A stretch of 64,000 bases of DNA from Sphingomonas panacis (GTDB taxonomy: Bacteria; Pseudomonadota; Alphaproteobacteria; Sphingomonadales; Sphingomonadaceae): positions 4,929,501 through 4,993,500 of the forward strand of contig NZ_CP014168.1 of assembly GCF_001717955.1 (NCBI RefSeq). Direction: 5' to 3'. Positions 1 through 64,000 of the stretch are shown piece after piece. The translations under genes were made by a program, and so were the position numbers. Positions within the stretch are counted from its first letter, which is position 1. Each line of letters opens with the position of its first letter. The notes beneath the pieces are model-generated. The model saw only the letters and a program-made list of their open reading frames with translations. It did no database searches and was not told where the DNA came from.

Positions 1-169
1 CCGGATACGCACGCCCGCGCAACAGCGAGACCCAATGGTTGTAGGCACGCACATGCATGCGCCGTTCGTCGGTACCAATATCGAGTCGCGGCCCATCGAC
101 AGCGCCAGCGCGCGCGTCGACATCCCCCGCTTCGTTCCGGTCGGCCTCGAGCCCGCGAACATCATCCAT
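1..169 (-). CDS. PAS-type protein, N-terminal part only (runs off the window)
   Basis: The minus strand carries an open frame from an ATG at 169 to the window edge, 56 codons. It begins MDDVRGLEADRN and contains RMHVRAYNHWVSLLRGRAYP. That segment resembles the start of the PAS_5-type domain found in many sphingomonad sensory proteins (family recognition from memory, not a search). A GAAGGG sequence lies about ten bases upstream of the ATG and could be the ribosome site. The gene points away from tRNA-Thr and would be the chromosomal neighbour on the left of the island. The rest of the protein is outside the window, so any output domain cannot be seen. Confidence 0.55.
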   Translation of the reverse strand, partial: MDDVRGLEADRNEAGDVDARAGAVDGPRLDIGTDERRMHVRAYNHWVSLLRGRAYP

Positions 170-358
170 GCGCCATTTGACCCTTCGTGCGATTCGCCCT
201 CGAATCCCGTTTCCCAAGTGGTTGTGCATCCGCCTTGGTAAACGCCGCGTAAATCGGCGTGGCGGGCAATTTGCGCAATCCTGCGCTTGCCACGCCACAT
301 TCCGCCTGATAAGCGCCCGCCCTCACGACCGACGATCGATATCGCCGGCCGCGAAGAT

Positions 359-434
359 GCCGCTTTAGCTCAGTTGGTAGAGCATCGCATTCGTAATGCG
401 GGGGTCACAGGTTCGAGTCCTGTAAGCGGCACCA
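359..434 (+). tRNA. tRNA-Thr (anticodon CGT)
   Basis: A complete cloverleaf can be drawn. The acceptor stem pairs GCCGCTT (359-365) with AAGCGGC (424-430), the D arm has GCTCAGTTGGTAGAGC, and the anticodon loop TTCGTAA gives anticodon CGT, which reads ACG (Thr). The T loop is GGTTCGAGTCC, followed by discriminator A and an encoded CCA (432-434). The gene is intact and its 3' end is the apparent attachment site of the island to its right. Confidence 0.95.
414..434 (+). repeat. attL-like 3' end of tRNA-Thr
   Basis: This 21-base segment (CGAGTCCTGTAAGC followed by GGCACCA) is the T-loop-to-CCA end of the tRNA. It recurs at 24511-24530 with a single G missing. Tyrosine integrases of this type typically recombine in the 3' half of a tRNA and keep the gene functional, as here. 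Confidence 0.6.
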
Positions 435-585
435 GAACACATTGAGAACATTGTAGAAAACCGCAGAAACCTGCGGTATATTGCCTCCTGTTGATCCCGC
501 GAAATCTCACTTTGTTCCGCTAAGGATCACTCAAAGTGGACCACGAATCGGTGGACCACGAGATTTTGAGGAGGCGTGGTCCACC

Positions 586-1803
586 GTGCTGACGACCGTT
601 CAGATCCGTGCGCTCAAACCCGCAGCGCGTCCGTTCAAGGTTCCCGACTCCGACGGGCTGTTTCTTTTGGTCCAGCCGACCGGCGCCCTCCTCTGGCGGT
701 TTCGCTACAAGATGCTCGGCGTCGAGCGCAAAATGTCACTTGGCACGTTCCCGGAGGTTTCGCTCAAGGACGCTCGCAAGAAGCGGGACGAACTACGCGC
801 CGAGATCGTCGACGGGGTCGATCCGGTCGAGGAGAAGCGGCAGCGTCGACTCAAGGACGAACTCGCCGCCGCAACCACGTTCACGCTGGTCGCCGAGGAG
901 TTCATCCAGAAGATGGAGCGGGAGGGGAAATCCCCTGCCACCATCAAGAAGGCCCGCTGGTTTCTCGAACTGCTCGACGGGATCGCCAAGCGCCCGATCG
1001 CTGCGATCACGCCCCACGAATTGCTGGACGTACTGAAGCGCGTTGAGCGTCGGGGCCATCACGAAACAGCGCTGCGCTTGCGTTCGTTTACCGGTCGCGT
1101 GTTCCGCTACGGCTTTGCAACGCTGCGCGTCGATCGCAATCCCGCCGATATTCTGCGAGGCGCCCTGACCGTGCCGCGCGTCAAGCATCATGCAGCGATC
1201 GTCGAGCCGCTGAAGGTCGGCGAGCTTCTGCGCGCGATCGAGGATTACAACGGTCGGCCCGAAACGCGATTCGCGTTGCGCCTTGCACCGCACGTCTTCC
1301 TGCGGCCCGGAGAACTGCGACAGGGCAAGTGGAGCGAGATCGATTTCGCCGACAAGGTCTGGCGCATTCCCGCCGAACGCATGAAGATGAAGCAGGCTCA
1401 TGCTGTGCCGCTCTCGCGCCAATCGCTCTATCTTCTGCAGGAACTGCGGTCGCTCAGTCGGCCGGGGGAATTCTTGTTTCCGGCACTGCACACAACGAAG
1501 CGCTCAATCTGCGAGAACACCCTCAACATCGCGCTGCGTCGGCTAGGTTACGAGCACGACCAGATGACCAGCCACGGTTTCCGCGCTACTGCCAGCACGC
1601 TGCTTAACGAATCCGGCCTCTGGCACCCGGACGCGATCGAGCGCGCTCTTGCGCACGGCGAGAACGACAAAGTGAGGGCCGCTTATCATCGGGGAGCGCA
1701 CTGGGCTGAGCGCGTGAAGATGGCGCAGTGGTGGTCGGACTATCTTGATCAGCTTCGCGCCGGCGGCAAAGTGATTAACGGGAAGTTTCAGAACCGAGCG
1801 TAG
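586..1803 (+). CDS. Tyrosine-type site-specific integrase (DUF4102 N-terminal domain)
   Basis: This is the probable integrase of the island (405 residues). The N-terminus from a GTG at 586 reads LTTVQIRALKPAARPFKVPD, which matches the DUF4102 arm-binding domain. Lys/Arg-rich segments and a core-binding domain follow. The catalytic domain has LRPGELRQGKWSEID (first Arg), HGFRATASTLLNE (His-x-x-Arg) and AYHRGAHWAER (nucleophilic Tyr). I chose GTG 586 because a GAGGAGG lies about eleven bases upstream. The frame is open back to 481, but the extra residues do not look like the family. It directly follows tRNA-Thr in the same direction, the usual layout for tRNA-targeting islands. No excisionase is visible nearby. 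Confidence 0.9.
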   Translation: MLTTVQIRALKPAARPFKVPDSDGLFLLVQPTGALLWRFRYKMLGVERKMSLGTFPEVSLKDARKKRDELRAEIVDGVDPVEEKRQRRLKDELAAATTFTLVAEEFIQKMEREGKSPATIKKARWFLELLDGIAKRPIAAITPHELLDVLKRVERRGHHETALRLRSFTGRVFRYGFATLRVDRNPADILRGALTVPRVKHHAAIVEPLKVGELLRAIEDYNGRPETRFALRLAPHVFLRPGELRQGKWSEIDFADKVWRIPAERMKMKQAHAVPLSRQSLYLLQELRSLSRPGEFLFPALHTTKRSICENTLNIALRRLGYEHDQMTSHGFRATASTLLNESGLWHPDAIERALAHGENDKVRAAYHRGAHWAERVKMAQWWSDYLDQLRAGGKVINGKFQNRA

Positions 1804-2008
1804 CTTGCAATCGAATCACGAGCAATTTGTTCACCGCAGTAGGTATGTTGGGCCGGCTGCATGTACGTTGCGTGCCCATCGCTAAGGCGTCATTGAAACC
1901 GCCTGTTCAGCGACTGGTTTCGTTTCCTCAGTTCGATTCCCGTAGGGGTCACCATCGTCAAGCCAGAATCGACGGGATTCGGTGCTTTTTGGTGGTACCG
2001 CGAATTCT
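1804..2008. other. Intergenic stretch with a tRNA-3'-end-like fragment
   Basis: No convincing gene is seen here. At 1932-1954 the sequence TTCGATTCCCG continues to TAGGGGTCACCA, which looks like the T loop, acceptor strand and CCA of a tRNA other than tRNA-Thr. The 5' half of a T stem is not complementary, so it is not a tRNA gene. It may be the remnant of another attachment site. Confidence 0.3.
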
Positions 2009-2446
2009 GCACCCGTCGAGATCTTCCTGGGAGGCGAGCGTATCGCCGTGCACATGCGCGGAAGCGGGAATGGCAGACACACCACCGTCCCCGAGCACAT
2101 GCCCTCCAGCCATCGGCGCTACGGCGAATGGACGCCGGCCAAGATCCGCGAAGAGGCAAGCCGGATCGGGCCGATGCTGTCCTTGCTGGTGGAGAAGGTC
2201 ATCGAGGCAAAACCCCATCCCGAACAGGGCTACCGGTCATGCTTGGGCATTATCGGGCTCGAGAAACGCTTCGGTGCCCAGCGGCTCGAAGCCGCGGCGC
2301 TGCGCGCGCTGGAAATCCAGGCGCGCAATTATCCATCGGTCAAATCGATCCTCGAGAAGGGCCTCGACCAGGTGCCCGTTCCCCAATCCCCTGAGCAAGA
2401 GCCGATCATCCACTCCAACATCCGCGGCTCAAGCTATTACAACTGA
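2009..2446 (+). pseudogene. istA: istA C-terminal fragment (outer IS21 element)
   Basis: The frame from about 2009 to the stop at 2446 encodes the last ~145 residues of an IS21-family IstA transposase. It aligns by eye with the end of the intact IstA at 2805-4358: HMRGSGNGRHTT, HMPSSHRRY, PHPEQGYRSCLGI and HPNIRGSSYY-type ends are shared, but the sequences differ clearly. The DNA-binding and DDE parts are gone and similarity stops abruptly near 2009, so the left end of this IS has been deleted. The partner istB starts 10 bases downstream, the normal istAB spacing. Confidence 0.85.
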
Positions 2447-2804
2447 AGGAGCAAGAATGCTGAAGAATCCCACTCTGGACCTTCTGGGCCACCTCGGCCT
2501 CGCCGGCATGGCCAAGGCCTTTGCCGAGATGGAAGGCAACGATGACGCGGCGAGCCTCAGCCATGCCGAATGGCTGGCGCTGCTACTCGACCAGGAGGCC
2601 ACATACCGAAATGACAGGCGCCTTGCGGATTCCGGGGTGATCGCGCCCATCATTCCGAGATGATGTCGCCCGGCATTCCGATTTGATGCCGCCCACCGTT
2701 CCGAGATGATGCCGCCCATCATTCCGGAATGATGCCGCCCACCCGGTGCGGTGTTTGGAAGGTCAGTTTCGGTCGTCGAGGATCGCTCCTTTTGGGGAGG
2801 TCCG

Positions 2805-4358
2805 ATGCCGACGGAGAGACTGAGCATGCGTCGTGTACGCGAGATATTGAGGCTGATCCGTGACGCGGACATGCCGGCCCGTGCGGTTGCCCGCCAGCTC
2901 GGCGTGGCGGCCTCGACGGTGCGGGAGACGGTGCGTCGGTTCGATGCGTCGGGCATGGAATGGCCGCTGCCACCGGGGTTGAACGATACGGCGCTGGAGA
3001 GCCGTCTGTATGGTCCGGCGGGGTCGAAGCAGGGTCATCGACGGCGCGCGGAGCCTGACTGGGCGGCAGTGAACCGAGAGCTCAAGCGCAAGCACGTGAC
3101 GCTGCAGGTGCTTTGGGACGAGTATATCGAGCTTCATCCCGACGGCTATCGCTACAGTCGGTTCTGCGAACTGTATCGCGGCTGGGAAGCTCGACTGCCG
3201 GTGACGATGCGGCAGAACCACATCGGCGGCGACCGGATGTTCGTCGATTATGCCGGCGACACGGTGCCGGTGGTGGTGGACCGGCTGACCGGGGAAATCC
3301 GCGACGCGCACATCTTCGTGGCGGTGATGGCGGCATCAAGCCTGTCGTTCGCGTTCGCGACGTGGAGCGAGACGCTGCAGGACTGGAGCGACGCGCACGT
3401 GCGGGCGTTCGCGTTCTTTGGCGGTGCCGCTCGCCTGCTGGTGCCTGACAACGCCAAAGTCGCGGTGATCAAGGCGTGCCTGTACGATCCGCAGGTCAAC
3501 CGCAGCTATGCCGAACTCGCGGCGCATTACGACACCGCTGTGCTGCCGGCGCGGCCGTATCGCCCGCGCGATAAAGCGAAGGTCGAGGCCTGCGTCGGCA
3601 TCATCGAGCGGTGGCTGCTGGGGCGGCTTCGCCACCGGGTCTGGTATGGGCTGGGCGAATTGAATGCCGCGATCGCCGACCTGCTCGCGCGCCTCAATGA
3701 CGAGCGTGTGTTGCGGCGGTTCGGGCGGACGCGCCGCCAGCTGTTCGAAGAGATCGACGCACCACACCTGAAGTCGCTGCCGGCGACGGCCTATGTTCTG
3801 GCGCAGTGGCGCCGAGCCCGGGTCGGGCTCGATTATCATGTCGAGGTCGAGAAGCACTTCTACTCGGTGCCCTATCGCCACGTCCGTGCGGCGGTCGAGG
3901 TGCGGCTGACGGCACGAACCATCGAGATCTTCGCTGCTGGCGAACGGATCGCGGCGCACATGCGCGGCTCCGGCAATGGCCGCCACACCACGATCAACGA
4001 TCACATGCCCTCAAGCCACCGGCGCTACGCGGACTGGACGATCGAGCGGATCGTCGCGGAGGCGGCGGGGCTTGGCCCTTCGGTGAAACTGCTGTGCGAG
4101 ATGATCCTCCAGGATCGCCCGCATCCCGAACAGGGGTATCGGTCGTGCCTGGGGATCTTGCGGCTGGCACGAGCCTACGGCGCCGCCCGCCTCGATGCCG
4201 CGGCGCTACGCGCACTCGAGATCGGCGTGCGCAATTACGGATCGGTGAAATCCATCCTCGAGAAGAAGCTCGACGGCCAGCCGCTGCACGAGCCCCGCGC
4301 GCCGGACGAAGCGGGCATCGACCATCCCAACATCCGCGGTTCCAGCTACTACCACTGA
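2805..4358 (+). CDS. istA: IS21 transposase IstA
   Basis: This 517-residue DDE transposase cuts and joins DNA for the IS21 element. The N-terminus has a helix-turn-helix (ILRLIRDADMPARAVARQLG, then STVRETVRRF). The DDE core shows MFVDYAGDT (first Asp), LLVPDNAKVAV (second Asp) and VEACVGIIERW (Glu). The C-terminal part contains HMRGSGNGRHTT and ends IRGSSYYH. I start it at ATG 2805, preceded by GGGGAGG; the longer frame from 2751 has no ribosome site. It is followed 11 bases later by istB, with which it acts. Confidence 0.92.
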   Translation: MPTERLSMRRVREILRLIRDADMPARAVARQLGVAASTVRETVRRFDASGMEWPLPPGLNDTALESRLYGPAGSKQGHRRRAEPDWAAVNRELKRKHVTLQVLWDEYIELHPDGYRYSRFCELYRGWEARLPVTMRQNHIGGDRMFVDYAGDTVPVVVDRLTGEIRDAHIFVAVMAASSLSFAFATWSETLQDWSDAHVRAFAFFGGAARLLVPDNAKVAVIKACLYDPQVNRSYAELAAHYDTAVLPARPYRPRDKAKVEACVGIIERWLLGRLRHRVWYGLGELNAAIADLLARLNDERVLRRFGRTRRQLFEEIDAPHLKSLPATAYVLAQWRRARVGLDYHVEVEKHFYSVPYRHVRAAVEVRLTARTIEIFAAGERIAAHMRGSGNGRHTTINDHMPSSHRRYADWTIERIVAEAAGLGPSVKLLCEMILQDRPHPEQGYRSCLGILRLARAYGAARLDAAALRALEIGVRNYGSVKSILEKKLDGQPLHEPRAPDEAGIDHPNIRGSSYYH

Positions 4359-4369
4359 GGAGACCTGTC

Positions 4370-5110
4370 GTGCTGACCCATCCTACTCTCGACCAACTCC
4401 ATGCCCTTGGCCTGTACGGAATGGCCAAAGCGTTCGGCGAACTCGGCAAGCACGGCGATACGCCGCAACTCGCGCACGCCGAATGGCTCGGTCTGCTGCT
4501 CGACCGAGAGATCGTCCATCGCCACGACAAGCGGCTCGGCGCGCGGCTGCGCCACGCCAGGCTCCGGCACAATGCCGCCCCCGAGGACATCGATTATCGT
4601 AGCGCGCGTGGGCTGGACCGCCGGCTCGTTGAAAAGCTGCTGAAGGGCGACTGGATCGACGCACACGACAATCTAGCGCTGTGCGGCCCGACCGGGATCG
4701 GCAAGAGCTGGCTTGCCTGTGCGATCGGCCACAAGGCCTGCCGCGACAATCGTTCGGTCCTCTATACCCGGTTCCCGCGCCTGCTTGACGACCTGGCGCT
4801 GTCGCGCGGCGATGGTCGCATCGCGCGCAAGCTCAAGAGCCTTGGCCAGGTCGAGCTCCTGATCCTGGACGACTGGGGACTTCAGCCGCTCGACGCTCAG
4901 GCCCGCCACGATCTCCTCGAAATCCTCGAGGACCGCTACGGACGTAAATCCACCATCGTCACCAGCCAGCTCGACATCGCGTCCTGGCACCGCGCCATCG
5001 GTGACGCCACCTACGCCGACGCGATCCTGGATCGGCTCCTTCACAATGCCCACCGTATCGAACTCACCGGCGACTCCTTGCGCCGGTCAAAGCCGACCGC
5101 CGCAGGTTGA
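4370..5110 (+). CDS. istB: IS21 helper ATPase IstB
   Basis: IstB is an AAA+ ATPase that helps IstA choose and capture target DNA. The 246-residue product starts at a GTG (MLTHPTLDQLHALG) after a GAGGAG site overlapping the istA stop. Walker A is GPTGIGKSWLA near residue 106 and Walker B is LLILDDWGLQPLD. TSQLDIASWH and the C-terminal [17 protein letters not shown] complete a normal IstB. All conserved parts are present, in contrast to the split outer copy. Confidence 0.92.
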   Translation: MLTHPTLDQLHALGLYGMAKAFGELGKHGDTPQLAHAEWLGLLLDREIVHRHDKRLGARLRHARLRHNAAPEDIDYRSARGLDRRLVEKLLKGDWIDAHDNLALCGPTGIGKSWLACAIGHKACRDNRSVLYTRFPRLLDDLALSRGDGRIARKLKSLGQVELLILDDWGLQPLDAQARHDLLEILEDRYGRKSTIVTSQLDIASWHRAIGDATYADAILDRLLHNAHRIELTGDSLRRSKPTAAG

Positions 5111-5755
5111 CGTTCCACCGCCAAAAATGCCAACCACACACTGTCGACCAAACGACCCTTCAGGTGGGCGCGATCATCCCGGAACGCTGGGCGCGATCAT
5201 CTCGGAATAGACGGGCGGCATCGTCGGAATCCGCACGCCTCGCTCTGCGCCTGCGTCACGCGAAACTGCGGCATCGCGCCGTGCCTGAGGATGTTGATTA
5301 TCGAACGCGCCGCAGCCTTGATCGCCGGCTCTTCGAAACGCTGCTGGCCGGGGAATGGATCTCCAAGCACGAAAACCTGGCCATCATCGGCCCGACCGGC
5401 ATCGGCAAAAGTTGGTTGGCCTGTGCGATCGGCCACAAGGCTTGCCGCGATAACCGTTCGGCTCTGTACACCCGGTTGCCGCGCCTGATCGACGAACTGA
5501 CGCTGGCCAAGGGAGACGGCCGTATCGCCGCCCGGATGAAGAGCCTTGCTCGGGTGGAGCTACTGATCCTGGACGACTGGGGTCTTCAACCACTCGACGG
5601 CAACGCCCGGCATCATCTCCTCGAAATCCTCGAGGACCGTTACGGTCAGCGTTCCACGCTCGTCACCAGCCAGCTTCCCGTGGCCCGCTGGCATCAGACC
5701 ATAAACGAGCCCAACATCGGGCAATACCCCTGATATCGATCGGCCTATCTCTTAT

Positions 5756-6151
5756 GTGACCGTCACGTCGCGCCGCCACGCACTGTTTGGACAACGGCTT
5801 GAGCTCCTCCAGTTCGACTCCGATCGAGGGCCGACCTGGGTGACGGTGCGGGTGCCGAACGGCAGTCGCCGCAACATTCGTCGTGCTCTGACCGATCTGG
5901 CGCAGCCTCTGACTGACTCGAAATCGCCTCCGCTGATCTCAGGCCGCATCCTTCTGCGAGTCGTCAATCATGCCGAGGCGTTGTCGCGGCGCCTTGAGGA
6001 GGAAAAGCGTAATGGCGAAGATGACGTCGCGGACGGCATTATCGATCCCGCCGCAGCTTTGGACCCATCTGCCGGAGCAGATCCGACGACGACTGGCTAC
6101 GCAGATTGCCCGTGCGCTGCGCCAGACACTGCACGACCGCCGCGCCGGTGA
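5756..6151 (+). CDS. Small DUF5372-like protein of the recombinase element
   Basis: The 131-residue product starts at a GTG (TVTSRRHALFGQRLELLQ) and continues with WVTVRVPNGSRRNIRRALTDL and a leucine/arginine-rich stretch. This N-terminal half resembles DUF5372 proteins, which often precede serine recombinases in the same kind of unit (family recall, not searched). Function is unknown; a role in recombinase control or DNA binding is only a guess. The C-terminal third (after about residue 85) overlaps the next gene in another frame and is low-complexity, so the functional product may be shorter. Confidence 0.55.
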   Translation: MTVTSRRHALFGQRLELLQFDSDRGPTWVTVRVPNGSRRNIRRALTDLAQPLTDSKSPPLISGRILLRVVNHAEALSRRLEEEKRNGEDDVADGIIDPAAALDPSAGADPTTTGYADCPCAAPDTARPPRR

Positions 6152-6182
6152 CGACAATGCTGAGATCCCTTTCGTCAGGTGA
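6012..6182 (+). CDS. Small helical protein of the recombinase element (56 aa)
   Basis: ATG 6012 follows a strong AGGAGG (5997-6002). The protein (MAKMTSRTALSIPPQLWTHL, then PEQIRRRLATQIARAL and QTLHDRR) is short, basic and probably helical. It overlaps the end of the upstream gene and the start of the recombinase, so the three genes are translationally packed. The conserved position between the DUF5372-like gene and the recombinase suggests it is a real third component. I do not recognise a family. Confidence 0.55.
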   Translation: MAKMTSRTALSIPPQLWTHLPEQIRRRLATQIARALRQTLHDRRAGDDNAEIPFVR

Positions 6183-8250
6183 CCCGATCAACGCGGTCCA
6201 TCGCGCGAAGCTGGCATATGTCTATGTCCGCCAATCGAGCGTCGGCCAGATCCGGTATCACCAGGAGAGCACGGCGCTGCAGTATCGGTTGGTCGACCGT
6301 GCACTGGGTCTGGGCTGGCCGCGTGAACGCGTCGAAGTCATTGATGACGATCTCGGCAAATCCGGTGCCGAGGCGCAGCATCGTCATGGGTTCCAGCGGC
6401 TGATAGCCGAAGTTGGGTTGGGTCATGCTGGGCTCGTACTCAGCTATGATGCTTCACGCCTGGCGCGCAACAATAGCGATTGGCATCAGTTGCTCCAGTT
6501 GTGCTCGATGTTCAGTGTCCTGATCGCCGACAGCGAACGGCTTTACGATCCCGCCGTCTACCACGACCGGCTGCTGCTGGGCTTGTCTGGGATCATGAGC
6601 GAGGCCGAGCTTCATCAAATCCGCATGCGGTTGCATCAGGGCGAACGCCAAAAGGCGGCACGCGGCGAGCTGCGCATGCCCTTGCCGGCCGGGCTGGCGC
6701 AGGCAGCCGGCGGAGGTATCATGCTCAATCCTGACGCTGAGGTACAGGAACGGATCCGGCTGGTGTTCGACAGCTTCTGCGGGTTGGGAAGCGCAAAAGC
6801 CGTCGTGCGTTACCTGCGCAAAGCGGATCTGGCACTCCCTGTTCGTCCGCTTCGCGGACCGGCTCCGCACGCGGTGGTCTGGCGCGACGCCAATGACGCA
6901 CGCGTGCGTACCATCCTCAAGAACCCGGCTTATGCCGGAGCATATGTCTATGGCCGCAGATGCGCGGCGCCGGAACGACGCAGCCTGGGAACGGCGCATC
7001 CCACCAAAGCGGTTCCGCGCGAGCAATGGGAGGTCTGCATCAAGGACGCGCACCCGGGTTATATCGGCTGGGAGGAGTATATGACCATCAACGATCGCCT
7101 GGCGGACAATGTCGGCAACTTCCGGGTCGGTCATCGCGGCGCCCCCCGTCGGGGTCGAGCCCTCCTCCAGGGCATCGTGATATGCGGCAGTTGCGCTCGG
7201 CGCATGGCGCTCAACTACTCCGGTCCCGAAAGCGACTTCCCGGTCTATCGCTGTCGCGGGGACCGCGACCTGGGAGCTGGCGAATATTGCCAGGAGGTTC
7301 GCGCCCCAAGGGTAGAGGCCGAAGTCGAGCGCCTGTTCCTCGCCGCGCTGGCGCCGGACCAACTCGCCGTGACGCTGGCGGCGCTGGACGAGATCAATAC
7401 CGATGCGCACGCGCTCGATCGGCAATGGGCGCTGAAGCGTGAGCGGGCGACATATGAGACAGAGCGGGCTCGTCGGCAGTATGACGCGGTCGAGCCCGAA
7501 AACCGCCTGGTGGCGCGCTCACTCGAAAGCATCTGGGAGGACAAGCTGCGCGATGCCGAGCGGATCGAGCAGGACTATCAACGATGGAAGACCGAACAGG
7601 CAAGCACGCTCAGCACCGAGGAACGCGCCCGCATTGCGGCGTTCGGTATCGACCTGCCTCGGCTGTGGGAGACACTCGGCAACGCCGACCGTAAGGCAAT
7701 GCTGCGCCTGGTAATCGACGAGGTGATCGTCGACCAGCGCCGCGCCAAAGGCATGGTCTGGATCCGCATCCTCTGGCAAACCGGCGCCGCGACCGAGCAT
7801 TGGCTGATGCGGCGCACGCAATCCTATGCCGACGCCGCGCAGTCCGAACAGATCGAGAAGCGTGTCCGTGAACTCAACGCCCAGGGCTGCATGGATGCCC
7901 AAATCGCTGCCGTCCTCAATAACGAGGGATTGCGAAACAGTCGTGGTGGTGCATTCGATAACGGCACGATTCATCTTTTGCGAAAACGGTGGGATATCCC
8001 GACAGCCAAGATCAATGGCGTCGAATGCAATCCGCCACGATGGCCAGATGGCAGCTACTCGATCCAGGGTGCGGCGGATATGCTTGGCGTCACTGCGCAA
8101 ACCGTGTTCAAATGGCTCAACAAAGGCCGACTTCACGGCCGCCAGTTGGCAAAAGGTCAGCCGTGGCAGATCGACTTGGTCGATGAGGAGATCGGCCCGC
8201 TCAAGGCGCAGGTGCGACGGACGACCCCTTCAAGGAGAACGGCATCATGA
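6157..8250 (+). CDS. Large serine recombinase with zinc ribbon and C-terminal helix-turn-helix
   Basis: This 697-residue enzyme probably moves the element by serine recombination. The resolvase domain has [13 protein letters not shown] (catalytic Ser in RQSS), IDDDLGKSG and [12 protein letters not shown]. The recombinase domain with [16 protein letters not shown] follows. Next is a zinc beta-ribbon ([12 protein letters not shown], then YRCRGD and EYCQEV) and a coiled region rich in Arg/Glu. The end carries a MerR-like helix-turn-helix ([20 protein letters not shown]). I choose ATG 6157 rather than upstream in-frame starts because it lies just inside the preceding gene. The gene stop is three bases before the inferred right crossover. 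Confidence 0.88.
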
Positions 8251-8627
8251 AACGTTCGGTGATCCGACCTACGCCGACGCGATTCTGGACCGCCTCGTTC
8301 ACAATGCACACCGAATCGAACTCGAGGGTGAATCCATGCGTCGGCCCGCAGCTGCAGCCGCTTGACCAAGACGCCAACATTAGGTGACATCCACGACCAA
8401 CGATCAGCCGCTTCAACTGCGCGCCATCAGATCGGAACGCTGCGCGGCATCAAATCGGAATGCCTGCGCGCGATCGTCGGAATCCGCATCTGGCACGAAC
8501 CGGTCGCGCGAGGCTACCATCCTAACCCTAGATAGCAGTCATTTCGGCTTGTTTCCTCATGGTAGAGACGTTCAACAGCGCTGCGCTCGTTCGGTCCAGA
8601 TGTTACAAGGCGTGGGCTTGAATGCAC

Positions 8628-9773
8628 TCATTCGCATTGACCGGCCGTGGTAAGGATCGCGCCGAGCGCATCGACTGCCATTTGTAGAGCTTGAGGCCGT
8701 GCCTTGCGAAGATAGCGGGTGTAATAAACCACCAACTCAGCCCGTGCGGCCGCGACATTCTTGGTCGAAACGCCATCACGCGCAGGTAGCTCGAGCTTCG
8801 CGTCATGCGGGGTTCTTCCAAATCGGGCAGTATCGATGCTCACCTCGTATTTGCGATAAGCGGCGTAGCGGATGGTTCCTTCGCAACCCGGCCAAGCTGC
8901 GCTCAGCTTTTTAACCAGTGCTGAAAACGCCGGCAGCGGCGGCAGGCCCGCTTCGCAATCGGTATTAAATACCCGATTGTCTCCCTGATCGCCATAAATG
9001 GAGGCGGTCGCGCCTAGCAGTTTTGGATGACCTACGATCGCTGCGCAGGGAATCTGGCGGACGCCTACGCCGCCGCCATCCGGCAGCAGCGGTCCGAGCA
9101 CGTCGAGAAAGCCCACCAGCCTGTCAGGCGATACCAGCAAATCCTCCACCTCCGTTACGACACCCGCGCCGGTAGCATCATCGAGCATATCGCGGCCGAA
9201 CGCCGAATTTTCCCCGTTCAGCAGATTACTCAAAACCGGCCTGAGTAGGGTGAGGATGCGAGATCGTCGTCCGGTGTGGGACGGAGAGGACCAGTCGGTG
9301 TCTTCAGGTTCGGACGCCCACAGGACGATGGCTTCCAGCACTGGCGCGAACGCCGGATCGAGGCGCCGGACCACAGGAAGCGCAAGCTCGGGCGCGCGCA
9401 TCACGGCGCCGATCGCCAGTGCGTAGTTACGGGTGTCGTAAGTCGCTCGCAGGCATTCGTCGATCGTCGCCTTACCAGACGGTGTCGCGCAATCTTCCAT
9501 GGCCCTGAGCGTCCGGCGCTGGCCGTCCCGTTGGTTCGATTCGCCCTCGCCAAAGGCGCTGACGCGATTGGCGGCATAGAGAGCCGCCATCTCCCGGTCT
9601 GCCGCCGCGAGTGAACGACTTCGACAAACCGTCGATGCGACAACACTCTGCTGCGGTCTGCAAGCGAAGCTCGGGCTCGACGACGTGCGATCTTGTGCAT
9701 GCGTAGGCGGAGCATTTGCCAACGCCACGCCCGAGACCAGCAGAAGCCACGCTGACATTGCGGGATACCTCAT
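8628..9773 (-). CDS. Secreted protein with LprI-like N-terminal domain
   Basis: ATG 9773 is preceded by GAGGAGG at good spacing; the frame extends further upstream without a better site. The first ~22 residues (MRYPAMSAWLLLVSGVALAN) form a signal peptide. Then FACRPQQSVVASTVCRSRSL and AAADREMAALYAANR match the pattern of the LprI/DUF1311 domain, a periplasmic lysozyme-inhibitor-like module. The remaining ~290 residues contain several cysteines but no recognised family. Upstream on the same strand are a 71-codon frame and an S41-type peptidase, so the three may form an operon acting in the periplasm. The substrate is unknown. Confidence 0.7.
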   Translation of the reverse strand: MRYPAMSAWLLLVSGVALANAPPTHAQDRTSSSPSFACRPQQSVVASTVCRSRSLAAADREMAALYAANRVSAFGEGESNQRDGQRRTLRAMEDCATPSGKATIDECLRATYDTRNYALAIGAVMRAPELALPVVRRLDPAFAPVLEAIVLWASEPEDTDWSSPSHTGRRSRILTLLRPVLSNLLNGENSAFGRDMLDDATGAGVVTEVEDLLVSPDRLVGFLDVLGPLLPDGGGVGVRQIPCAAIVGHPKLLGATASIYGDQGDNRVFNTDCEAGLPPLPAFSALVKKLSAAWPGCEGTIRYAAYRKYEVSIDTARFGRTPHDAKLELPARDGVSTKNVAAARAELVVYYTRYLRKARPQALQMAVDALGAILTTAGQCE

Positions 9774-9833
9774 ATGCGCCCTCCTCTGTCGGTTGCCACT
9801 CAATAGCGCGATCGAACCCTCCGGTCGAACAGC

Positions 9834-10049
9834 CTATAGGAGGAGCGTGACCTTCCGGAAGATCACGCCGTAATCGCTGAGCGCTGTGTTGCACGTCCGG
9901 TGTAGCTCCAGAGCGTAACTACCTTGATCCCGCCAGGACCGGGACGACCAAGCCGTGATGCACGCCAACCAGATCGAGGGATCGTCGCTCAATGACGAGG
10001 CGCTTTCCAGCGTTATGTAGCGGCTTCGCTGGTCATCGCGCTTTGCCAT
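9834..10049 (-). CDS. Hypothetical small protein (71 aa)
   Basis: The ATG at 10049 immediately follows the TAA stop of the upstream S41-type gene, so translation could be coupled by re-initiation. The product (MAKRDDQRSRYITLESASSL, ending DYGVIFRKVTLLL) has no signal peptide and no recognised domain. It fills the gap to the LprI-like gene. It may be an accidental frame or a decayed gene. Support is the coupling and position only. Confidence 0.3.
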   Translation of the reverse strand: MAKRDDQRSRYITLESASSLSDDPSIWLACITAWSSRSWRDQGSYALELHRTCNTALSDYGVIFRKVTLLL

Positions 10050-11555
10050 TTAACGTGACAGCATATTGGCTGAGCGGGTAGAGGAGAGTCGATTAATGAT
10101 CTCAGACACCCATCGCTCAAGGCTTTGAGTGTCGGCAAGCGACCCCCGGAACACATAGGAAGGCGTGAGTGGCACATTGCTGCCGCGCTTTCGTCCTCGA
10201 TAGACTTTCATTGGCAGCACAACGCGACCAAAGCCGCTCGGCAGAGTGTCTTTACGAGCGTCCATATAGACCGTGTCTGCGGATGTCTGTTGCCCAACAT
10301 GGATGGCACCAAGCGCAAGCCAGAGGTCGGCCGCGTCGAGGCAAGCGGAGCCACAGCCGGGGTCGGTAATCATGAGTACGGGACGCCCGAGCGTAGGGAT
10401 AGATCTATCCGAGACAGAATTCCGCTTAGCCGCGCTGACGTTCGCCCATACCGGCTTGCCTGACATTCGAGCCAGCTCCATTCCCGCTATTGTTTCCCCC
10501 AGCCAGCCGCGCACTTCCGGCGAGCTGTTGCTGGAGGCATCGAGCGAAGCGGCAAACTGCTTGAGCGTAGCGATATTTGAGGATGAAGCTCGCCACTCGA
10601 CGGCATCCGATCCCAAATTGACAGCATCGACTGCCGGTTTGCCCCAGATGAGACGCGCGATCTGCCGGCTCCAGTCTGAAGATCCGCCATGGTTGCCACG
10701 CAAGTCGAGCACGATCGCTCGGGCATTACGCAAGCTTTCAGGAGATGCTGTTAGACGGGCGATCAAGGGCACAAGCGCCTTTGCCGCAGGGCCTTCCGGA
10801 TCGCCTTTGAAATCGCTGAGCGTGATCCACAGCGAGTTATCAGGGAGCGTCCGCATGCCGATCGGTTCAGCGGCTCGGCTGAAGGTTCTCGCCAGATGTC
10901 GATCGCGCTCGGCAGGGTCGATAATTCTCCAGTCCAGCTTCACTGATCGTCGGCGGGTTTCCACAAGGAAAGTACAGATGGACGGGCGGGTTACCCAAGG
11001 ATTCCCTTGGTCGAGGAACAGCCTGCCTCCTTCCTCCATGCGAACGGCCCGTAAAAACCATCGGCCGCTGAATGCCCCGACATTTGTTTTAGCGAGAGCA
11101 TCGGCCGATCGCCCGTCGCATTCGATCAGCTCCGCACCGATAGGAAGTCTCGACCAATCGACGTGCGTGGCCACGCGCTGTCGCCCGTCGTCGTCAATCG
11201 CTGTAAGGAAGCCGGGCCAGCGGGTCGGAAGCTGCGGCTGCACCTGGTCTCGCCCTGCCCCAAACTCAAGGTGTCCATCATCGAATGCGGCGGCATAGGC
11301 GCGCAGGGCGAACCAGTACCCTGCGTATTCGCGCGTTCGTCGAGCGCGTTGCACCGCCAGCGCGAGTTGCCGATCGTTTTTGCTGGCGAACCGGGGGTTT
11401 GCCGTATCAACCATCCCCGGGTGGTTCGTCGCTATGTCGTCATGGAAAGCCTGAGCGTCCTGCCTGAGCGCAGAAGCCCAATCAGGGGCGTCCGCTGCCC
11501 CTGTGAGCGTGAGCATCATCGCTGCGGCTGGCGCCGCTATTATCAAGCTTCTCAT
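10050..11555 (-). CDS. Secreted S41-family (C-terminal-processing-type) peptidase
   Basis: The 501-residue protein starts with a signal peptide (MRSLIIAAPAAAMMLTLTGA). An N-terminal helical region with FDDGHLEFGAG precedes the S41 core. The core has VLDLRGNHGGSSDWSRQIA, then the likely catalytic segment DPGCGSACLDAADLW with Ser in GSAC. S41 enzymes use a Ser-Lys or Ser-His-type site, and which partner residue acts here is not clear. The PDZ domain seen in bacterial Ctp proteases is not obvious. It is first in a possible three-gene operon with the 71-codon frame and the LprI-like gene, within the island. Confidence 0.75.
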   Translation of the reverse strand: MRSLIIAAPAAAMMLTLTGAADAPDWASALRQDAQAFHDDIATNHPGMVDTANPRFASKNDRQLALAVQRARRTREYAGYWFALRAYAAAFDDGHLEFGAGRDQVQPQLPTRWPGFLTAIDDDGRQRVATHVDWSRLPIGAELIECDGRSADALAKTNVGAFSGRWFLRAVRMEEGGRLFLDQGNPWVTRPSICTFLVETRRRSVKLDWRIIDPAERDRHLARTFSRAAEPIGMRTLPDNSLWITLSDFKGDPEGPAAKALVPLIARLTASPESLRNARAIVLDLRGNHGGSSDWSRQIARLIWGKPAVDAVNLGSDAVEWRASSSNIATLKQFAASLDASSNSSPEVRGWLGETIAGMELARMSGKPVWANVSAAKRNSVSDRSIPTLGRPVLMITDPGCGSACLDAADLWLALGAIHVGQQTSADTVYMDARKDTLPSGFGRVVLPMKVYRGRKRGSNVPLTPSYVFRGSLADTQSLERWVSEIINRLSSTRSANMLSR

Positions 11556-11940
11556 GCCACAGAGCTAAGCAGCGGGCCGCGGGTTCGACAAGTTGGCTAG
11601 CGGCTGCAAAATTGCGCCGCCTTCAACAATTGGCCCGCTGCGGGTATGATCCCGATAAGGAAAGTTCAACGGGACAACCGGCGTCGGATTGGGTCTCCCG
11701 GCACCTCCGGTCGAGCCGCTTTCCCGAAACCTGTTCCCGATCGAGTTTTCCCGAAACGACCAGTCCGAGATGGAGAAACAGGACTGCTGCGCCTCGTTGA
11801 GATGGCCATTTTCAATATGCTGTTGCGATCTGCTGAATGGCCGGGAGTGGTCGCCTCCTTTCCGGCAGGGTCATAAGACTTGAACGGCTGCTCCTGTCGG
11901 CACCGGTCGTTGGGGCAAGCTAGGCCGAGTGTCTTAGTTT
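11556..11940. other. Intergenic region, no gene seen
   Basis: These 385 bases lie between the S41-type gene start and the left end of the first IS91-type unit. The short open frames in it have no ribosome site or recognisable product. The S41-gene promoter should lie at its left end. It looks like decayed sequence flanking the IS insertion. Confidence 0.5.
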
Positions 11941-12235
11941 GTGAAGGGTTTCGGGCGCTTGCGTACGAAAGCCTCCAGTGCAGGAACCCGCGGGCCCCAC
12001 GCGCTGGTCTATGGGTAAAGCGGCTTTTGGGTGGTTCGGACGGGTAAGCGATGCCGATCCGGAAGTGTCGGTTCTGGCCGGATCAACGTGACTTTGTGCG
12101 GCGTCAGAGTGCGGACGGTGGTGGTTTTGCTGGTCGATGTGCCCTTTGCCCGGCTCGCTTCTGGGATAGGCATGTGCTGCGTCGTCGGCCAGGACACTAT
12201 GGGTGCGACCGTTGTGCAGGCTGAGCCATGCCGGA

Positions 12236-13429
12236 TCATGGCGCATTCTCCCGGATTGGCGATGGCGATGATGGCGGCGCGCGGGGCTGGCACCAGCGGG
12301 CGAAGGCGTCGATGATGGTCATGTGCCCGCCGCAACATGGGCATGGCGGACGATGATCGGGCGGCTCGTCGGGTTCGGGCTCCTCGACCGGTGCGGCGAC
12401 GCCCAACAGCCTGCGGGCCAGCGCCATGGTGTCCTTGTGGGTCGAACTGGCGAGCAGGCCGTAATGCCGGATGCGGTGGAAGCCGCTCGGCAGGACGTGG
12501 ATCAGGAAGCGGCGAATGAACTCGTCGGTCGCCAGCGTCATGACCTGCTGGCGTTCGGCCCCGTCGCGACGGTAATCCTTATAGCGGAACGTCACGCCGT
12601 TCTCGTCGAAGCCGAGGAGCCTCCGGTTCGAGATGGCAACCCGGTGCGTATAGCGTGAGAGATAGGCCAGCACCGCCTGCGGCCCGGCGAAGGGCGGCTT
12701 GGCATAGACCACCCAGCGCTTCTTCCGGATCGGCGAGAGATGCCGCAGGAAGGCCTTGCGTGTCGCGAGGCCAGCCAAGGTGCTGAAGAAGGCCAGCTTG
12801 CCGGCATCGAACAATGCCAACAGGCGAGTGAGGAACAGACGGCGGAACAAGGCGCCCAGCACACGCACCGGCAGCAGGAATGCGGGGCGCGACGAAATCC
12901 AGCGCGTGCCGTCGAGCGCGATGCCACCGCCAGGCACGATCATGTGCACGTGCGGATGGTGGGTCAATGCCGATCCCCAGGTATGCAGCACGGCGGTGAT
13001 GCCGACCCGCGCGCCGAGGTGCTTGGGATCGGCAGCGATGGCTAGCATCGTGTCCGCCGCCGCGCGGAACAGCAGATCATAGACCACCGCCTTGTTCTGC
13101 CACGCGATATCCGCGATCTCAGCGGGCACGGTAAACACGACGTGGAAGTAGCCGATCGGCAACAGGTCGGCCTCGCGCGCGGCCAGCCAGGTGCGCGCGG
13201 CGGCGCCCTGGCACTTGGGGCAATGCCGGTTGCGGCACGAGTTGTAGGCGATCCGCCAGTGCCCGCAGTCGTCGCAGGCCTCGACGTGACCACCCAGTGC
13301 GGCGGTGCGGCAGTTCTCGATCGCCGTCATGACCTTGAGCTGGCCGAGGCTCAGGTGCCCGGCATGGGCAGCCCGATAGGCGGGCCCGGCGCTGCGGAAG
13401 ATATCGGCGACCTCGAGCGAGGTACGCAA
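12236..13429 (-). CDS. IS91-family Y2 rolling-circle transposase, copy 1
   Basis: This 397-residue HUH-type transposase nicks one strand and drives rolling-circle transposition. The N-terminal zinc region has EACDDCGHWRIAYNSCRNRH followed by CPKCQG. The HUH motif is HPHVHMIVPGGG, and the two catalytic tyrosines are in YLSRYTHR (Y-x3-Y). The C-terminus has a second cysteine cluster, PPCPCCGGHM. It starts four bases after the integrase stop, so the pair is one transcription unit. The length is normal for the family and no defect is seen. Confidence 0.92.
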   Translation of the reverse strand: MRTSLEVADIFRSAGPAYRAAHAGHLSLGQLKVMTAIENCRTAALGGHVEACDDCGHWRIAYNSCRNRHCPKCQGAAARTWLAAREADLLPIGYFHVVFTVPAEIADIAWQNKAVVYDLLFRAAADTMLAIAADPKHLGARVGITAVLHTWGSALTHHPHVHMIVPGGGIALDGTRWISSRPAFLLPVRVLGALFRRLFLTRLLALFDAGKLAFFSTLAGLATRKAFLRHLSPIRKKRWVVYAKPPFAGPQAVLAYLSRYTHRVAISNRRLLGFDENGVTFRYKDYRRDGAERQQVMTLATDEFIRRFLIHVLPSGFHRIRHYGLLASSTHKDTMALARRLLGVAAPVEEPEPDEPPDHRPPCPCCGGHMTIIDAFARWCQPRAPPSSPSPIRENAP

Positions 13430-13433
13430 GGGC

Positions 13434-14339
13434 TCAGCCGGGAGGTGCCCTGCCTTCCATCACGGCCACGATCTGGTCGAGCGGGCTGGCCACCGCCCGC
13501 ATCGTCTTGCTCGAGACCTGGGTATAAATGCCGGTCGTGTTGATGTTCACGTGTCCCAGCAAGACCTGGATGACCCGGATATCGACGCCCTGCTCGAGCA
13601 GGTGAGTGGCAAACGAATGGCGCAGTGTATGCGGGCTTACCCGCTTGTGGATGTCGGCGCGCTCGGCCGCTTCCTTCACGACGCGGTGCAACTGGCGAGC
13701 CGAGATCGGATCCGTGCCGCTGCGGCCGGGGAACAGCCAGCCATGAGGTAGCATCACTCCGCGCCGCTTGCCTTCGCGCCACCATTGACGGAGCAAGTCC
13801 AGCAGGTGCGGTGAGAGCATGGCGTTGCGGTCCTTGCGTCCCTTGCCCTGCTCGACGCGGATCATCATCCGGGTGCTGTCGATGTCATCGACCTTGAGGT
13901 GGGCAACCTCCGAAACCCGCAGGCCCGCACCATAGGCCACGCTGAGGGCCGCCTTGTACTTGATGCCTGGCGCAGCCTCGATCAGCCGCGCTGTCTCCTC
14001 GACGCTCAAAACCACCCGCAGCTTGGGTGTGAAGCGAACGACGACCAGCGCTAGCGCCATCTCCGGCCGCCTGAGGGTTATCCCGAAGAGGAACCGCAGT
14101 GCCGAAACGGCCCCATTGATCGTGGCCGGCCCTACGGCGCGCTCGTGCTGGTCAACCTGAAAACGCCGGAGGTCTTCCACCGTGGCCGTGTCCGGGGGGC
14201 GGCCGAGAAACGCGGCGAAGTTCCGGACATGTCGGATATAGTCGTTCTGCGTGTGCGCCCCGAAGCCACGCATCGTCATGTCCTGCAGCATCCGCTCACG
14301 CAGCGAATGGGTCGGCGCAGCGGTCGTAATAGCATCCAT
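13434..14339 (-). CDS. IS91-associated tyrosine recombinase, copy 1
   Basis: This 301-residue XerC/D-like recombinase travels with the IS91 transposase. The N-terminal SAM-like domain includes MLQDMTMRGFGAHTQNDYIR. The catalytic residues lie in YGAGLRVSEVAHL (Arg), HTLRHSFATHLLEQG (His-x-x-Arg), VLLGH (His) and TTGIYTQV (Tyr). It may resolve or target transposition intermediates; its exact role in this IS subgroup is not established. It is intact and nearly identical to the gene at 23337-24242. Confidence 0.9.
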   Translation of the reverse strand: MDAITTAAPTHSLRERMLQDMTMRGFGAHTQNDYIRHVRNFAAFLGRPPDTATVEDLRRFQVDQHERAVGPATINGAVSALRFLFGITLRRPEMALALVVVRFTPKLRVVLSVEETARLIEAAPGIKYKAALSVAYGAGLRVSEVAHLKVDDIDSTRMMIRVEQGKGRKDRNAMLSPHLLDLLRQWWREGKRRGVMLPHGWLFPGRSGTDPISARQLHRVVKEAAERADIHKRVSPHTLRHSFATHLLEQGVDIRVIQVLLGHVNINTTGIYTQVSSKTMRAVASPLDQIVAVMEGRAPPG

Positions 14340-14465
14340 GGTAAGTTCCTCTCCGTTGAAGGAACTCCACAGTCGGCGGGCGACGCCGCCCCCGCCGAAA
14401 GCCTCACAAATACTACACTACATCACCCCAAGCGACCCTCCCGCGGAGCGGGTTCGTGCTCTGGG

Positions 14466-14902
14466 GCGACTGCGGAAGGGCAGCTTTGACCGCCGCGATC
14501 GGCAGCTTCCGCCCAGACCGGACATTCACCGGAGATGAAATGGACGACGTCATCTGGTCGACGGCTACCGGAATTTCGTGGAACTTTGCAGCCATCCCGC
14601 TCCACCAGTTTACGTCGGCTTCCGACGGAAGCCGACCCGCCCGGTGTCAGTCGCGTTATATGAAAAGCCCTGCGAAAAACGGTGACCGCCGTCGCCCAAA
14701 TCGGTCCGCCACCTCTCGTCAAGAGACCATTGTCGTGAGTCTACGTCTATACTTACAAACGGGAATCAACGACAATTTTCAGGTGGCTTCTTCAACGTGC
14801 CAAAGCGCCGAACAACGCTTTATAGAAGTGAATTAGGTTGCAGTTCTCACAGGCGTGCTATTTTGCTCAACCCCACGTTTATGTTAGAATGGTTGCCGCA
14901 GA
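14466..14902. other. Intergenic region, no gene seen
   Basis: These 437 bases lie between IS91 copy 1 and the second serine recombinase. The base composition falls to more AT-rich near 14740-14900, where the promoter of the recombinase should be. Short frames on both strands have no ribosome site or recognisable product. The first ~60 bases look like remnant flanking sequence of a lost gene. Confidence 0.45.
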
Positions 14903-16720
14903 ATGAGGGCGACCGTGATCGAAATCGCAATCCAGAGCCCAACCCCGCGGGTCCGATGCGCGATCTATACGCGCAAGAGCAGTGATGCCGGGCTCGAGCG
15001 CGATGTAAACTCTCTCGATGCACAACGGGAGATTTGCGCCGCATACGTCAAATGCAACGAACATAAGGGTTGGTGCGAGTTGCCGACGCGTTACGACGAC
15101 GGAGGTTATTCAGGTGGAACGCTTGATCGGCCCGCGCTCCGTCGCCTGCTCGCCGACGTCGAGGCCGGCCAGATCGACGTGATTGTCTTTTACAAGATCG
15201 ACCGACTCACCCGCTCGCTCGCAGATTTCGTGCGTCTAATGGAAGCGATGAATAGATTCAGCATCTCCTTCGTCAGTGTTACTCAGTCATTCGACACGTC
15301 GGAGAGCATGGGTCGGATGGTGCTGAACGTGCTCATCACCTTTGCGCAGTTCGAGCGCGAGATGCTGAGTGACCGGATAAAAGACAAGCTCGCAATGATG
15401 CGCCGCAAGGGTCTATTCGTGAACGGGCACCCGCCAATTGGATACGACAAGGTCAATGGCCATCTCGTCGTCAACGACGCAGAAGCCGAGATTGTGCGCG
15501 ACATCTTTCGCCGCGTTGCTGAATACCCCAGCGTTTTCCAGCTCATGAAACATCTGCAGGCGGAGGGTGTCTGCACGAAAGCCTTCATCAGCAAACGCGG
15601 TCGACGGATCGGCGGCACCCCCATGCATGCGGGATCGATCTACGGACTGCTCAGGAACCCGCTATACATCGGCTTCATCAAGGACGGCGAAGAGTGGCAC
15701 GAAGGTCAGCACGAGCCAATCGTCGATCGGGAATTATGGGATCGTGCGCAGGATCTTCGCGCTGCCCGCGCGCAACCCCGTATTGCCTGGGACGTGTCGC
15801 GCAATCTGCTTCACGGCCTGATCTGGGATGACTCTGGGCGGCCACTGTATACCAACACCGGCGGAACGGGGAAAAGGCGATATCGATACTATGACTCGGA
15901 GCCCAAAGCCCCCGGGCGGAAAAAGTATCTTTTCAAGGTACGAGTTCGCGCCGATATGGTAGAAGAACTCACATTCACATCAGTGTGCGCGTTCTTTGAG
16001 GATCACGCACAAGTCAGGAAAGCCCTCCTGACGCTCGGCAACTTCGATATCAAATCGCAACAGATCAACGCGCAGTCGCAATCTGTCGTAAAGCGGCTGA
16101 CACAGATGGGCAACGATGAGCTACGCCGTCTATATGAAGCGGTGTTCGTTCGCGTTGAGGTCGCGAAGACAGAACTTCGACTGCTGCTGAGGTGCAGAGA
16201 AATTGCACAGCTTCTAACTTCCACACACCTTTTAAACGACCCCGTTATCGCATCGGACGGGATAGAAGCGCGAGTACACCTCCTGTCAGTCAATGCCAAT
16301 CTAATCTGCGCTCACCGGGACTTCACCCTCCCAATTGCATCTCCGCCGCTTTGCGGCACGCCCGACAAGAAGCTCGTAAATCTCATCAGTCGAGCGTTTG
16401 CGGCACGAGCAGCCGTAATGGCAAACAGAGACAAACCGATCGCAGAGCTTGCGAAGACCTTCAAGCTCGGACCGAGCAAATTCGCGCGACTGATCCGCCT
16501 GACGTACCTCGCGCCCGATATTCAAGCCGCGATCATCGACGGCAATCATCCCTCCGACCTCACGGCTCATAAGCTGATTTATAGCACTTTGCCGCTAGAC
16601 TGGTACCAACAGCGTTTACTGCTCGGGTTTTGCGTGGAAGGCTTGTCAAATGAAAACCCGCCAAATTCACCTCATCGTGAAGTGAACCATCCCGGCTTTG
16701 CCGGAGGCTCTACCTCCTGA
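14903..16720 (+). CDS. Large serine recombinase lacking zinc-ribbon cysteines
   Basis: This 605-residue enzyme is a second, unrelated serine recombinase in the island. The resolvase domain has CAIYTRKSSDAGLERDVNSL (catalytic Ser in RKSS), YDDGGYSGGTLDRPAL, FYKIDRLTRSLADF and FAQFEREMLSDRIKDKL. The recombinase domain follows (GLLRNPLYIGFIKDG). Where most large serine recombinases have a Cys-rich zinc ribbon, this one reads LLHGLIWDDSGRPLYTN with no cysteine pairs. The C-terminus (KPIAELAKTFKLGPSKFARL) contains a possible helix-turn-helix. The ATG at 14903 has no clear ribosome site; GTG 14912 is an alternative. It may belong to an element whose ends I could not define. Confidence 0.85.
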   Translation: MRATVIEIAIQSPTPRVRCAIYTRKSSDAGLERDVNSLDAQREICAAYVKCNEHKGWCELPTRYDDGGYSGGTLDRPALRRLLADVEAGQIDVIVFYKIDRLTRSLADFVRLMEAMNRFSISFVSVTQSFDTSESMGRMVLNVLITFAQFEREMLSDRIKDKLAMMRRKGLFVNGHPPIGYDKVNGHLVVNDAEAEIVRDIFRRVAEYPSVFQLMKHLQAEGVCTKAFISKRGRRIGGTPMHAGSIYGLLRNPLYIGFIKDGEEWHEGQHEPIVDRELWDRAQDLRAARAQPRIAWDVSRNLLHGLIWDDSGRPLYTNTGGTGKRRYRYYDSEPKAPGRKKYLFKVRVRADMVEELTFTSVCAFFEDHAQVRKALLTLGNFDIKSQQINAQSQSVVKRLTQMGNDELRRLYEAVFVRVEVAKTELRLLLRCREIAQLLTSTHLLNDPVIASDGIEARVHLLSVNANLICAHRDFTLPIASPPLCGTPDKKLVNLISRAFAARAAVMANRDKPIAELAKTFKLGPSKFARLIRLTYLAPDIQAAIIDGNHPSDLTAHKLIYSTLPLDWYQQRLLLGFCVEGLSNENPPNSPHREVNHPGFAGGSTS

Positions 16721-16737
16721 AAAGGTCGAGCCTGTAT

Positions 16738-16762
16738 GCGCAACGCAACAAACACGTTGCGC
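16738..16762. other. Hairpin after the second serine recombinase
   Basis: GCGCAACG (16738-16745) and CGTTGCGC (16755-16762) form a perfect 8-bp stem with a 9-base loop, 18 bases after the recombinase stop. No T-run follows. It could be a weak terminator or a recombinase binding or crossover site. It lies between convergent genes. Confidence 0.4.
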
Positions 16763-16894
16763 CGGAAGTTTGCGAGCGGTGATACAGACGGTGGTCGATC
16801 GCGGTGGCGATCCCCGTGCCAATACGTGGAGTTCGTCTAGACCGCGGAGAAGATCCAGCCGCGCCCGCGGCGCGCCGCTCGCACGCCGGTTCCC

Positions 16895-18382
16895 TCAAAG
16901 CGAGACCAGTCTGAGCGCGGCGGTGCCGGATTCGTCTTCCACGATGAGGTCAGGCTCCCCCGCGATCACTGCGGAACCGCGCTGCCGGCGTTTGGCTTCG
17001 TAGAGCGCCACATCGGCATTGCGTAGGACATCCCCCCGGCACGTGATATTACCCCCAACCCAGCATGCACCAATCGTTGCAGATACGCGCAGAGTCAGTC
17101 CCTTGACGCTGACCGAATATTGCAGTTCCGCCAGCAGGCGGCGCAGCAGCGCGGGCAGATCCCGCAGGATCGCCTGATCGGGGATGAGCAGGACGAACTC
17201 GTCGCCGCCGAGCCGCGCCGCGAAGCAATTGGACAGATAGGAAGCCTGCAACCGCGATGCCATCACGCGCAACACGTCGTCACCGGCATGATGGCCGAGA
17301 CGGTCGTTCACCGCCTTGAAATGATCGAGATCGATCAGCAGTAGCGCGCAGCGTTCCCCGGCCTGGATCGCGATCGCGATCCGCTCATCGACGTATTCAT
17401 TGAATCGTCCCCGGCTCGCGATCCGCGTCAGGTCGTCGGTGTGCGCAGCGTCGCGCAGCGCCTGTTCCATCAGGTATCGACTCGTGATGTCCTGGAATAC
17501 GCCGATCAGCGCCACAGGACACCCCTCGTTGACTTCGAGTTCGCCGATGCTCCTGACGCGACGATACTCACCCTGGGCTGTCTTGAAATCGGTTTCGACA
17601 TCGAACGGCTCCCCGGTCCGGATCGTGCGCTCGAGGGCGTCGGTAATGGTGGCGCGCGCCTTCGGCGGGTAGAAGTCGAGTGCGGTCTTGAGCGCGGTGC
17701 CGTCGCCGGCAGGCACGCCGTGGATCGCATAGGTCTGCTCGGACCATTCGGTGCTGTTGTCGGAGAGCGTCAGCCGCCACGATCCGATATTGGCCATCCG
17801 CTCAGCTTGGCGAAGCTGGCGATGTTTCTGATCGAGTTTCCGCAGATTGCTGCCGCGCTCTTCGGCGAAGCGCACCGCCGCAGCTGTGGCTGATCGTGCG
17901 GTGATGAGCGCTTCGACCAGATTGGCCAATTCGATCAGAAGATTCAGGTCACCCGGCGCCACGTCGCGCGGCGTATCGTCGATGACGCACAACGTGCCTA
18001 AGGGGAGCCGTTTCGACGGACACTCGAGCATTCCGGCACGAATCGGCACGCCAGCGTAGAAGCGGATATGCGGCGCGCCGGTAACCAGCGGATTATCACG
18101 GAATCGGTCGTCCAGCCGTGCGTCGGGAACGATCAGAACGTCGTCCGCCGCGACGGCGTGCGCGCAAAATGCCAGTTCGCGCGGAGTCTGGTTGACCTTG
18201 AGGCCGATCTTGGCCTTGAACCACTGCCGATCTTTGTCGATCAGCGACACCAACGCGATTTTCGAACCAGTCAGGCGTTGCGCCAACTGGACGATGGCGT
18301 CGAATTCGCGCTCAGGCGGCGTGTCAAGCAAACCAAGACTGTCCAGGGTCGCGATTCGGGCTTGCTCAAATTTCGCGAACAT
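16895..18382 (-). CDS. GAF-PAS-GGDEF diguanylate cyclase
   Basis: The 495-residue cytoplasmic protein probably makes the second messenger cyclic di-GMP. Residues ~20-165 form a GAF domain (IVQLAQRLTGSKIALVSLID, then FYAGVPIR and GTLCVID). Residues ~195-310 form a PAS/PAC domain (ANIGSWRLTL, then VALIGVFQDITSRYLMEQAL). The C-terminal domain has TDDLTRIASRGRFNEYV, LLIDLDHFKAVNDRLGHHAGD and the active-site RLGGDEFVLL, an intact GGDEF. No membrane segment or EAL domain is present. It is an unusual cargo gene between two IS91 units, convergent with the serine recombinase. The signal sensed is unknown. Confidence 0.9.
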   Translation of the reverse strand: MFAKFEQARIATLDSLGLLDTPPEREFDAIVQLAQRLTGSKIALVSLIDKDRQWFKAKIGLKVNQTPRELAFCAHAVAADDVLIVPDARLDDRFRDNPLVTGAPHIRFYAGVPIRAGMLECPSKRLPLGTLCVIDDTPRDVAPGDLNLLIELANLVEALITARSATAAAVRFAEERGSNLRKLDQKHRQLRQAERMANIGSWRLTLSDNSTEWSEQTYAIHGVPAGDGTALKTALDFYPPKARATITDALERTIRTGEPFDVETDFKTAQGEYRRVRSIGELEVNEGCPVALIGVFQDITSRYLMEQALRDAAHTDDLTRIASRGRFNEYVDERIAIAIQAGERCALLLIDLDHFKAVNDRLGHHAGDDVLRVMASRLQASYLSNCFAARLGGDEFVLLIPDQAILRDLPALLRRLLAELQYSVSVKGLTLRVSATIGACWVGGNITCRGDVLRNADVALYEAKRRQRGSAVIAGEPDLIVEDESGTAALRLVSL

Positions 18383-18444
18383 GACGTCATAGCCTTCAGT
18401 ATTGAGCTCTTGGCTAAAACTATATCACTGCCACTGGGGTTAAA

Positions 18445-18519
18445 TTAAGGGTTGATACTTAGATTGCTGTAGATGCGGTGGGTCGGTTTGGTGCCCGATA
18501 GTGTTTTCTCGTTTGTCAT
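18445..18519 (-). pseudogene. Truncated start of a conserved small gene (24 codons)
   Basis: ATG 18519 follows AAGGAG at good spacing. The frame reads MTNEKTLSGTKPTHRIYSNL and stops four codons later. KPTHRIY is a typical start of small plasmid- and ICE-borne proteins of unknown function, which continue for about 80-100 more residues. Here the frame ends early, so this is probably the 5' stump of such a gene, cut by a deletion or rearrangement. Its expression signals look intact. Confidence 0.4.
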
Positions 18520-18833
18520 GATCTGCTCCTTATGTGTCCGCCGCCAAACCATCCTGCGGCTTCATGGGGAGCAACGAAGGAAGGCCACGAGCCAGAGGGC
18601 CACACCCCGCGCCTGCGCCCGAAGGGAGCGAAGCTGCACAAGCGGCACGCGCGGACGCGAGGCTGGGTTTACCCTCGGCGGGCTTGACTTAAACGCTCAT
18701 CCATCCAGAAGCAGCGGAATGGTCCGGCGGCGAGACACCCCCGGAGACGAATTCAGTTCACCTAACGAGCAACAGAGCCGTCCTTGAAATCGCTCCGCAA
18801 TGGATCAATAGCGCGGGGCATAGGAGATCGTTG
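18520..18833. other. Intergenic region, no gene seen
   Basis: These 314 bases lie between the truncated small gene and the MucR-type gene. They should hold the two divergent promoters. The middle (about 18560-18660) is rich in short purine and GC blocks and looks like decayed coding sequence, but no frame is convincing. Confidence 0.4.
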
Positions 18834-19312
18834 ATGGCAGATACGGCGAAGCTCACCGAGTTGACGGCAATGATTGCGGCGAACTCGTGTCGAACAACCA
18901 TGTCGGCAACGGCGACATTGGCGGCGTCATTACCTCGATTTATTCGGCACTGGCATCGCTCGATGCATCGAACGCAGAAGCCTCGACACCGACGTTTGTC
19001 CCTGCCGTGACGACGCGTAAAAGCCTCGCCAACCCCGATAACATCATTTCGATGATCGACGGCAAGCTCTATCGGATGCTGCGACGGCATCGTACCAGGC
19101 ACGGGCTGACGCCGGAGGAATATCGCAAGCATTACCATCTACCCGCCGATTACGCGATGGTTGCGCCCAACTACGCGGCGCAGCGCAGCGCACTGGCGGT
19201 CAAGATCGGGCTTGAGCGCAAGCCGAAGGCGGTCGAGGCGGCGCCAGTGCCGAAGGCACGGCGTAAACTTCATGTCGCCGCGCCGGTCGAAGATGCGGCG
19301 ATGGCCGAATAG
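18834..19312 (+). pseudogene. MucR/Ros-family regulator homologue with frameshift
   Basis: ATG 18834 has a TAGGAGA site and starts MADTAKLTELTAMIAA. The frame then slips: from about 18880 the MucR sequence continues one frame over, as ELVSNNHVGNGDIGGVIT and later RHGLTPEEYRKHYHLPADYA and MVAPNYAAQRSALAVKIGLE. One missing G near 18880 explains this. MucR/Ros proteins are DNA-binding repressors with a Cys2His2-type zinc finger. Here the usual Cys pair is replaced (IISMIDGKLYRMLRRHRTRH), as in some sphingomonad variants. GTG 18887 could give a shorter protein but has no ribosome site. A base-call error is possible. Confidence 0.7.
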
Positions 19313-19327
19313 ACGGCTGGCGCAAAC

Positions 19328-19480
19328 TTACCCCTCGCGCTTCAGCCGGTCGGCGCGCCTTTCGAGACGCCAAAGGCCTTTGTCGCGCATCATGGGCCGC
19401 CGACATCCTGTGCAGCGGGAGTAGTCGATATTTCCCTCGCTGCGCACGCGTCTGCCGTCGCGGTGATGATCGCCAATCAT
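19328..19480 (-). CDS. Possible small cysteine-containing protein (50 aa)
   Basis: The ATG at 19480 opens a 50-codon frame: MIGDHHRDGRRVRSEGNIDY, then SRCTGCRRPMMRDKG and a basic C-terminus RRADRLKREG. The CxxC pair with a basic tail is plausible for a small nucleic-acid-binding protein. No ribosome site is clear and no family is recognised. It is convergent with the MucR homologue. Confidence 0.35.
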   Translation of the reverse strand: MIGDHHRDGRRVRSEGNIDYSRCTGCRRPMMRDKGLWRLERRADRLKREG

Positions 19481-19865
19481 GCATTTCAATAACTGAAAAA
19501 AGTTTCACGGCTGCGACTCCGGTTGCTGTATGCTCCGGCATCCTCACCGGCATTCTCACCGGCATCCTCACCGGCATCCTCACCGGCATCCTCACCGGCA
19601 TCCTCACCGGCATCCTCACCGGCATCCTCACCGGCATCCTCACCGGCATCCTCACCGGCATCCTCACCGGCATCCTCACCGGCACGATAACCCTATTCGT
19701 CACGGCTCCCTAACGGATGTTTGAGGCTGCCTCATCATTCAACAATTCCAACCCACCATATCATCGGTTTCGGAATCGGTGTCGCAGCGGCGACGTAGGC
19801 CGGGTATGGTTGTCGTCCGCAATAGGAGCCGCGCACCAGTGCCTGGGCGATTGGGGGGGACTGCA
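19481..19865. other. Intergenic region holding a tandem repeat
   Basis: Besides the 12-bp tandem repeat at 19535-19684, this region has no convincing gene. Open frames across the repeat on both strands (His-Pro-His-Arg and Met-Pro-Val-Arg repeats) are by-products of its length being a multiple of three. The promoter of the Mrr-type gene should lie at about 19700-19850. Confidence 0.5.
19535..19684. repeat. 12-bp tandem repeat, 12 full copies
   Basis: The unit CCGGCATCCTCA is repeated twelve times head to tail from 19535 to 19678, followed by a partial CCGGCA. The only variant is copy 2, where one C is T. The near-perfect identity points to recent expansion by slippage. It stands 180 bases upstream of the Mrr-type nuclease gene, so copy number could alter promoter spacing. 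Confidence 0.9.
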
Positions 19866-20660
19866 ATGTCAGCCTGGGATTATGCGCAATGCGCCTATGG
19901 GGAAATCGAGTGCGCCTATCTTCTAGACACCTGCCCCTATTGCCGCGCTTCGCTCAACCAGCTCGATCCGGACATGGACGATGGACGGTTCGGCTATTTC
20001 ACGGAAGTCTGGGTCGGCATCTGCCAGCTTTGCGGATGGTGGAACGCGCGCGGCGAAGCCCGGGAGCGGGTCGATGCCCATACCGAGGCCGTCTACGAAC
20101 TCGGCTCATTTGGCGTGCTCAAGAATCTGGACCTCAAGAATATTGAGACGCCTTTGCAGGAGGTTCGCGACTATCTGACGGTCAAATATGACGATCGGCT
20201 GCAGATGGATCCGCAGCTTTTCGAGCGGACGGTCGGCAGCGTTTTCGGCGACCATGGCTATGAGCCGCAGGTGACCGCCTATTCGCACGATGGTGGGATC
20301 GACGTCATTCTCGCCGACGATGAGACGCGGATCGGCGTTCAGATCAAGCGGTGGAAAAACCGGATAGAGGCCGAGCAGATCCGGTCCCTGATGGGGGCGA
20401 TGGTTCAGGCTGGCCTCACCAGAGGAATGTTCGTCACAACCTCCTCGTTCCGGTCCGGCGCCTTCAAGACGGCTGACCGCTATACCAGTCTCGGCAGACC
20501 CGTCACCTTGGTCGACGCGCCGCGATTCTTCGATGCGCTCGGCTTTTCGCAGACTAGAGTCGATCGCTCGACGGGGGCGTGGATCACAAAGATCCGGCCG
20601 CATCTTAAGAAGCTCGGCGCGTTCAGCGATATCAACGAGGGTCGATTCTACGAGGATTGA
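19866..20660 (+). CDS. Mrr-type restriction endonuclease with N-terminal zinc ribbon
   Basis: The 264-residue protein starts at ATG 19866 after a G-rich site; a longer frame from 19779 exists but looks unlike coding sequence. Residues ~23-56 have two Cys pairs, CPYC and CQLC, forming a probable zinc ribbon. Residues ~117-200 form the Mrr nuclease fold: LFERTVGSVFGDHGY, then DGGIDVI (Asp near 146) and RIGVQIKRWK (Gln159-x-Lys161), the D-QxK catalytic signature of the PD-(D/E)xK class. Mrr-type enzymes cut modified or foreign DNA. No methyltransferase is nearby, as expected for a modification-dependent nuclease. It converges on, and overlaps by 13 bases, a GIY-YIG-like gene. Confidence 0.82.
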   Translation: MSAWDYAQCAYGEIECAYLLDTCPYCRASLNQLDPDMDDGRFGYFTEVWVGICQLCGWWNARGEARERVDAHTEAVYELGSFGVLKNLDLKNIETPLQEVRDYLTVKYDDRLQMDPQLFERTVGSVFGDHGYEPQVTAYSHDGGIDVILADDETRIGVQIKRWKNRIEAEQIRSLMGAMVQAGLTRGMFVTTSSFRSGAFKTADRYTSLGRPVTLVDAPRFFDALGFSQTRVDRSTGAWITKIRPHLKKLGAFSDINEGRFYED

Positions 20661-21688
20661 TCTGGCTGCTCCGGCTGATCCTCGTCAGGCACGCGCCACG
20701 GCTCCATCACATGATGATCCGTGTGCAGGAAAGCCGGGAAGCGGTCGAGGGAGAGTGTGGTCCAGCTATAGCCCTTGTCGCGCATGCCGCCTGCGATCCG
20801 GGGGTAATTGTCGAAGAGAACTTCGTTATACGCGGGCTTGAACAGGTGGATCAGATACGCCTCGACCTCGCGCGTTAGCGCTTCGTCGCCGAGTTCCACA
20901 GGCGATTTCCCGAAGCGTTCCAGCGCCTCGCCGTCCTCCGGGTCTAGGGCGAAGACGATCGGATCAGGGCCGGCCATGGGATGGTCGGCGTCGCCGAAGA
21001 CCATCGGCATATCGTCGAGCCCGGTCACCTGCAGGATGATGAGCGAGATCTCAAAGGGCGCGCGCGCCTCCGGCGCGTTGCTGACCTCGCGCTCACGGGT
21101 CAGGATTCGCTGCATCTTCTTATGGCGGGTCAGCCGATCCCAGACCTTCTGCGAAAAGCTCTGGCCGATGTAGTGGATCTTGAAGTCCAGGAAGGCGAAA
21201 GGATCTGAACCCTCGGCAATCTCCACGATCAGGTCATTTACCAGCATCTCGTAGAGCAGCTTTTGTGGGCTCCACCAGAGGATGAAATCGCCATTCTTGC
21301 GGAAGAGCTTGAAGCCGCCGACATTTCGCAGCGGCTGCACAGTATTTGGCTCATGGGATTGAAAGCCGACCTCGATATCGACGACCTCGCCCACCGTGCT
21401 GATGCCGTTGGCGACGAGGTTGATCCGGCAGGGCAGCGGCGGCTTCTCGCCATCGGCGATCTCGAAGCGGATGTAACTGTCGTCGATGACGACATTGTCG
21501 AAATAGGTCAGCGGGCGCTGGACGATAAGATAGATGGTCGATTTGGTCCACCGCTCGCGGACGACCTTCTCCTCCTGGAGAACGTCGAACTCATAGGCCG
21601 ACACGATCGGATAGGTCGTACTCGCGATGATCTTCGCAAAGCGCATCGCGGGGATCTTGTCGTCAGTCTGGGCGGCGGTGCCGGTCAT
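20648..21688 (-). CDS. Protein with GIY-YIG-like nuclease motifs, otherwise unknown
   Basis: I start it at ATG 21688; the frame is open to a GTG at 21727 and a later ATG (MRFAKIIAS) is also possible. The first ~165 residues are beta-rich and unlike anything I recognise. The C-terminal half has HYIGQSFSQKVWDRLTRHKK, which matches the second GIY-YIG motif with the conserved Arg and His. Further on, EAYLIHLFKPAYN matches the terminal Glu...Pro-x-Tyr-Asn part. The first GIY motif is not clear, so it may be a divergent or partly inactive nuclease. It shares its 3' end with the Mrr-type gene, suggesting a joint, perhaps defensive, function. No signal peptide is present. Confidence 0.6.
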   Translation of the reverse strand: MTGTAAQTDDKIPAMRFAKIIASTTYPIVSAYEFDVLQEEKVVRERWTKSTIYLIVQRPLTYFDNVVIDDSYIRFEIADGEKPPLPCRINLVANGISTVGEVVDIEVGFQSHEPNTVQPLRNVGGFKLFRKNGDFILWWSPQKLLYEMLVNDLIVEIAEGSDPFAFLDFKIHYIGQSFSQKVWDRLTRHKKMQRILTREREVSNAPEARAPFEISLIILQVTGLDDMPMVFGDADHPMAGPDPIVFALDPEDGEALERFGKSPVELGDEALTREVEAYLIHLFKPAYNEVLFDNYPRIAGGMRDKGYSWTTLSLDRFPAFLHTDHHVMEPWRVPDEDQPEQPDQSS

Positions 21689-21746
21689 GGGCGCGCCATA
21701 GCAGATTGTGCATTTTTTATCAGCCACTGCGCGCAGAAAGGCGGTT

Positions 21747-21765
21747 CCGACGGTTGCACCGTCGG
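21747..21765. other. Perfect hairpin upstream of the GIY-YIG-like gene
   Basis: CCGACGGT (21747-21754) and ACCGTCGG (21758-21765) form a perfect 8-bp stem with a three-base TGC loop. It lies about 20 bases upstream of GTG 21727 (about 60 upstream of ATG 21688), between the gene and IS91 copy 2. It could be an operator, an attenuator or a terminator of a lost gene. Confidence 0.45.
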
Positions 21766-22138
21766 CTTAAGTCTAGCGTACGGTGAGCGGCAGGTCTTGG
21801 TAGAAGCCGCCGTTCACCCCCATGTCGTTAAATGGCGTGAGGTGTGAAGGGTTTCGGGCGCTTGCGTACGAAAGCCTCCAGTGCAGGAACCCGCGGGCCC
21901 CACGCGCTGGTCTATGGGTAAAGCGGCTTTTGGGTGGTTCTGACGGGTAAGCGATGCCGATCCGGAAGTGTCGGTTCTGGCCGGATCAACGTGACTTTGT
22001 GCGGCGTCAGAGTGCGGACGGTGGTGGTTTTGCTGGTCGGTGCGTGCTGCGCTGGGCTGGATTGCGGAATGGGCATGCACTGGGTCATCGGCCAGGACGC
22101 CGTGGGCGCGACCGTCGTGCAGCCTGAGCCATGCCGGA

Positions 22139-23332
22139 TCATGGCGCATTCCCCCGGATTGGCGATGCCGATGATGGCGGCGCGCGGGGCTGGCACCAGC
22201 GGGCGAAGGCCTCGATGATGGTCATGTGCCCGCCGCAACATGGGCATGGCGGGCGATGGTCGGGAGGTTCGTCGGGTTCGGGCTCCTCGACCGGTACAGC
22301 AACGCCCAGCAGCCTGCGGGCCAGCGCCACGGTGTCCTTGTGGGTCGAACTGGCGAGCAGGCCGTAATGCCGGATGCGGTGGAAGCCGCGCGGCAGAACG
22401 TGGATCAGGAAGCGGCGGACGAACTCGCCGCTCGCCAGCGTCATGACCTGCTGGCGTTCAGCAGCAGGGCGGCGATAGTCCTTGTAGCGGAACGTCACGC
22501 CGGCCTCGTCGAAGCCGATGAGCCGCCGGTTCGAGATGGCAACGCGGTGCGTGTAGCGCGAGAGATAGGCCAGCACCGCCTGCGGCCCGGCGAAGGGTGG
22601 TTTGGCATAGACCACCCAGCGCTTCTTACGGATGGGCGACAGATGCCGCAGGAAGGTCTTACGCGAGGCCAGGCCTGCCAAGGCGTTGAAGAAGGCCAGC
22701 TTGCCGGCGTCGAACAACGCCAGCAAGCGTGTGAGGAACAGCCGGCGGAACAACGCACCCAGCACGCGCACTGGTAACAGGAAGGCCGGGCGCGACGAGA
22801 TCCAGCGCGTGCCATCGAGCGCGATGCCGCCGCCGGGCACGATCATGTGCACATGTGGGTGGTGAGTCAGCGCCGATCCCCAGGTGTGCAAGACAGCAGT
22901 GATGCCGATCCGCGCACCAAGGTGCTTGGGATCGGCGGCGATGGTCAGCATCGTATCCGCAGCAGCGCGGAAGAGCAGGTCATAGACCACCGCCTTGTTC
23001 TGCCACGCGATGTCGGCGATCTCGGCGGGCAGCGTGAAGACGACATGGAAGTAGCCAACCGGTAATAGATCGGCCTCGCGCGCGGCCAGCCAGGTGCGCG
23101 CGGCGGCGCCCTGACATTTGGGACAATGCCGGTTGCGGCAGGAGTTGTAGGCGATACGCCAGTGCCCACAGTCGTCGCAGGCCTCGACGTGACCGCCCAG
23201 CGCGGCGGTGCGGCAGTTCTCGATGGCCGTCATGACCTTGAGCTGGCCGAGGCTGAGATGCCCGGCATGGGCCGCCCGATAGGCGGGCCCGGCGCTGCGG
23301 AAGATATCGGCGACCTCGATTGAGGCGCGCAC
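22139..23332 (-). CDS. IS91-family Y2 rolling-circle transposase, copy 2
   Basis: The 397-residue protein matches the gene at 12236-13429 along its length, with about one amino-acid change every few dozen residues (start MRASIEVADIF instead of MRTSLEVADIF). All active-site features are kept: the zinc region CDDCGHW to CPKCQG, HUH motif HPHVHMIVPGG, and Tyr pair YLSRYTH. It follows the integrase stop by four bases. It appears functional. Confidence 0.92.
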   Translation of the reverse strand: MRASIEVADIFRSAGPAYRAAHAGHLSLGQLKVMTAIENCRTAALGGHVEACDDCGHWRIAYNSCRNRHCPKCQGAAARTWLAAREADLLPVGYFHVVFTLPAEIADIAWQNKAVVYDLLFRAAADTMLTIAADPKHLGARIGITAVLHTWGSALTHHPHVHMIVPGGGIALDGTRWISSRPAFLLPVRVLGALFRRLFLTRLLALFDAGKLAFFNALAGLASRKTFLRHLSPIRKKRWVVYAKPPFAGPQAVLAYLSRYTHRVAISNRRLIGFDEAGVTFRYKDYRRPAAERQQVMTLASGEFVRRFLIHVLPRGFHRIRHYGLLASSTHKDTVALARRLLGVAVPVEEPEPDEPPDHRPPCPCCGGHMTIIEAFARWCQPRAPPSSASPIRGNAP

Positions 23333-23336
23333 CGGT

Positions 23337-24242
23337 TCAACCGGGAGGGGCCCTGCCTTCCATCACGGCCACGATCTGGTCGAGCGGGCTGGCCACCGCC
23401 CGCATCGTCTTGCTCGAGACCTGGGTGTAGATGCCGGTCGTGTTGATGTTCACGTGTCCCAGCAGGACTTGGATGACCCGGATATCGACACCCTGCTCGA
23501 GCAGGTGAGTGGCAAACGAATGCCGCAATGTGTGCGGGCTTACCCGCTTGTGGATCTCGGCGCGCTCGGCCGCTTCCTGCACGACGCGGTGCAACTGGCG
23601 GGCCGAGATCGGATCCGTGCCATTGCGACCGGGGAACAGCCAGCCATGGGGTAACATCACACCGCGCCGCTTGCCTTCGCGCCACCATTGACGGAGCAAG
23701 TCCAGCAAATGCGGTGAGAGCATGGCGTTGCGGTCCTTGCGTCCCTTGCCCTGCTCGACGCGGATCATCATCCGGGTGCTGTCGATGTCATCGACCTTGA
23801 GATGGGCAACCTCCGAGACCCGCAGGCCCGCGCCATAGGCCACGCTGAGGGCCGCTTTGTATTTGATGCCTGGCGCAGCCTCGAGCAGCCGCGCTGTCTC
23901 CTCGACGCTCAAGACCACACGCAGCTTGGGCATGCAGCGAACAACGACGAGCCCCAGCGCCATCTCCGGGCGCTTGAGGGTTATCCCGAACAGGAACCGC
24001 AGTGCCGAAACGCCCCCATTGATCGTGGCCGGCCCCACGGCGCGCTCGTGCTGGTCGACCTGATAACGCCGCAGGTCTTCCATTGTGGCCGTATCCGGCG
24101 GACGGCCCAGGAACGCGGCGAAGCTCCGAACATGCCGGATATAGTCCTTCTGTGTGTGCGCCCCGAAGCCACGCATCGTCATGTCCTGCAACATCCGCTC
24201 ACGCAGCGAATGGGGCGGAGCAGCGGTCGTGATAGCATCCAT
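23337..24242 (-). CDS. IS91-associated tyrosine recombinase, copy 2
   Basis: The 301-residue recombinase is almost identical to the one at 13434-14339 and keeps the catalytic residues in YGAGLRVSEVAHL, HTLRHSFATHLLEQG and TTGIYTQV. Differences are few and conservative (for example APPHSLRER for APTHSLRER). It is the first gene of the two-gene IS91 unit. Confidence 0.9.
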   Translation of the reverse strand: MDAITTAAPPHSLRERMLQDMTMRGFGAHTQKDYIRHVRSFAAFLGRPPDTATMEDLRRYQVDQHERAVGPATINGGVSALRFLFGITLKRPEMALGLVVVRCMPKLRVVLSVEETARLLEAAPGIKYKAALSVAYGAGLRVSEVAHLKVDDIDSTRMMIRVEQGKGRKDRNAMLSPHLLDLLRQWWREGKRRGVMLPHGWLFPGRNGTDPISARQLHRVVQEAAERAEIHKRVSPHTLRHSFATHLLEQGVDIRVIQVLLGHVNINTTGIYTQVSSKTMRAVASPLDQIVAVMEGRAPPG

Positions 24243-24510
24243 GGTAAGTTCCTCTCCGTTGAAGGAACTCCACAGTCGGCGGGCGACGCCGCCTCGCCGA
24301 AAGCCTCACAAATACTACGCTACGTCATCCCAAGCGACCCTCCCGCGGAGCGGGTTCGTGCTCTGGGTCGATAGCAGCCCGCGAATCAGAAGGTTTTTCG
24401 GTCGTTTGGCGAAGGTTCGAGTCCGACTTTTTGAGGGTGGACCTTGCATGGACCACGGCTCGTGCACCGAAAAGAACATCGTTTAAAATCAACTGGATGG
24501 CAAGTCGTTG

Positions 24511-24530
24511 CGAGTCCTGTAAGCGCACCA
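24511..24530 (+). repeat. attR-like copy of the tRNA-Thr 3' end
   Basis: CGAGTCCTGTAAGC (24511-24524) matches tRNA-Thr 414-427 exactly, then GCACCA matches its end after a single missing G. The copy is not part of a full tRNA. It sits 140 bases outside IS91 copy 2 and just before the chromosomal-type POT transporter operon, so it is the likely right boundary of the island. A shorter 11-base match to the same tRNA T loop lies at 24414-24424. Confidence 0.6.
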
Positions 24531-24621
24531 TTTTTCGAAAAACAGGGAAAGATCGTCTGCGATCCTCGCGGATGTGACCAGCAGCCCCGCCCGAGACATC
24601 GCTCACACGCGATGCCCGACG

Positions 24622-25920
24622 TCACCCGATCCGGATCGGTCTTGCCCAGCTCAGCACCAGAAGGAAGAGTGCGGCGATCAGCACTGAGCCGGCGCCGAAC
24701 CCGAAGAACAGCGTCGCCGGGACAATTCCCCAATAGCTGCCCATCGCCCCCGCAAGTAGGCTGCCCAGGAACTTGGCGATGTACCAAGATCCCATCGCCA
24801 TTGCCGCGATCTGCAGCGGCGACAAAGCCCCGACCAGCGTCAGCCCGACTGGAATGACCAGCAATTCTCCGATCGTCAGCAGAACGAAATAGCCGATCAC
24901 CCATGCGGCGGAGACCGGCTGCCCGGTTTCGGCGTTCAGCGCGGCGGCGATCACCATAACCACCATCGACAGCGCCGCGATCAGGCAGCCGAGGCTCATC
25001 CGCGCGAGCAGATTGGCCGGGCCGCGCCGTTTCGCGCGGTGCGCCCAATAGCGCATCAGGAAGGGCGTCAGTACGATGATGAGCAACGGATTGATCGACT
25101 GGAACCACGTCGCCGGTATGTCGAAGCGCATCCCGAACGGCGCGATAGCGCGGTCGGTCTGTTGCGCGACCCACAAAGCGATGACGTTGCCGCTTTGCTC
25201 GTAACCGATGCGGAACAGCACCACCACCCCGATGATCGCGACCAGCAGCCGCAGGTTGGCCCAGTCCTTTGCCGAAAGCGCGGCGCGCGCGCCGACCGGC
25301 GTCCGCGCGCGGCTGCGCGGCTCGTCGGGGAGCAAATGCCGGAAGCGCAGGTAGATGACGAGACCAGCAAACATGCCGAAACCGGCCGCCGCGAAGCCCC
25401 AGTGCCAGCCATAGAGTTCCCCCAGCGTGCCGCACACCAGCGGCGCGAGCAGGCCGCCGAGATTGATCCCCATATAATAAGCGCTGAACGCCTGTGCCTG
25501 CCGCGGATCGCCCTCGGCATAGAGATCGCCGACCTGAACCGCGAGCGGGGGCATGAACAGCCCGTTGCCGATTGCGACCAGCGCGAGCGCCGGGAACAGC
25601 AGCGCCTCGAACGCCATCGCGAAATGGCCCCACATCATCAGCAACGCACCCGCCACCACGCTGCGGGTCCGCCCGAGCCAGCGATCGGCGACGATCCCGC
25701 CGAAGAACGGGCTGAAGAACGCCGCCGCGCCGTAGGCGCCGTAGATCAGCGACGATGTGGCCTGACCGAAGCCGAGATGCTGTGTCATGTAATAGACCAG
25801 CAGCGCCTGCAGGCCGAAATACGAGAATTCGGCCCACATCTGCGTCATGAACAACACGGTCAGCCCGGGGGGGTGCCCGAACAAGGTCCGCCCGCTGGGA
25901 GGTGCTCCTGCCGCTACCAT
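24622..25920 (-). CDS. Proton-dependent oligopeptide (POT/PTR2) transporter
   Basis: This inner-membrane symporter imports di- and tripeptides with protons. ATG 25920 (MVAAGAPPSGRTLFGHPPGL) is 14 bases after the preceding gene's stop; a longer frame from 26022 would overlap that gene and is unlikely. Family features: MWAEFSYFGLQALLVYYMT (the ExxER region reads EFSYF here, so a key part of the proton motif is altered), FFGGIVADRWLGRTR, and SAYYMGINLGGLLAPLVCG. About 12 hydrophobic segments are visible in 432 residues. It is the last gene of the receptor-hydrolase-transporter operon, which fits uptake of peptides freed in the periplasm. Confidence 0.85.
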   Translation of the reverse strand: MVAAGAPPSGRTLFGHPPGLTVLFMTQMWAEFSYFGLQALLVYYMTQHLGFGQATSSLIYGAYGAAAFFSPFFGGIVADRWLGRTRSVVAGALLMMWGHFAMAFEALLFPALALVAIGNGLFMPPLAVQVGDLYAEGDPRQAQAFSAYYMGINLGGLLAPLVCGTLGELYGWHWGFAAAGFGMFAGLVIYLRFRHLLPDEPRSRARTPVGARAALSAKDWANLRLLVAIIGVVVLFRIGYEQSGNVIALWVAQQTDRAIAPFGMRFDIPATWFQSINPLLIIVLTPFLMRYWAHRAKRRGPANLLARMSLGCLIAALSMVVMVIAAALNAETGQPVSAAWVIGYFVLLTIGELLVIPVGLTLVGALSPLQIAAMAMGSWYIAKFLGSLLAGAMGSYWGIVPATLFFGFGAGSVLIAALFLLVLSWARPIRIG

Positions 25921-25934
25921 GCTGGCGGTATCGT

Positions 25935-27938
25935 TCAAAAGTTCAGGCTCGGCGTCAGCGTCCGCATGTCGAATATCAGCCACACCAGGAACAACATCGC
26001 GACTGCGACCACGACGGCCCACAGCAGCGTGGCCCAGTGCTTTTGCGGCGCTCGCGCGAGTGTCCAGGCGTTCCAGACGGCGAGTGCCGTCCCGACGATT
26101 GCCGCCAGTGACAGCAGTTGCACCAGCCGCATCCAGATATCGAGCCTCCCGTCGAAATACGCGACATCACTGCTCAGCGCGCTGAGCATGGCCATCCAGC
26201 CGACCGCGATAGCCAGCATGATCCAGGCAGTAAGCGCGGTCGCGCGGCGAAGCCGCAGCGGTCGCCCCGATACGGTCGAGCGATAACCGTAACGGCGGCG
26301 GGTGAGTGCGACGATCGGCCAGCTCAGTGCGACCGCCAGCATCACCGCCAGCGCGACGAGCAGGACCGGAATGATCCACGCCGCGTTCATGCCCGTGCTC
26401 GCCGGCACGAACAGGAAGATCGGGGCGAAGCCCTGCGGCGCGAGGGCGACGACACGACCGTCCTGCACCTTGGCGCCGAGCCGATCCGAACCGCCGACTT
26501 CCTGCCATTGCCACGGCGCCACTTCGCGCCAGCGCTTCGGCACCCCGGCGGGGTCGGTCAGCGAGGAAACGGTGATCGTGTTATCGGGGTTGAGCGCCAC
26601 GGTCGGCTGGCCGATCAGGTTGGCGATGCGCAGCCAGTTGGTCGTCGAACCGCGGCTGCTGACATAATTGCCGACCATCGCGCGGCCATGTTCGGCAGCG
26701 GTGGCGAGCGTCGGCTGCGCGACCGGCTTCGCGGGGAAGTACCGATCGGTAAAACTGTCGAACACGCGCTGGCGCAACACATGCGCCGCGCCGTCTTTGC
26801 CCGCGCTGTTGAACGACATGTACAGCCCGACACCCTTGTCGAGATAGAGATGCAGGTCGGAATGAAACCAGTCGGTATCGCCACCGTGGCCGATGATGTT
26901 CAGACCGTTCCGGTCCTCATGATAGAAACCAAGCGCCATCGCCGGCATGCCGGGGATCGGCGTGTTGGCGGCGGCGTACATCAGTCTGGCGGTCTTCGCG
27001 TCGAGCAACGGGTTGCTCGCCGAGAGATGTGCGATCATGAACTTCGCCATGTCGGCGCCGGTCGCGGACAACGCGCCAGCCGGCGATAGCGGGATGATCT
27101 CATAAGGCTTGGGATCATCCGAGGCGATGACATAGCCCTTCGACAGCAATGGTGCGAGATTGGCCGGCAAGGGTTGAACGAAGCTCGACCGGGTCATGCC
27201 GAGTGGCGCGAAGATGTGATGCTGGACATAGGCCTCGAACGCCTCGCCAGACACGCGCTGGACGATATATCCCGCAAGCGACGCACCGTAGTTCGAATAG
27301 GCCGGCATGCTGCCGGGCGCGTAGATGCGCGCGGGGATCGAGCGCTTGAGCGCCACATCGAGCGGGCGGTTATCGCGCGGGTCGATGGCGATCAGATATT
27401 TCGCGGTTTCCTCGAACCCGCCGGTATGGGTCATCAGGTTGCGCAAGGTGACCGGCTTGCCATAGGCCGGCGGAATCTTGAAATCGAGATAGGTGTTGAT
27501 GTCGCGGTCGAGATCGAGCTTGCCCGCCTGAACCTGCTGCATCACTGCCGTCCAGGTGAACAGCTTCGAGATCGAACCCGGCCGGAACAGGGTGGTGTCG
27601 GGATCGACCGGCTTGCCCGCCTTGCGGTCTGCATAACCATAGCCGCGCTCGGTCACGACCTGCCCGTCCTTCACCACTACGACGACCGCGCCGGCGATGT
27701 TGCCGGTGTCGAGACCGTAGGGGAACAGCCCGTCGAGCCAAGCGTCGACATCGGTTTTGGTCAGCGTCGGCACGCCTGTCGCGGCAGGCACGATCGGGAC
27801 GCTTTGCGCTGCCGCCACCGGCTTGGCCGGGACGAGCGTCGCCGGCACCTGGGCGGCGATCGGCGCGCCGATCAACAGCACGGAAGGCAGCACCAGCCGG
27901 AGCAGGCGCGTCGCGGCTTTGGTCAATTGCTTGCGCAT
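25935..27938 (-). CDS. Membrane-anchored serine hydrolase (beta-lactamase/D-peptidase fold)
   Basis: The 667-residue protein begins with a signal sequence (MRKQLTKAATRLLRLVLPSV). Residues ~60-400 form the class-C beta-lactamase/esterase fold: FRPGSISKLFTWTAV (Ser-x-x-Lys), YSNYGASLAGYIV (Tyr-x-Asn) and GHGGDTDWF (His-x-Gly). A beta-rich middle region follows. The last ~150 residues have about four hydrophobic segments, so the enzyme is tethered to the membrane. Relatives include D-aminopeptidases, esterases and penicillin-binding-type enzymes; substrate cannot be told. Its ATG overlaps the TGA of the TonB receptor gene (TGATG), so the two are coupled. It precedes the POT transporter by 14 bases. 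Confidence 0.88.
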   Translation of the reverse strand: MRKQLTKAATRLLRLVLPSVLLIGAPIAAQVPATLVPAKPVAAAQSVPIVPAATGVPTLTKTDVDAWLDGLFPYGLDTGNIAGAVVVVVKDGQVVTERGYGYADRKAGKPVDPDTTLFRPGSISKLFTWTAVMQQVQAGKLDLDRDINTYLDFKIPPAYGKPVTLRNLMTHTGGFEETAKYLIAIDPRDNRPLDVALKRSIPARIYAPGSMPAYSNYGASLAGYIVQRVSGEAFEAYVQHHIFAPLGMTRSSFVQPLPANLAPLLSKGYVIASDDPKPYEIIPLSPAGALSATGADMAKFMIAHLSASNPLLDAKTARLMYAAANTPIPGMPAMALGFYHEDRNGLNIIGHGGDTDWFHSDLHLYLDKGVGLYMSFNSAGKDGAAHVLRQRVFDSFTDRYFPAKPVAQPTLATAAEHGRAMVGNYVSSRGSTTNWLRIANLIGQPTVALNPDNTITVSSLTDPAGVPKRWREVAPWQWQEVGGSDRLGAKVQDGRVVALAPQGFAPIFLFVPASTGMNAAWIIPVLLVALAVMLAVALSWPIVALTRRRYGYRSTVSGRPLRLRRATALTAWIMLAIAVGWMAMLSALSSDVAYFDGRLDIWMRLVQLLSLAAIVGTALAVWNAWTLARAPQKHWATLLWAVVVAVAMLFLVWLIFDMRTLTPSLNF

Positions 27939-30281
27939 CAGAATTCAAATCCTGCTGTAAGGCCGATCGTTCGCGGGCGGATGAGCGCGACATCGCTCAA
28001 ACCGGCGTAGCGAGTCCCGTAGGAGCCGGCGTAGGTCTGCCCGCCGGCATTGGCGAGGTTTCGGGCGTAGACGCTGAGCGTGAACGGCTTCATCTCAAGC
28101 CCGGCGCGCAGATCGATGGTCTCATAGCCATCGAGGATCAGCCGGTGCCCGAACGTTGTCTGATAGCCGGTGTCGAAATCGCCGGGGCGATCGCTGACCA
28201 TCGCGATCGTTCCGCCGACGAATGCTTTCACCTGGCCGCTCAGCGCCCAGTCGTAATCGGCGGAAAGCGTAGCGGTCCAGCGCGGCGCATACGGTAATTG
28301 ATCGCCGTCCGCGCCGCCGACGAGGATGTCTCCTTTCAACGCCGTAAAATTGTACGCGGCCGAACCGACGACGAGGAGCCCACGTGTCGGCCGCAGCGTC
28401 GCGGTCGCTTCGCCGCCATAGCTCTTAGCCCCCTCGCCGTTGCCGTCGGCGCTGACCGGACCGATCGATGTCTGGAAGGTCGTGGTGACCTGCGTGTCCT
28501 TCCAGTCGAGGTAATAGATCGACGCGTCGATGCCGAAGGTGCGATCGGGCGTTTCGGCGCGAATGCCGGCCTCGTAGCTGATGAGCGTATCCGCGCGGAA
28601 TCGCGCCGGGTAATCGGCTGGCGCGCCCGGCGGCACCACGTTCGGTCCGCCCGGGCGATACCCTTTGGCGACGCGGGCGTAGACAGCGACACGCCGGTTG
28701 AACTCGTAGCGCGGTGAAAACGACCAGGTCCATACGCCTTCCGACGAATGCCCTACCGAGGTCGCATCGGCGCCCTGCAAGACCGCGAACCCGCCGCCCA
28801 GCGTCTGGGTGGTGTCCTGCTCGTTGTGGCTGTAGCGGACGCCGCCGGTAATATCGAAGGCGTGGGTCAGGTGCAGGGTAGCGCTGCCGAACCCGGCATA
28901 TTCCTTGTAGGTGGAATCGAGCTGCGCAATGAGGAACTGGTTGAACGGCACCGGCGCTGCCGGCACGCCCGGCCCGAGCAGATCGGGCGGGATCGTGCCC
29001 GCTTGCGGCAGGAGCGCGCCGATCGCCGGATCGAAGGGACGATAGAGCTGGTGAATCCGGCCCGGCTCGCGCGTGTAATAGCCGCCGATCAGCCACTCGA
29101 ACCGCGACGATTTGGCCGACGTGAGCCGGATCTCCTGCGAAACCTTCTTTTGCCTGATGTCGGAGGGCTGGTTGGTACCAAACGGCGTCGTCGCGCCGTA
29201 GAACGGGGCGATGTCACCCAGCAACGGAGTCGCGTCGATGTCTTCGTGCTGGCGCAGCGTCGCATAACTGGTGATCGAGGTCAGACTCACCGGCCCGAAA
29301 TCGTAGGCGATCGTCCCCGAATAGAGCCGGTAGTCGACCCGGTTCCCCTCAGGCAATGTCTGGTAGCGCAGCAGGCCCTTGCCCGGTTCGCCGGTGAAGG
29401 GATCGGCGGTGATCGGCTTCAGTGTCGCCGGATCGACATCGACGGTATCACGTCCGTGTGCGCGGATGTTCTGCGCAAGCGCGCTCAGCCGGACCGAAAA
29501 CCGGTCGCTCGGCCTGAACAGCAACGACGCGCGACCTCCATAGTTCGCGGTGTGGTTGATGTCCGAGGCGCGAACGCCGACGCTGTCGATATAGCCGGGA
29601 ATCTCGCGATAAAATCCGCTGGCGCGCACGGCGAGCGTATCGCTCAGCGGCACGTTGACGACGCCATTGCCCGACCAGCCGACGCCGCCGCCGTCGACAC
29701 TCTCGACGCCCCCCTGCCCGCGCACCGATAGCTTGTCGAATTTGGGTTCCGCCGTGACGTATTTCAGAAGACCGCCCAGCGAGTTCGCGCCGTACAGCGT
29801 GCCTTGCGGCCCGCGCAGCACCTCGATCCGCTCGATGTCGAAGGGATCGATATCGCCGGCGAGGTGCGCGGCGTTGGTCTGCCCCGTGCTCGATCCGAAC
29901 GGCGTGTCGTCGATATAGACCGCCACGGTCGGGCTCGATCCGCCGGTGTTGATGCCGCGCAGAATGATGCGGCTTTCGCCCGCGTTCTGCTGCTGGATGC
30001 TCAGCCCCGGCACGAGCGATGCGTAATCGATCAGGCTCGTCGCGTGGCGCTGTTCGAGCACCTGCCCCGATACCACCGAAATCGACTGCGGGATCTCGAT
30101 CAGCGTTTGCACCCGTTTTTTGCGCGGTGACGACGATATCATCGATGTTGTCGGCATCGACGGCTGTCTCATCGACGCTGAAGGGTGCGCTTGCCTGCTG
30201 CGCGTGCGCCGCCGGCACCGCTATCAACACCGCCGAGGCCAGCCAGCACGCTTTCGATCGAACTCCGACCGCCATCACCAT
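27938..30281 (-). pseudogene. TonB-dependent outer-membrane receptor with a one-base frameshift
   Basis: The receptor would import a specific ligand, probably peptides given its neighbours, across the outer membrane. ATG 30281 gives a signal peptide ending AVPAAHAQ and then DDIVVTAQK. The frame breaks at six Ts (30116-30121); with five, it continues KRVQTLIEIPQSISVVSGQV into the plug (IILRGINTGG, RIEVLRGPQGTLYGANSLGG) and the barrel, ending TIGLTAGFEF. ATG 30172 gives only a fragment without signal peptide. The rest of the ~780-residue protein has no further stop. The break may be a real mutation, phase variation or a homopolymer error. It is first in the operon with the hydrolase and POT transporter. 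Confidence 0.85.
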
Positions 30282-30313
30282 ACTCCCCTGGATTCCACCG
30301 CATCATGCCTTAT

Positions 30314-30337
30314 GTTTCGTTTAAAGCAACAAGTTTC
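30314..30337. promoter_or_regulatory. Candidate operator in the divergent promoter region
   Basis: Two GTTTC boxes (30314-30318 and 30333-30337) lie 19 bases apart between the TonB receptor and XRE-cupin genes. Read on the minus strand they are GAAAC-N14-GAAAC. The same box recurs with almost the same spacing upstream of the epimerase gene (31054-31078). This suggests a binding site for the XRE-cupin regulator. Confidence 0.35.
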
Positions 30338-30398
30338 TCCTGCACGCACGACGGTTCCCCCTCCCGGGACTTTGCGCTAGGGTATGGGCGGAGAAACG

Positions 30399-31055
30399 AT
30401 GACGAAACCTGCCCCCATTCCGCATCCCGGCCGTGTGCTGCGCGCCGCGCGTCTTGAACAAGGATTGACGCTGAGGGCGCTCGCGGCGCGTCTCGACATG
30501 CCGTTTTCGACTCTGTCGAAGCTCGAAAACGGCAAGATGGCAATGACCTACGACAAGCTCGTCCGGCTCGCGCAGGGGTTGGAAGTCGATATCGCCAGCC
30601 TGATCGCCACTGCCGTTCCCGAGGAGAAACCGCCTGCCGCGCTCGGCCGCCGCAGCGTTTCGCGCGCCGGGGACCGCCAGGGCGCCACCACCGATCGCTA
30701 TGCCCATCTCTACCCGGCGGGCGATTTGCTCGACAAGATGATGGTGCCGATCATCATCGACGTGAAGGCGCGCAGCGTCGAGGAGATCGGCGGCCTCGTT
30801 CGGCACTCGGGCGAGGAATATCTCTACGTCCTCTCGGGCACGATGGAATTGCACTCGGACCTTTACGCTCCGCTCAGGCTGAACGCGGGCGATTCGGTCT
30901 ATTTCGATAGCGGAATGGCGCATTGCTACGTGCGCGTCGGCGATTCGCCATGCCAAGTGCTGTCGGTCTGTGCTGGACCGGGCATGCAGCGCTTCGCCTC
31001 GCTCGCACGGCAAAGCGCATCTTCCGACACGGCGGAGAATCCCGCCGACCATTGA
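30399..31055 (+). CDS. XRE-family transcriptional regulator with C-terminal cupin domain
   Basis: The 218-residue cytoplasmic regulator begins at ATG 30399 after GGCGGAG; an ATG at 30384 is upstream of that site. Residues ~10-70 form an XRE helix-turn-helix (LRALAARLDMPFSTLSKLEN, then KLVRLAQGLEVD). Residues ~105-200 form a cupin barrel (GEEYLYVLSGTMELHSD, then LNAGDSVYFDSGMAHCYV), which in this family senses a small ligand. It is divergent to the TonB-hydrolase-POT operon and is followed by the epimerase gene in the same direction. It probably controls both units, perhaps through the repeated GAAAC boxes on each side. Confidence 0.85.
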   Translation: MTKPAPIPHPGRVLRAARLEQGLTLRALAARLDMPFSTLSKLENGKMAMTYDKLVRLAQGLEVDIASLIATAVPEEKPPAALGRRSVSRAGDRQGATTDRYAHLYPAGDLLDKMMVPIIIDVKARSVEEIGGLVRHSGEEYLYVLSGTMELHSDLYAPLRLNAGDSVYFDSGMAHCYVRVGDSPCQVLSVCAGPGMQRFASLARQSASSDTAENPADH

Positions 31056-31078
31056 AACGCTGTTTCTTATATTGAAAC
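31054..31078. promoter_or_regulatory. Candidate operator upstream of the epimerase gene
   Basis: Immediately after the regulator stop, GAAAC (31054-31058), GTTTC (31062-31066) and GAAAC (31074-31078) occur. The first two form a small palindrome and the two GAAAC boxes are 20 bases apart. The layout resembles the boxes at 30314-30337. It lies about 30 bases before the epimerase ATG at 31107. Confidence 0.35.
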
Positions 31079-31106
31079 ACAGCTCCTTCCGTGGGATGTA
31101 GCGCGC

Positions 31107-32117
31107 ATGACCAGCGCCCCCACCCCCGCCCTCGCCCTTACCCATCGCCGCGACGCCATGATGTTTCGCGAGCCATTCCGGATCTCTGGCTACCTGTTCG
31201 AATCGATGCCGGCGGTGATCGCGACGGTTTCGGACGGCACATTTACCGGGCGCGGCGAAGCGGCGGGCGTCTATTATCTGGGCGACGATCCCGATCATAT
31301 CGAACGCGAGCTCGAACGGTGCCGGGCGGCGGTGGAAGCCGGGGTCGATCGCGAGGCGCTACGCACGCTACTGCCGCCGGGCGGCGCCCGTAACGCACTC
31401 GACTGTGCGCTGTGGGAGCTCGAGTCGCTTCGCGCCGGCGTTCCCGTGTGGCAGCTTGCCGGCATCGAGACGCCGCAACCCCGTATCACCACCTTCACAC
31501 TGCCGGCGGACGATCCCGCCGAAATCCTGCGCCGCCTGTCCGGCTTTCCGACCTTGACGGCACTCAAACTCAAGCTCGATGGCGATCTCGCTGCGGATTC
31601 CGAGCGCGTTCGCTCGGTGCGCAAGGCGCGGCCGGACGTCTGGCTGGGCGTGGACGCCAACCAGGGCTATGGTGCGGGTGATCTCGATGCGCTCGCGGCG
31701 ATGCTCGTCGCGGAAACCGTATCTCTGCTCGAACAGCCCGTGCCGCGCGGCGCCGAAGCGCTGCTCGACGGCTGGCGCTCACCCGTTCCCGTCGCAGCTG
31801 ACGAGAGCATTCTCGATTTGACCGAACTTGAGGCGCGCCACCATCTCTTTCAGGTACTCAACATCAAGCTCGATAAATGCGGCGGGCTGACCGAGGCGCT
31901 GATGATGGTGACGCGCGCGCGGCAGCTCGGCCTCAAGGTGATGGTCGGCAACATGGCCGGAGCGACGCTCTCGGCCGCACCCGCCTTCATCCTCGCCCAG
32001 CTTTGCGACATCGTTGATCTCGATGGCCCCTGGTTCGTCGCCGACGATCCGCTCGCGGAGAGCCTGTATGACGATGGCAAGATCATGGTGCCGGCGCGCC
32101 TCTGGGGCGCCGGCTGA
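31107..32117 (+). CDS. Enolase-superfamily dipeptide epimerase-like enzyme
   Basis: The 336-residue enzyme belongs to the muconate-lactonizing/mandelate-racemase branch. Catalytic parts are visible: LTALKLKLDG (Lys-x-Lys), GVDANQGYG (Asp-x-Asn metal ligand), LLEQPV (Glu ligand), VAADESILD (Asp ligand) and NIKLDKCGG (second catalytic Lys). This pattern and size fit L-Ala-D/L-Glu-type dipeptide epimerases, which convert peptidoglycan-derived or dietary dipeptides. Substrate specificity is not proven from sequence. The setting beside a peptide transporter, a serine hydrolase and a receptor supports a dipeptide substrate. ATG 31107 is preceded by no strong ribosome site. Confidence 0.85.
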   Translation: MTSAPTPALALTHRRDAMMFREPFRISGYLFESMPAVIATVSDGTFTGRGEAAGVYYLGDDPDHIERELERCRAAVEAGVDREALRTLLPPGGARNALDCALWELESLRAGVPVWQLAGIETPQPRITTFTLPADDPAEILRRLSGFPTLTALKLKLDGDLAADSERVRSVRKARPDVWLGVDANQGYGAGDLDALAAMLVAETVSLLEQPVPRGAEALLDGWRSPVPVAADESILDLTELEARHHLFQVLNIKLDKCGGLTEALMMVTRARQLGLKVMVGNMAGATLSAAPAFILAQLCDIVDLDGPWFVADDPLAESLYDDGKIMVPARLWGAG

Positions 32118-32140
32118 TCGGGCAGGCGCATCCCGGTCCC

Positions 32141-33388
32141 TCAGCCGAGCGCCAGCCGCGCGCCAAGCGCCGCGACCAGCGCCAGCGGCATCGCCACCGC
32201 GCCGATCTTGAGGAAGGCGAGGAACCCGACGTCCTCACCCTCGCGCCGGATCGCCTGAAGCCACAGGATCGTCGCGAGCGACCCCGTTACCGAAAGATTG
32301 GGACCGAGATCGACGCCGATCAGCAGAGCATCGGTGACGAGGCGCGGGGGATGCGCTTGCGCCACCGCCGTGCTGGCGATCAGCCCGGCCGGCAGGTTGT
32401 TCATCAGGTTCGAGACGAACGCCAGGATCGTGCCCGATGCCGCCGCCACCCCGCGCGGCTCACCCGCTGCATTGCGCAGCGCATTCGCGACCAGCCCAAT
32501 CACGCCGGTGCGATCGAGCGCCTCGACCAGCACGAACAGCCCGGCGACCAACGGCAGCACGCCCCACGACACGCCGCGCGCGAGGATCATCGGCGATCGG
32601 CGGGCGAGCGCCGACACGCCCGCCGCCGTGGCGAGGCCCGCAAGCGCGGTGGGCAAGCCGAGTTGCCGATCCAGCGCGGAGATCGTCACGAGCAGCGCCG
32701 CCGTCAGCAGAATGCCGACTGCCGCCACTTTCCCGCCGGTCGACAGCGCCGGTCGCGCCACGTCGCTCTCGCAGTCGCCCGCAAGCCGTTTGCGCTCGAT
32801 CAGACGCAGCACCACGAACGTCACCGCGATCGACGCGAGCGACGGCAGCGCGAACGATCGCAGCCATTGCCCGAGCGGCGGCATGTGCCCGCCGTAGAGG
32901 ACGAGATTGGCGGGGTTGGATATCGGCAATACGAAGCTCGCGGCGTTCGCGATCAGCGCGCAGGCGAACAACAGCGGCAGCGGGTCCGCCTTCGCTTTTC
33001 GGGCGGCGGCGAATACGGCGGGGGTCAGCACCACCGCCGTCGCATCGTTCGACATGAACGTCGTAACGACAATGCCGGTCGCATAGACCAAAGCGAACAG
33101 CCGCGCGCGCGAGCGCCGGGCATGGTTGACCGCCGTCGCCGCCACCCAGTCAAACACGCCATGTTCGCGCGCGGCCTCGCTGAGCAGCATCATGCCGATC
33201 AGGAACAGATAGACATCAAGGCCCTTGGCGATGGCGCCACCGGCGGCGGCGAGCGGCATCAGCCCGAGCAGGATCAGCAGCAGCGCCCCCGCCACCGCCC
33301 AGATCCACTCGGGCCAGCGCATCGGGCGGGCGATCACCCCGGCGGTGGAAAACCCGGCGATCGCCCAGGTGGCGTATGTTCCCAGCAT
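32141..33388 (-). CDS. ArsB/NhaD-type (ion transporter superfamily) membrane permease
   Basis: The 415-residue inner-membrane protein starts at ATG 33388 (MLGTYATWAIAGFSTAGVIA); a long upstream extension in the frame overlaps the MFS gene and is not coding. About 10-11 hydrophobic segments are seen. TTFMSNDATAVVLTPAVFAA and FVLPISNPANLVLY are the paired re-entrant-loop signatures of this superfamily, which includes ArsB arsenite pumps, Na+/H+ antiporters and SLC13 carriers. No other arsenic-resistance gene lies nearby, so arsenite is doubtful. It follows the MFS gene by about 30 bases and is likely co-transcribed. The substrate is unknown. Confidence 0.75.
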   Translation of the reverse strand: MLGTYATWAIAGFSTAGVIARPMRWPEWIWAVAGALLLILLGLMPLAAAGGAIAKGLDVYLFLIGMMLLSEAAREHGVFDWVAATAVNHARRSRARLFALVYATGIVVTTFMSNDATAVVLTPAVFAAARKAKADPLPLLFACALIANAASFVLPISNPANLVLYGGHMPPLGQWLRSFALPSLASIAVTFVVLRLIERKRLAGDCESDVARPALSTGGKVAAVGILLTAALLVTISALDRQLGLPTALAGLATAAGVSALARRSPMILARGVSWGVLPLVAGLFVLVEALDRTGVIGLVANALRNAAGEPRGVAAASGTILAFVSNLMNNLPAGLIASTAVAQAHPPRLVTDALLIGVDLGPNLSVTGSLATILWLQAIRREGEDVGFLAFLKIGAVAMPLALVAALGARLALG

Positions 33389-33419
33389 CAGCAGCAGTGA
33401 CCGTTCGTGTCGCGAACGC

Positions 33420-34703
33420 TCATCGCGCGTGCTCCGCGCGCGTGCCGGAGCAGGCGGGGCGCAACGTGCCCGCGAAGCCGAGCCACAAAGCCAGACTTGC
33501 GAACGCGAAGCTGCCGAGAACGAAGAACGCGACGTGATAGCCGAGAAGCTGCGCCAACCAGCCGCCGATCGCAGGCGACAGGCTCGCGCCCACACCCTGC
33601 ACGGTCATCACCGCGCCCTGCCCGACGTTCACGCGGCCCGTGCCGTCGAGCAGACAGGCAACGAGGCCGGGCACGGCGACGCTTTGCAGCCCTGCCCCGA
33701 TCCCGTCGAGCGCCTGCACCGGCCACACGCCCCAATGTTCGATGAACGATCCGGCCAGGAACCCGCGCAGCGGCAGCGCCGCGAACGAGATCAGCAGCAC
33801 CAGCCAATAGCCGCGCCCGGCGGCGACCTTCATCGCGACGAGGCTTGCGACGATCATCACCGCCTGCGCGACCACCACCGTCGTTGCGGTGAACATCGCC
33901 GCGTTGCCCTTGCCCGCACCGACGACTGCCATGCCGTAGAGCGGTAGCATCGCGCCGTTGCCAAGATGGAAGCAGGCCAGCGCGGCGGCGAGGATCAGCA
34001 TCGGCTTGTTCCTGAGAAGCGTCTTGAAGCCCTCGGCGTGGCCACCATCCGCATCGTCAGCATCCTGTTCCTTCTCCAATCCACGCGCGGCGCGGTGGTC
34101 GATCGCCCGCTCCGGGATCGACACGACGGTGATGATCGCGAGCACGCCGAAAGCCGCGGCGAGGTAGAAGATCGCCGGCATCCCATACTTCCAGCCGAGC
34201 CAGCCGGACAACCCCGCGCCGACCATGTTGCCGGCGTGGTTCCAGGCCTGGTTGCGGCCGTTCTGCGCGTTGAAACCCTTCTGCCGGACCACACCCAGCG
34301 TCATGCCGGTGACGGCGGGGCCTATCGCCGCCCCGGCGATCGCCGTCGCCACCTGGCTCACCGTCACCACCGCCCAGGAATGCGACCACAGGATCAGGAA
34401 CGACGCCAGCACCGTGCAAATGCCCGTGATGACGACGACCCAGCGCTTCTTCTCGGTATGATCGATGAACGCGCCCGCCGGGACGGTCATCACCATGCCG
34501 GCCACGCCGCCGATCGTCATCACCGTGCCGATCGGCCCGGTCGCCCAGCCGCGCTGCTGGAGGAACACGCCGAGGAACGGGCCGATCCCGGCCTGCATGT
34601 CCGCCATGAAGAAATTGAGTGCCTGAAGCGCTCCGGTGGCGCGCTTTCGATCCGCATCGGGCGTGCCGGCGAGAGCGATTCGGGGAAAATCTGTCGCCGT
34701 CAT
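33420..34703 (-). CDS. Major facilitator superfamily transporter
   Basis: The 427-residue protein has about twelve hydrophobic segments and a charged central loop (EKEQDADDADGGHAEGF). Loop motifs such as AGAFIDHTEKKRWVVVI and VRQKGFNAQNGRNQAWN place it in the MFS. The latter region resembles fosmidomycin- or sugar-efflux-like carriers, but this is not firm. Substrate and direction are unknown. It is upstream of the ArsB-like permease on the same strand and divergent to the VOC-protein gene, with about 200 bases of promoter space between. Confidence 0.8.
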   Translation of the reverse strand: MTATDFPRIALAGTPDADRKRATGALQALNFFMADMQAGIGPFLGVFLQQRGWATGPIGTVMTIGGVAGMVMTVPAGAFIDHTEKKRWVVVITGICTVLASFLILWSHSWAVVTVSQVATAIAGAAIGPAVTGMTLGVVRQKGFNAQNGRNQAWNHAGNMVGAGLSGWLGWKYGMPAIFYLAAAFGVLAIITVVSIPERAIDHRAARGLEKEQDADDADGGHAEGFKTLLRNKPMLILAAALACFHLGNGAMLPLYGMAVVGAGKGNAAMFTATTVVVAQAVMIVASLVAMKVAAGRGYWLVLLISFAALPLRGFLAGSFIEHWGVWPVQALDGIGAGLQSVAVPGLVACLLDGTGRVNVGQGAVMTVQGVGASLSPAIGGWLAQLLGYHVAFFVLGSFAFASLALWLGFAGTLRPACSGTRAEHAR

Positions 34704-34910
34704 GATCTTCTATCCCTGCTGGTCAGCGCCCAACTCCGTTCATCGGGGAAGTATCCAGCAGAAACTTTATCTGGATCAGTTTTTGGCGAGCCTGGAAGGG
34801 CCATTTGTGCGCCCCATCACCAAGGGCGGACCGCTTTCCGAAGCGCCTATTCACGAGACAGCAGCGCCAGAACGCGGTACGGGAACGCTAACTAAAGCAG
34901 ACATCAGGAG

Positions 34911-35852
34911 ATGGCGAAAATGGCGGCAAAGATCGGCTGGTGCGTCGAGTTGGTAGCGCTCGCATTGCCAGCGTCTGTCATGGCACAGCCCCCGGCGCGT
35001 CCGCCGCTCGCCAGCGTGTCGCATATCGCCGTCTATACTAGCGATCCCGCGAAGAGCGAGCGTTTCTACGTCCATGATCTCGGCGCGGTGAAGTTCGCCG
35101 ATCCGGAAGATCCGGCGGGCGCGCGCTATCATTTCGCGCCGACCCAGTTCGTGGAGGTGCTTCCGCTGCCGCCGGGCTATCGCTCGATCAGCCGGCTCGC
35201 GCACATCGCGTTCAACACGCCCGATGCGGAGGGCATGCGCACCTATCTGGCGGTAAAGGGCGTCAAGGTTCCCGCGCGGGTTACCGGTGCGCCGGACGGC
35301 AGCCGCTGGTTCACCGTGGTCGATCCCGAGGGGACGCCGGTCCAGTTCGTGCAGCCGCCGGTCACGCCGCCAACCGTGCCGGCCAACCCGCTGTCGAGCC
35401 ATGTCATGCATGCCGGCTTCGTCATCCACAATCGCGGCGCCGAGGACCGATTCTACAAGGATATCCTCGGCTTCAAACCCTATTGGGAAGGCGGGATGCG
35501 CGACGATCATCCGACCTGGATCTCGCTCCAGCTTCCCGATGGTCGCGACTGGATCGAATATATGGTGATCGGCACCCCCGACACCACCGGCATCCCCGCC
35601 GACATGAGCGCGGCGAACCTCGGGGTGCTCAACCACTTTGCGCTCGGCGTACCCGACATCCGCGTGGCCTATACCTTGCTGTGGAACGGCGAACGCCTGG
35701 AAGGCCAGCAACAGGCGCCCAAGATCGGCCGCGATGCCAAATGGCAGCTCAACCTGCTCGATCCCGACGGGACACGGGCTGAAATCATGGAATTGCACGC
35801 CATTGGCAAACCGTGTTGCTCGCCCTTCGTCGCCGCGGACCCGGAGAAGTGA
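34911..35852 (+). CDS. Exported two-module VOC (glyoxalase/dioxygenase-like) protein
   Basis: The first ~26 residues (MAKMAAKIGWCVELVALALP, then ASVMAQ) look like a signal peptide. Two VOC modules follow: VSHIAVYTSDPAKSERFYVH to VVDPEGTPVQFVQ, and HAGFVIHNRGAEDRFYKDIL to LLDPDGTRAEIMEL. VOC enzymes use a metal held by His/Glu at module ends; His and Glu are present at the expected places (SHIAVY, HAGFVI, FVEVL, EIMEL). The reaction is unknown; periplasmic VOC proteins are uncommon. Its TGA overlaps the GTG of the next gene by four bases, so the two are coupled. Confidence 0.75.
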   Translation: MAKMAAKIGWCVELVALALPASVMAQPPARPPLASVSHIAVYTSDPAKSERFYVHDLGAVKFADPEDPAGARYHFAPTQFVEVLPLPPGYRSISRLAHIAFNTPDAEGMRTYLAVKGVKVPARVTGAPDGSRWFTVVDPEGTPVQFVQPPVTPPTVPANPLSSHVMHAGFVIHNRGAEDRFYKDILGFKPYWEGGMRDDHPTWISLQLPDGRDWIEYMVIGTPDTTGIPADMSAANLGVLNHFALGVPDIRVAYTLLWNGERLEGQQQAPKIGRDAKWQLNLLDPDGTRAEIMELHAIGKPCCSPFVAADPEK

Positions 35853-36682
35853 GCATCGCGACCCGCGTCGGGCTGATCGCCCTCGCCGCCCTCACCGCTC
35901 CGGTTTCCGCGCAGGAGCACGCCGATGTGCCGGGGAGTTCGCTTCAGAACAGCCCGCCGGGCGCGCCGATCGCGCCCGAATGGGCCTATCCGCAATCGAC
36001 CACGCACACTCAGGTCGGGCCACCACCCGGATTCCACCGCGAAAGCCGGGTCGAGACCATTCCGATCGGCGTGTTCGAGGCGCAAGCCGATGTGGGCGCA
36101 GCGGTCGCGCCGGGCGCCGCGAGCTTCGCGAACGGCACTTATACGATCCGCTCGGCCGGCTACAACGTGTGGTACACGCGCGACGAGTTCCGATTCCTCT
36201 TCAGGAAAATGTCGGGCGATGTCTCGATGGCCGCCGACATCGCCTATCCGTCCGGCGGGTTCGGTGATCACAAGGCGCTGCTGGTGATCCGGCAATCGCT
36301 GGCGGACGATGCCAAGGAAGCGTTCGTCGCGCTGCATGGCGACGGCATGATCCACCTCGCCCAGCGCCCCGAGCCGGGCAAGCGGATCAGCGACATGGAA
36401 TATCGCATCGGCAGCCGCGGCGGATTGCCCGGTGGCAAGTCCCCCGACAGCTTGGTGACGCTGCACGCCAAGCGCATCGGCATCGAGAAGAAGGGCGACC
36501 AGTTCACGCTTTGGGTGAGCGAGCAAGGCGAGCCGATGCACCAATATGGCGCACCGATCACACTGCACGTGACCGCGCCGTTTTACGTCGGGATCGGCTT
36601 CGCCTCGCACCTACCGGGCGTCGCCGAGACCGCGACGCTGTCCAATCTGGTGCTGGAAAACCGCGCCGGGCGTGTGCGCTGA
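35849..36682 (+). CDS. Secreted beta-sandwich-type protein of unknown function
   Basis: The GTG at 35849 overlaps the upstream stop (GTGA) and gives a signal peptide VSIATRVGLIALAALTAPVS. The 277-residue product contains VWYTRDEFRFLFRKMSGDVS and then YPSGGFGDHKALLVIRQSL and VTAPFYVGIGFASH. This pattern is reminiscent of concanavalin-like or DUF1349-type sugar-binding sandwiches, often attached to glycoside hydrolases or Tol-type proteins. Recognition is weak. Coupled to the VOC gene, it probably works with it in the periplasm. Confidence 0.6.
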   Translation: MSIATRVGLIALAALTAPVSAQEHADVPGSSLQNSPPGAPIAPEWAYPQSTTHTQVGPPPGFHRESRVETIPIGVFEAQADVGAAVAPGAASFANGTYTIRSAGYNVWYTRDEFRFLFRKMSGDVSMAADIAYPSGGFGDHKALLVIRQSLADDAKEAFVALHGDGMIHLAQRPEPGKRISDMEYRIGSRGGLPGGKSPDSLVTLHAKRIGIEKKGDQFTLWVSEQGEPMHQYGAPITLHVTAPFYVGIGFASHLPGVAETATLSNLVLENRAGRVR

Positions 36683-36707
36683 CGCGCATACGCCCGATCG
36701 TCGGCTG

Positions 36708-38240
36708 TCACTTGCGCGGGGTATCTTCGTTGTGGAGCACATGATCGAGCGCGCGTAGCGTCGCAGCGCGCAATGGCGGCGCATTTGTCACGCCGGCCGC
36801 GCGCAACCACAGCGCGCTACGTCCGCTCGCATAAGGCTCCCATCGCGCCAGTCCAGCGCCGTTCGGGTTGCCCGTCCGCGCGAAGGTGATCCAGTAACGC
36901 TGCATCGTTTCGGCCAATGCCACGTCCGCTGCCGGCCAGCGCCGGGCGGGATCGTGATTGCCCCAGACATAATCGAGTTCGTCGGAATGCACCGCGCCGA
37001 CGCCGCGCGATCCGTCCCGGCGGGGTGGGGGATTGTCGAACTGGTACACGAACAGCGGCGCCGACCCCTTGGTCGCGCGCGCTTCGGCGATGCTCCAGCC
37101 GCGCCAGCCGAAATCGGTGTCGCTGATCAGATCCAGTGCCGCGCGCGTCACGGTCGCGTCGCTGCTCGCCGGGTACAGGCGCAACAGGTCCGGCGCGATG
37201 ATCGGAAACGTTTGCCGGATATCTGCGGCATAGCTGGCGAGCGTGGCATGATCGAGGAAGCGCGCCGCTTCGTTGCTGTTCCAGCCGAGCAGGACCGGCA
37301 CGCCGGCGTCGCGCCGAGCCCGATAGGCGGCGGTGATGTCCGTTGGCACGATCTTGCCGTCGCGGATCGGCGCGGTGATGATGCGCGGCGCGGCCGCTCC
37401 GACCACCGCCGCCGCCGGCAAAGCGCGAAGCTGCGCGATCGTGTCCGCGTTAAGCCGCTGCGCATAGGCCACGCCCGCATTCTCGGCCTGCTTCAAGCCA
37501 GCCCCATCCCCCGAGCCAGGGAGGCCGAGCGCCACACCGCTTTCGAAGATCGCCTTCTGGAACAGGCCGCGCGCCAGCGGCGAGACCGTCACCAGCATCG
37601 CCGAGCCGCCCCCGGCCGACTGGCCCGACACCGTTACATTGGCCGGATCGCCACCGAACTTCGCGATGTTCGCGCGCACCCAGCGCAGCGCCGCGATCTG
37701 ATCGAGCAGGCCGTAATTGCCCGATGTGCCGAGCGGCGACTCCTTGCTCAGAGCCGGATGCGCGAGATAGCCGAGCACGCCGAGCCGATAGTTGATGGTG
37801 ACGATCACCGCACCGTGCCGCGCCAGCGTGGTGCCCTCATAGGTCCGCTGTGATCCGGCCCCGGCGGTATAGGCGCCGCCGTGAAACCACACCAGCACCG
37901 GCAGGCGGGCGCCGCGCGTCACGCGCGGAGTCCACACGTTCAACGTCAGGCAGTCCTCGCTCGTGCGGTCGAGATCGTGCCCGGCCCATGTCACCCGCGC
38001 CTGCGGGCACACGGGGCCGAACGCGGTCGCCGGCAGCACCCCCTTCCACCCTTGCGGCGGTCGCGGAGCGCGCCAGCGCAGGTCGTTGACCGGCGGCGCT
38101 GCATAGGGGATCGCCTTGAACACGGACACGCCCCGCACCGTGGCGCCCTCCAGCCTGCCTTGCGCGACATTCACGATCGGCGCGGCCCATGCCGAGGTGC
38201 CGACGAGGCCGATCAGCAAGGTAGGAAAGCGCGGCTTCAT
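36708..38240 (-). CDS. Secreted type-B carboxylesterase
   Basis: The 510-residue alpha/beta hydrolase splits carboxylic esters. It starts at ATG 38240 (MKPRFPTLLIGLVGTSAWAA), a clear signal peptide; 11 extra residues upstream lack one. The family signature EDCLTLNVWTP is present, then the oxyanion loop WFHGGAYTAGAGS. The nucleophile is in VSGQSAGGGSAML. A Glu in GWNSNEAARFLDH and a His in GAVHSDELDYVWG complete the triad. Length is normal. It stands alone on the minus strand, convergent with the previous gene pair. Substrate unknown. Confidence 0.9.
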   Translation of the reverse strand: MKPRFPTLLIGLVGTSAWAAPIVNVAQGRLEGATVRGVSVFKAIPYAAPPVNDLRWRAPRPPQGWKGVLPATAFGPVCPQARVTWAGHDLDRTSEDCLTLNVWTPRVTRGARLPVLVWFHGGAYTAGAGSQRTYEGTTLARHGAVIVTINYRLGVLGYLAHPALSKESPLGTSGNYGLLDQIAALRWVRANIAKFGGDPANVTVSGQSAGGGSAMLVTVSPLARGLFQKAIFESGVALGLPGSGDGAGLKQAENAGVAYAQRLNADTIAQLRALPAAAVVGAAAPRIITAPIRDGKIVPTDITAAYRARRDAGVPVLLGWNSNEAARFLDHATLASYAADIRQTFPIIAPDLLRLYPASSDATVTRAALDLISDTDFGWRGWSIAEARATKGSAPLFVYQFDNPPPRRDGSRGVGAVHSDELDYVWGNHDPARRWPAADVALAETMQRYWITFARTGNPNGAGLARWEPYASGRSALWLRAAGVTNAPPLRAATLRALDHVLHNEDTPRK

Positions 38241-38410
38241 CGATCGATCTCTCCATGCGGCGGTCTGCGGCACCCGCCCGCCTGTCCTATGCAGCGAGTT
38301 TGCCTCAGCGACGACGTCGACGCCACAGATTTCAGACGCTTAGCGCAATGCCACTCTGTCGGCTCGTCGGCGGGCGTTGCCATCGCCCGCAAGCTCGTCG
38401 ATGATGGGGC

Positions 38411-38734
38411 ATGGTGCCATCTCCCCCACACGACATCGCCCGCGAAGCGCGGCTCGCATCCGACCCGCGCTACATCGCGCTGGTGCGCGATCGCCAGCGC
38501 TTCTCCTGGACGCTGACCGCGATCACCGTGATCGTCTACACCAGCTTCATCTCGCTGATCGCATTCGACAAGCCGTTGATGGCGCAGCCGATCGTGGGCG
38601 GGAGCACCAGCATCGCGGTCGTGCTCGGCGCGGCGATGCTGGCCGGGACAGTCGCGATCTGCGCGGTGTACGTCTGGCGCGCCAACGGCGCGTACGACGC
38701 GCGCCTCGCCGCGCTGCTGGAAAGCGTCGCGTGA
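38411..38734 (+). CDS. DUF485 membrane protein (YjcH-like)
   Basis: The 107-residue protein has two hydrophobic segments ([18 protein letters not shown] and [20 protein letters not shown]) and a cytoplasmic N-terminus with [17 protein letters not shown], typical of DUF485. Such proteins are encoded directly before acetate/solute symporters. Its stop overlaps the symporter GTG by four bases (GTGA), confirming coupling. It probably assists the transporter, but the exact role is not known. Confidence 0.88.
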
Positions 38735-40434
38735 CGACCCGCCTGACACGATCCGCACTGCTGCTCGCGCTGCTCGGCTGGGCTACCGGTGCGGAGGCCG
38801 CAATCTCAGGCACCATCGCGGCGCGATCAACCAACTGGACCGCGATCCTGATGTTCCTCGGCTTCGTCGGGATCACGCTCTGGGTCACCGCCGCCGCCGC
38901 GCGGCGGACGCGCACCGTGTCAGATTTCTACACTGGCGGCGGCATCACCGGCTTCCAGAACGGGCTGGCGATGGCGGGCGATTATTGCTCGGCCGCGTCG
39001 TTCCTCGGCATCACCTCGCAGATCTTCAACGACGGGTTCGACGGGCTGATCTACGCGATCGGCTTCCTCGTCGGCTGGCCGATCGTGCTGTTCCTCGTCG
39101 CCGAGAAACTCCGCAATCTCGGTCGCTTCACCTTCGCCGATGTCGCGTCCTACCGCTTTTTGCAGGGGCCGGTTCGCAGCTTCTCGGCGGTGAGCACCTT
39201 GCTGGTCGTGTCCTTCTACCTGATCGCGCAGATGGTCGGCGCGGGACAATTGATCCAGTTGCTGTTCGGCCTGCCCTATCTCTACGCGATCATCGTCGTA
39301 GGCGGGCTGATGATGGTCTACGTGCTGTTCGGGGGCATGCGCGCGACCTCGTGGGTGCAGATCATCAAGGCGGTGATGTTGCTGTGCGGCGCCTCCTTCC
39401 TCGTCTTCGGCGTGATGTCGCACGTCGGCTTCTCGTTCGAGGCGCTGTTCGCGCGCGCGGTCACGGTTAAGACGAAGCTGGCGCTCGAAACCGGCCTGTC
39501 GCCCGCCGATGCAGCCGCGAAGGGCCGCGCGATCATGGGGCCGGGCGGGTTCATCAAAGACCCGATCTCGGCGCTGTCGTTCGGCTTCGCGCTGATGCTC
39601 GGCACCGCCGGGCTACCGCATATCCTGATGCGTTTCTTCACCGTTCCCGATGCGCGTGAGGCGCGCAAGTCGATCCTGTGGGCGACGGTGTGGATCGGCT
39701 ATTTCTATGCGCTGACCTTCATCCTCGGTTTCGGCGCGATCGTGCTGATCTCGTTCAACCCCGCCTATGTCGATGGCGCGGGCGCTCTGCTCGGCGGCAA
39801 CAACATGGCGGTGATGCACCTCGCGCATGCGATCGGCGGCAATCTGTTCCTCGGCTTCATCTCGGCGGTCGCGTTCGCGACGATCCTCGCCGTGGTCGCC
39901 GGACTGACGCTCTCCGCCGCCTCGGCGATCTCGCACGACATCTACGCGAGCGTGATCCGCAAGGGCGATGCCGAGCCGGCCAAAGAACTGCGCGTGTCGC
40001 GGATCACGACCGTGCTGCTCGGTATCGCCGCGATCATTCTCGGCGTGGTGTTCCAGAAGCAGAACGTTGCCTTCATGGTCAGCCTCGCCTTCGCGCTGGC
40101 GGCGTCGGGCAATTTCCCGGTGCTGGTGATGTCGCTGCTGTGGAAAGGCTGCACCACCAAGGGCGCGGCATGGGGTGGCGCGATCGGGCTGTTGAGTGCG
40201 TTCGGGTTGACGGTGGTGTCGCCGGTGATCTGGGTCGCGGTATTCGGGTTCGAGCACGCGATCTTCCCGTACAGTTCGCCTGCGCTGTTTTCGGTGCCGG
40301 CCGGCTTCTTCGCGATCTGGCTGATTTCGACGCTCGACCGCTCGCCGCGTGCGGCGATCGATCGGGCGGCATACCCCGCGCAGCGGTTACGTTCGGAGAC
40401 GGGCATCGACGTGCATGGCCCGGCGGCGCACTGA
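38731..40434 (+). CDS. actP: Sodium:solute symporter, acetate permease type (ActP)
   Basis: The 567-residue inner-membrane carrier belongs to the SSS family and most likely imports acetate or another short carboxylate with Na+. It starts at GTG 38731, overlapping the DUF485 stop, with a hydrophobic leader ([15 protein letters not shown]). Conserved parts include [20 protein letters not shown] and [40 protein letters not shown] and [12 protein letters not shown]. About 13-14 membrane segments are visible. DUF485-ActP is a widespread pair. An acetyl-CoA synthetase, frequently linked to it, is not in the window. Confidence 0.88.
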
Positions 40435-40481
40435 GCGCGGTTCATAACGGACCCCGCCAGCCGCTGGTGAGTTGTTGCAGC

Positions 40482-41387
40482 ATGGAAACAAAACCGCTGC
40501 CGCGCGAGGCCACACTGATCGTCAACACGCATTCGCGCAAAGGGCAGGATCTCTACGATGCCGCGCGTACCAAGCTGGCGGCGGCGGGCATCACTCTCCT
40601 CGCGGCACACGCCGTCGACAATCCGAAGGACCTCGCCGCCGTCGCCCGTGCGGCGGTGGCGGAGGGCACGCCGATGGCGATCGTCGGTGGCGGTGACGGG
40701 ACGCTGGCGGGCGTGGTCGACGAACTGGTCGGCAAGGACTGTGTGTTCGGCATCCTGCCGCTCGGCACTGCGAACAGCTTTGCGCGGTCGCTCGACTTGC
40801 CGCTCGACCTCGAAGCGGCGGTACACGTGCTCGCAAACGGCCGCAGAAAGCGTGTCGATCTCGGCATGATCGACCAGGACTATTTCGTGAACGGCGCATC
40901 GATCGGCCTGCCGACGATGATCGGCGAGACGGTGCCCGATACACTCAAGAAGTACGCCGGGCGTGCCGGCTATCTTGCCTGGGCGCTCAAATCGGCGGTG
41001 AGTTTCAAGGCGTTCCGGCTCGAACTGGACGACGGATCGCAGACGCATCGGCTGTGGGCGACCGAGGTGCGTATCCTCAACGGCACGCACCACGGCGGCG
41101 TGGAGCTTTCGGACACGGGCGGCGTCGTGTCGCGCGACCTGTTGATTCAGGCTGTTGTGGGGACGAGCAAGCTGGCGCTGGCGCAGGATTGGTTCGCCAA
41201 ATTCTTCAAGCTGCGGGATCGGGATGCGTGCAGCCGGGATTTTCGTGGCAAGTGTTTCCGCATCACCACCCAGCCGCCGCAGCGCATTTCGATCGACGGC
41301 GAAGTGCTGGCCTGCACGCCCGTCGTGGCGAAGGTCGCACCCGCCGCGATCGACGTGGCGGTGGCGCGTGATCCTCAGCGCGGGTAA
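40482..41387 (+). CDS. Diacylglycerol kinase-like lipid kinase
   Basis: The 301-residue protein starts at ATG 40482 (METKPLPREATLIVNTHSRK). The nucleotide site is VGGGDGTLAGVVDEL, followed by FGILPLGTANSFARSL, the signature of the DAGK/YegS/sphingosine-kinase family. ANGRRKRVDLGMIDQDYFVN and the C-terminal RISIDGEVL also match. The substrate could be diacylglycerol or another lipid such as a sphingoid base. The last point is notable in sphingolipid-making bacteria but is only a possibility. Its end overlaps the following convergent gene by 13 bases. Confidence 0.88.
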   Translation: METKPLPREATLIVNTHSRKGQDLYDAARTKLAAAGITLLAAHAVDNPKDLAAVARAAVAEGTPMAIVGGGDGTLAGVVDELVGKDCVFGILPLGTANSFARSLDLPLDLEAAVHVLANGRRKRVDLGMIDQDYFVNGASIGLPTMIGETVPDTLKKYAGRAGYLAWALKSAVSFKAFRLELDDGSQTHRLWATEVRILNGTHHGGVELSDTGGVVSRDLLIQAVVGTSKLALAQDWFAKFFKLRDRDACSRDFRGKCFRITTQPPQRISIDGEVLACTPVVAKVAPAAIDVAVARDPQRG

Positions 41388-42385
41388 TCGCGCCACAGCC
41401 ATTCGAGCGCGCCGGGCAAGGTCTGTGCGATGACATCGCCATCGACATGCCCCGCCCCAGCGGCGGTCACGTAGCGATAGTCATAATGTTTGGCCCGGAG
41501 CGCCGCCGCCATGCGATCATTGGCCATCGGCCAATTGTGGTAGGTGGTTTCCGGGTCTTGCCAATGGAGGTCGCGCTCGCCCACCTCCATCCAGATGCGG
41601 ATCGGTTTTGCCGGTGTCGCGGCGATGAGCTGGTCGTGATAGTCCCAAGCGCCGTGCGGTGTCGCGGGATCGGCAGGCGATGCCTGATTCACGAACGTTC
41701 CCGAATAGGACAACACGTTGCCGAACCATTCGGGATGAAACCACGCCATCGTGAAAGCGGCCGCCGCGCCTGAACTGCCGCCCATCGCCGCACGGCCTTT
41801 GGGATCGTCGGTGAAGCGGAGCTCGTAGAGTTGCTCGACGCGCGGCAACACCTCGGTCTGGACGAAGCGCGCATACCGGTCCGAGACGGTGTCATATTCC
41901 AGCCCGCGCTCGGAGCCTTGTGCGTCGCCACCGCCGGACTGGATCATCACCGCCACCATCGCCGGCACGCGGCGCTGCGCGATCAGGCTGTCGAGCGCGG
42001 CCGCGACGCGCGCGGTATAGTCGCGCCCGTCCTGCACCACCAGCAGCGGCGCCTTCGTACGCGGCCGATAGCCGGCGGGAATATAAACGAACACCTCGCG
42101 CCGGTATGGCGCGGGCTCGGACTGTAGCTGCCCCGGCGCTGCGAGGCGGTTGCCGGATGGGTCACGCCTCCGCGTGGTCTCATTGTCGAGCTGACGGATG
42201 CCGGGATAGATCCGGCTTTCGCGCGACGTCATGATGAAGCTATGCAGCGTTCCCTTGGGCTGCCCCGGGTGAGCCGCCATCTCGGGCGCATCCCGATAGG
42301 GCGGCGCGATGTGGATGTCATCGGCTCGGGCCGAACCGAAACCAACGAACAAGACGGCGATCAGCGCCAACGGTCCCATCCGCAT
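41375..42385 (-). CDS. Secreted esterase of the enterochelin-esterase/D type
   Basis: The 336-residue product has a signal peptide (MRMGPLALIAVLFVGFGSARA). The alpha/beta-hydrolase part runs from REVFVYIPAGYRPRTKAPLL and VVQDGRDYTARV. The nucleophile lies in AAMGGSSGAAAAFTMAW (Gly-x-Ser-x-Gly variant GGSSG), an acid in EVGERDLHWQD, and the final His in AAGAGHVDGDVIA. This is the Fes/esterase-D fold used on siderophores, acetylated sugars or other esters. No siderophore genes are nearby, so substrate is open. Confidence 0.82.
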   Translation of the reverse strand: MRMGPLALIAVLFVGFGSARADDIHIAPPYRDAPEMAAHPGQPKGTLHSFIMTSRESRIYPGIRQLDNETTRRRDPSGNRLAAPGQLQSEPAPYRREVFVYIPAGYRPRTKAPLLVVQDGRDYTARVAAALDSLIAQRRVPAMVAVMIQSGGGDAQGSERGLEYDTVSDRYARFVQTEVLPRVEQLYELRFTDDPKGRAAMGGSSGAAAAFTMAWFHPEWFGNVLSYSGTFVNQASPADPATPHGAWDYHDQLIAATPAKPIRIWMEVGERDLHWQDPETTYHNWPMANDRMAAALRAKHYDYRYVTAAGAGHVDGDVIAQTLPGALEWLWRDYPR

Positions 42386-42471
42386 CTATCTCTCCGCTCC
42401 GTCGCCCTTTGGCATGAGCACGGATGTGCGCCAATCCGCGCCGCGTGCCAACGATGAAGTGGGGACGACGC

Positions 42472-44874
42472 TTACGCGGCGCCCGCCCCGCCTTCGCCGC
42501 CGACGACGCCCTGCGCACCGGTCGGCTGCGCGCCGATCCACTGCACCTGCTGCGGCGTGGTGCCCAGCTCGATACCGGCCCCGGGCAGCTTCGTCAGCAG
42601 TTCGAACCAGATGTCGCTGCGGGTCGGATAGACCGCGCGCGGCGAATTCACATACGCGAAGCTGTTGAAATTGATCCGGCCATCGAGAAGCGAGTCGATG
42701 AACAGCACCGGCTTGGGATCATCCAGCACCGCGACCTGCGCGTCGTAGATCGCCATCAGCATCGCGCGGACCTGTGCGATGTCGGTGCCCATCGGCACGG
42801 AGAATTGCAACTGGATGCGCCCGATCGGATCGGACAGCGTCTTGTTGACGATCGACTTGGTGATCAGCTCCGAATTCGGCACGATCAGCGTCGAGCGGTC
42901 GGCGATCTGGATTTCGGTGGCGCGCACGCTGATCCGTTTCACGTCGCCCTCCTGATCGCCGATCCGCACCCAGTCGCCGATCTTGACCGGCCGCTCGGCG
43001 AGCAGGATCAGCCCCGAGACGAAATTCTGCGTAATCGCCTGCAAGCCGAAACCGATGCCGACCGACAGCGCCGAGAGCAGCAGCGCGATCCGCTCGACAC
43101 CGATGCCGAGCGACGCCAGCGACCACAACACCACGAGGATCAGCCCGATATAGCGCGCGACCATCGCGATCGAGTTGCGCGCGCCGGCGTCGAGTTCGGT
43201 GGCGGGCAGGTAGCGCGTGGTCAGCCATGTCTGGATACCGCGTATCACGAACATCCCGACCGCAAGCACCGCCAGCGCCCGCAGGATCGCGCCCGGCGAG
43301 ATCGTCACCTGGCCAATCGTGATGCCTTGCGCGATCCGGCTGATCTGGCCGAACAGCGTCGGAATGTCCGACCCGAACGGAAACAGCACGAGGCCCATCG
43401 CCAGCAGGATCAGCAACAGGCGGAGCAGCGCGGACAAGGCCACGCCGAACTGGTCGATCAGGCTGCGGCGCACGCCGAAGCCGTGATGAACGGCGTCGGC
43501 GAGTTTGCCGTCGCGACGAAACACGGTCGAGCAGATGTCGTCGATGCCGACCAGCAACAGGTACAATGCGGCCGCGACCACCGCGATCCAGACCGTAAAC
43601 CGGGCGAGGAAGTAGCCGAACGCGACATAGCCGGTAGCGAGCGATACCACCGATACCGCCAGCACCACCCAGGTGGCGAGCGAGAGGAAGGCGACGATCG
43701 ACTGATCGCCGCGCTCCTCTTCCGTCGCCCGTGCCGTAACCGCGCGCATGCGTGCCCCGGTCAGCAGGACACCGAGCACGAGCACGATATAGAGGACAGC
43801 GGCGGACACTTCGGTCACGGCCTGCACCGGGCCGCTCGCGCCAATGCCGCTGCGCGCCGCAGTGAGCAGAAAGCTGAGCATCGTCACGGCGGCCGCCGCG
43901 AAGGTCCACGGGCGCAGCCGGTTGGCAGTCTCGTCGGTGATATCGATCAGCCGCCACGAGGGCTGGCGGCGCTGGAGCAGCGCGCCGCCGAGCGCCGCGA
44001 TCAGGGCTGCGACGAAGCTGCTCTGCTCGAAATTCGATGCCAGCTTGTCCCAGGTCGGCGCGATCATGCCGCCGGCACGCAAACCGCTGACCAGCGCGAC
44101 CGAGGCCAGCCACGGCACCAGCGTGCCGACCAGCGTGAGCCACAGCGCGAGGCTCGACCGGCGGATGCGGTTGCCGGGCACCCGCGCGATCACGTGGCGC
44201 CGCCCCGCCGCCCTAAGCACGACCCGCACTGGCCAGATCAGCACGATCGCGACGATGAGGCCGAGCAGCCCCGCCAGTAGCCCGCCGCGCATCACGCCGC
44301 TTTCGACCGCGTCCGTCTCCGCAGCGATGAATGCGGACACTCGGCGCCCGTCGCGCGGCAGCGAGCGGAACAGCGAACCCCAGAACGCCGGCGTCAGCGG
44401 AGAGGCGACCTGCACCGACATGCGCTCGGAAAAGGCTTCGGCCCGACTCCGGTTGATCTCGGTGGAAAGCTGATCCGCCTCGGTGCCGAGCAACTTGCCG
44501 CGTTTGATCGCCGAATCGACAACCGAACGCTGGCGCGCGAGCAATTTGCGCTGCGCCTGGATATCCGGGGTCTCGACAACCCCGGGCGTGACCGGGCCGA
44601 GCTGCGCGACCCGCGCGTCGATGAGCTGGAGCTGGGCCGACAAGGTGGCGACTTGCAGCGCACTATCCTGCTTCACCGCATCCGCGCGATCCTGAAGCGA
44701 TTCCGCCTCGGTCGCGTCGGTATGTCCGTTGAAGGCGGCATCGACTGCATCGAACTCGCGCCCGTCCTGATCCAGGGCACGCGTGGCGACGAGGATCGGA
44801 TCGACATCCTGCGCGGCGGCGGGAGCGATCGCCAGCAGCACGGACAGCAGCGGCACGAGGAAGCGGAATGTCAT
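42472..44874 (-). CDS. Large MscS-family mechanosensitive channel (DUF3772 type)
   Basis: The 800-residue inner-membrane protein starts at ATG 44874 (MTFRFLVPLLSVLLAIAPAA) with GGGGGCG upstream. A periplasmic coiled-coil, DUF3772-like region spans residues ~20-200. About ten membrane segments follow. The C-terminal third is the MscS core: SALSVGIGFGLQAITQNFVS, GLILLAERPVKIGDWVRIGD, then VKRISVRATEIQIADRSTLI and VPNSELI. It opens on membrane tension to release solutes during osmotic downshock. Divergent to the small gene at 44991. Confidence 0.9.
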   Translation of the reverse strand: MTFRFLVPLLSVLLAIAPAAAQDVDPILVATRALDQDGREFDAVDAAFNGHTDATEAESLQDRADAVKQDSALQVATLSAQLQLIDARVAQLGPVTPGVVETPDIQAQRKLLARQRSVVDSAIKRGKLLGTEADQLSTEINRSRAEAFSERMSVQVASPLTPAFWGSLFRSLPRDGRRVSAFIAAETDAVESGVMRGGLLAGLLGLIVAIVLIWPVRVVLRAAGRRHVIARVPGNRIRRSSLALWLTLVGTLVPWLASVALVSGLRAGGMIAPTWDKLASNFEQSSFVAALIAALGGALLQRRQPSWRLIDITDETANRLRPWTFAAAAVTMLSFLLTAARSGIGASGPVQAVTEVSAAVLYIVLVLGVLLTGARMRAVTARATEEERGDQSIVAFLSLATWVVLAVSVVSLATGYVAFGYFLARFTVWIAVVAAALYLLLVGIDDICSTVFRRDGKLADAVHHGFGVRRSLIDQFGVALSALLRLLLILLAMGLVLFPFGSDIPTLFGQISRIAQGITIGQVTISPGAILRALAVLAVGMFVIRGIQTWLTTRYLPATELDAGARNSIAMVARYIGLILVVLWSLASLGIGVERIALLLSALSVGIGFGLQAITQNFVSGLILLAERPVKIGDWVRIGDQEGDVKRISVRATEIQIADRSTLIVPNSELITKSIVNKTLSDPIGRIQLQFSVPMGTDIAQVRAMLMAIYDAQVAVLDDPKPVLFIDSLLDGRINFNSFAYVNSPRAVYPTRSDIWFELLTKLPGAGIELGTTPQQVQWIGAQPTGAQGVVGGEGGAGAA

Positions 44875-44990
44875 GCCGCCCCCTACAGTCTGCGAAACGC
44901 CAAGCCCAGCCGTAACCCACGCCTCGCACGGTGGTCTGCGAACGGCCGATCCGGTACGCGGTATGACAGCGCGCATTTTTGGAGGTGCCG

Positions 44991-45248
44991 ATGTCCGACG
45001 ATTACGCACATGGCCAGCGCGACGGCCTGCGCCTCGCCCTGGCGATTCTGGCGGCGGAAGAGGCGAAATGGGCGGCCCTTCTCGGCGAAAGCCGATCGGG
45101 GCGGACCAACACGATCCGCAATGTGAGGCACAAGGCGCTGCAAGTCGCGCAGAAGCGCATCCAGACCGCGCTCAACCGGCTTACGCCCAAGGACAGCGCG
45201 GCGATCGACGAAGAGCTGGCGGCGGCGCTCGACAAGATCGGCCTCTAG
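44991..45248 (+). CDS. Small hypothetical cytoplasmic protein (85 aa)
   Basis: ATG 44991 follows GGAGGT at six bases, a strong ribosome site; an ATG 12 bases upstream is less likely. The product (MSDDYAHGQRDGLRLALAIL, then AAEEAKWAALLGES and QVAQKRIQTALNRL) is rich in Ala, Arg and Lys and probably helical. No family recognised. A perfect hairpin terminator follows 14 bases after its stop. Confidence 0.75.
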   Translation: MSDDYAHGQRDGLRLALAILAAEEAKWAALLGESRSGRTNTIRNVRHKALQVAQKRIQTALNRLTPKDSAAIDEELAAALDKIGL

Positions 45249-45262
45249 CGTCTGCTCACGAA

Positions 45263-45294
45263 AAGGGCGGGGAATGTCGCCATTCCCCGCCCTT
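45263..45294. terminator. Perfect 14-bp hairpin terminator, probably bidirectional
   Basis: AAGGGCGGGGAATG (45263-45276) pairs fully with CATTCCCCGCCCTT (45281-45294) around a TCGC loop. It lies between the stop of the 85-residue gene and the stop of the convergent outer-membrane protein gene. No long T-run is present, but AA/TT ends flank the GC-rich stem. Confidence 0.8.
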
Positions 45295-45318
45295 CACGGC
45301 AGTCTAAGACCGGGAGGC

Positions 45319-45966
45319 TTAGAAGTGCGTAATGACGCCCAGCATCGGACGGAAGCTGTGGAAATCGCCGAAGGTGTTCACTTCGGCGCGGATGCGGAAG
45401 CCCGCATTGCCGGTGATGCCCTTCAGGCCGATGTCCTTCGGGCCGACCTCGGTGCCGATGCCGTAGGTCATGCCGCTATGGCTCTTGTCGTTGGGATTGC
45501 CGCTCACGTAGGTCGCATAATGGTCGAAATCGATCCACTGATAGCCGACCTTGCCGTAGAACAGGCCGCTGTCGCCAGCGCGAACGCCGAACCGGCCAGC
45601 CGCACCATATTCCCAGTTGATGTTGCCGGAGACGCCCTTGGCGACGTTACCTTCGACGCCGACGAACACCGGGCCCAGCGGCACGTTGATGCCTGCGACG
45701 CCCTGCACCAGCGCGCCGGCGAGACGATAGTTGTTCCGCAGCGACCCGTTGGCGTTCAGCGCCTGCGGAATACCATGGTTCGGCTCGTTGTCGAACTGTT
45801 CCCAGCCGCCCATCACGCCGACATACGGCTCGATCCCGAAGGCCTTGCTGCCATCGGGCGCGGTCGGAGCGGTTTCGGTCGCAGCCGTCGACGATGCATC
45901 CTGCGCGAACGCGGGAGCGGCTGCGAAGACGGCCAGAGCGGCGGCGGCGAGTTTAAGTTTCAGCAT
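45319..45966 (-). CDS. Outer-membrane beta-barrel protein
   Basis: ATG 45966 gives MLKLKLAAAALAVFAAAPAF and a cleavage after AQ, a normal signal peptide. The mature ~195 residues alternate in a beta-barrel pattern: FGIEPYVGVMGGWEQFDN, VFVGVEGNVAKG, LFYGKVGYQWIDFDHY and the terminal FRPMLGVITHF ending in Phe. This matches small OmpA-like or opacity-type barrels of sphingomonads. Function beyond membrane structure is unknown. Confidence 0.82.
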   Translation of the reverse strand: MLKLKLAAAALAVFAAAPAFAQDASSTAATETAPTAPDGSKAFGIEPYVGVMGGWEQFDNEPNHGIPQALNANGSLRNNYRLAGALVQGVAGINVPLGPVFVGVEGNVAKGVSGNINWEYGAAGRFGVRAGDSGLFYGKVGYQWIDFDHYATYVSGNPNDKSHSGMTYGIGTEVGPKDIGLKGITGNAGFRIRAEVNTFGDFHSFRPMLGVITHF

Positions 45967-46163
45967 CTGTATGACCTTATTAATCTGACAGGTCGGGCTG
46001 TCCGCCAAGGCGTCCGGTATCCCGAGGTCCACTCAAACAAGGTTCGACGCTGGTTGTTGCACTGCAACGGCGATTAATCGGCAACCCCGAAATTTGTCAC
46101 ATTTCTGCAACGGTTTCTTGCGTTAAGATGAACAAAAGACGGCCGATTTGTGGCAACGGCGAT

Positions 46164-47576
46164 CTAGCCGGCAGCCTGCCGCAACACGAAAGCACGGTCG
46201 GCGTGGATCGGCGCAGACGTGAAACGGGCCCCTTCCGCATCCGCTGGAACCATCCGCATTCTGACCGTTTCGCCACGCGCGGTATCGAATTCGATCACCT
46301 CGCATGCGGCCGTCATATCCGGTACCCGAACGTCAGCAGGACGTGGGGCGAGATCGGCGCGGATGCGCCCGTCTACGCCGCAGCCCCCCCTCCTGAGCAG
46401 CCAGATGATCGCCTGTTCGCCGTCACCGCACGCGAACGCGTGGAAACCCGGCGCCTTCACGCTGTGGTTCCAGTTCGATCGCCGGAACCGCGTCCAGTCG
46501 ATAAGCGGCAGGAACGCCGCCATGCCGCGCTGCGCGACGCGCATTCCCGGAGTCAGCACATGCGGGGACCGGTTGGGCCAGCGCATGCCGCCGCCGACCC
46601 CGCCCGACGCGAGATGCGCCCAGGCCATGTGGCGGAAATACTCGTCGTCGAACGGCTCCGGCAAGGTGATGCGCCGGTCCTTGAAGCTGTGGATCGGGCC
46701 ATGTTCGGTATCGAGGAAGGGCCGCCCAGCCGGGGTCTCCGCCACACAGTCGCGGACGATCTCTCCCATCGCGAGCGCGGGCGCGACCGTGTCGCGCGGG
46801 TCGTCAATCGAGCGCTCCTTGTATATGTGGATCGTCGCGAAATCCAAGTCGGGGTGGCGGAAGATCGGATCGTGCATGTTGAGGTGCGGCTTCCAGCGCA
46901 GTTCCGGCCCGTACACCGACACGGTCTGCGGGTGCGACCGCCCGTAAAGCTCTTCCTCCAGCCCGCGGACGTGGACCGAGAGATCGTGGATCACCTCGTC
47001 GAAGCAATCCGCGCTGTCCTCGGCATTGGCGGGGTGAATCTCGTTCCACAAATCCCATGCGAACAACGCGCCCGATCCACCCCAGCGGCGCACCGCGAAA
47101 TCGAGCCGCGCCTTGAGCGCCGCGCGCGCTTCGGGCGCGAGCAGTGCGCGCGAGAAGCTGTCGAGCGGGCCGCCATTGGCGATGTTCCACGGATGATGCT
47201 GCCACTTGATCCACGTCCAGAACGTGTCGAGCGGGGTCAGCAGGATGCGCATTCCCACGCGCTCGCACAGCGCGAACAGATCGTCCCAATATTGCACCAT
47301 CGCCGGCACGAAACGCCCGGCCGGACGCTCGATATAGCGGTGTCGCACCTGCGCATATTCGAGCATCAGCCGCAGACAGGTGACGCCATGATCCCTGAGC
47401 ATGAGCAGATGCCGCTCGACCACCGCCATGTCGCGCTTGCGGAACAGCGGCGCCAGCTCGGGCCAGGTGATCGCATCATTCTGGCCGATCGGATGCCACG
47501 GCGCGCCCGCGTCGTCGATGAAGTAGGGCGCATCGGGAGCGACCTGAATCCAGGGCAACGTGGCACGCGCGCTCAC
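46164..47576 (-). CDS. GH5-like glycoside hydrolase (mannanase/cellulase clan)
   Basis: The 470-residue (beta/alpha)8 enzyme probably hydrolyses beta-linked polysaccharide. No signal peptide is seen. Active-site Glu candidates are in AWDLWNEIHPAN (acid/base, near residue 179) and FLDTEHGPIH (nucleophile, near 291), and the core has TCLRLMLEYA and DFATIHIYKE. Its ATG overlaps the stop of the upstream glycosyltransferase/mutase gene by four bases (ATGA), so the two are translated together. Cytoplasmic location and coupling suggest a role in trimming or recycling a polymer made by that fused enzyme. Confidence 0.8.
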   Translation of the reverse strand: MSARATLPWIQVAPDAPYFIDDAGAPWHPIGQNDAITWPELAPLFRKRDMAVVERHLLMLRDHGVTCLRLMLEYAQVRHRYIERPAGRFVPAMVQYWDDLFALCERVGMRILLTPLDTFWTWIKWQHHPWNIANGGPLDSFSRALLAPEARAALKARLDFAVRRWGGSGALFAWDLWNEIHPANAEDSADCFDEVIHDLSVHVRGLEEELYGRSHPQTVSVYGPELRWKPHLNMHDPIFRHPDLDFATIHIYKERSIDDPRDTVAPALAMGEIVRDCVAETPAGRPFLDTEHGPIHSFKDRRITLPEPFDDEYFRHMAWAHLASGGVGGGMRWPNRSPHVLTPGMRVAQRGMAAFLPLIDWTRFRRSNWNHSVKAPGFHAFACGDGEQAIIWLLRRGGCGVDGRIRADLAPRPADVRVPDMTAACEVIEFDTARGETVRMRMVPADAEGARFTSAPIHADRAFVLRQAAG

Positions 47577-49879
47577 TCGGCTGACACCGCCGCGTATGTG
47601 GCCTCGCCGATCGCCTGCTCTGCCACATGCCGGCGATATGTGGCCAGTGCCTGTCCGACAACCTGGTCCATATTGTAGTACCGGTAGGTCGCGAGCCGGC
47701 CGACGAACAGCACCTCGGGCGTCACCGCCGCCAGTGCCTCATAGCGTTTGTAGAGCGCCTGATTCTCCGCGCGCGGGATCGGGTAATAAGGATCGCCTTC
47801 GTCGCTTGGATATTCGTAGGTCAGGCTAGTGTGCGGCGCAGTCTGGCCGGTGAGGTGCTTGTATTCGGTGATGCGCGTGTGCGGCACGGCTTCGTCTGGA
47901 TAGTTCACCACCGCAACCGACTGCGCCCATTCGCGCTCCTCGATGACATGACGAAATTCAAGCGAGCGGTACGGCAGTTTGCCGAAGCGGAACCCGAAAT
48001 ATTCGTCGATCGGCCCGGTGTAAACGATCCGGTCATAGACGAACCGCGCCTTCGCCTCGGCGAAATCGACACCCAGCGCGAGATCAATATTGGGGTGATC
48101 GAGCATCTTCTCGAACATCGCGGTATAACCGTCGCGCGGCATCACCTGATGCGTATCAGTGAAGTAGCGGTCGTCGGTCGAGGTGCGGGTCGGCACGCGT
48201 GCGGTGACGCTCTTGTCGAGCTCGGACGGGTCGATTCCCCATTGCTTGCGCGTATAGCCCCGAAAGAAGGTCTCGTAGAGCTCGCGCCCAACCGCCGATA
48301 CCACCACATCCTCCGAACTGCGCACCATAGCCACCGGCTCGGCGCGCGCAGCAAGGAAGGCGGCGGTATCCGCGTCGTCCTTGAGCGACAGGCCGTACAG
48401 GCTGTTGAGCGTCGTGCGGTTGATCGGGATCGGCACCTGCTTGTCGCCGACCTGCGCAAGCACGCGATGCTCGTAGGGCCGCCACTCCGTAAAGCGCGAG
48501 AGATACTCGACGATCTCGGCGCTGTTGGTGTGGAAGATGTGCGGACCATATTGGTGGATCATCATGCCGGCGGCATCGTGATGGTCATAGGCGTTGCCCG
48601 CGACATGCGGGCGCTTGTCGATCACCAGCACGCGCTTGCCCGACCCGGCGGCGAGCCGTTCGGCCATCACCGCGCCAGCGAACCCCGCGCCGACGACGAG
48701 ATAATCGTAGTGCGTCGTCGGCAGCGCTTGCAGCACCGGGCGGCGCGGCTCGGCGATGTCGAGGATCAGCCGCAGCATCCGCGCCGCGACCTGATCCCAG
48801 CTCTGCTCGGCGAGCAGAGCATCGGCCTCGGCGCGCCACGCGTCCCCCGAGCGACGCAGCGCGAGCGCCTGATCGCACGCTGCGACAAACGCCTCCGCAC
48901 CATCCGCGACGAACACGCCCGGCATCGCGCCATAATGGCGAATGACATCCCTGATCGGCGTCGAGACGACGGGCAGCCCGGCGGCGAGATATTCGGGCGT
49001 CTTGGTCGGGCTGATGAAACGCGTCGCTTCGTTGATCGCGAACGGCATCAGCGCGACGTCCCAGCCGGCGGCGTAGCCGGGCAATTCGTCATAGGATTTG
49101 CCGCCGAGATAAGCGATGTTGGGGCGTTGCGGCAGTTCCGCCGGATCGACCTTCACCACCGGCCCGAGCATGACGAACGACCAATCCGGCCGCGCGTCAG
49201 CGAGCGTGGCAATCAGGCCGAGATTCATACGCTCGTCTATGACGCCATAGAAGCCGAAACGCGGCCGGGGCAGCCCGGCCTGATCGGTCGCGTCCGGCAT
49301 AACCTCGCGAGCGCGCGCGAAATGCGCAACATCGACGCTCGACGGGAACGGGTGGACCGACGCATGGCTTGCGCGCTTGGCTTCGTAGAGGCTGTAGCCG
49401 CCGGTGAAGACGAGATCGGCGGCGGCGAACAATTCCTGTTCGAGCGGGATCAGTTCGGGTGGAGCGAAGCGGAAATTGGCGAGTTCGTCCATGCAATCAT
49501 AGACGGTGCACTTCGCATCGATATGTCGCGAGAACGACAGCATCATCGGCGTATAATACCAGCGGATGATGCTCGCGTCCGAGCGTGCCGTGCGGGACTC
49601 GAGCAAGCGGCGGAGCGCATCGGCGCGGTCGCCCGGCTCCAGCCCCCACGGTAGATGTGGCACCGCGACCGTCACGCCCGGCGCGCCCTCGTGCAGATCG
49701 ACCCATGCCTCGCCGGCTGCATCCTCGATCGGCTCTTCCCAGAACAGCACGTCCATGTTGCGCGCCAGCCGCGTCATCAGGTGCTGCGGGCGCTGGAAGA
49801 CGAAGTCCCATCGCAGGTGCGAGAAGCAGATCAGCAAGGTTGAGGACGACGGGTTCGAGCTGGCGTTACCTTGAGTCAA
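47573..49879 (-). CDS. Fused glycosyltransferase and UDP-galactopyranose mutase
   Basis: The start is taken as TTG 49879 (LTQGNASSNPSSST) because TCCTCCTT on the plus strand (AAGGAGGA) lies nine bases upstream; an ATG at 49972 has no such site. Residues ~1-390 form a GT-B glycosyltransferase (FSHLRWDFVFQRPQHLMTR, RPRFGFYGVIDERMNL, FISPTKTPEYLAAGLPVVST). Residues ~392-768 form a mutase with FAD site YLVVGAGFAGAVMAERLA, ending RLATYRYYNMDQVVGQAL. UGM makes UDP-galactofuranose, so the fusion could make and use galactofuranose. Coupled to the GH5-like gene. Confidence 0.88.
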   Translation of the reverse strand: MTQGNASSNPSSSTLLICFSHLRWDFVFQRPQHLMTRLARNMDVLFWEEPIEDAAGEAWVDLHEGAPGVTVAVPHLPWGLEPGDRADALRRLLESRTARSDASIIRWYYTPMMLSFSRHIDAKCTVYDCMDELANFRFAPPELIPLEQELFAAADLVFTGGYSLYEAKRASHASVHPFPSSVDVAHFARAREVMPDATDQAGLPRPRFGFYGVIDERMNLGLIATLADARPDWSFVMLGPVVKVDPAELPQRPNIAYLGGKSYDELPGYAAGWDVALMPFAINEATRFISPTKTPEYLAAGLPVVSTPIRDVIRHYGAMPGVFVADGAEAFVAACDQALALRRSGDAWRAEADALLAEQSWDQVAARMLRLILDIAEPRRPVLQALPTTHYDYLVVGAGFAGAVMAERLAAGSGKRVLVIDKRPHVAGNAYDHHDAAGMMIHQYGPHIFHTNSAEIVEYLSRFTEWRPYEHRVLAQVGDKQVPIPINRTTLNSLYGLSLKDDADTAAFLAARAEPVAMVRSSEDVVVSAVGRELYETFFRGYTRKQWGIDPSELDKSVTARVPTRTSTDDRYFTDTHQVMPRDGYTAMFEKMLDHPNIDLALGVDFAEAKARFVYDRIVYTGPIDEYFGFRFGKLPYRSLEFRHVIEEREWAQSVAVVNYPDEAVPHTRITEYKHLTGQTAPHTSLTYEYPSDEGDPYYPIPRAENQALYKRYEALAAVTPEVLFVGRLATYRYYNMDQVVGQALATYRRHVAEQAIGEATYAAVSAE

Positions 49880-49992
49880 GTGCGTAATCCTCCTTAGAGA
49901 CACGCAACCCACGGCTTTGCTTGCTCGTTCCCGTCGGGACAGGAACTTTCTTTTTATTGCAGCATGATGCAAGTTATTGCGGACGGACTCTC

Positions 49993-50733
49993 ATGGTGAG
50001 TGCAGCGACATTGCGGATCGGCACGGCAGGTTGGTCGATTCCGGCCGCAGCGCGAGATCGTTTCCCCGCCGAAGGCAGCGGACTCGAGCGTTATGCCGCG
50101 CAGCTGAGCGCAGTCGAGATCAACAGCAGTTTCTACCGGCCACATCGCGCGTCGACCTACGCGCGCTGGGCGGCGAGCGTTCCGGCCGATTTCCGCTTCG
50201 CACTGAAGCTGCCCAAGACGATCACGCACGGCGCGCGGCTGCTCGATTGCGCGGCGCTGCTGGTCGCCTTCGCCGACCAGATCGCGCCGCTCGGCGATCA
50301 TCTCGGCCCTTTACTCGTCCAGCTTCCGCCGAGCCTGAAGTTCGACTCCGCCGTCGCGGCAGACTTCTTCGCAACGCTTGCGAGGACGGTCGCTGCCCCT
50401 GCCGTCTGCGAGCCGCGACACCTGTCCTGGTTCACACCTGAAGCCGACGTCTTGCTCGCCGAACATCGCATCGCCCGCGTGGCGGCGGACCCGGCGCGGT
50501 GCGACGCCGCCGCGCGGCCCGGCGGCTGGCGGGGCCTCGCCTATCACCGGCTCCATGGCAGCCCACAGATCTACCGCTCGCCCTATTCGGACGAGCAGCT
50601 ACGGACGCTCGCTGCGCAGATCGCACACAACGAGCCGGCGGAAAGTTGGGTCATCTTCGACAACACCGCCTCGGGCGCGGCGCTCCCCAACGCGCTCACG
50701 CTTCAAGCCGCGAGATCCTCCAACAACGTGTGA
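49993..50733 (+). CDS. DUF72 family protein
   Basis: ATG 49993 begins MVSAATLRIGTAGWSIPAAA. IGTAGWS is the standard start of DUF72 proteins, TIM-barrel-like and often next to DNA-related genes; function unknown. Further family parts are VEINSSFYRPH, FRFALKLPKTITH, LLVQLPPSLKF and VIFDNTASGAALPNAL. The 246 residues are a normal length. It is divergent to the fused glycosyltransferase gene and its last ~31 bases overlap the convergent Mfd-like gene. Confidence 0.9.
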   Translation: MVSAATLRIGTAGWSIPAAARDRFPAEGSGLERYAAQLSAVEINSSFYRPHRASTYARWAASVPADFRFALKLPKTITHGARLLDCAALLVAFADQIAPLGDHLGPLLVQLPPSLKFDSAVAADFFATLARTVAAPAVCEPRHLSWFTPEADVLLAEHRIARVAADPARCDAAARPGGWRGLAYHRLHGSPQIYRSPYSDEQLRTLAAQIAHNEPAESWVIFDNTASGAALPNALTLQAARSSNNV

Positions 50734-53700
50734 ACGCGCTCGCTACGGCCGTCGTCGTCGGTGGCTTCGCGCAGCAACAGCCGCCCATTCTTCTCGTCGA
50801 GCCCCGCCGCCTTCGCATCGGCGTCGAAGCCACGCTTCGGCGTGAGCGCAATCGCCGCCGCGCCGGCATCGATCCGCTCGATCCCGAGCGCATGCGCAGC
50901 GAGCCGGATTCGGGCGCGCAGCATCAGCGCGGCGGCGGCGTGCGGTAGCGGCCCGAAGCGATCGAGCAATTCCTCCTCGAACGCATCGAGCGCGGCATCG
51001 TCCTCGATCCGCGCGAAACGGACGTAGAGCGCCAGCCGCACGTCGGGTTCGGGTATCCAGCTGTCGGGGAACGCGCCGGCCTCGCCGAGATGCAACTCGG
51101 GCGTCCAGCGCTCAACGGTCTCGCCGCGCGCCTCGCGCAACGCGCCGCCAAGCAGATGCTGGTACAGATCGGTGCCGATCATTTTCATGTGCCCGGTCTG
51201 ATCGTCACCGAGCAGATCACCCGCACCGCGCATGTCGAGATCCTGCGCGCTGATCTCGAAGCCCGCGCCGAGCCGGTCGAACGTGGCGAGCGTGCGCAGC
51301 CGCTTGAGCGTGCGTTCGCCGATCGCATCCTCGGCCTTGGTGAGCAGGATCACCTGCCCGCGCCGGTTGCCGCGCCCGACCCGCCCGCGCAATTGGTGGA
51401 GCTGCGCGAGACCAAAACGATCGGCGCGCCAGACGATCATCGTGTTGGCGCGCGGTACGTCCAACCCCGCCTCGATGATGTTGGTCGCGAGCAATATGTC
51501 GCCCTGTCCTGCCGCGAAGCGGACCATCACCGCGTCAATCTCCGCCGCCGGCAGCTTTCCGTGCGCCTGCACCAGTTCGAGGTCCGGCGCGGCGCGGCGC
51601 AACTTCTCGGCGAGCGGCGCCATGTCCTCGATGCGCGGCACCACCACGAAGCTCTGCCCACCACGCCCCTTCTCGCGCAACAAGGCCGTGCGCAGCCGGG
51701 CGTCGTCATAGTGATCGACGCTGGTGCGGATCGGCTGACGCCGCGCCGGCGGCGTGGCGATGACCGAAATCTGCTGGAGCCCAACCAGCGCCATTTGCAG
51801 CGTGCGCGGGATCGGCGTCGCGGTCAGCGCGAGCAGATGCGTCTCGCCCGATCCGCGCAGCCGCGCCTTGTCGGCCGCACCGAAGCGCTGCTCCTCGTCG
51901 ATCACCACCAGCCCGAGCTTGGCGTAGCTCACGCCCTTGGCCATCACCGCACCAGTGCCGACGACGACCCCGATCGACCCGTCGGCAAGCCCGGCCTTGA
52001 CCGCCTTTTTCTCGGCCGCGCTCGACAGGCGCGAGAGACCCGCCACGGTGACACCGGAGGCTTCGAAGCGGCGTTGGAAGCTTTCGAGATGCTGGCGGAC
52101 CAGCACCGTGGTCGGTGCGGCGACAATCACCTGATAGCCGGCGAGCGCCGCCAGCGCCGCTGCCCGCAACGCGACCTCGGTCTTGCCGTAGCCGACATCG
52201 CCGACGACGAGCCGGTCCATCGGCTTGCCGCTGGCGAGATCGGCGCGCACGGCATGGATCGCGCGGGCCTGATCGGCAGTCTCGTTGAACGGGAAGCCGT
52301 GGACGAAGCGTTCGTAGGCGGCGGGATCGGGTTCGATGACCGGCGCGGTGAGTTTGGCGCGCGCCGCCGCCAGCTTGGCGAGTTGCCTGGCGCTTTCCGC
52401 GACCGCCGCCTGAATGGCACCGCGCCGCTTCTGCCATGATGAGCCGTCGAGTTTGTCGAGCGTGACCGCATCGGCATCCGCGCCATAGCGCCAGATCCGG
52501 TCGGCATCGTCGATCGCGACCAGCCGACGCGCACCGTCGGCATATTCGAGCGCGATCATCTCGCTGCCCGCGCCACTCGCCTCGGGGGAGGGTTCGAGTC
52601 CGGCGACCCGCGCCGCGCCATGATCTTCATGGATGACGACATCACCGATACGGATTTCGCCGACACTGCCGCTCCAGCGATCGGACGCGGATGCCGGAGA
52701 ATCGCCCAGCACGGCGCGACTGCCGAGAATGTCAGCGGCGGCGATCACGACCCGCTTCGCATCGACGAAGCCGGCATCGACCGGCATTACGATCGCGCCC
52801 GCCGCGCCGGCTTCAAGTGCGGCAAGATCAACGAGATTTTCCACCTCGCCGATGTCGATGCCGAGTCGCTTGGCGACCCTGCCGCGCAGAAACCGCACGT
52901 CGCGCTTGCTACCGGCAAGCACCAATGCGCGCGTGTCCCGCAGTGGCGCGACGAATTTGGCGAGCGCCGCGAGCGTGCCGCGCTTTTCGGCAAAGCGCGG
53001 CACCGCCTCGAAATCGTCACCGATCTCGACCGCGTTCCACTCCGCGAGCGCCGCCGCCCAATCCGCCTCTGCGATCGCATCGACCACTCCACCGCTGCGT
53101 TCCGCGGCATCCGCAGCGAGTTGGAGAAACCGCGCACGACGCCGGTCCGCCTTCTCCGCCAGCACGATCGCGCCAGCGGCGAGGTGCGACAGGATCGACA
53201 CCGCCTGCCCGATCGGAGGCTCGGCCGCGCGACCGATCTCGACGATGTCGAGATCTTCGACCGTGCGCTGTGTGGCGGGATCGTAGGAACGAATCTGCGT
53301 GATCCGCCCATCCGCGATGTCGATCCGCGCCGGCAGGCCGGCGTCGGCGGGGTAGATGTCGATGACGGCCTCGCGCACCGCCATCTCGCCGGGTTCATCG
53401 ACTCGGTCGTCAGCGAAATAGCCGAGGCTCTCGGCCAGCGCCGCGAAGGCTTCGGCATCGATCGCATCGCCTGCGCGCAATTCCGGCGGTGCGCTATCGA
53501 ACGCCTCGGCTGCGGGATAGCGCCGCGCCGCCGCCTCGCCGCTTAGGATCAGCGCGACATGCGCGCGCGCCTTCTGTTGCTGCGTGTGCCGCAACCGGCG
53601 AAGCGCCGCCACACGCCTGCCGGCGTTGGCGGGGGATGCCGGCGAAGTATCCCCCGGCAGCGCGTCGCTCGACGGTATGAAGACGACGCGATCATCCGAC

Positions 53701-53819
53701 ACCAGCGCGCCGAGCGCGGCGGCGAGCGCCTCCGCCTGCTGCTCGTCATCCGCCAGAAAGGCGACATCCTGCTCGCCGAGCATTTCCGCCAGGCCGAATG
53801 CGGTAAAGGCGAGATTCAC
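50703..53819 (-). CDS. Mfd-like transcription-repair coupling helicase
   Basis: The 1038-residue superfamily-2 helicase starts at GTG 53819 (VNLAFTAFGLAEMLGEQD); the frame is open to 53936. The middle has an Mfd-type RNA-polymerase-interacting module (IRIGDVVIHEDHGAARVAGL). Helicase motifs: VVGDVGYGKTEVALRAA (Walker A), LVVIDEEQRFGA (DEEQ box), LALTATPIPRT, ILLATNIIEAGLDV and QLHQLRGRVGRGNRRG. Canonical Mfd is ~1150 residues and its N-terminal UvrB-like part is more conserved. This one is shorter and its RID segment diverges, so it may be a paralogue and not the main Mfd. The other copy would be elsewhere in the genome. Confidence 0.78.
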   Translation of the reverse strand: MNLAFTAFGLAEMLGEQDVAFLADDEQQAEALAAALGALVSDDRVVFIPSSDALPGDTSPASPANAGRRVAALRRLRHTQQQKARAHVALILSGEAAARRYPAAEAFDSAPPELRAGDAIDAEAFAALAESLGYFADDRVDEPGEMAVREAVIDIYPADAGLPARIDIADGRITQIRSYDPATQRTVEDLDIVEIGRAAEPPIGQAVSILSHLAAGAIVLAEKADRRRARFLQLAADAAERSGGVVDAIAEADWAAALAEWNAVEIGDDFEAVPRFAEKRGTLAALAKFVAPLRDTRALVLAGSKRDVRFLRGRVAKRLGIDIGEVENLVDLAALEAGAAGAIVMPVDAGFVDAKRVVIAAADILGSRAVLGDSPASASDRWSGSVGEIRIGDVVIHEDHGAARVAGLEPSPEASGAGSEMIALEYADGARRLVAIDDADRIWRYGADADAVTLDKLDGSSWQKRRGAIQAAVAESARQLAKLAAARAKLTAPVIEPDPAAYERFVHGFPFNETADQARAIHAVRADLASGKPMDRLVVGDVGYGKTEVALRAAALAALAGYQVIVAAPTTVLVRQHLESFQRRFEASGVTVAGLSRLSSAAEKKAVKAGLADGSIGVVVGTGAVMAKGVSYAKLGLVVIDEEQRFGAADKARLRGSGETHLLALTATPIPRTLQMALVGLQQISVIATPPARRQPIRTSVDHYDDARLRTALLREKGRGGQSFVVVPRIEDMAPLAEKLRRAAPDLELVQAHGKLPAAEIDAVMVRFAAGQGDILLATNIIEAGLDVPRANTMIVWRADRFGLAQLHQLRGRVGRGNRRGQVILLTKAEDAIGERTLKRLRTLATFDRLGAGFEISAQDLDMRGAGDLLGDDQTGHMKMIGTDLYQHLLGGALREARGETVERWTPELHLGEAGAFPDSWIPEPDVRLALYVRFARIEDDAALDAFEEELLDRFGPLPHAAAALMLRARIRLAAHALGIERIDAGAAAIALTPKRGFDADAKAAGLDEKNGRLLLREATDDDGRSERVHTLLEDLAA

Positions 53820-54005
53820 GCGCCCACGCCCGCGTATCGTTTTGCCGCACAACGGATTTTCGGAAAATCGGCCATCATCGCTCCACTCCTGGCACGCAAG
53901 AACAGGAGACCGCCGCCGGTGTTCCACGCGAACCAACGTAAATCCACGGCGGAACCATCACACCACCGCAAGGGTATTGCGGGAGTTGCCTTGCGGAGTC
54001 CGTTC

Positions 54006-56393
54006 ATGCCCCACACCCGCCACCCTGCCCGGCTGCCGCACATCCTCGCCGTTCTCATCGGAACGGTCGGGGTGCTCAACCTTGTCGGTGGCGTGTGGCT
54101 GATCCTGCTGCGCGGCAGCCTGTTCTACGCGATCGCGGGGGCCGTGTTGCTGGCAACTGCGATGCTGCTGTGGCGGCGGCATGTGGCGGCGCTCTATCTG
54201 TTCGCCGCGCTGGTGCTCGGCACGGTGATCTGGGCGTGGGCGGAAATCGGCGCGGACTGGTGGCCGCTGGTGCCGCGCGGCGACCTGATCTTCCTGTTCG
54301 GCGTGCTGCTCGCGCTGCCGTGGACGGTGAAGCGGCTGACGCCCCGCACAACCTGGCTGCGAGGTGCCGGGCCGCTGGCGGTAACACTCGCGCTCGCCGC
54401 GCTGTTCGGCGGTGTCTCGCTATCGCGAGACCTGCACAATCTCGACGGCACGCTGCCGGGGCCGCGCACCGCACTGGCGGCGAACCTCCACGGCATGCCC
54501 GACGACGACTGGCAGGCGTATGCGCGAAGCTGGTATGGCGACAAATTCTCGCCGCTCACGCAGATCACCCCGGCCAATGTCGGCAACCTCAAGGTCGCGT
54601 GGCAGTTGCAGACCGGCGACCTCAAGCGTGACACCGATCCCGCCGAAACCACCTATGAAATGACGCCGATCAAGGTCGGTGACACCGTGTATCTGTGTAC
54701 GCCGCACAATTGGGTGATCGCGGTCGATGCCGAGACGGGCAAGGAGCGCTGGCGCTTCGACCCCAAGATCGCGACGTCAAAGACGAATATGCAGCACCTC
54801 ACCTGTCGCGGCGTATCCTATTGGGATGGCGCGAAGGCCGGCGCGAGCACGGCCGATTGCCCGCAACGCATCTTCCTCGCCACCAACGACAGCCGGTTGA
54901 TCGCGCTCGATCCGCGCACCGGCGCGCTGTGCCACAGCTTCGGGCGGAACGGCACCGTCAGCCTGCGGCCCGGGCAGACCAACTACAATCAGGGCTGGTA
55001 TCAGGTCACGTCCGCGCCGCTGGTCGCGCGCGGGATGGTCATCACCGGCGGCGCGGTGTTCGACAACATCTCAACCAAAGTGCCGTCGGGTGTGATCCGT
55101 GGTTATGACGCCGCGACCGGCCGGCTGGTGTGGAACTTCGATCCCGGCAATCCCGACGACACCGCCCCGCTCGGCGCCGGCAAACACTATACCCCATCGT
55201 CGCCGAATAGCTGGAGCACACCCGCCGCCGACGAGGCACTCGGCCTCGTCTATCTGCCGATGGGGATGGGCGCGGTCGATCAATGGGGCGGCAACCGCCC
55301 CGCCACCACCGAGAAGTTCGCGACCTCTGTACTGGCGCTCGATATCGCCACCGGCAAACCGCGCTGGATCTATCAGACCGTCCATCACGATCTCTGGGAC
55401 ATGGACGTGCCAGCACAACCGGCACTGGTAGACCTCGCCCTGCCGGGGCGCGGCACCGTGCCCGCGCTGGTGCAATCGACCAAGACCGGCAATCTCTTCG
55501 TACTCGACCGGCGCACCGGCGCGCCGATCTTCTCGGCGCCCGAACGTCCCGTGCCAGCCGGCGCAGCACCCGGCGACCACACCTCGCCGACCCAACCCTT
55601 TTCGGCTGTCTCGCTGATGCCGCAGCGTGCGCGCGAAACGGACATGTGGGGCACGACGATGCTCGACCAGCTCTGGTGCCGCATCCGCTTCAAGTCGCTC
55701 GACTATCAAGGCCCGTTCACGCCGCCGTCGCTGAAAGGCTCGCTCGTTTTCCCGGGCAATTTCGGGGTGATGGACTGGGGCGGCATCTCGATCGATCCGG
55801 TGCGGCAGGTGATCTTCGCGCACCCCAATTACGTCGCGTTCGTCGATCGGCTGGTGGCGCGCAAGGACGATGCTGGCGGCCCGAACGAACGCGGCCCCGC
55901 CGGCGGATCGGATCGCAAGGGCTCGAACGAACAGGGCTATAACCCCAACACCGGGGCGCCGTTCGCGGTCGATATGAATCCGTTCCTGTCGTTCGCGGGA
56001 CTGCCCTGTCAGGCGCCGCCGTGGGGCTATGTCGCCGGCATCGACCTGACCACCGGCAAGACGGTGTGGAAGCACAAGAACGGTACGATCCGCGACGAGA
56101 CGATCCTGCCGCTGCCGTTCAAGCTCGGGGTGCCCTCGCTCGGAGGGCCGATCACCACGGCGGGCGGTGTCGCGTTCATGGCGGCGGCGATCGACAATTA
56201 CGTCCGCGCTTATGACACGCGCACCGGCAAGGTGCTGTGGCGCGCGCGCCTACCAGCCGGCGGCCAGGCAACACCGATGTCGTATCGCTCGGCGGCAAGC
56301 GGGCGGCAGTTCGTTGTCGTCGTCGCGGGCGGGCACAATTCGCTCGGCACGAAGCTCGGCGACCATGTGATCGCTTACGCTTTGCCGAAATAG
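54006..56393 (+). CDS. gcd: Membrane-bound PQQ-dependent glucose dehydrogenase
   Basis: The 795-residue enzyme oxidises glucose to gluconolactone at the periplasmic face and passes electrons to ubiquinone. ATG 54006 begins MPHTRHPARLPHILAVLIGT. Four to five membrane helices occupy residues ~10-145. The PQQ propeller follows: VWYLCTP-type blades, AVDAETGKERWRFDP, VHHDLWDMDVPAQPALVDLA (catalytic Asp) and VQSTKTGNLFVLDRRTG (conserved Lys). The end KLGDHVIAYALPK is typical. Length equals that of Gcd of enterobacteria. No pqq synthesis genes are in the window. Confidence 0.9.
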   Translation: MPHTRHPARLPHILAVLIGTVGVLNLVGGVWLILLRGSLFYAIAGAVLLATAMLLWRRHVAALYLFAALVLGTVIWAWAEIGADWWPLVPRGDLIFLFGVLLALPWTVKRLTPRTTWLRGAGPLAVTLALAALFGGVSLSRDLHNLDGTLPGPRTALAANLHGMPDDDWQAYARSWYGDKFSPLTQITPANVGNLKVAWQLQTGDLKRDTDPAETTYEMTPIKVGDTVYLCTPHNWVIAVDAETGKERWRFDPKIATSKTNMQHLTCRGVSYWDGAKAGASTADCPQRIFLATNDSRLIALDPRTGALCHSFGRNGTVSLRPGQTNYNQGWYQVTSAPLVARGMVITGGAVFDNISTKVPSGVIRGYDAATGRLVWNFDPGNPDDTAPLGAGKHYTPSSPNSWSTPAADEALGLVYLPMGMGAVDQWGGNRPATTEKFATSVLALDIATGKPRWIYQTVHHDLWDMDVPAQPALVDLALPGRGTVPALVQSTKTGNLFVLDRRTGAPIFSAPERPVPAGAAPGDHTSPTQPFSAVSLMPQRARETDMWGTTMLDQLWCRIRFKSLDYQGPFTPPSLKGSLVFPGNFGVMDWGGISIDPVRQVIFAHPNYVAFVDRLVARKDDAGGPNERGPAGGSDRKGSNEQGYNPNTGAPFAVDMNPFLSFAGLPCQAPPWGYVAGIDLTTGKTVWKHKNGTIRDETILPLPFKLGVPSLGGPITTAGGVAFMAAAIDNYVRAYDTRTGKVLWRARLPAGGQATPMSYRSAASGRQFVVVVAGGHNSLGTKLGDHVIAYALPK

Positions 56394-56465
56394 GTGGCAC
56401 CGAGTCGCCATCCGGGCGTTCACTGCACACCGGCGCACTTACGCGCTTCCCATCAGGAGGACTTC

Positions 56466-56663
56466 ATGGCCGACGAAACCGCGACCCCGACCAGCAACGC
56501 CAAGACCGGACTCACCGATGCGTTCCGCGAACATTTCTCGGGCGACGCGCCGTTTACCGAAAAGGCCAAGAACTTCGCCAAGGCGAAGCCGTGGGCGAGT
56601 GCAGCGCTGCTTGGCGTCGCCGCCATCGCGGTGCTGAACTCGGTGCGCGGCGTCCGGAGCTAA
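56466..56663 (+). CDS. Small membrane-anchored hypothetical protein (65 aa)
   Basis: ATG 56466 follows CAGGAGG at good spacing. The product has a polar N-terminal half (MADETATPTSNAKTGLTDAF, then REHFSGDAPFTEKAK) and one hydrophobic C-terminal segment (WASAALLGVAAIAVLNSV). The shape resembles small ElaB/DUF883-type ribosome- or membrane-associated proteins, but this is not firm. It lies between the glucose dehydrogenase and a symporter, all on the plus strand. Confidence 0.75.
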   Translation: MADETATPTSNAKTGLTDAFREHFSGDAPFTEKAKNFAKAKPWASAALLGVAAIAVLNSVRGVRS

Positions 56664-56758
56664 CCGACCTTCTGACCAGCGCGGCGCGCGGCGGGACCAC
56701 CGCTAACGCGCCGCGCCGCTCGCAGCGACTCCTTCCCGCGCCCCTCGCGAGCCCGCCC

Positions 56759-58000
56759 ATGAACCTTCGTTCGATCCTGATCCTCGCCGGCCTGATCCTC
56801 GGCCTGAGCGTGGGCGCGTTGCTCGGCACGTCCGCGATGGGCGTGGCCGTGGCCGAAGCGGCGCAGCCGATCGGCACGTTGTGGCTCAACGCGCTGACGA
56901 TGACGGTCGTGCCGCTGGTGTTCTCGCTGCTGGTGACCGGGGTTGTCGCGGCGGGTCAGGAAGCGGACGGCAGCCGGATCGGCGTGCGTGCTCTGGTCTG
57001 GTTCGCGATCCTGCTCCTGGCGGCATGCTTGCTTAGCGTCGTGGTGACGACCACGTTGCTCGATCTCTGGCCGGTTCCCGCCAGCGCGGCCGCACTGCGC
57101 ACCGGCGCCGAGGCTGCGCCCGCGATCGGATCGACCAGCGACTGGCTGGTCGGCTTCATCCCGACCAACCCGATCAAGGCGGCGAGCGACACCGCGATGA
57201 CGCCTCTGGTCGTGTTCGCGTTGCTGTTCGGCTTCGCGATCACGCGGATCGAGCCGGAGTTTCAGCGCCATCTCGATATGGTGTTCAAGGCGATCGTTCA
57301 GGCGATGCTTGTCATCGTGCAATGGATTCTGTGGCTTGCGCCGATCGGCGTCTGCGCGCTGGCGATCGGCGTGGGTGCGAAGATGGGCGCCGGCGCGGTT
57401 GGCGCGCTCGGCCATTACGTCGTCATCATCGCGGTCGCCTGCATCGCCACCGCGCTGGCCTGCTATGTGGCGGGTCCGCTGCTGGGGCGGGTGTCTCCGC
57501 TGACCTTCGCGCGAGCGGCACTGCCCGCGCAGGTGGTCGCACTCAGCACGCAGTCGTCGCTCGCCTCGCTGCCCGCGATGATCGACGCGGCGAACACGCT
57601 CGGCGTTCGCAAGGAAGAGGCTGGCGTCGTGCTACCGTTGGCGGTGTCGATCTTCCGCGCGGCGAGTGCCGCCGCGAATGTCGGCGTCGCGATCTATCTC
57701 GCGCACCTGCTCGACATTCCGCTCAGCCTGGGCGTGTTGCTGCTGGGTGCCTGCGTGGCGGCGGTGGTCAGCCTCGCCGCGGTCGGGCTACCCGCGCAAG
57801 TGTCTTTCTTCGCGTCGATCGGCCCAGTCTGTCTGGCGATGGGCGTGCCGATCGGCATCCTCCCGCTGCTGCTCGCGGTCGAGACCTTCCCCGATATCTT
57901 CCGCACCGTCGGCAACGTCACCGCCGATCTGACGGTCGCGCGGATCGTGGCGCGGCGGGACGTTCGTGAACGGGTGAAGCGATCTACACCGGGCGGGTGA
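56759..58000 (+). CDS. Dicarboxylate/amino acid:cation symporter (DAACS family)
   Basis: The 413-residue carrier imports C4-dicarboxylates or acidic amino acids with Na+ or H+. ATG 56759 begins MNLRSILILAGLILGLSVGA. Characteristic parts: NALTMTVVPLVFSLLVTGV, the hairpin segment VALSTQSSLASLPAMIDAA (serine-rich loop), AANVGVAIYLAHLL and the helix VGLPAQVSFFASIGPVCLAM. Eight to ten hydrophobic segments are seen. Its end overlaps the convergent methyltransferase gene by 17 bases. Confidence 0.87.
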   Translation: MNLRSILILAGLILGLSVGALLGTSAMGVAVAEAAQPIGTLWLNALTMTVVPLVFSLLVTGVVAAGQEADGSRIGVRALVWFAILLLAACLLSVVVTTTLLDLWPVPASAAALRTGAEAAPAIGSTSDWLVGFIPTNPIKAASDTAMTPLVVFALLFGFAITRIEPEFQRHLDMVFKAIVQAMLVIVQWILWLAPIGVCALAIGVGAKMGAGAVGALGHYVVIIAVACIATALACYVAGPLLGRVSPLTFARAALPAQVVALSTQSSLASLPAMIDAANTLGVRKEEAGVVLPLAVSIFRAASAAANVGVAIYLAHLLDIPLSLGVLLLGACVAAVVSLAAVGLPAQVSFFASIGPVCLAMGVPIGILPLLLAVETFPDIFRTVGNVTADLTVARIVARRDVRERVKRSTPGG

Positions 58001-58958
58001 TGACGGCAGCGACCAGAGCGATTCGTTCGATGTCGGCATAGCCGGGCTGGTCGAGTTCCTCGCCGAACACGTCGGGGTCCAGTTCGCGGTAGGCGAGGCG
58101 GAAACCGCGCGCCGAGGCTTCGCCGGCTAGCGCCTGTTCAAGCGCATCGTCGCCCTCGACGATCGCGCTACCGGTATACAGGATCATCCGCCCGCCCGGC
58201 GCGAGCCGGTCGAGCGCCATCCGGGCCATGTCGAGCGAAATCTGCGCCCCGTGCATGCCGCCGCCGTCGCGATAGAGGCGGCTATCGGCATCGATGATAT
58301 AGGGCGGATTCGCGGTGACGACGTCGAACACGCCGTCGAGCGGATCGAGCGTCGCGGCCTGATGTGCGTCGATCGTCACCCCGGCGGCGGCGGCGTTGAT
58401 GCGCGCGAAGCGAAGCGCGCGCGGGTTGATGTCGGTGGCGCAAACCTCCGCAGCCGGCCGCGCAAGCGCAGCAACGACAGCCCCGACCCCCGAGCCGGTG
58501 CCGATGTCGAGCATCCGCAGGGATTTGCCGTCCGGCATATGTGCCAGCTCCGACTGGATCAGATCGGCAAAGCGGTAACTGTCGGGGCCGAAGAACACCG
58601 CATCGGTATCATTGGTCGGATAGGCCGAGTGCAGGAACAACGGGCTGTGAAGCGACGAGACACGAACGCGTGACCGCAGCATTGTGCCCTCCGCGTGCAG
58701 CACCCCCGCCCGATCGAGCAGCGCCTCGACTTCGGCGTCGATCTCGCCACGCCGGAACGGCAGCGACCAGCCCAGCACATCGCGCACCGACCGCGCGACT
58801 TTCCTGTCAGCACGCGCGACCACGCGGGCGTGCGTCAGCGGGGTCGGCGTGACGAAGGTATAGCCATACTCGTCCAGGCGTCGCAGCAGCGCCAGCAACG
58901 CCTCGTCTTCCGACCCGGTGGCGACGGGACCGGCCGCCCCGGCGGATGCGACTGTCAC
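57984..58958 (-). CDS. Class I methyltransferase with NPPY motif
   Basis: I take GTG 58958 as start because it overlaps the upstream stop (GTGA), the usual coupling; ATG 58985 would overlap by 31 bases. The 324-residue protein has an N-terminal helical domain and then a SAM-binding core: LRMLDIGTGSGVGAVVAAL, VCATDINPRALRFARIN and FDVVTANPPYIID. NPPY is the active loop of amino-group methyltransferases acting on glutamine (PrmC type), adenine or guanine in nucleic acids. Substrate unknown. It is translated with the haem-oxygenase-like gene. Confidence 0.8.
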   Translation of the reverse strand: MTVASAGAAGPVATGSEDEALLALLRRLDEYGYTFVTPTPLTHARVVARADRKVARSVRDVLGWSLPFRRGEIDAEVEALLDRAGVLHAEGTMLRSRVRVSSLHSPLFLHSAYPTNDTDAVFFGPDSYRFADLIQSELAHMPDGKSLRMLDIGTGSGVGAVVAALARPAAEVCATDINPRALRFARINAAAAGVTIDAHQAATLDPLDGVFDVVTANPPYIIDADSRLYRDGGGMHGAQISLDMARMALDRLAPGGRMILYTGSAIVEGDDALEQALAGEASARGFRLAYRELDPDVFGEELDQPGYADIERIALVAAVITRPV

Positions 58959-59872
58959 CCCTGCGCCCGACCCACGCCGTTCCACAGCGATACACGATAC
59001 TGGTCGAAGCAGCGCTCGCCGCAGCGCAGCCGGATCAACGCGCCTTCCGCGATCGCGGTCGCGCGGCGCGGGTCTTCGGCCACCGCCGGGCGAAGCGCCT
59101 CACGGTTCCAGTCCTCGCTATGTTTGATGTCGAGCACTGCGTGGAGCTGGAAATAGCGGCGCTCGCGATCGGACAGCCCGATCCGGCGCAACCCTTGCGC
59201 GACGCAGGCGGCGCGCGCCGGCGCGGTCAGTTCGATCACGCCGAGCGCGCCGACCGAATGCCACGCGTAACGCCGGGTCGTCGCCATCGCCGTCATCGCA
59301 TTGGCCAGCGACAGGCTCTGCCAGACGGTATTCTCGATGACGGGATTGACCTCCAGCGTCTCGACGAGCGCGTCGAGCATCGGGCCGTGCATGCCCTTGG
59401 CGTTGCCGCGCCCCATCTCGTCCCAATAATTGCGGGCGAGCTCCATCTTGGGTGCGGTCGGCAGCTTGACCTGCGTGTAGGCGACGAGATCGTCGAACCC
59501 CGCCTCGCCGGCGGCTTCCTGCTCGAAGAACCAGCGCAGTTCGTCGCGCGTCGCATGCTCGGCAAGCCACGGGAAAAGCGGGTCGCCCTGCCCCGGCCCG
59601 GTCGCCTTCAGCTCCTCGAACCAGGCGATAAAGCCCTCGACGTCGGTGGGCGCGGCGGCCGCCTCGTCGCGAATTTCGCCACGGAGTTCCTCCAGAAACG
59701 CCCCTTCCAACCGCAGCATGCGGCTATCGCGGTCGAACTGACCCTGCCAGTCGGCGCTCGGAAACCCGGGCTGGAGACGTTCACGGTTCCAGCGGGCGAG
59801 ACCGCGCTGGAAACTGTCAGTCAGGAACTGCGACGTGCTGGTGGGCACGTCTTTATCTAGATTATGAAGCAA
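58955..59872 (-). CDS. Haem-oxygenase-like iron-containing redox enzyme
   Basis: The 305-residue protein belongs to the haem-oxygenase-like (HDO) superfamily of diiron oxidases. Metal-ligand candidates are in DELRWFFEQEAAGEAGFDDL (Glu), NYWDEMGRGNAKGMHGPML (Asp/Glu and His) and LHAVLDIKHSEDW (His, Asp, His). Members include CADD, UndA-like and Fe-dependent oxygenases and desaturases, so the reaction cannot be named. Its stop overlaps the methyltransferase start, forming a two-gene unit. Confidence 0.75.
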   Translation of the reverse strand: MLHNLDKDVPTSTSQFLTDSFQRGLARWNRERLQPGFPSADWQGQFDRDSRMLRLEGAFLEELRGEIRDEAAAAPTDVEGFIAWFEELKATGPGQGDPLFPWLAEHATRDELRWFFEQEAAGEAGFDDLVAYTQVKLPTAPKMELARNYWDEMGRGNAKGMHGPMLDALVETLEVNPVIENTVWQSLSLANAMTAMATTRRYAWHSVGALGVIELTAPARAACVAQGLRRIGLSDRERRYFQLHAVLDIKHSEDWNREALRPAVAEDPRRATAIAEGALIRLRCGERCFDQYRVSLWNGVGRAQG

Positions 59873-60036
59873 GGGATTGATCCTCTCAGTCTTGCCACCC
59901 CCAACGAACCGATTTCGCCGAAGTTGCTTTCTCGACCGGAATCCATCGCGACAATCGACCTGATATGCCTCAATCGCGCCGGTTCGCGACGTTGGAGCGC
60001 CAGCCGTTGTCGGCCGACCCTGCGGTGATCAAGCCA

Positions 60037-60066
60037 CGGCGGAGCGGCGTCACCGCCGCTCCGCCG
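60037..60066 (-). terminator. Hairpin terminator after the DUF4142 gene
   Basis: CGGCGGAGCGGCG (60037-60049) pairs fully with CGCCGCTCCGCCG (60054-60066) around TCAC. It begins five bases past the stop of the minus-strand DUF4142 gene. No long T-run follows. Confidence 0.7.
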
Positions 60067-60071
60067 GACGG

Positions 60072-60650
60072 TCACATTCCGCTCATGCCACCCGCCGCGA
60101 TCGCCTTGAGGTGCTGCAAATGCTTCTCGATGATCGGCACGGCCGAAGTCGCGACCTGCTGCAGCGCCGGATCGGTCCCGTCGGTGGCAAAGCCCTTGTG
60201 CAGCGCCCACGCCTTCTGATGCGCCGCCATCTGTTGCTGGAGGTACATCGCGTCGAACTGGTCCGCCGGCGCCTGCTTGAGCTGTGCGATCATCGCTTCA
60301 TTGTCGGCGGACAGCGTCATTGCGGGCTTGGCGATGCGCGGGCTGGTCTTGGGCAGTGCCGCCATCAAGGTCTTGGTCGTCATCGTATGATCCGCGATCA
60401 TCTCGCGCGCGTGGTTTTTCACCGCCGCGCTCTTGCCTTTGGTGAGCGCGAGCTTGCTCGACTGGATCTCGTACATATCTCCGTCCGCCGCCCAGGCGAC
60501 ATAGCTCTGCGGCGGCGTACCGGTCAGCGGGCTCGCACCAATATCGGCGGGGCTCATCATTCCCGGCGCGGCGGCGGGGCTCTGCGCCTGCACGATGCCC
60601 GGGATGGTGAGCGCAGACAAAACGAAGGCGGCGATTATTGGATGACGCAT
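60072..60650 (-). CDS. Secreted DUF4142 (ferritin-like) protein
   Basis: ATG 60650 follows AAGGAGA. MRHPIIAAFVLSALTIPGIV then QAQ is a signal peptide. The mature part is the helical DUF4142 domain: MYEIQSSKLALTKGKSAAVK, HAREMIADHTMTTKTLMAAL and YLQQQMAAHQKAWALHKGFA. These exported proteins are linked to stress survival in several bacteria, but the biochemical function is unknown. Confidence 0.88.
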   Translation of the reverse strand: MRHPIIAAFVLSALTIPGIVQAQSPAAAPGMMSPADIGASPLTGTPPQSYVAWAADGDMYEIQSSKLALTKGKSAAVKNHAREMIADHTMTTKTLMAALPKTSPRIAKPAMTLSADNEAMIAQLKQAPADQFDAMYLQQQMAAHQKAWALHKGFATDGTDPALQQVATSAVPIIEKHLQHLKAIAAGGMSGM

Positions 60651-60933
60651 GTTATTCTCCTTGTAAGTGCCACCAACACACGCCCTTGACCTCGGTTCCG
60701 AAGATCTTCGTCGGAACTTCATTAGATGCATAACATAGATTTATTCCGGCGCTATTTACGATCACCTGCCCAAAGGCATGGCAAAGCAACATGCATCAAC
60801 AATATAAATTAAAGAGCCCGGCACCGTAGATGCATCGGCAAATATATTGGTAGCGGCTGCGACACATCGAAAAACGTCTGTGCGAAATGCCCGCGCTGTG
60901 GCACGTCGGGACGCGTTGCAGGACAGGACACAT

Positions 60934-62847
60934 ATGAAAACTCTAGGGATGCTGATAGCCGGCGCGACGTTGGCGATTGCGACTACGGGCAGCGCCCAAA
61001 CGCTGCCCAACGGCATCCCCACCAAGTTCAGGCCGGTCCACGCCACGTTCGATTACGATCGCCGCGAGGTCGAAGTGAAGATGCGCGATCGAGTCGCGCT
61101 GCACATGGTGCTGATTATTCCCATGGGCACGCGTGACGCACCGATCCTGCTCGAGCGCACCCCCTACGGCGCCGACAAGGCGACCAGCCGCGTCGAGAGC
61201 AGCCACGGCGTGATGCTCGTCGGCGCCGCGTTCGCCGAGTTTCTCAAGGCCGGCTACATCCTCGCGTTCGAGGATGTGCGCGGCAAGCACGGATCGAAGG
61301 GCGACTATGTCAACGAACGCCCGCTGATCGGCCCGCTCAACGGCACCAAGATCGATCATTCGACCGATGCCTATGACACGATCGAGTGGCTGACCAAGAA
61401 CGTCAAGGAAACGAACGGCCGCGTCGGCATCATCGGCACCAGCTATGACGGGATGATGGCGGCGATGGCGCTGGTCCACCCGCACCCTGCGCTGAAAGCC
61501 GCCGCGCCGATGAACCCGGTCATCAACACCTGGAAGGGCGACGACGATTTCCACGGCGGCGCGTTCCGCCAAATCGGGTATGATTACTACTTCAGCCAGG
61601 ATACCGCGCGCGGCGAAGGCGACGATCTGTGGCGTGATGCTTACGACGATTACGAAACCTTCCTGCGCGCCGGCTCCGCCACCGGCTTCGTCAAAAGCCG
61701 CGGGCTCGACCAGATTCAGGTCGTAAAGGATCTCCACGATCACCCTGCCTATGACGCGTTCTGGCAGGCGCAGGCGCTCGAGACGATCCTGCCCAAACAG
61801 CCGCAGACCGTGCCGACCCTGTGGATCGCGAGCCAATGGGATCAGGAGGATATGTACGGCGCGGTCGCCGCCTATGAGGCGGTCAGCAAGAATGACCCCA
61901 ACCACGTCAACCATCTCGCTTTGGGTCCGTGGGCGCATGGCGGCTGGAGCGGCACCGGCGACAGCCTCGGCGCGATCCGCTTCGGGTCGGATACGGCCGC
62001 GTGGTTCCGCCAGCATGTGCTGATCCCGTTCCTGGACGGCAATCTCAAGACCGGCGGCACCCCGGCCGACATTGCCCCCGTCACCGCGTTTCAGACCGGC
62101 ACCAACACGTGGCAACGCCTCCCCGGCTGGCCATCCGCCTGTGCGAGCGGTTGCGCGGCGCCGACGCGGAAGCTGTATCTTCAGGCCGGCGGCGCGCTCT
62201 CGTTCGCCGCGCCCACGGCTGACGGTGCGGACGATTATGTGTCTGACCCGGCCAAGCCGATCCCCTATCGGCTGCGTCCGATCCGCCCGACCTACGCAAC
62301 CGGATCGACCTGGCGACAATGGCTGGTCGACGACCAGCGCCCGTTCGCCGACCGCACTGACGTGCTAACTTATGAAACCGCACCGCTCGATGCCCCGCTC
62401 GCCCTCGCCGGTGCGCCTGTTGCCGACCTGATCGCTGCCACCACCGGCAGCGACGGGGATTTCGTCGTCAAGCTGATCGACGTGTACCCGGACGAATATT
62501 TCGAGAAGCCTGAACTCGGCGGCTATCAACTGCCGGTGGCGATGGACATCCTGCGCGGCCGCTATCGCGAGAGCGTCTCCGATCCCAAGCCGATCACGCC
62601 GAATGCACCGCTCAGCTACCGGTTCGCATTGCCCAATGTGAACCACGTGTTCCTCCCCGGTCACCGCATCATGGTGCAAATCCAGTCGAGCTGGTTCCCG
62701 CTCTACGATCGCAACCCGCAGACCTTTGTGCCCAACATCTTCGATGCGAAACTACAGGATTACCGCAAGGCAACGATCCGCGTGATCCATTCGCCGGCAC
62801 AAGCCAGCGCTATCGAGTTGCCGGTGGCGGACGTCGGCGCGCGGTAG
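60934..62847 (+). CDS. Exported CocE/NonD-type hydrolase (alpha-amino-acid ester hydrolase-like)
   Basis: The 637-residue protein starts at ATG 60934 (MKTLGMLIAGATLAIATTGS), a signal peptide. The X-Pro/CocE alpha/beta-hydrolase core has FEDVRGKHGSKGDY and the nucleophile in VGIIGTSYDGMMAAMAL. The acid is in IASQWDQEDMYGA and the His in LGPWAHGGWSG. A C-terminal jelly-roll runs from ~residue 430. Relatives hydrolyse alpha-amino-acid esters, beta-lactam-type amides or glutaryl amides. Substrate here unknown. Confidence 0.87.
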   Translation: MKTLGMLIAGATLAIATTGSAQTLPNGIPTKFRPVHATFDYDRREVEVKMRDRVALHMVLIIPMGTRDAPILLERTPYGADKATSRVESSHGVMLVGAAFAEFLKAGYILAFEDVRGKHGSKGDYVNERPLIGPLNGTKIDHSTDAYDTIEWLTKNVKETNGRVGIIGTSYDGMMAAMALVHPHPALKAAAPMNPVINTWKGDDDFHGGAFRQIGYDYYFSQDTARGEGDDLWRDAYDDYETFLRAGSATGFVKSRGLDQIQVVKDLHDHPAYDAFWQAQALETILPKQPQTVPTLWIASQWDQEDMYGAVAAYEAVSKNDPNHVNHLALGPWAHGGWSGTGDSLGAIRFGSDTAAWFRQHVLIPFLDGNLKTGGTPADIAPVTAFQTGTNTWQRLPGWPSACASGCAAPTRKLYLQAGGALSFAAPTADGADDYVSDPAKPIPYRLRPIRPTYATGSTWRQWLVDDQRPFADRTDVLTYETAPLDAPLALAGAPVADLIAATTGSDGDFVVKLIDVYPDEYFEKPELGGYQLPVAMDILRGRYRESVSDPKPITPNAPLSYRFALPNVNHVFLPGHRIMVQIQSSWFPLYDRNPQTFVPNIFDAKLQDYRKATIRVIHSPAQASAIELPVADVGAR

Positions 62848-62903
62848 AGTCAATATACGCTGTTCTTAACGCTTCATCATAATCCACAGATCATACAACG
62901 ACC

Positions 62904-64000
62904 ATGCGTCTCGCGACCATCACCAACTGGGCTTACGGCATCACCGTTCTGCTGACTCTCGCGTCGGGCAGCACGATGTTGCTGGCTTCCTCCGCGCAGG
63001 ACCGTGAGCGCGTGGCGATGAGCCAGCGCGCGGATCTCGACCAAGCGACGTCGACCATCGACGAGGATGTCGCGCAATTGAGCAGCCTCGCCCGCCAATT
63101 CGCGATCAGCGGCAGTCAGGCCGATCTGATCGCGTACCGCCGCGAATCAGAATCGTTAAAAGCGGTCGAGACGCGCACCGCCGCGATCCGCGATGTCGGC
63201 GCGACCCCCACAGAATTGCGATCGCTCCACGAGACATTGCACTGGGCCGACGCGCTGCGCGACGAACAGGCGGCGGCGATCGCGGCGCGCGCGCGCGGCG
63301 ATCAGCACGGCGCGGTCGCGATCCTGTTTTCGCCGGAATATGAGCGTGAGCTCGACCGCATCCAGTCGAGCGTCGAGCGCTTTCAGGAACGCATCGATCA
63401 GCGCACCGCCGCTGCCGTGGAGATCGCCGTCACGGCGTCGCAAACATGGCGGCGGGTGTCGGAGATCGTGCTGGGCCTCACCGGCTTCGTCTTCCTGTGC
63501 GTGTTGTTCTTCATATTCCGTCAGCGCGTGCTGCGTCCGGTGGTGCGGCTAAGCGATGTCGTCACCCGGCTCGCGGCGCAGGACTATGCCACCGAATGGC
63601 CGCAATACCCGCAGGTCGACGAGATCGGCGACATGGCGCAGGCGCTTCGGGGCTTTCGCGAAAACGGCATCGTCCGGCAAAGGCTGGAGAAGGAGCGCGA
63701 TGCCGATCGCGCCGTGCGCGATCTGCTGTCGCGGATGACGCAGCGGATGCAGCGCTGCGACACGGTGCAGGATCTCACCGGCGTGATCGAACGCTTCGCG
63801 CCCGAAGTCGCGCCGCGGCTGGCCGGCAGTTTCTATCTGTTCGACGCGGAGCGCAACGTGATGGCCGTCGCGGCGCACTGGCTCGGCCCGGTCCACTCGC
63901 GAGACGAATTCGTACCGATGGCCTGCTGGGGGCTGCGTCGCGGCCGGCAGCACCGGCCGGCGGGCGACCATATCGACGTGCCGTGCGACCATGTCGCGCA
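62904..64000 (+). CDS. HAMP-GAF signalling protein, N-terminal part (runs off the window)
   Basis: From ATG 62904 (MRLATITNWAYGITVLLTLA) the frame is open to the window end, 365 codons. A first membrane helix is at ~10-30, a periplasmic helical sensor region spans ~35-180, and a second helix (IVLGLTGFVFLCVLFFIF) precedes a HAMP domain (RVLRPVVRLSDVVTRLAAQD). A GAF-type domain starts near residue 280 (LTGVIERFAPEVAPRLAGSF, then ACWGLRRGRQH). In relatives with this layout the output is commonly GGDEF or a histidine kinase. The C-terminus is not visible, so the output is undecided. Confidence 0.8.
   Translation, partial: MRLATITNWAYGITVLLTLASGSTMLLASSAQDRERVAMSQRADLDQATSTIDEDVAQLSSLARQFAISGSQADLIAYRRESESLKAVETRTAAIRDVGATPTELRSLHETLHWADALRDEQAAAIAARARGDQHGAVAILFSPEYERELDRIQSSVERFQERIDQRTAAAVEIAVTASQTWRRVSEIVLGLTGFVFLCVLFFIFRQRVLRPVVRLSDVVTRLAAQDYATEWPQYPQVDEIGDMAQALRGFRENGIVRQRLEKERDADRAVRDLLSRMTQRMQRCDTVQDLTGVIERFAPEVAPRLAGSFYLFDAERNVMAVAAHWLGPVHSRDEFVPMACWGLRRGRQHRPAGDHIDVPCDHVA

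Follow-up and report, generated by a model that had tools for sequence, protein, structure and literature searches.

Two genes for unrelated nuclease-like proteins lie tail to tail in the genome of Sphingomonas panacis, within a stretch of 64,000 nucleotides that was analysed as a whole and is called the window here. The question raised by this locus is whether the two genes form a system directed against foreign DNA or merely share a mobile segment, and what kind of nuclease the less familiar of the two might be. The original prediction took an Mrr-type endonuclease (gene A) and a GIY-YIG-like protein (gene B) for a two-gene defence module kept on a mobile island. In the open reading frame list both genes are intact and convergent, and their stop ends overlap by 13 bases as predicted (Table 1). 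The mobile setting was also recovered, as direct copies of a two-gene IS lie 9.9 kb apart on both flanks of A and B. The copies are 92% and 94% identical over compared stretches of 300 and 80 bases, and the right one is situated about 125-155 bp upstream of the start of B. Judging from their motifs, the IS genes probably encode a tyrosine recombinase and an IS91-like transposase. Between the copies is a segment of about 7 kb holding A, B and three further named genes, which by their motifs are presumably serine-recombinase-like, GGDEF-like and MucR-like. Upstream of A, at 19535-19690 of the window, about 13 tandem copies of the 12-base unit CCGGCATCCTCA occur, an array that can be read as an MPVR repeat in a minus-strand ORF.

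Table 1. Features of the A/B locus in window positions, with the strong PADLOC matches beside B at other loci
Feature	Position	Strand	Basis
IS copy to the left of A and B, with genes for a tyrosine recombinase and an IS91-like transposase (ends approximate)	11920..14469	-	ORFs, repeats; names from motifs
Gene A, zinc-ribbon and Mrr_cat (PD-(D/E)xK) nuclease, 264 aa	19866..20660	+	ORF from ATG (19866) to stop (20660); PF04471; conserved Cys, D146, Q159, K161
Zinc ribbon of A (C23, C26, C53, C56)	19932..20033	+	conservation, 21-row alignment
Mrr_cat nuclease domain of A, residues 113-224	20202..20537	+	PF04471 match
Convergent overlap of the A and B ORF ends	20648..20660	.	13 bases
Gene B, 346 aa, GIY-YIG-like nuclease, catalytic domain apparently split	20648..21688	-	ORF from ATG (21688) to stop (20648); ten invariant columns (45 rows); UvrC and Eco29kI profile matches
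E-A-x-L-I-x4-P-x-x-N block of B, residues 276-288	20825..20863	-	UvrC profile alignment; Eco29kI 3nic in the same region
YIG and RL..H block of B, residues 173-189	21122..21172	-	alignments; model pLDDT block means 62-73 (low)
Insertion of B between GIY and YIG, acidic and beta-rich, residues 62-168	21185..21505	-	net charge -9 in 107 residues; model strands
Putative GIY strand of B, residues 52-60, Y53	21509..21535	-	model strand 52-59; Y53 invariant; GIY label inferred from invariance and order
IS copy to the right of A and B, in direct orientation (ends approximate)	21814..24371	-	ORFs, repeats; names from motifs
PADLOC neighbour PD-T7-5	L002		E <= 1e-60
PADLOC neighbours CBASS cyclase and PDC-S73	L008		E <= 1e-60
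PADLOC neighbour SIR2-pAgo	L011		E <= 1e-60
PADLOC neighbour PDC-S60	L015		E <= 1e-60
PADLOC neighbour PD-T7-3	L059		E <= 1e-60

Gene A had been described as an Mrr-type endonuclease with a zinc ribbon and a D...QxK core, and both the profile matches and the conserved columns agree. The Mrr_cat profile PF04471 matches with an E-value of 1.4e-25, further Mrr-like matches are weaker, and the PADLOC families PDC-S02 and mREase_IV match in part, while Mrr_N was not matched in the domain-profile search. Homologs of A numbered 146 of 737 candidates at E <= 1e-3, and a 21-row alignment was built with 20 of the 120 listed. C53, C56, D146, Q159 and K161 are invariant in it and C23 and C26 are at least 90% conserved; the zinc ribbon and the D...QxK core are therefore real. 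A has the Mrr_cat domain in common with Mrr, PDC-S02 and mREase_IV, but differs from them in its N-terminal zinc ribbon and in the missing match to Mrr_N. A is a separate, ordinary nuclease of the zinc-ribbon Mrr type, presumably a restriction enzyme and probably type IV-like. Among 396 genomes of the order a full-length match to A was found in its own genome only, with 41 others matching only past the zinc ribbon; the same was true of 327 genomes of the class, where 46 others match parts of the protein.

If A and B were a module of complementary nucleases, their intactness, adjacency and overlapping ends would be expected, and one other strain lends the idea some support. For Sphingomonas sp. 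FW199 a B relative of 78% identity and an A relative of 74% identity are each listed on a contig of 822,262 bases, so that FW199 seems to carry both genes on one contig; A and B may thus have moved jointly on one occasion or more, and may have persisted as a pair through substantial divergence. Against a module, the genes converge without a common promoter, and an A-like gene was found at none of the 33 other B loci (E <= 1e-3), a set in which L003 and L004 share the same DNA, as do L014 and L060, and six loci span only 3.5-8.7 kb. Five of 16 B-bearing genomes have Mrr-domain matches, of which a single one reaches the zinc ribbon, and that one lies on another contig, in a genome with a split B gene. 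The class genome G923 has a partial match to A and a B-family gene, again on separate contigs, and a DNA search of 295 genomes of the genus found the A-B pair only in its own genome, the 43 other matching genomes giving short, weak matches with two candidates scored per genome. Additionally, no neighbour of at least 90 aa within 5 kb recurs in more than three of 24 B loci if B and the ORFs that overlap it are set aside, and those three loci are all from Caulobacterales. Literature searches for GIY-YIG together with Mrr in anti-phage defense, and for an Mrr-like nuclease with a zinc ribbon together with GIY-YIG, found no paper. The original prediction was to fall if each gene occurred alone, which was largely the case in the co-occurrence run, a result softened by FW199 with apparently both. 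As a general rule the two-gene module is ruled out by the co-occurrence at loci and in genomes, with FW199 as the apparent exception, and for the pair in the window we regard it as improbable. B generally lives without A, and the two look like independent passengers whose pairing is mostly shared cargo.

The identity of B was less readily established. An in-frame GTG lies upstream of its ATG, at 21727, and most aligned homologs start near the ATG. The protein has no match in Pfam, PADLOC or NCBIfam at E <= 1, and 133 of 1487 candidates were homologs at E <= 1e-3; with homologs in such numbers, neither A nor B is a chance reading frame. A genome scan yielded 23 loci, with identity down to 24-28% at seven diverged ones, and the member at one diverged locus has 829 relatives of its own at E <= 1e-3, a sister subfamily; overlap between the lists of 133 and 829 was looked at within the 120 matches listed for each. 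The alignment of the B subfamily, with 63 rows, took in 62 of its 120 listed homologs, and that of the sister subfamily 54 of its 120 together with eight loci. Profiles of the two subfamilies match each other with 99.6% probability and an E-value of 7.4e-24, and the tyrosines of their N-terminal IY motifs are aligned. B represents an unnamed and uncatalogued family of predicted nucleases.

The motifs HYIGQS, RL..H and E..LI...PAYN, on which the GIY-YIG assignment of B had been based, fall on invariant or near-invariant columns of the 63-row alignment. Y53, Y173, G175, R185, L186, H189, E276 and N288 are invariant there, and in 45 diverged rows ten columns are invariant, namely the same eight with P285 and P296. 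The active-site order of GIY-YIG nucleases (Tyr, Tyr, Arg, Glu and a C-terminal Asn) is followed by Y53, Y173, R185, E276 and N288, with H189 in addition, so the GIY-YIG likeness stands with a fuller catalytic set than had been seen at first. Y53 is most likely the GIY tyrosine, judging from its invariance and its place in the order. On a first reading of the alignment the GIY motif had seemed lost from B, a view that was dropped once the sister subfamily pointed to Y53.

Kinship to GIY-YIG nucleases was also sought with profiles. With the B subfamily by itself, a profile search of the PDB found nothing at E <= 10. At the same threshold the sister-subfamily profile gave five matches, all UvrC (best E 0.0075), and a joint profile of the two gave eight, of which five are UvrC (best E 0.022), two are unrelated proteins and one is Eco29kI (3nic, E 0.62). 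When applied to the 327 class genomes, the joint profile found nine matches, three of them B-family members and the other six frames of 544-635 residues that all have a UvrC-type GIY-YIG start; by their motifs these six are probably UvrC. In hhalign comparisons with Eco29kI or UvrC none of 40 column-shuffled decoys reached the real score, and with small single-domain GIY-YIG proteins there was no signal over decoys (2 of 40 and 11 of 40 as good). The matches to UvrC and Eco29kI centre on the Glu/Asn helix, and their single E-values are weak. The Pfam GIY-YIG family PF01541 matched none of the 63 B rows at E <= 1, and the commonest weak match of these rows was DnaT (six of 63, best 0.017). By sequence B belongs to the GIY-YIG nucleases, the sister subfamily being needed for the profile matches.

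What sets B apart is the distance between its two tyrosines. Y53 and Y173 are 120 residues apart, compared with 86 in the sister subfamily, and we read the long gap between GIY and YIG as an insertion of about 110 residues. The catalytic domain would be interrupted by it, with the GIY strand (Y53) and the YIG strand (Y173) parted by an acidic, beta-rich stretch, after which RL..H (R185, H189) and then the Glu/Asn helix (E276, N288) would complete the site. B is plausibly unnamed in Pfam, NCBIfam and PADLOC because the insertion breaks the GIY-YIG signature. The original prediction spoke of a beta-rich N-terminal half; the beta-rich stretch is there, although it is not one N-terminal domain but mostly the insertion between GIY and YIG. 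In the predicted model of B (mean pLDDT 86; 88 for a second model) strands run through the insertion, followed by a strand at 168-174, helices within 182-196, a long strand at 212-230 and a helix at 269-283, an order of elements that is compatible with GIY-YIG. The model is weak at residues 181-210, including the R/H helix (pLDDT block means 56-62), and the helices within 182-196 are of low confidence (block means 58-62). In searches with the two models by Foldseek against the PDB and by VIA, and with the first model by Foldseek against the viral set, the inserted domain filled the lists and no GIY-YIG structure was among those listed.

The insertion is acidic in all 63 rows of the B subfamily (mean charge -8.6, range -13 to -2), and in the sister subfamily its mean charge is -5.0 (range -10 to +2). 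Beyond the insertion the mean charge is -8.1 in the B subfamily and -1.2 in the sister, and the acidity of B is not special to the insertion. The whole protein has a net charge of -20, and net charge is negative in 63 of 63 rows of its own subfamily and in 58 of 62 sister rows. Of the UvrC and small GIY-YIG domains tested, all nine (UvrC three of three) are basic; among seven Eco29kI-like proteins the net charge runs from -11 to +8 and is negative in two. The original prediction saw a possible recognition domain in the beta-rich stretch. The insertion may still recognise DNA, but its acidity makes a simple role of this kind somewhat less likely and would suit inhibition or the sensing of a protein.

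The closest counterpart in active-site layout is the R.Eco29kI family (PF09517, Type II). The site of R.Eco29kI is described as Y49, Y76, R104, H108, E142 and N154, with the mutants Y49A, H108F and E142A inactive (PMC1952068), and all six recur in B in that order. Even the spacing from Arg to His (R-x3-H, +4) and from Glu to Asn (E-x11-N, +12) is identical, but the tyrosines of Eco29kI are 27 residues apart and those of B 120, and PF09517 matched one of the 63 B rows, with an E-value of 0.13. In restriction enzymes like Eco29kI the GIY-YIG core is reported to carry insertions and extensions (PMC1564403). A second difference lies in the surroundings of the genes. The m5C methyltransferase motif was present at six of seven Eco29kI loci, which served as the control, and at none of 33 B loci; nor was it found in the window from 10 to 32 kb, in keeping with the claim that no methyltransferase is linked to the pair. 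The screen was a regular expression with one cut-off for loci and control, and divergent enzymes can escape it.

B has a patchy distribution, with matches in two of the 396 order genomes (one of them weak) and in three of the 327 class genomes. It was unmatched in 50,697 phage records and, at the DNA level, in E. coli genomes; three of 72,556 plasmids match it, and five IMG/VR contigs encode relatives. An unnamed PHROG family, phrog_15714, matches 43 of the 63 aligned B rows (best E 1.1e-8), the B of the window not being one of them. At L017, in Candidatus Competibacter phosphatis, a B homolog is apparently split over two frames (7815-8622).

The neighbours of B were scanned at 18 loci, diverged loci being left out, using the 89 ORFs left from 92 candidates after removal of three duplicates; 30 ORFs were scanned singly and the tallies cover the best 25 of 70 PADLOC and the best 25 of 71 Pfam families. 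Among the matches listed, five of the 18 loci have a PADLOC match at E <= 1e-60 near B (Table 1), a raw count without a control set. There is in addition a weaker HNH match in L010 and one AbiEii match not mapped to a locus, and the rest of the neighbours are of ordinary kinds, SBP, HlyD and sulfatase among them. Several individual loci may be described here. At L002, from a Devosia MAG (5063-9002), genes for a 700-aa UvrD/ResIII-like helicase and a 223-aa ORF precede B on the same strand, with PD-T7-5 beyond them. At L008 (5013-9005) the CBASS-type cyclase, another ORF and a DUF6710 gene are upstream of B, and on its other side are the PDC-S73 gene and a relative of the IS91-like transposase of the window. 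At L013, from Pseudomonas linyingensis (7092-7871), a HEPN_Swt1-like gene, weakly matched and short of the Pfam cut-off, lies directly upstream of B. On plasmid CBMB27-p1 (L057) a 58% identical B is found beside VapB/VapC, CHAT-domain and thermonuclease genes.

These surroundings bear on what B does. UvrC acts in repair and has further domains, and its N-terminal GIY-YIG domain shares with B the E-A-x-L-I-x4-P-x-[FY]-N helix; unlike B, it has a short GIY-YIG gap of about a dozen residues and a basic domain (three of three). B could be a structure-specific nuclease serving repair or recombination in mobile elements, UvrC-like in role and not a defence protein, and both its closest profile matches, which are to UvrC, and the presence of its relatives on plasmids and beside transposases would suit such a role. 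We consider this rather unlikely, as no other domain was matched in B, its distribution is patchy and not universal, and strong defence genes lie near several of its copies. A toxin-like nuclease or a homing-type selfish endonuclease would likewise account for a solitary and mobile gene, and homing enzymes are placed within the GIY-YIG superfamily (PMC1564403). Such an identity is highly unlikely for B, given the absence of matches in the phage records (though IMG/VR contigs do encode relatives), a protein in which no DNA-binding module was matched, the want of a recurrent partner among genes of at least 90 aa, and a net charge that is negative throughout the subfamily.

Two anti-phage nucleases offer a further comparison. 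CMoRE is described as a single-gene GIY-YIG type IV defence enzyme with an inhibitory, negatively charged loop (PMC12923530), and it resembles B in being one gene, in its GIY-YIG nuclease and in having a negatively charged element. In that account, however, the GIYxY-YIG motif of CMoRE is unbroken (Y17 to Y31), its nuclease lies at the N-terminus and a distinct sensor forms the C-terminus, and this layout sets it apart from B, whose catalytic domain is split with the extra domain inside. SNIPE is described as a membrane-bound anti-phage GIY-YIG nuclease with a transmembrane segment and DUF4041 (PMC13190303); the GIY-YIG nuclease domain is shared with B, but DUF4041 has no match in it. Since CMoRE and SNIPE are GIY-YIG defence proteins outside restriction-modification pairs, they make a defence role for B more plausible and its novelty lower.

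On balance we lean towards B being a stand-alone GIY-YIG protein with a split catalytic domain, a one-gene, methyltransferase-free defence nuclease carried on mobile DNA, with A as separate cargo. As such, B would most likely degrade or nick foreign DNA, and its insertion may hold the active site off host DNA until this is relieved by a trigger, possibly a phage protein or phage DNA that bears modifications. A stronger version makes the insertion an acidic sensor domain inside the GIY-YIG core that keeps the two tyrosines apart until a phage signal assembles or uncovers the site, which would amount to an undescribed defence family with a methyltransferase-free self/non-self switch housed in the catalytic domain itself; this we put forward as an unlikely, speculative extension. 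If B does defend against phage, it would add to the known systems a solitary, methyltransferase-free class of GIY-YIG nuclease with a built-in extra domain, and it would be a clear target for mutagenesis. The B family also shows that profile libraries can miss split catalytic domains.
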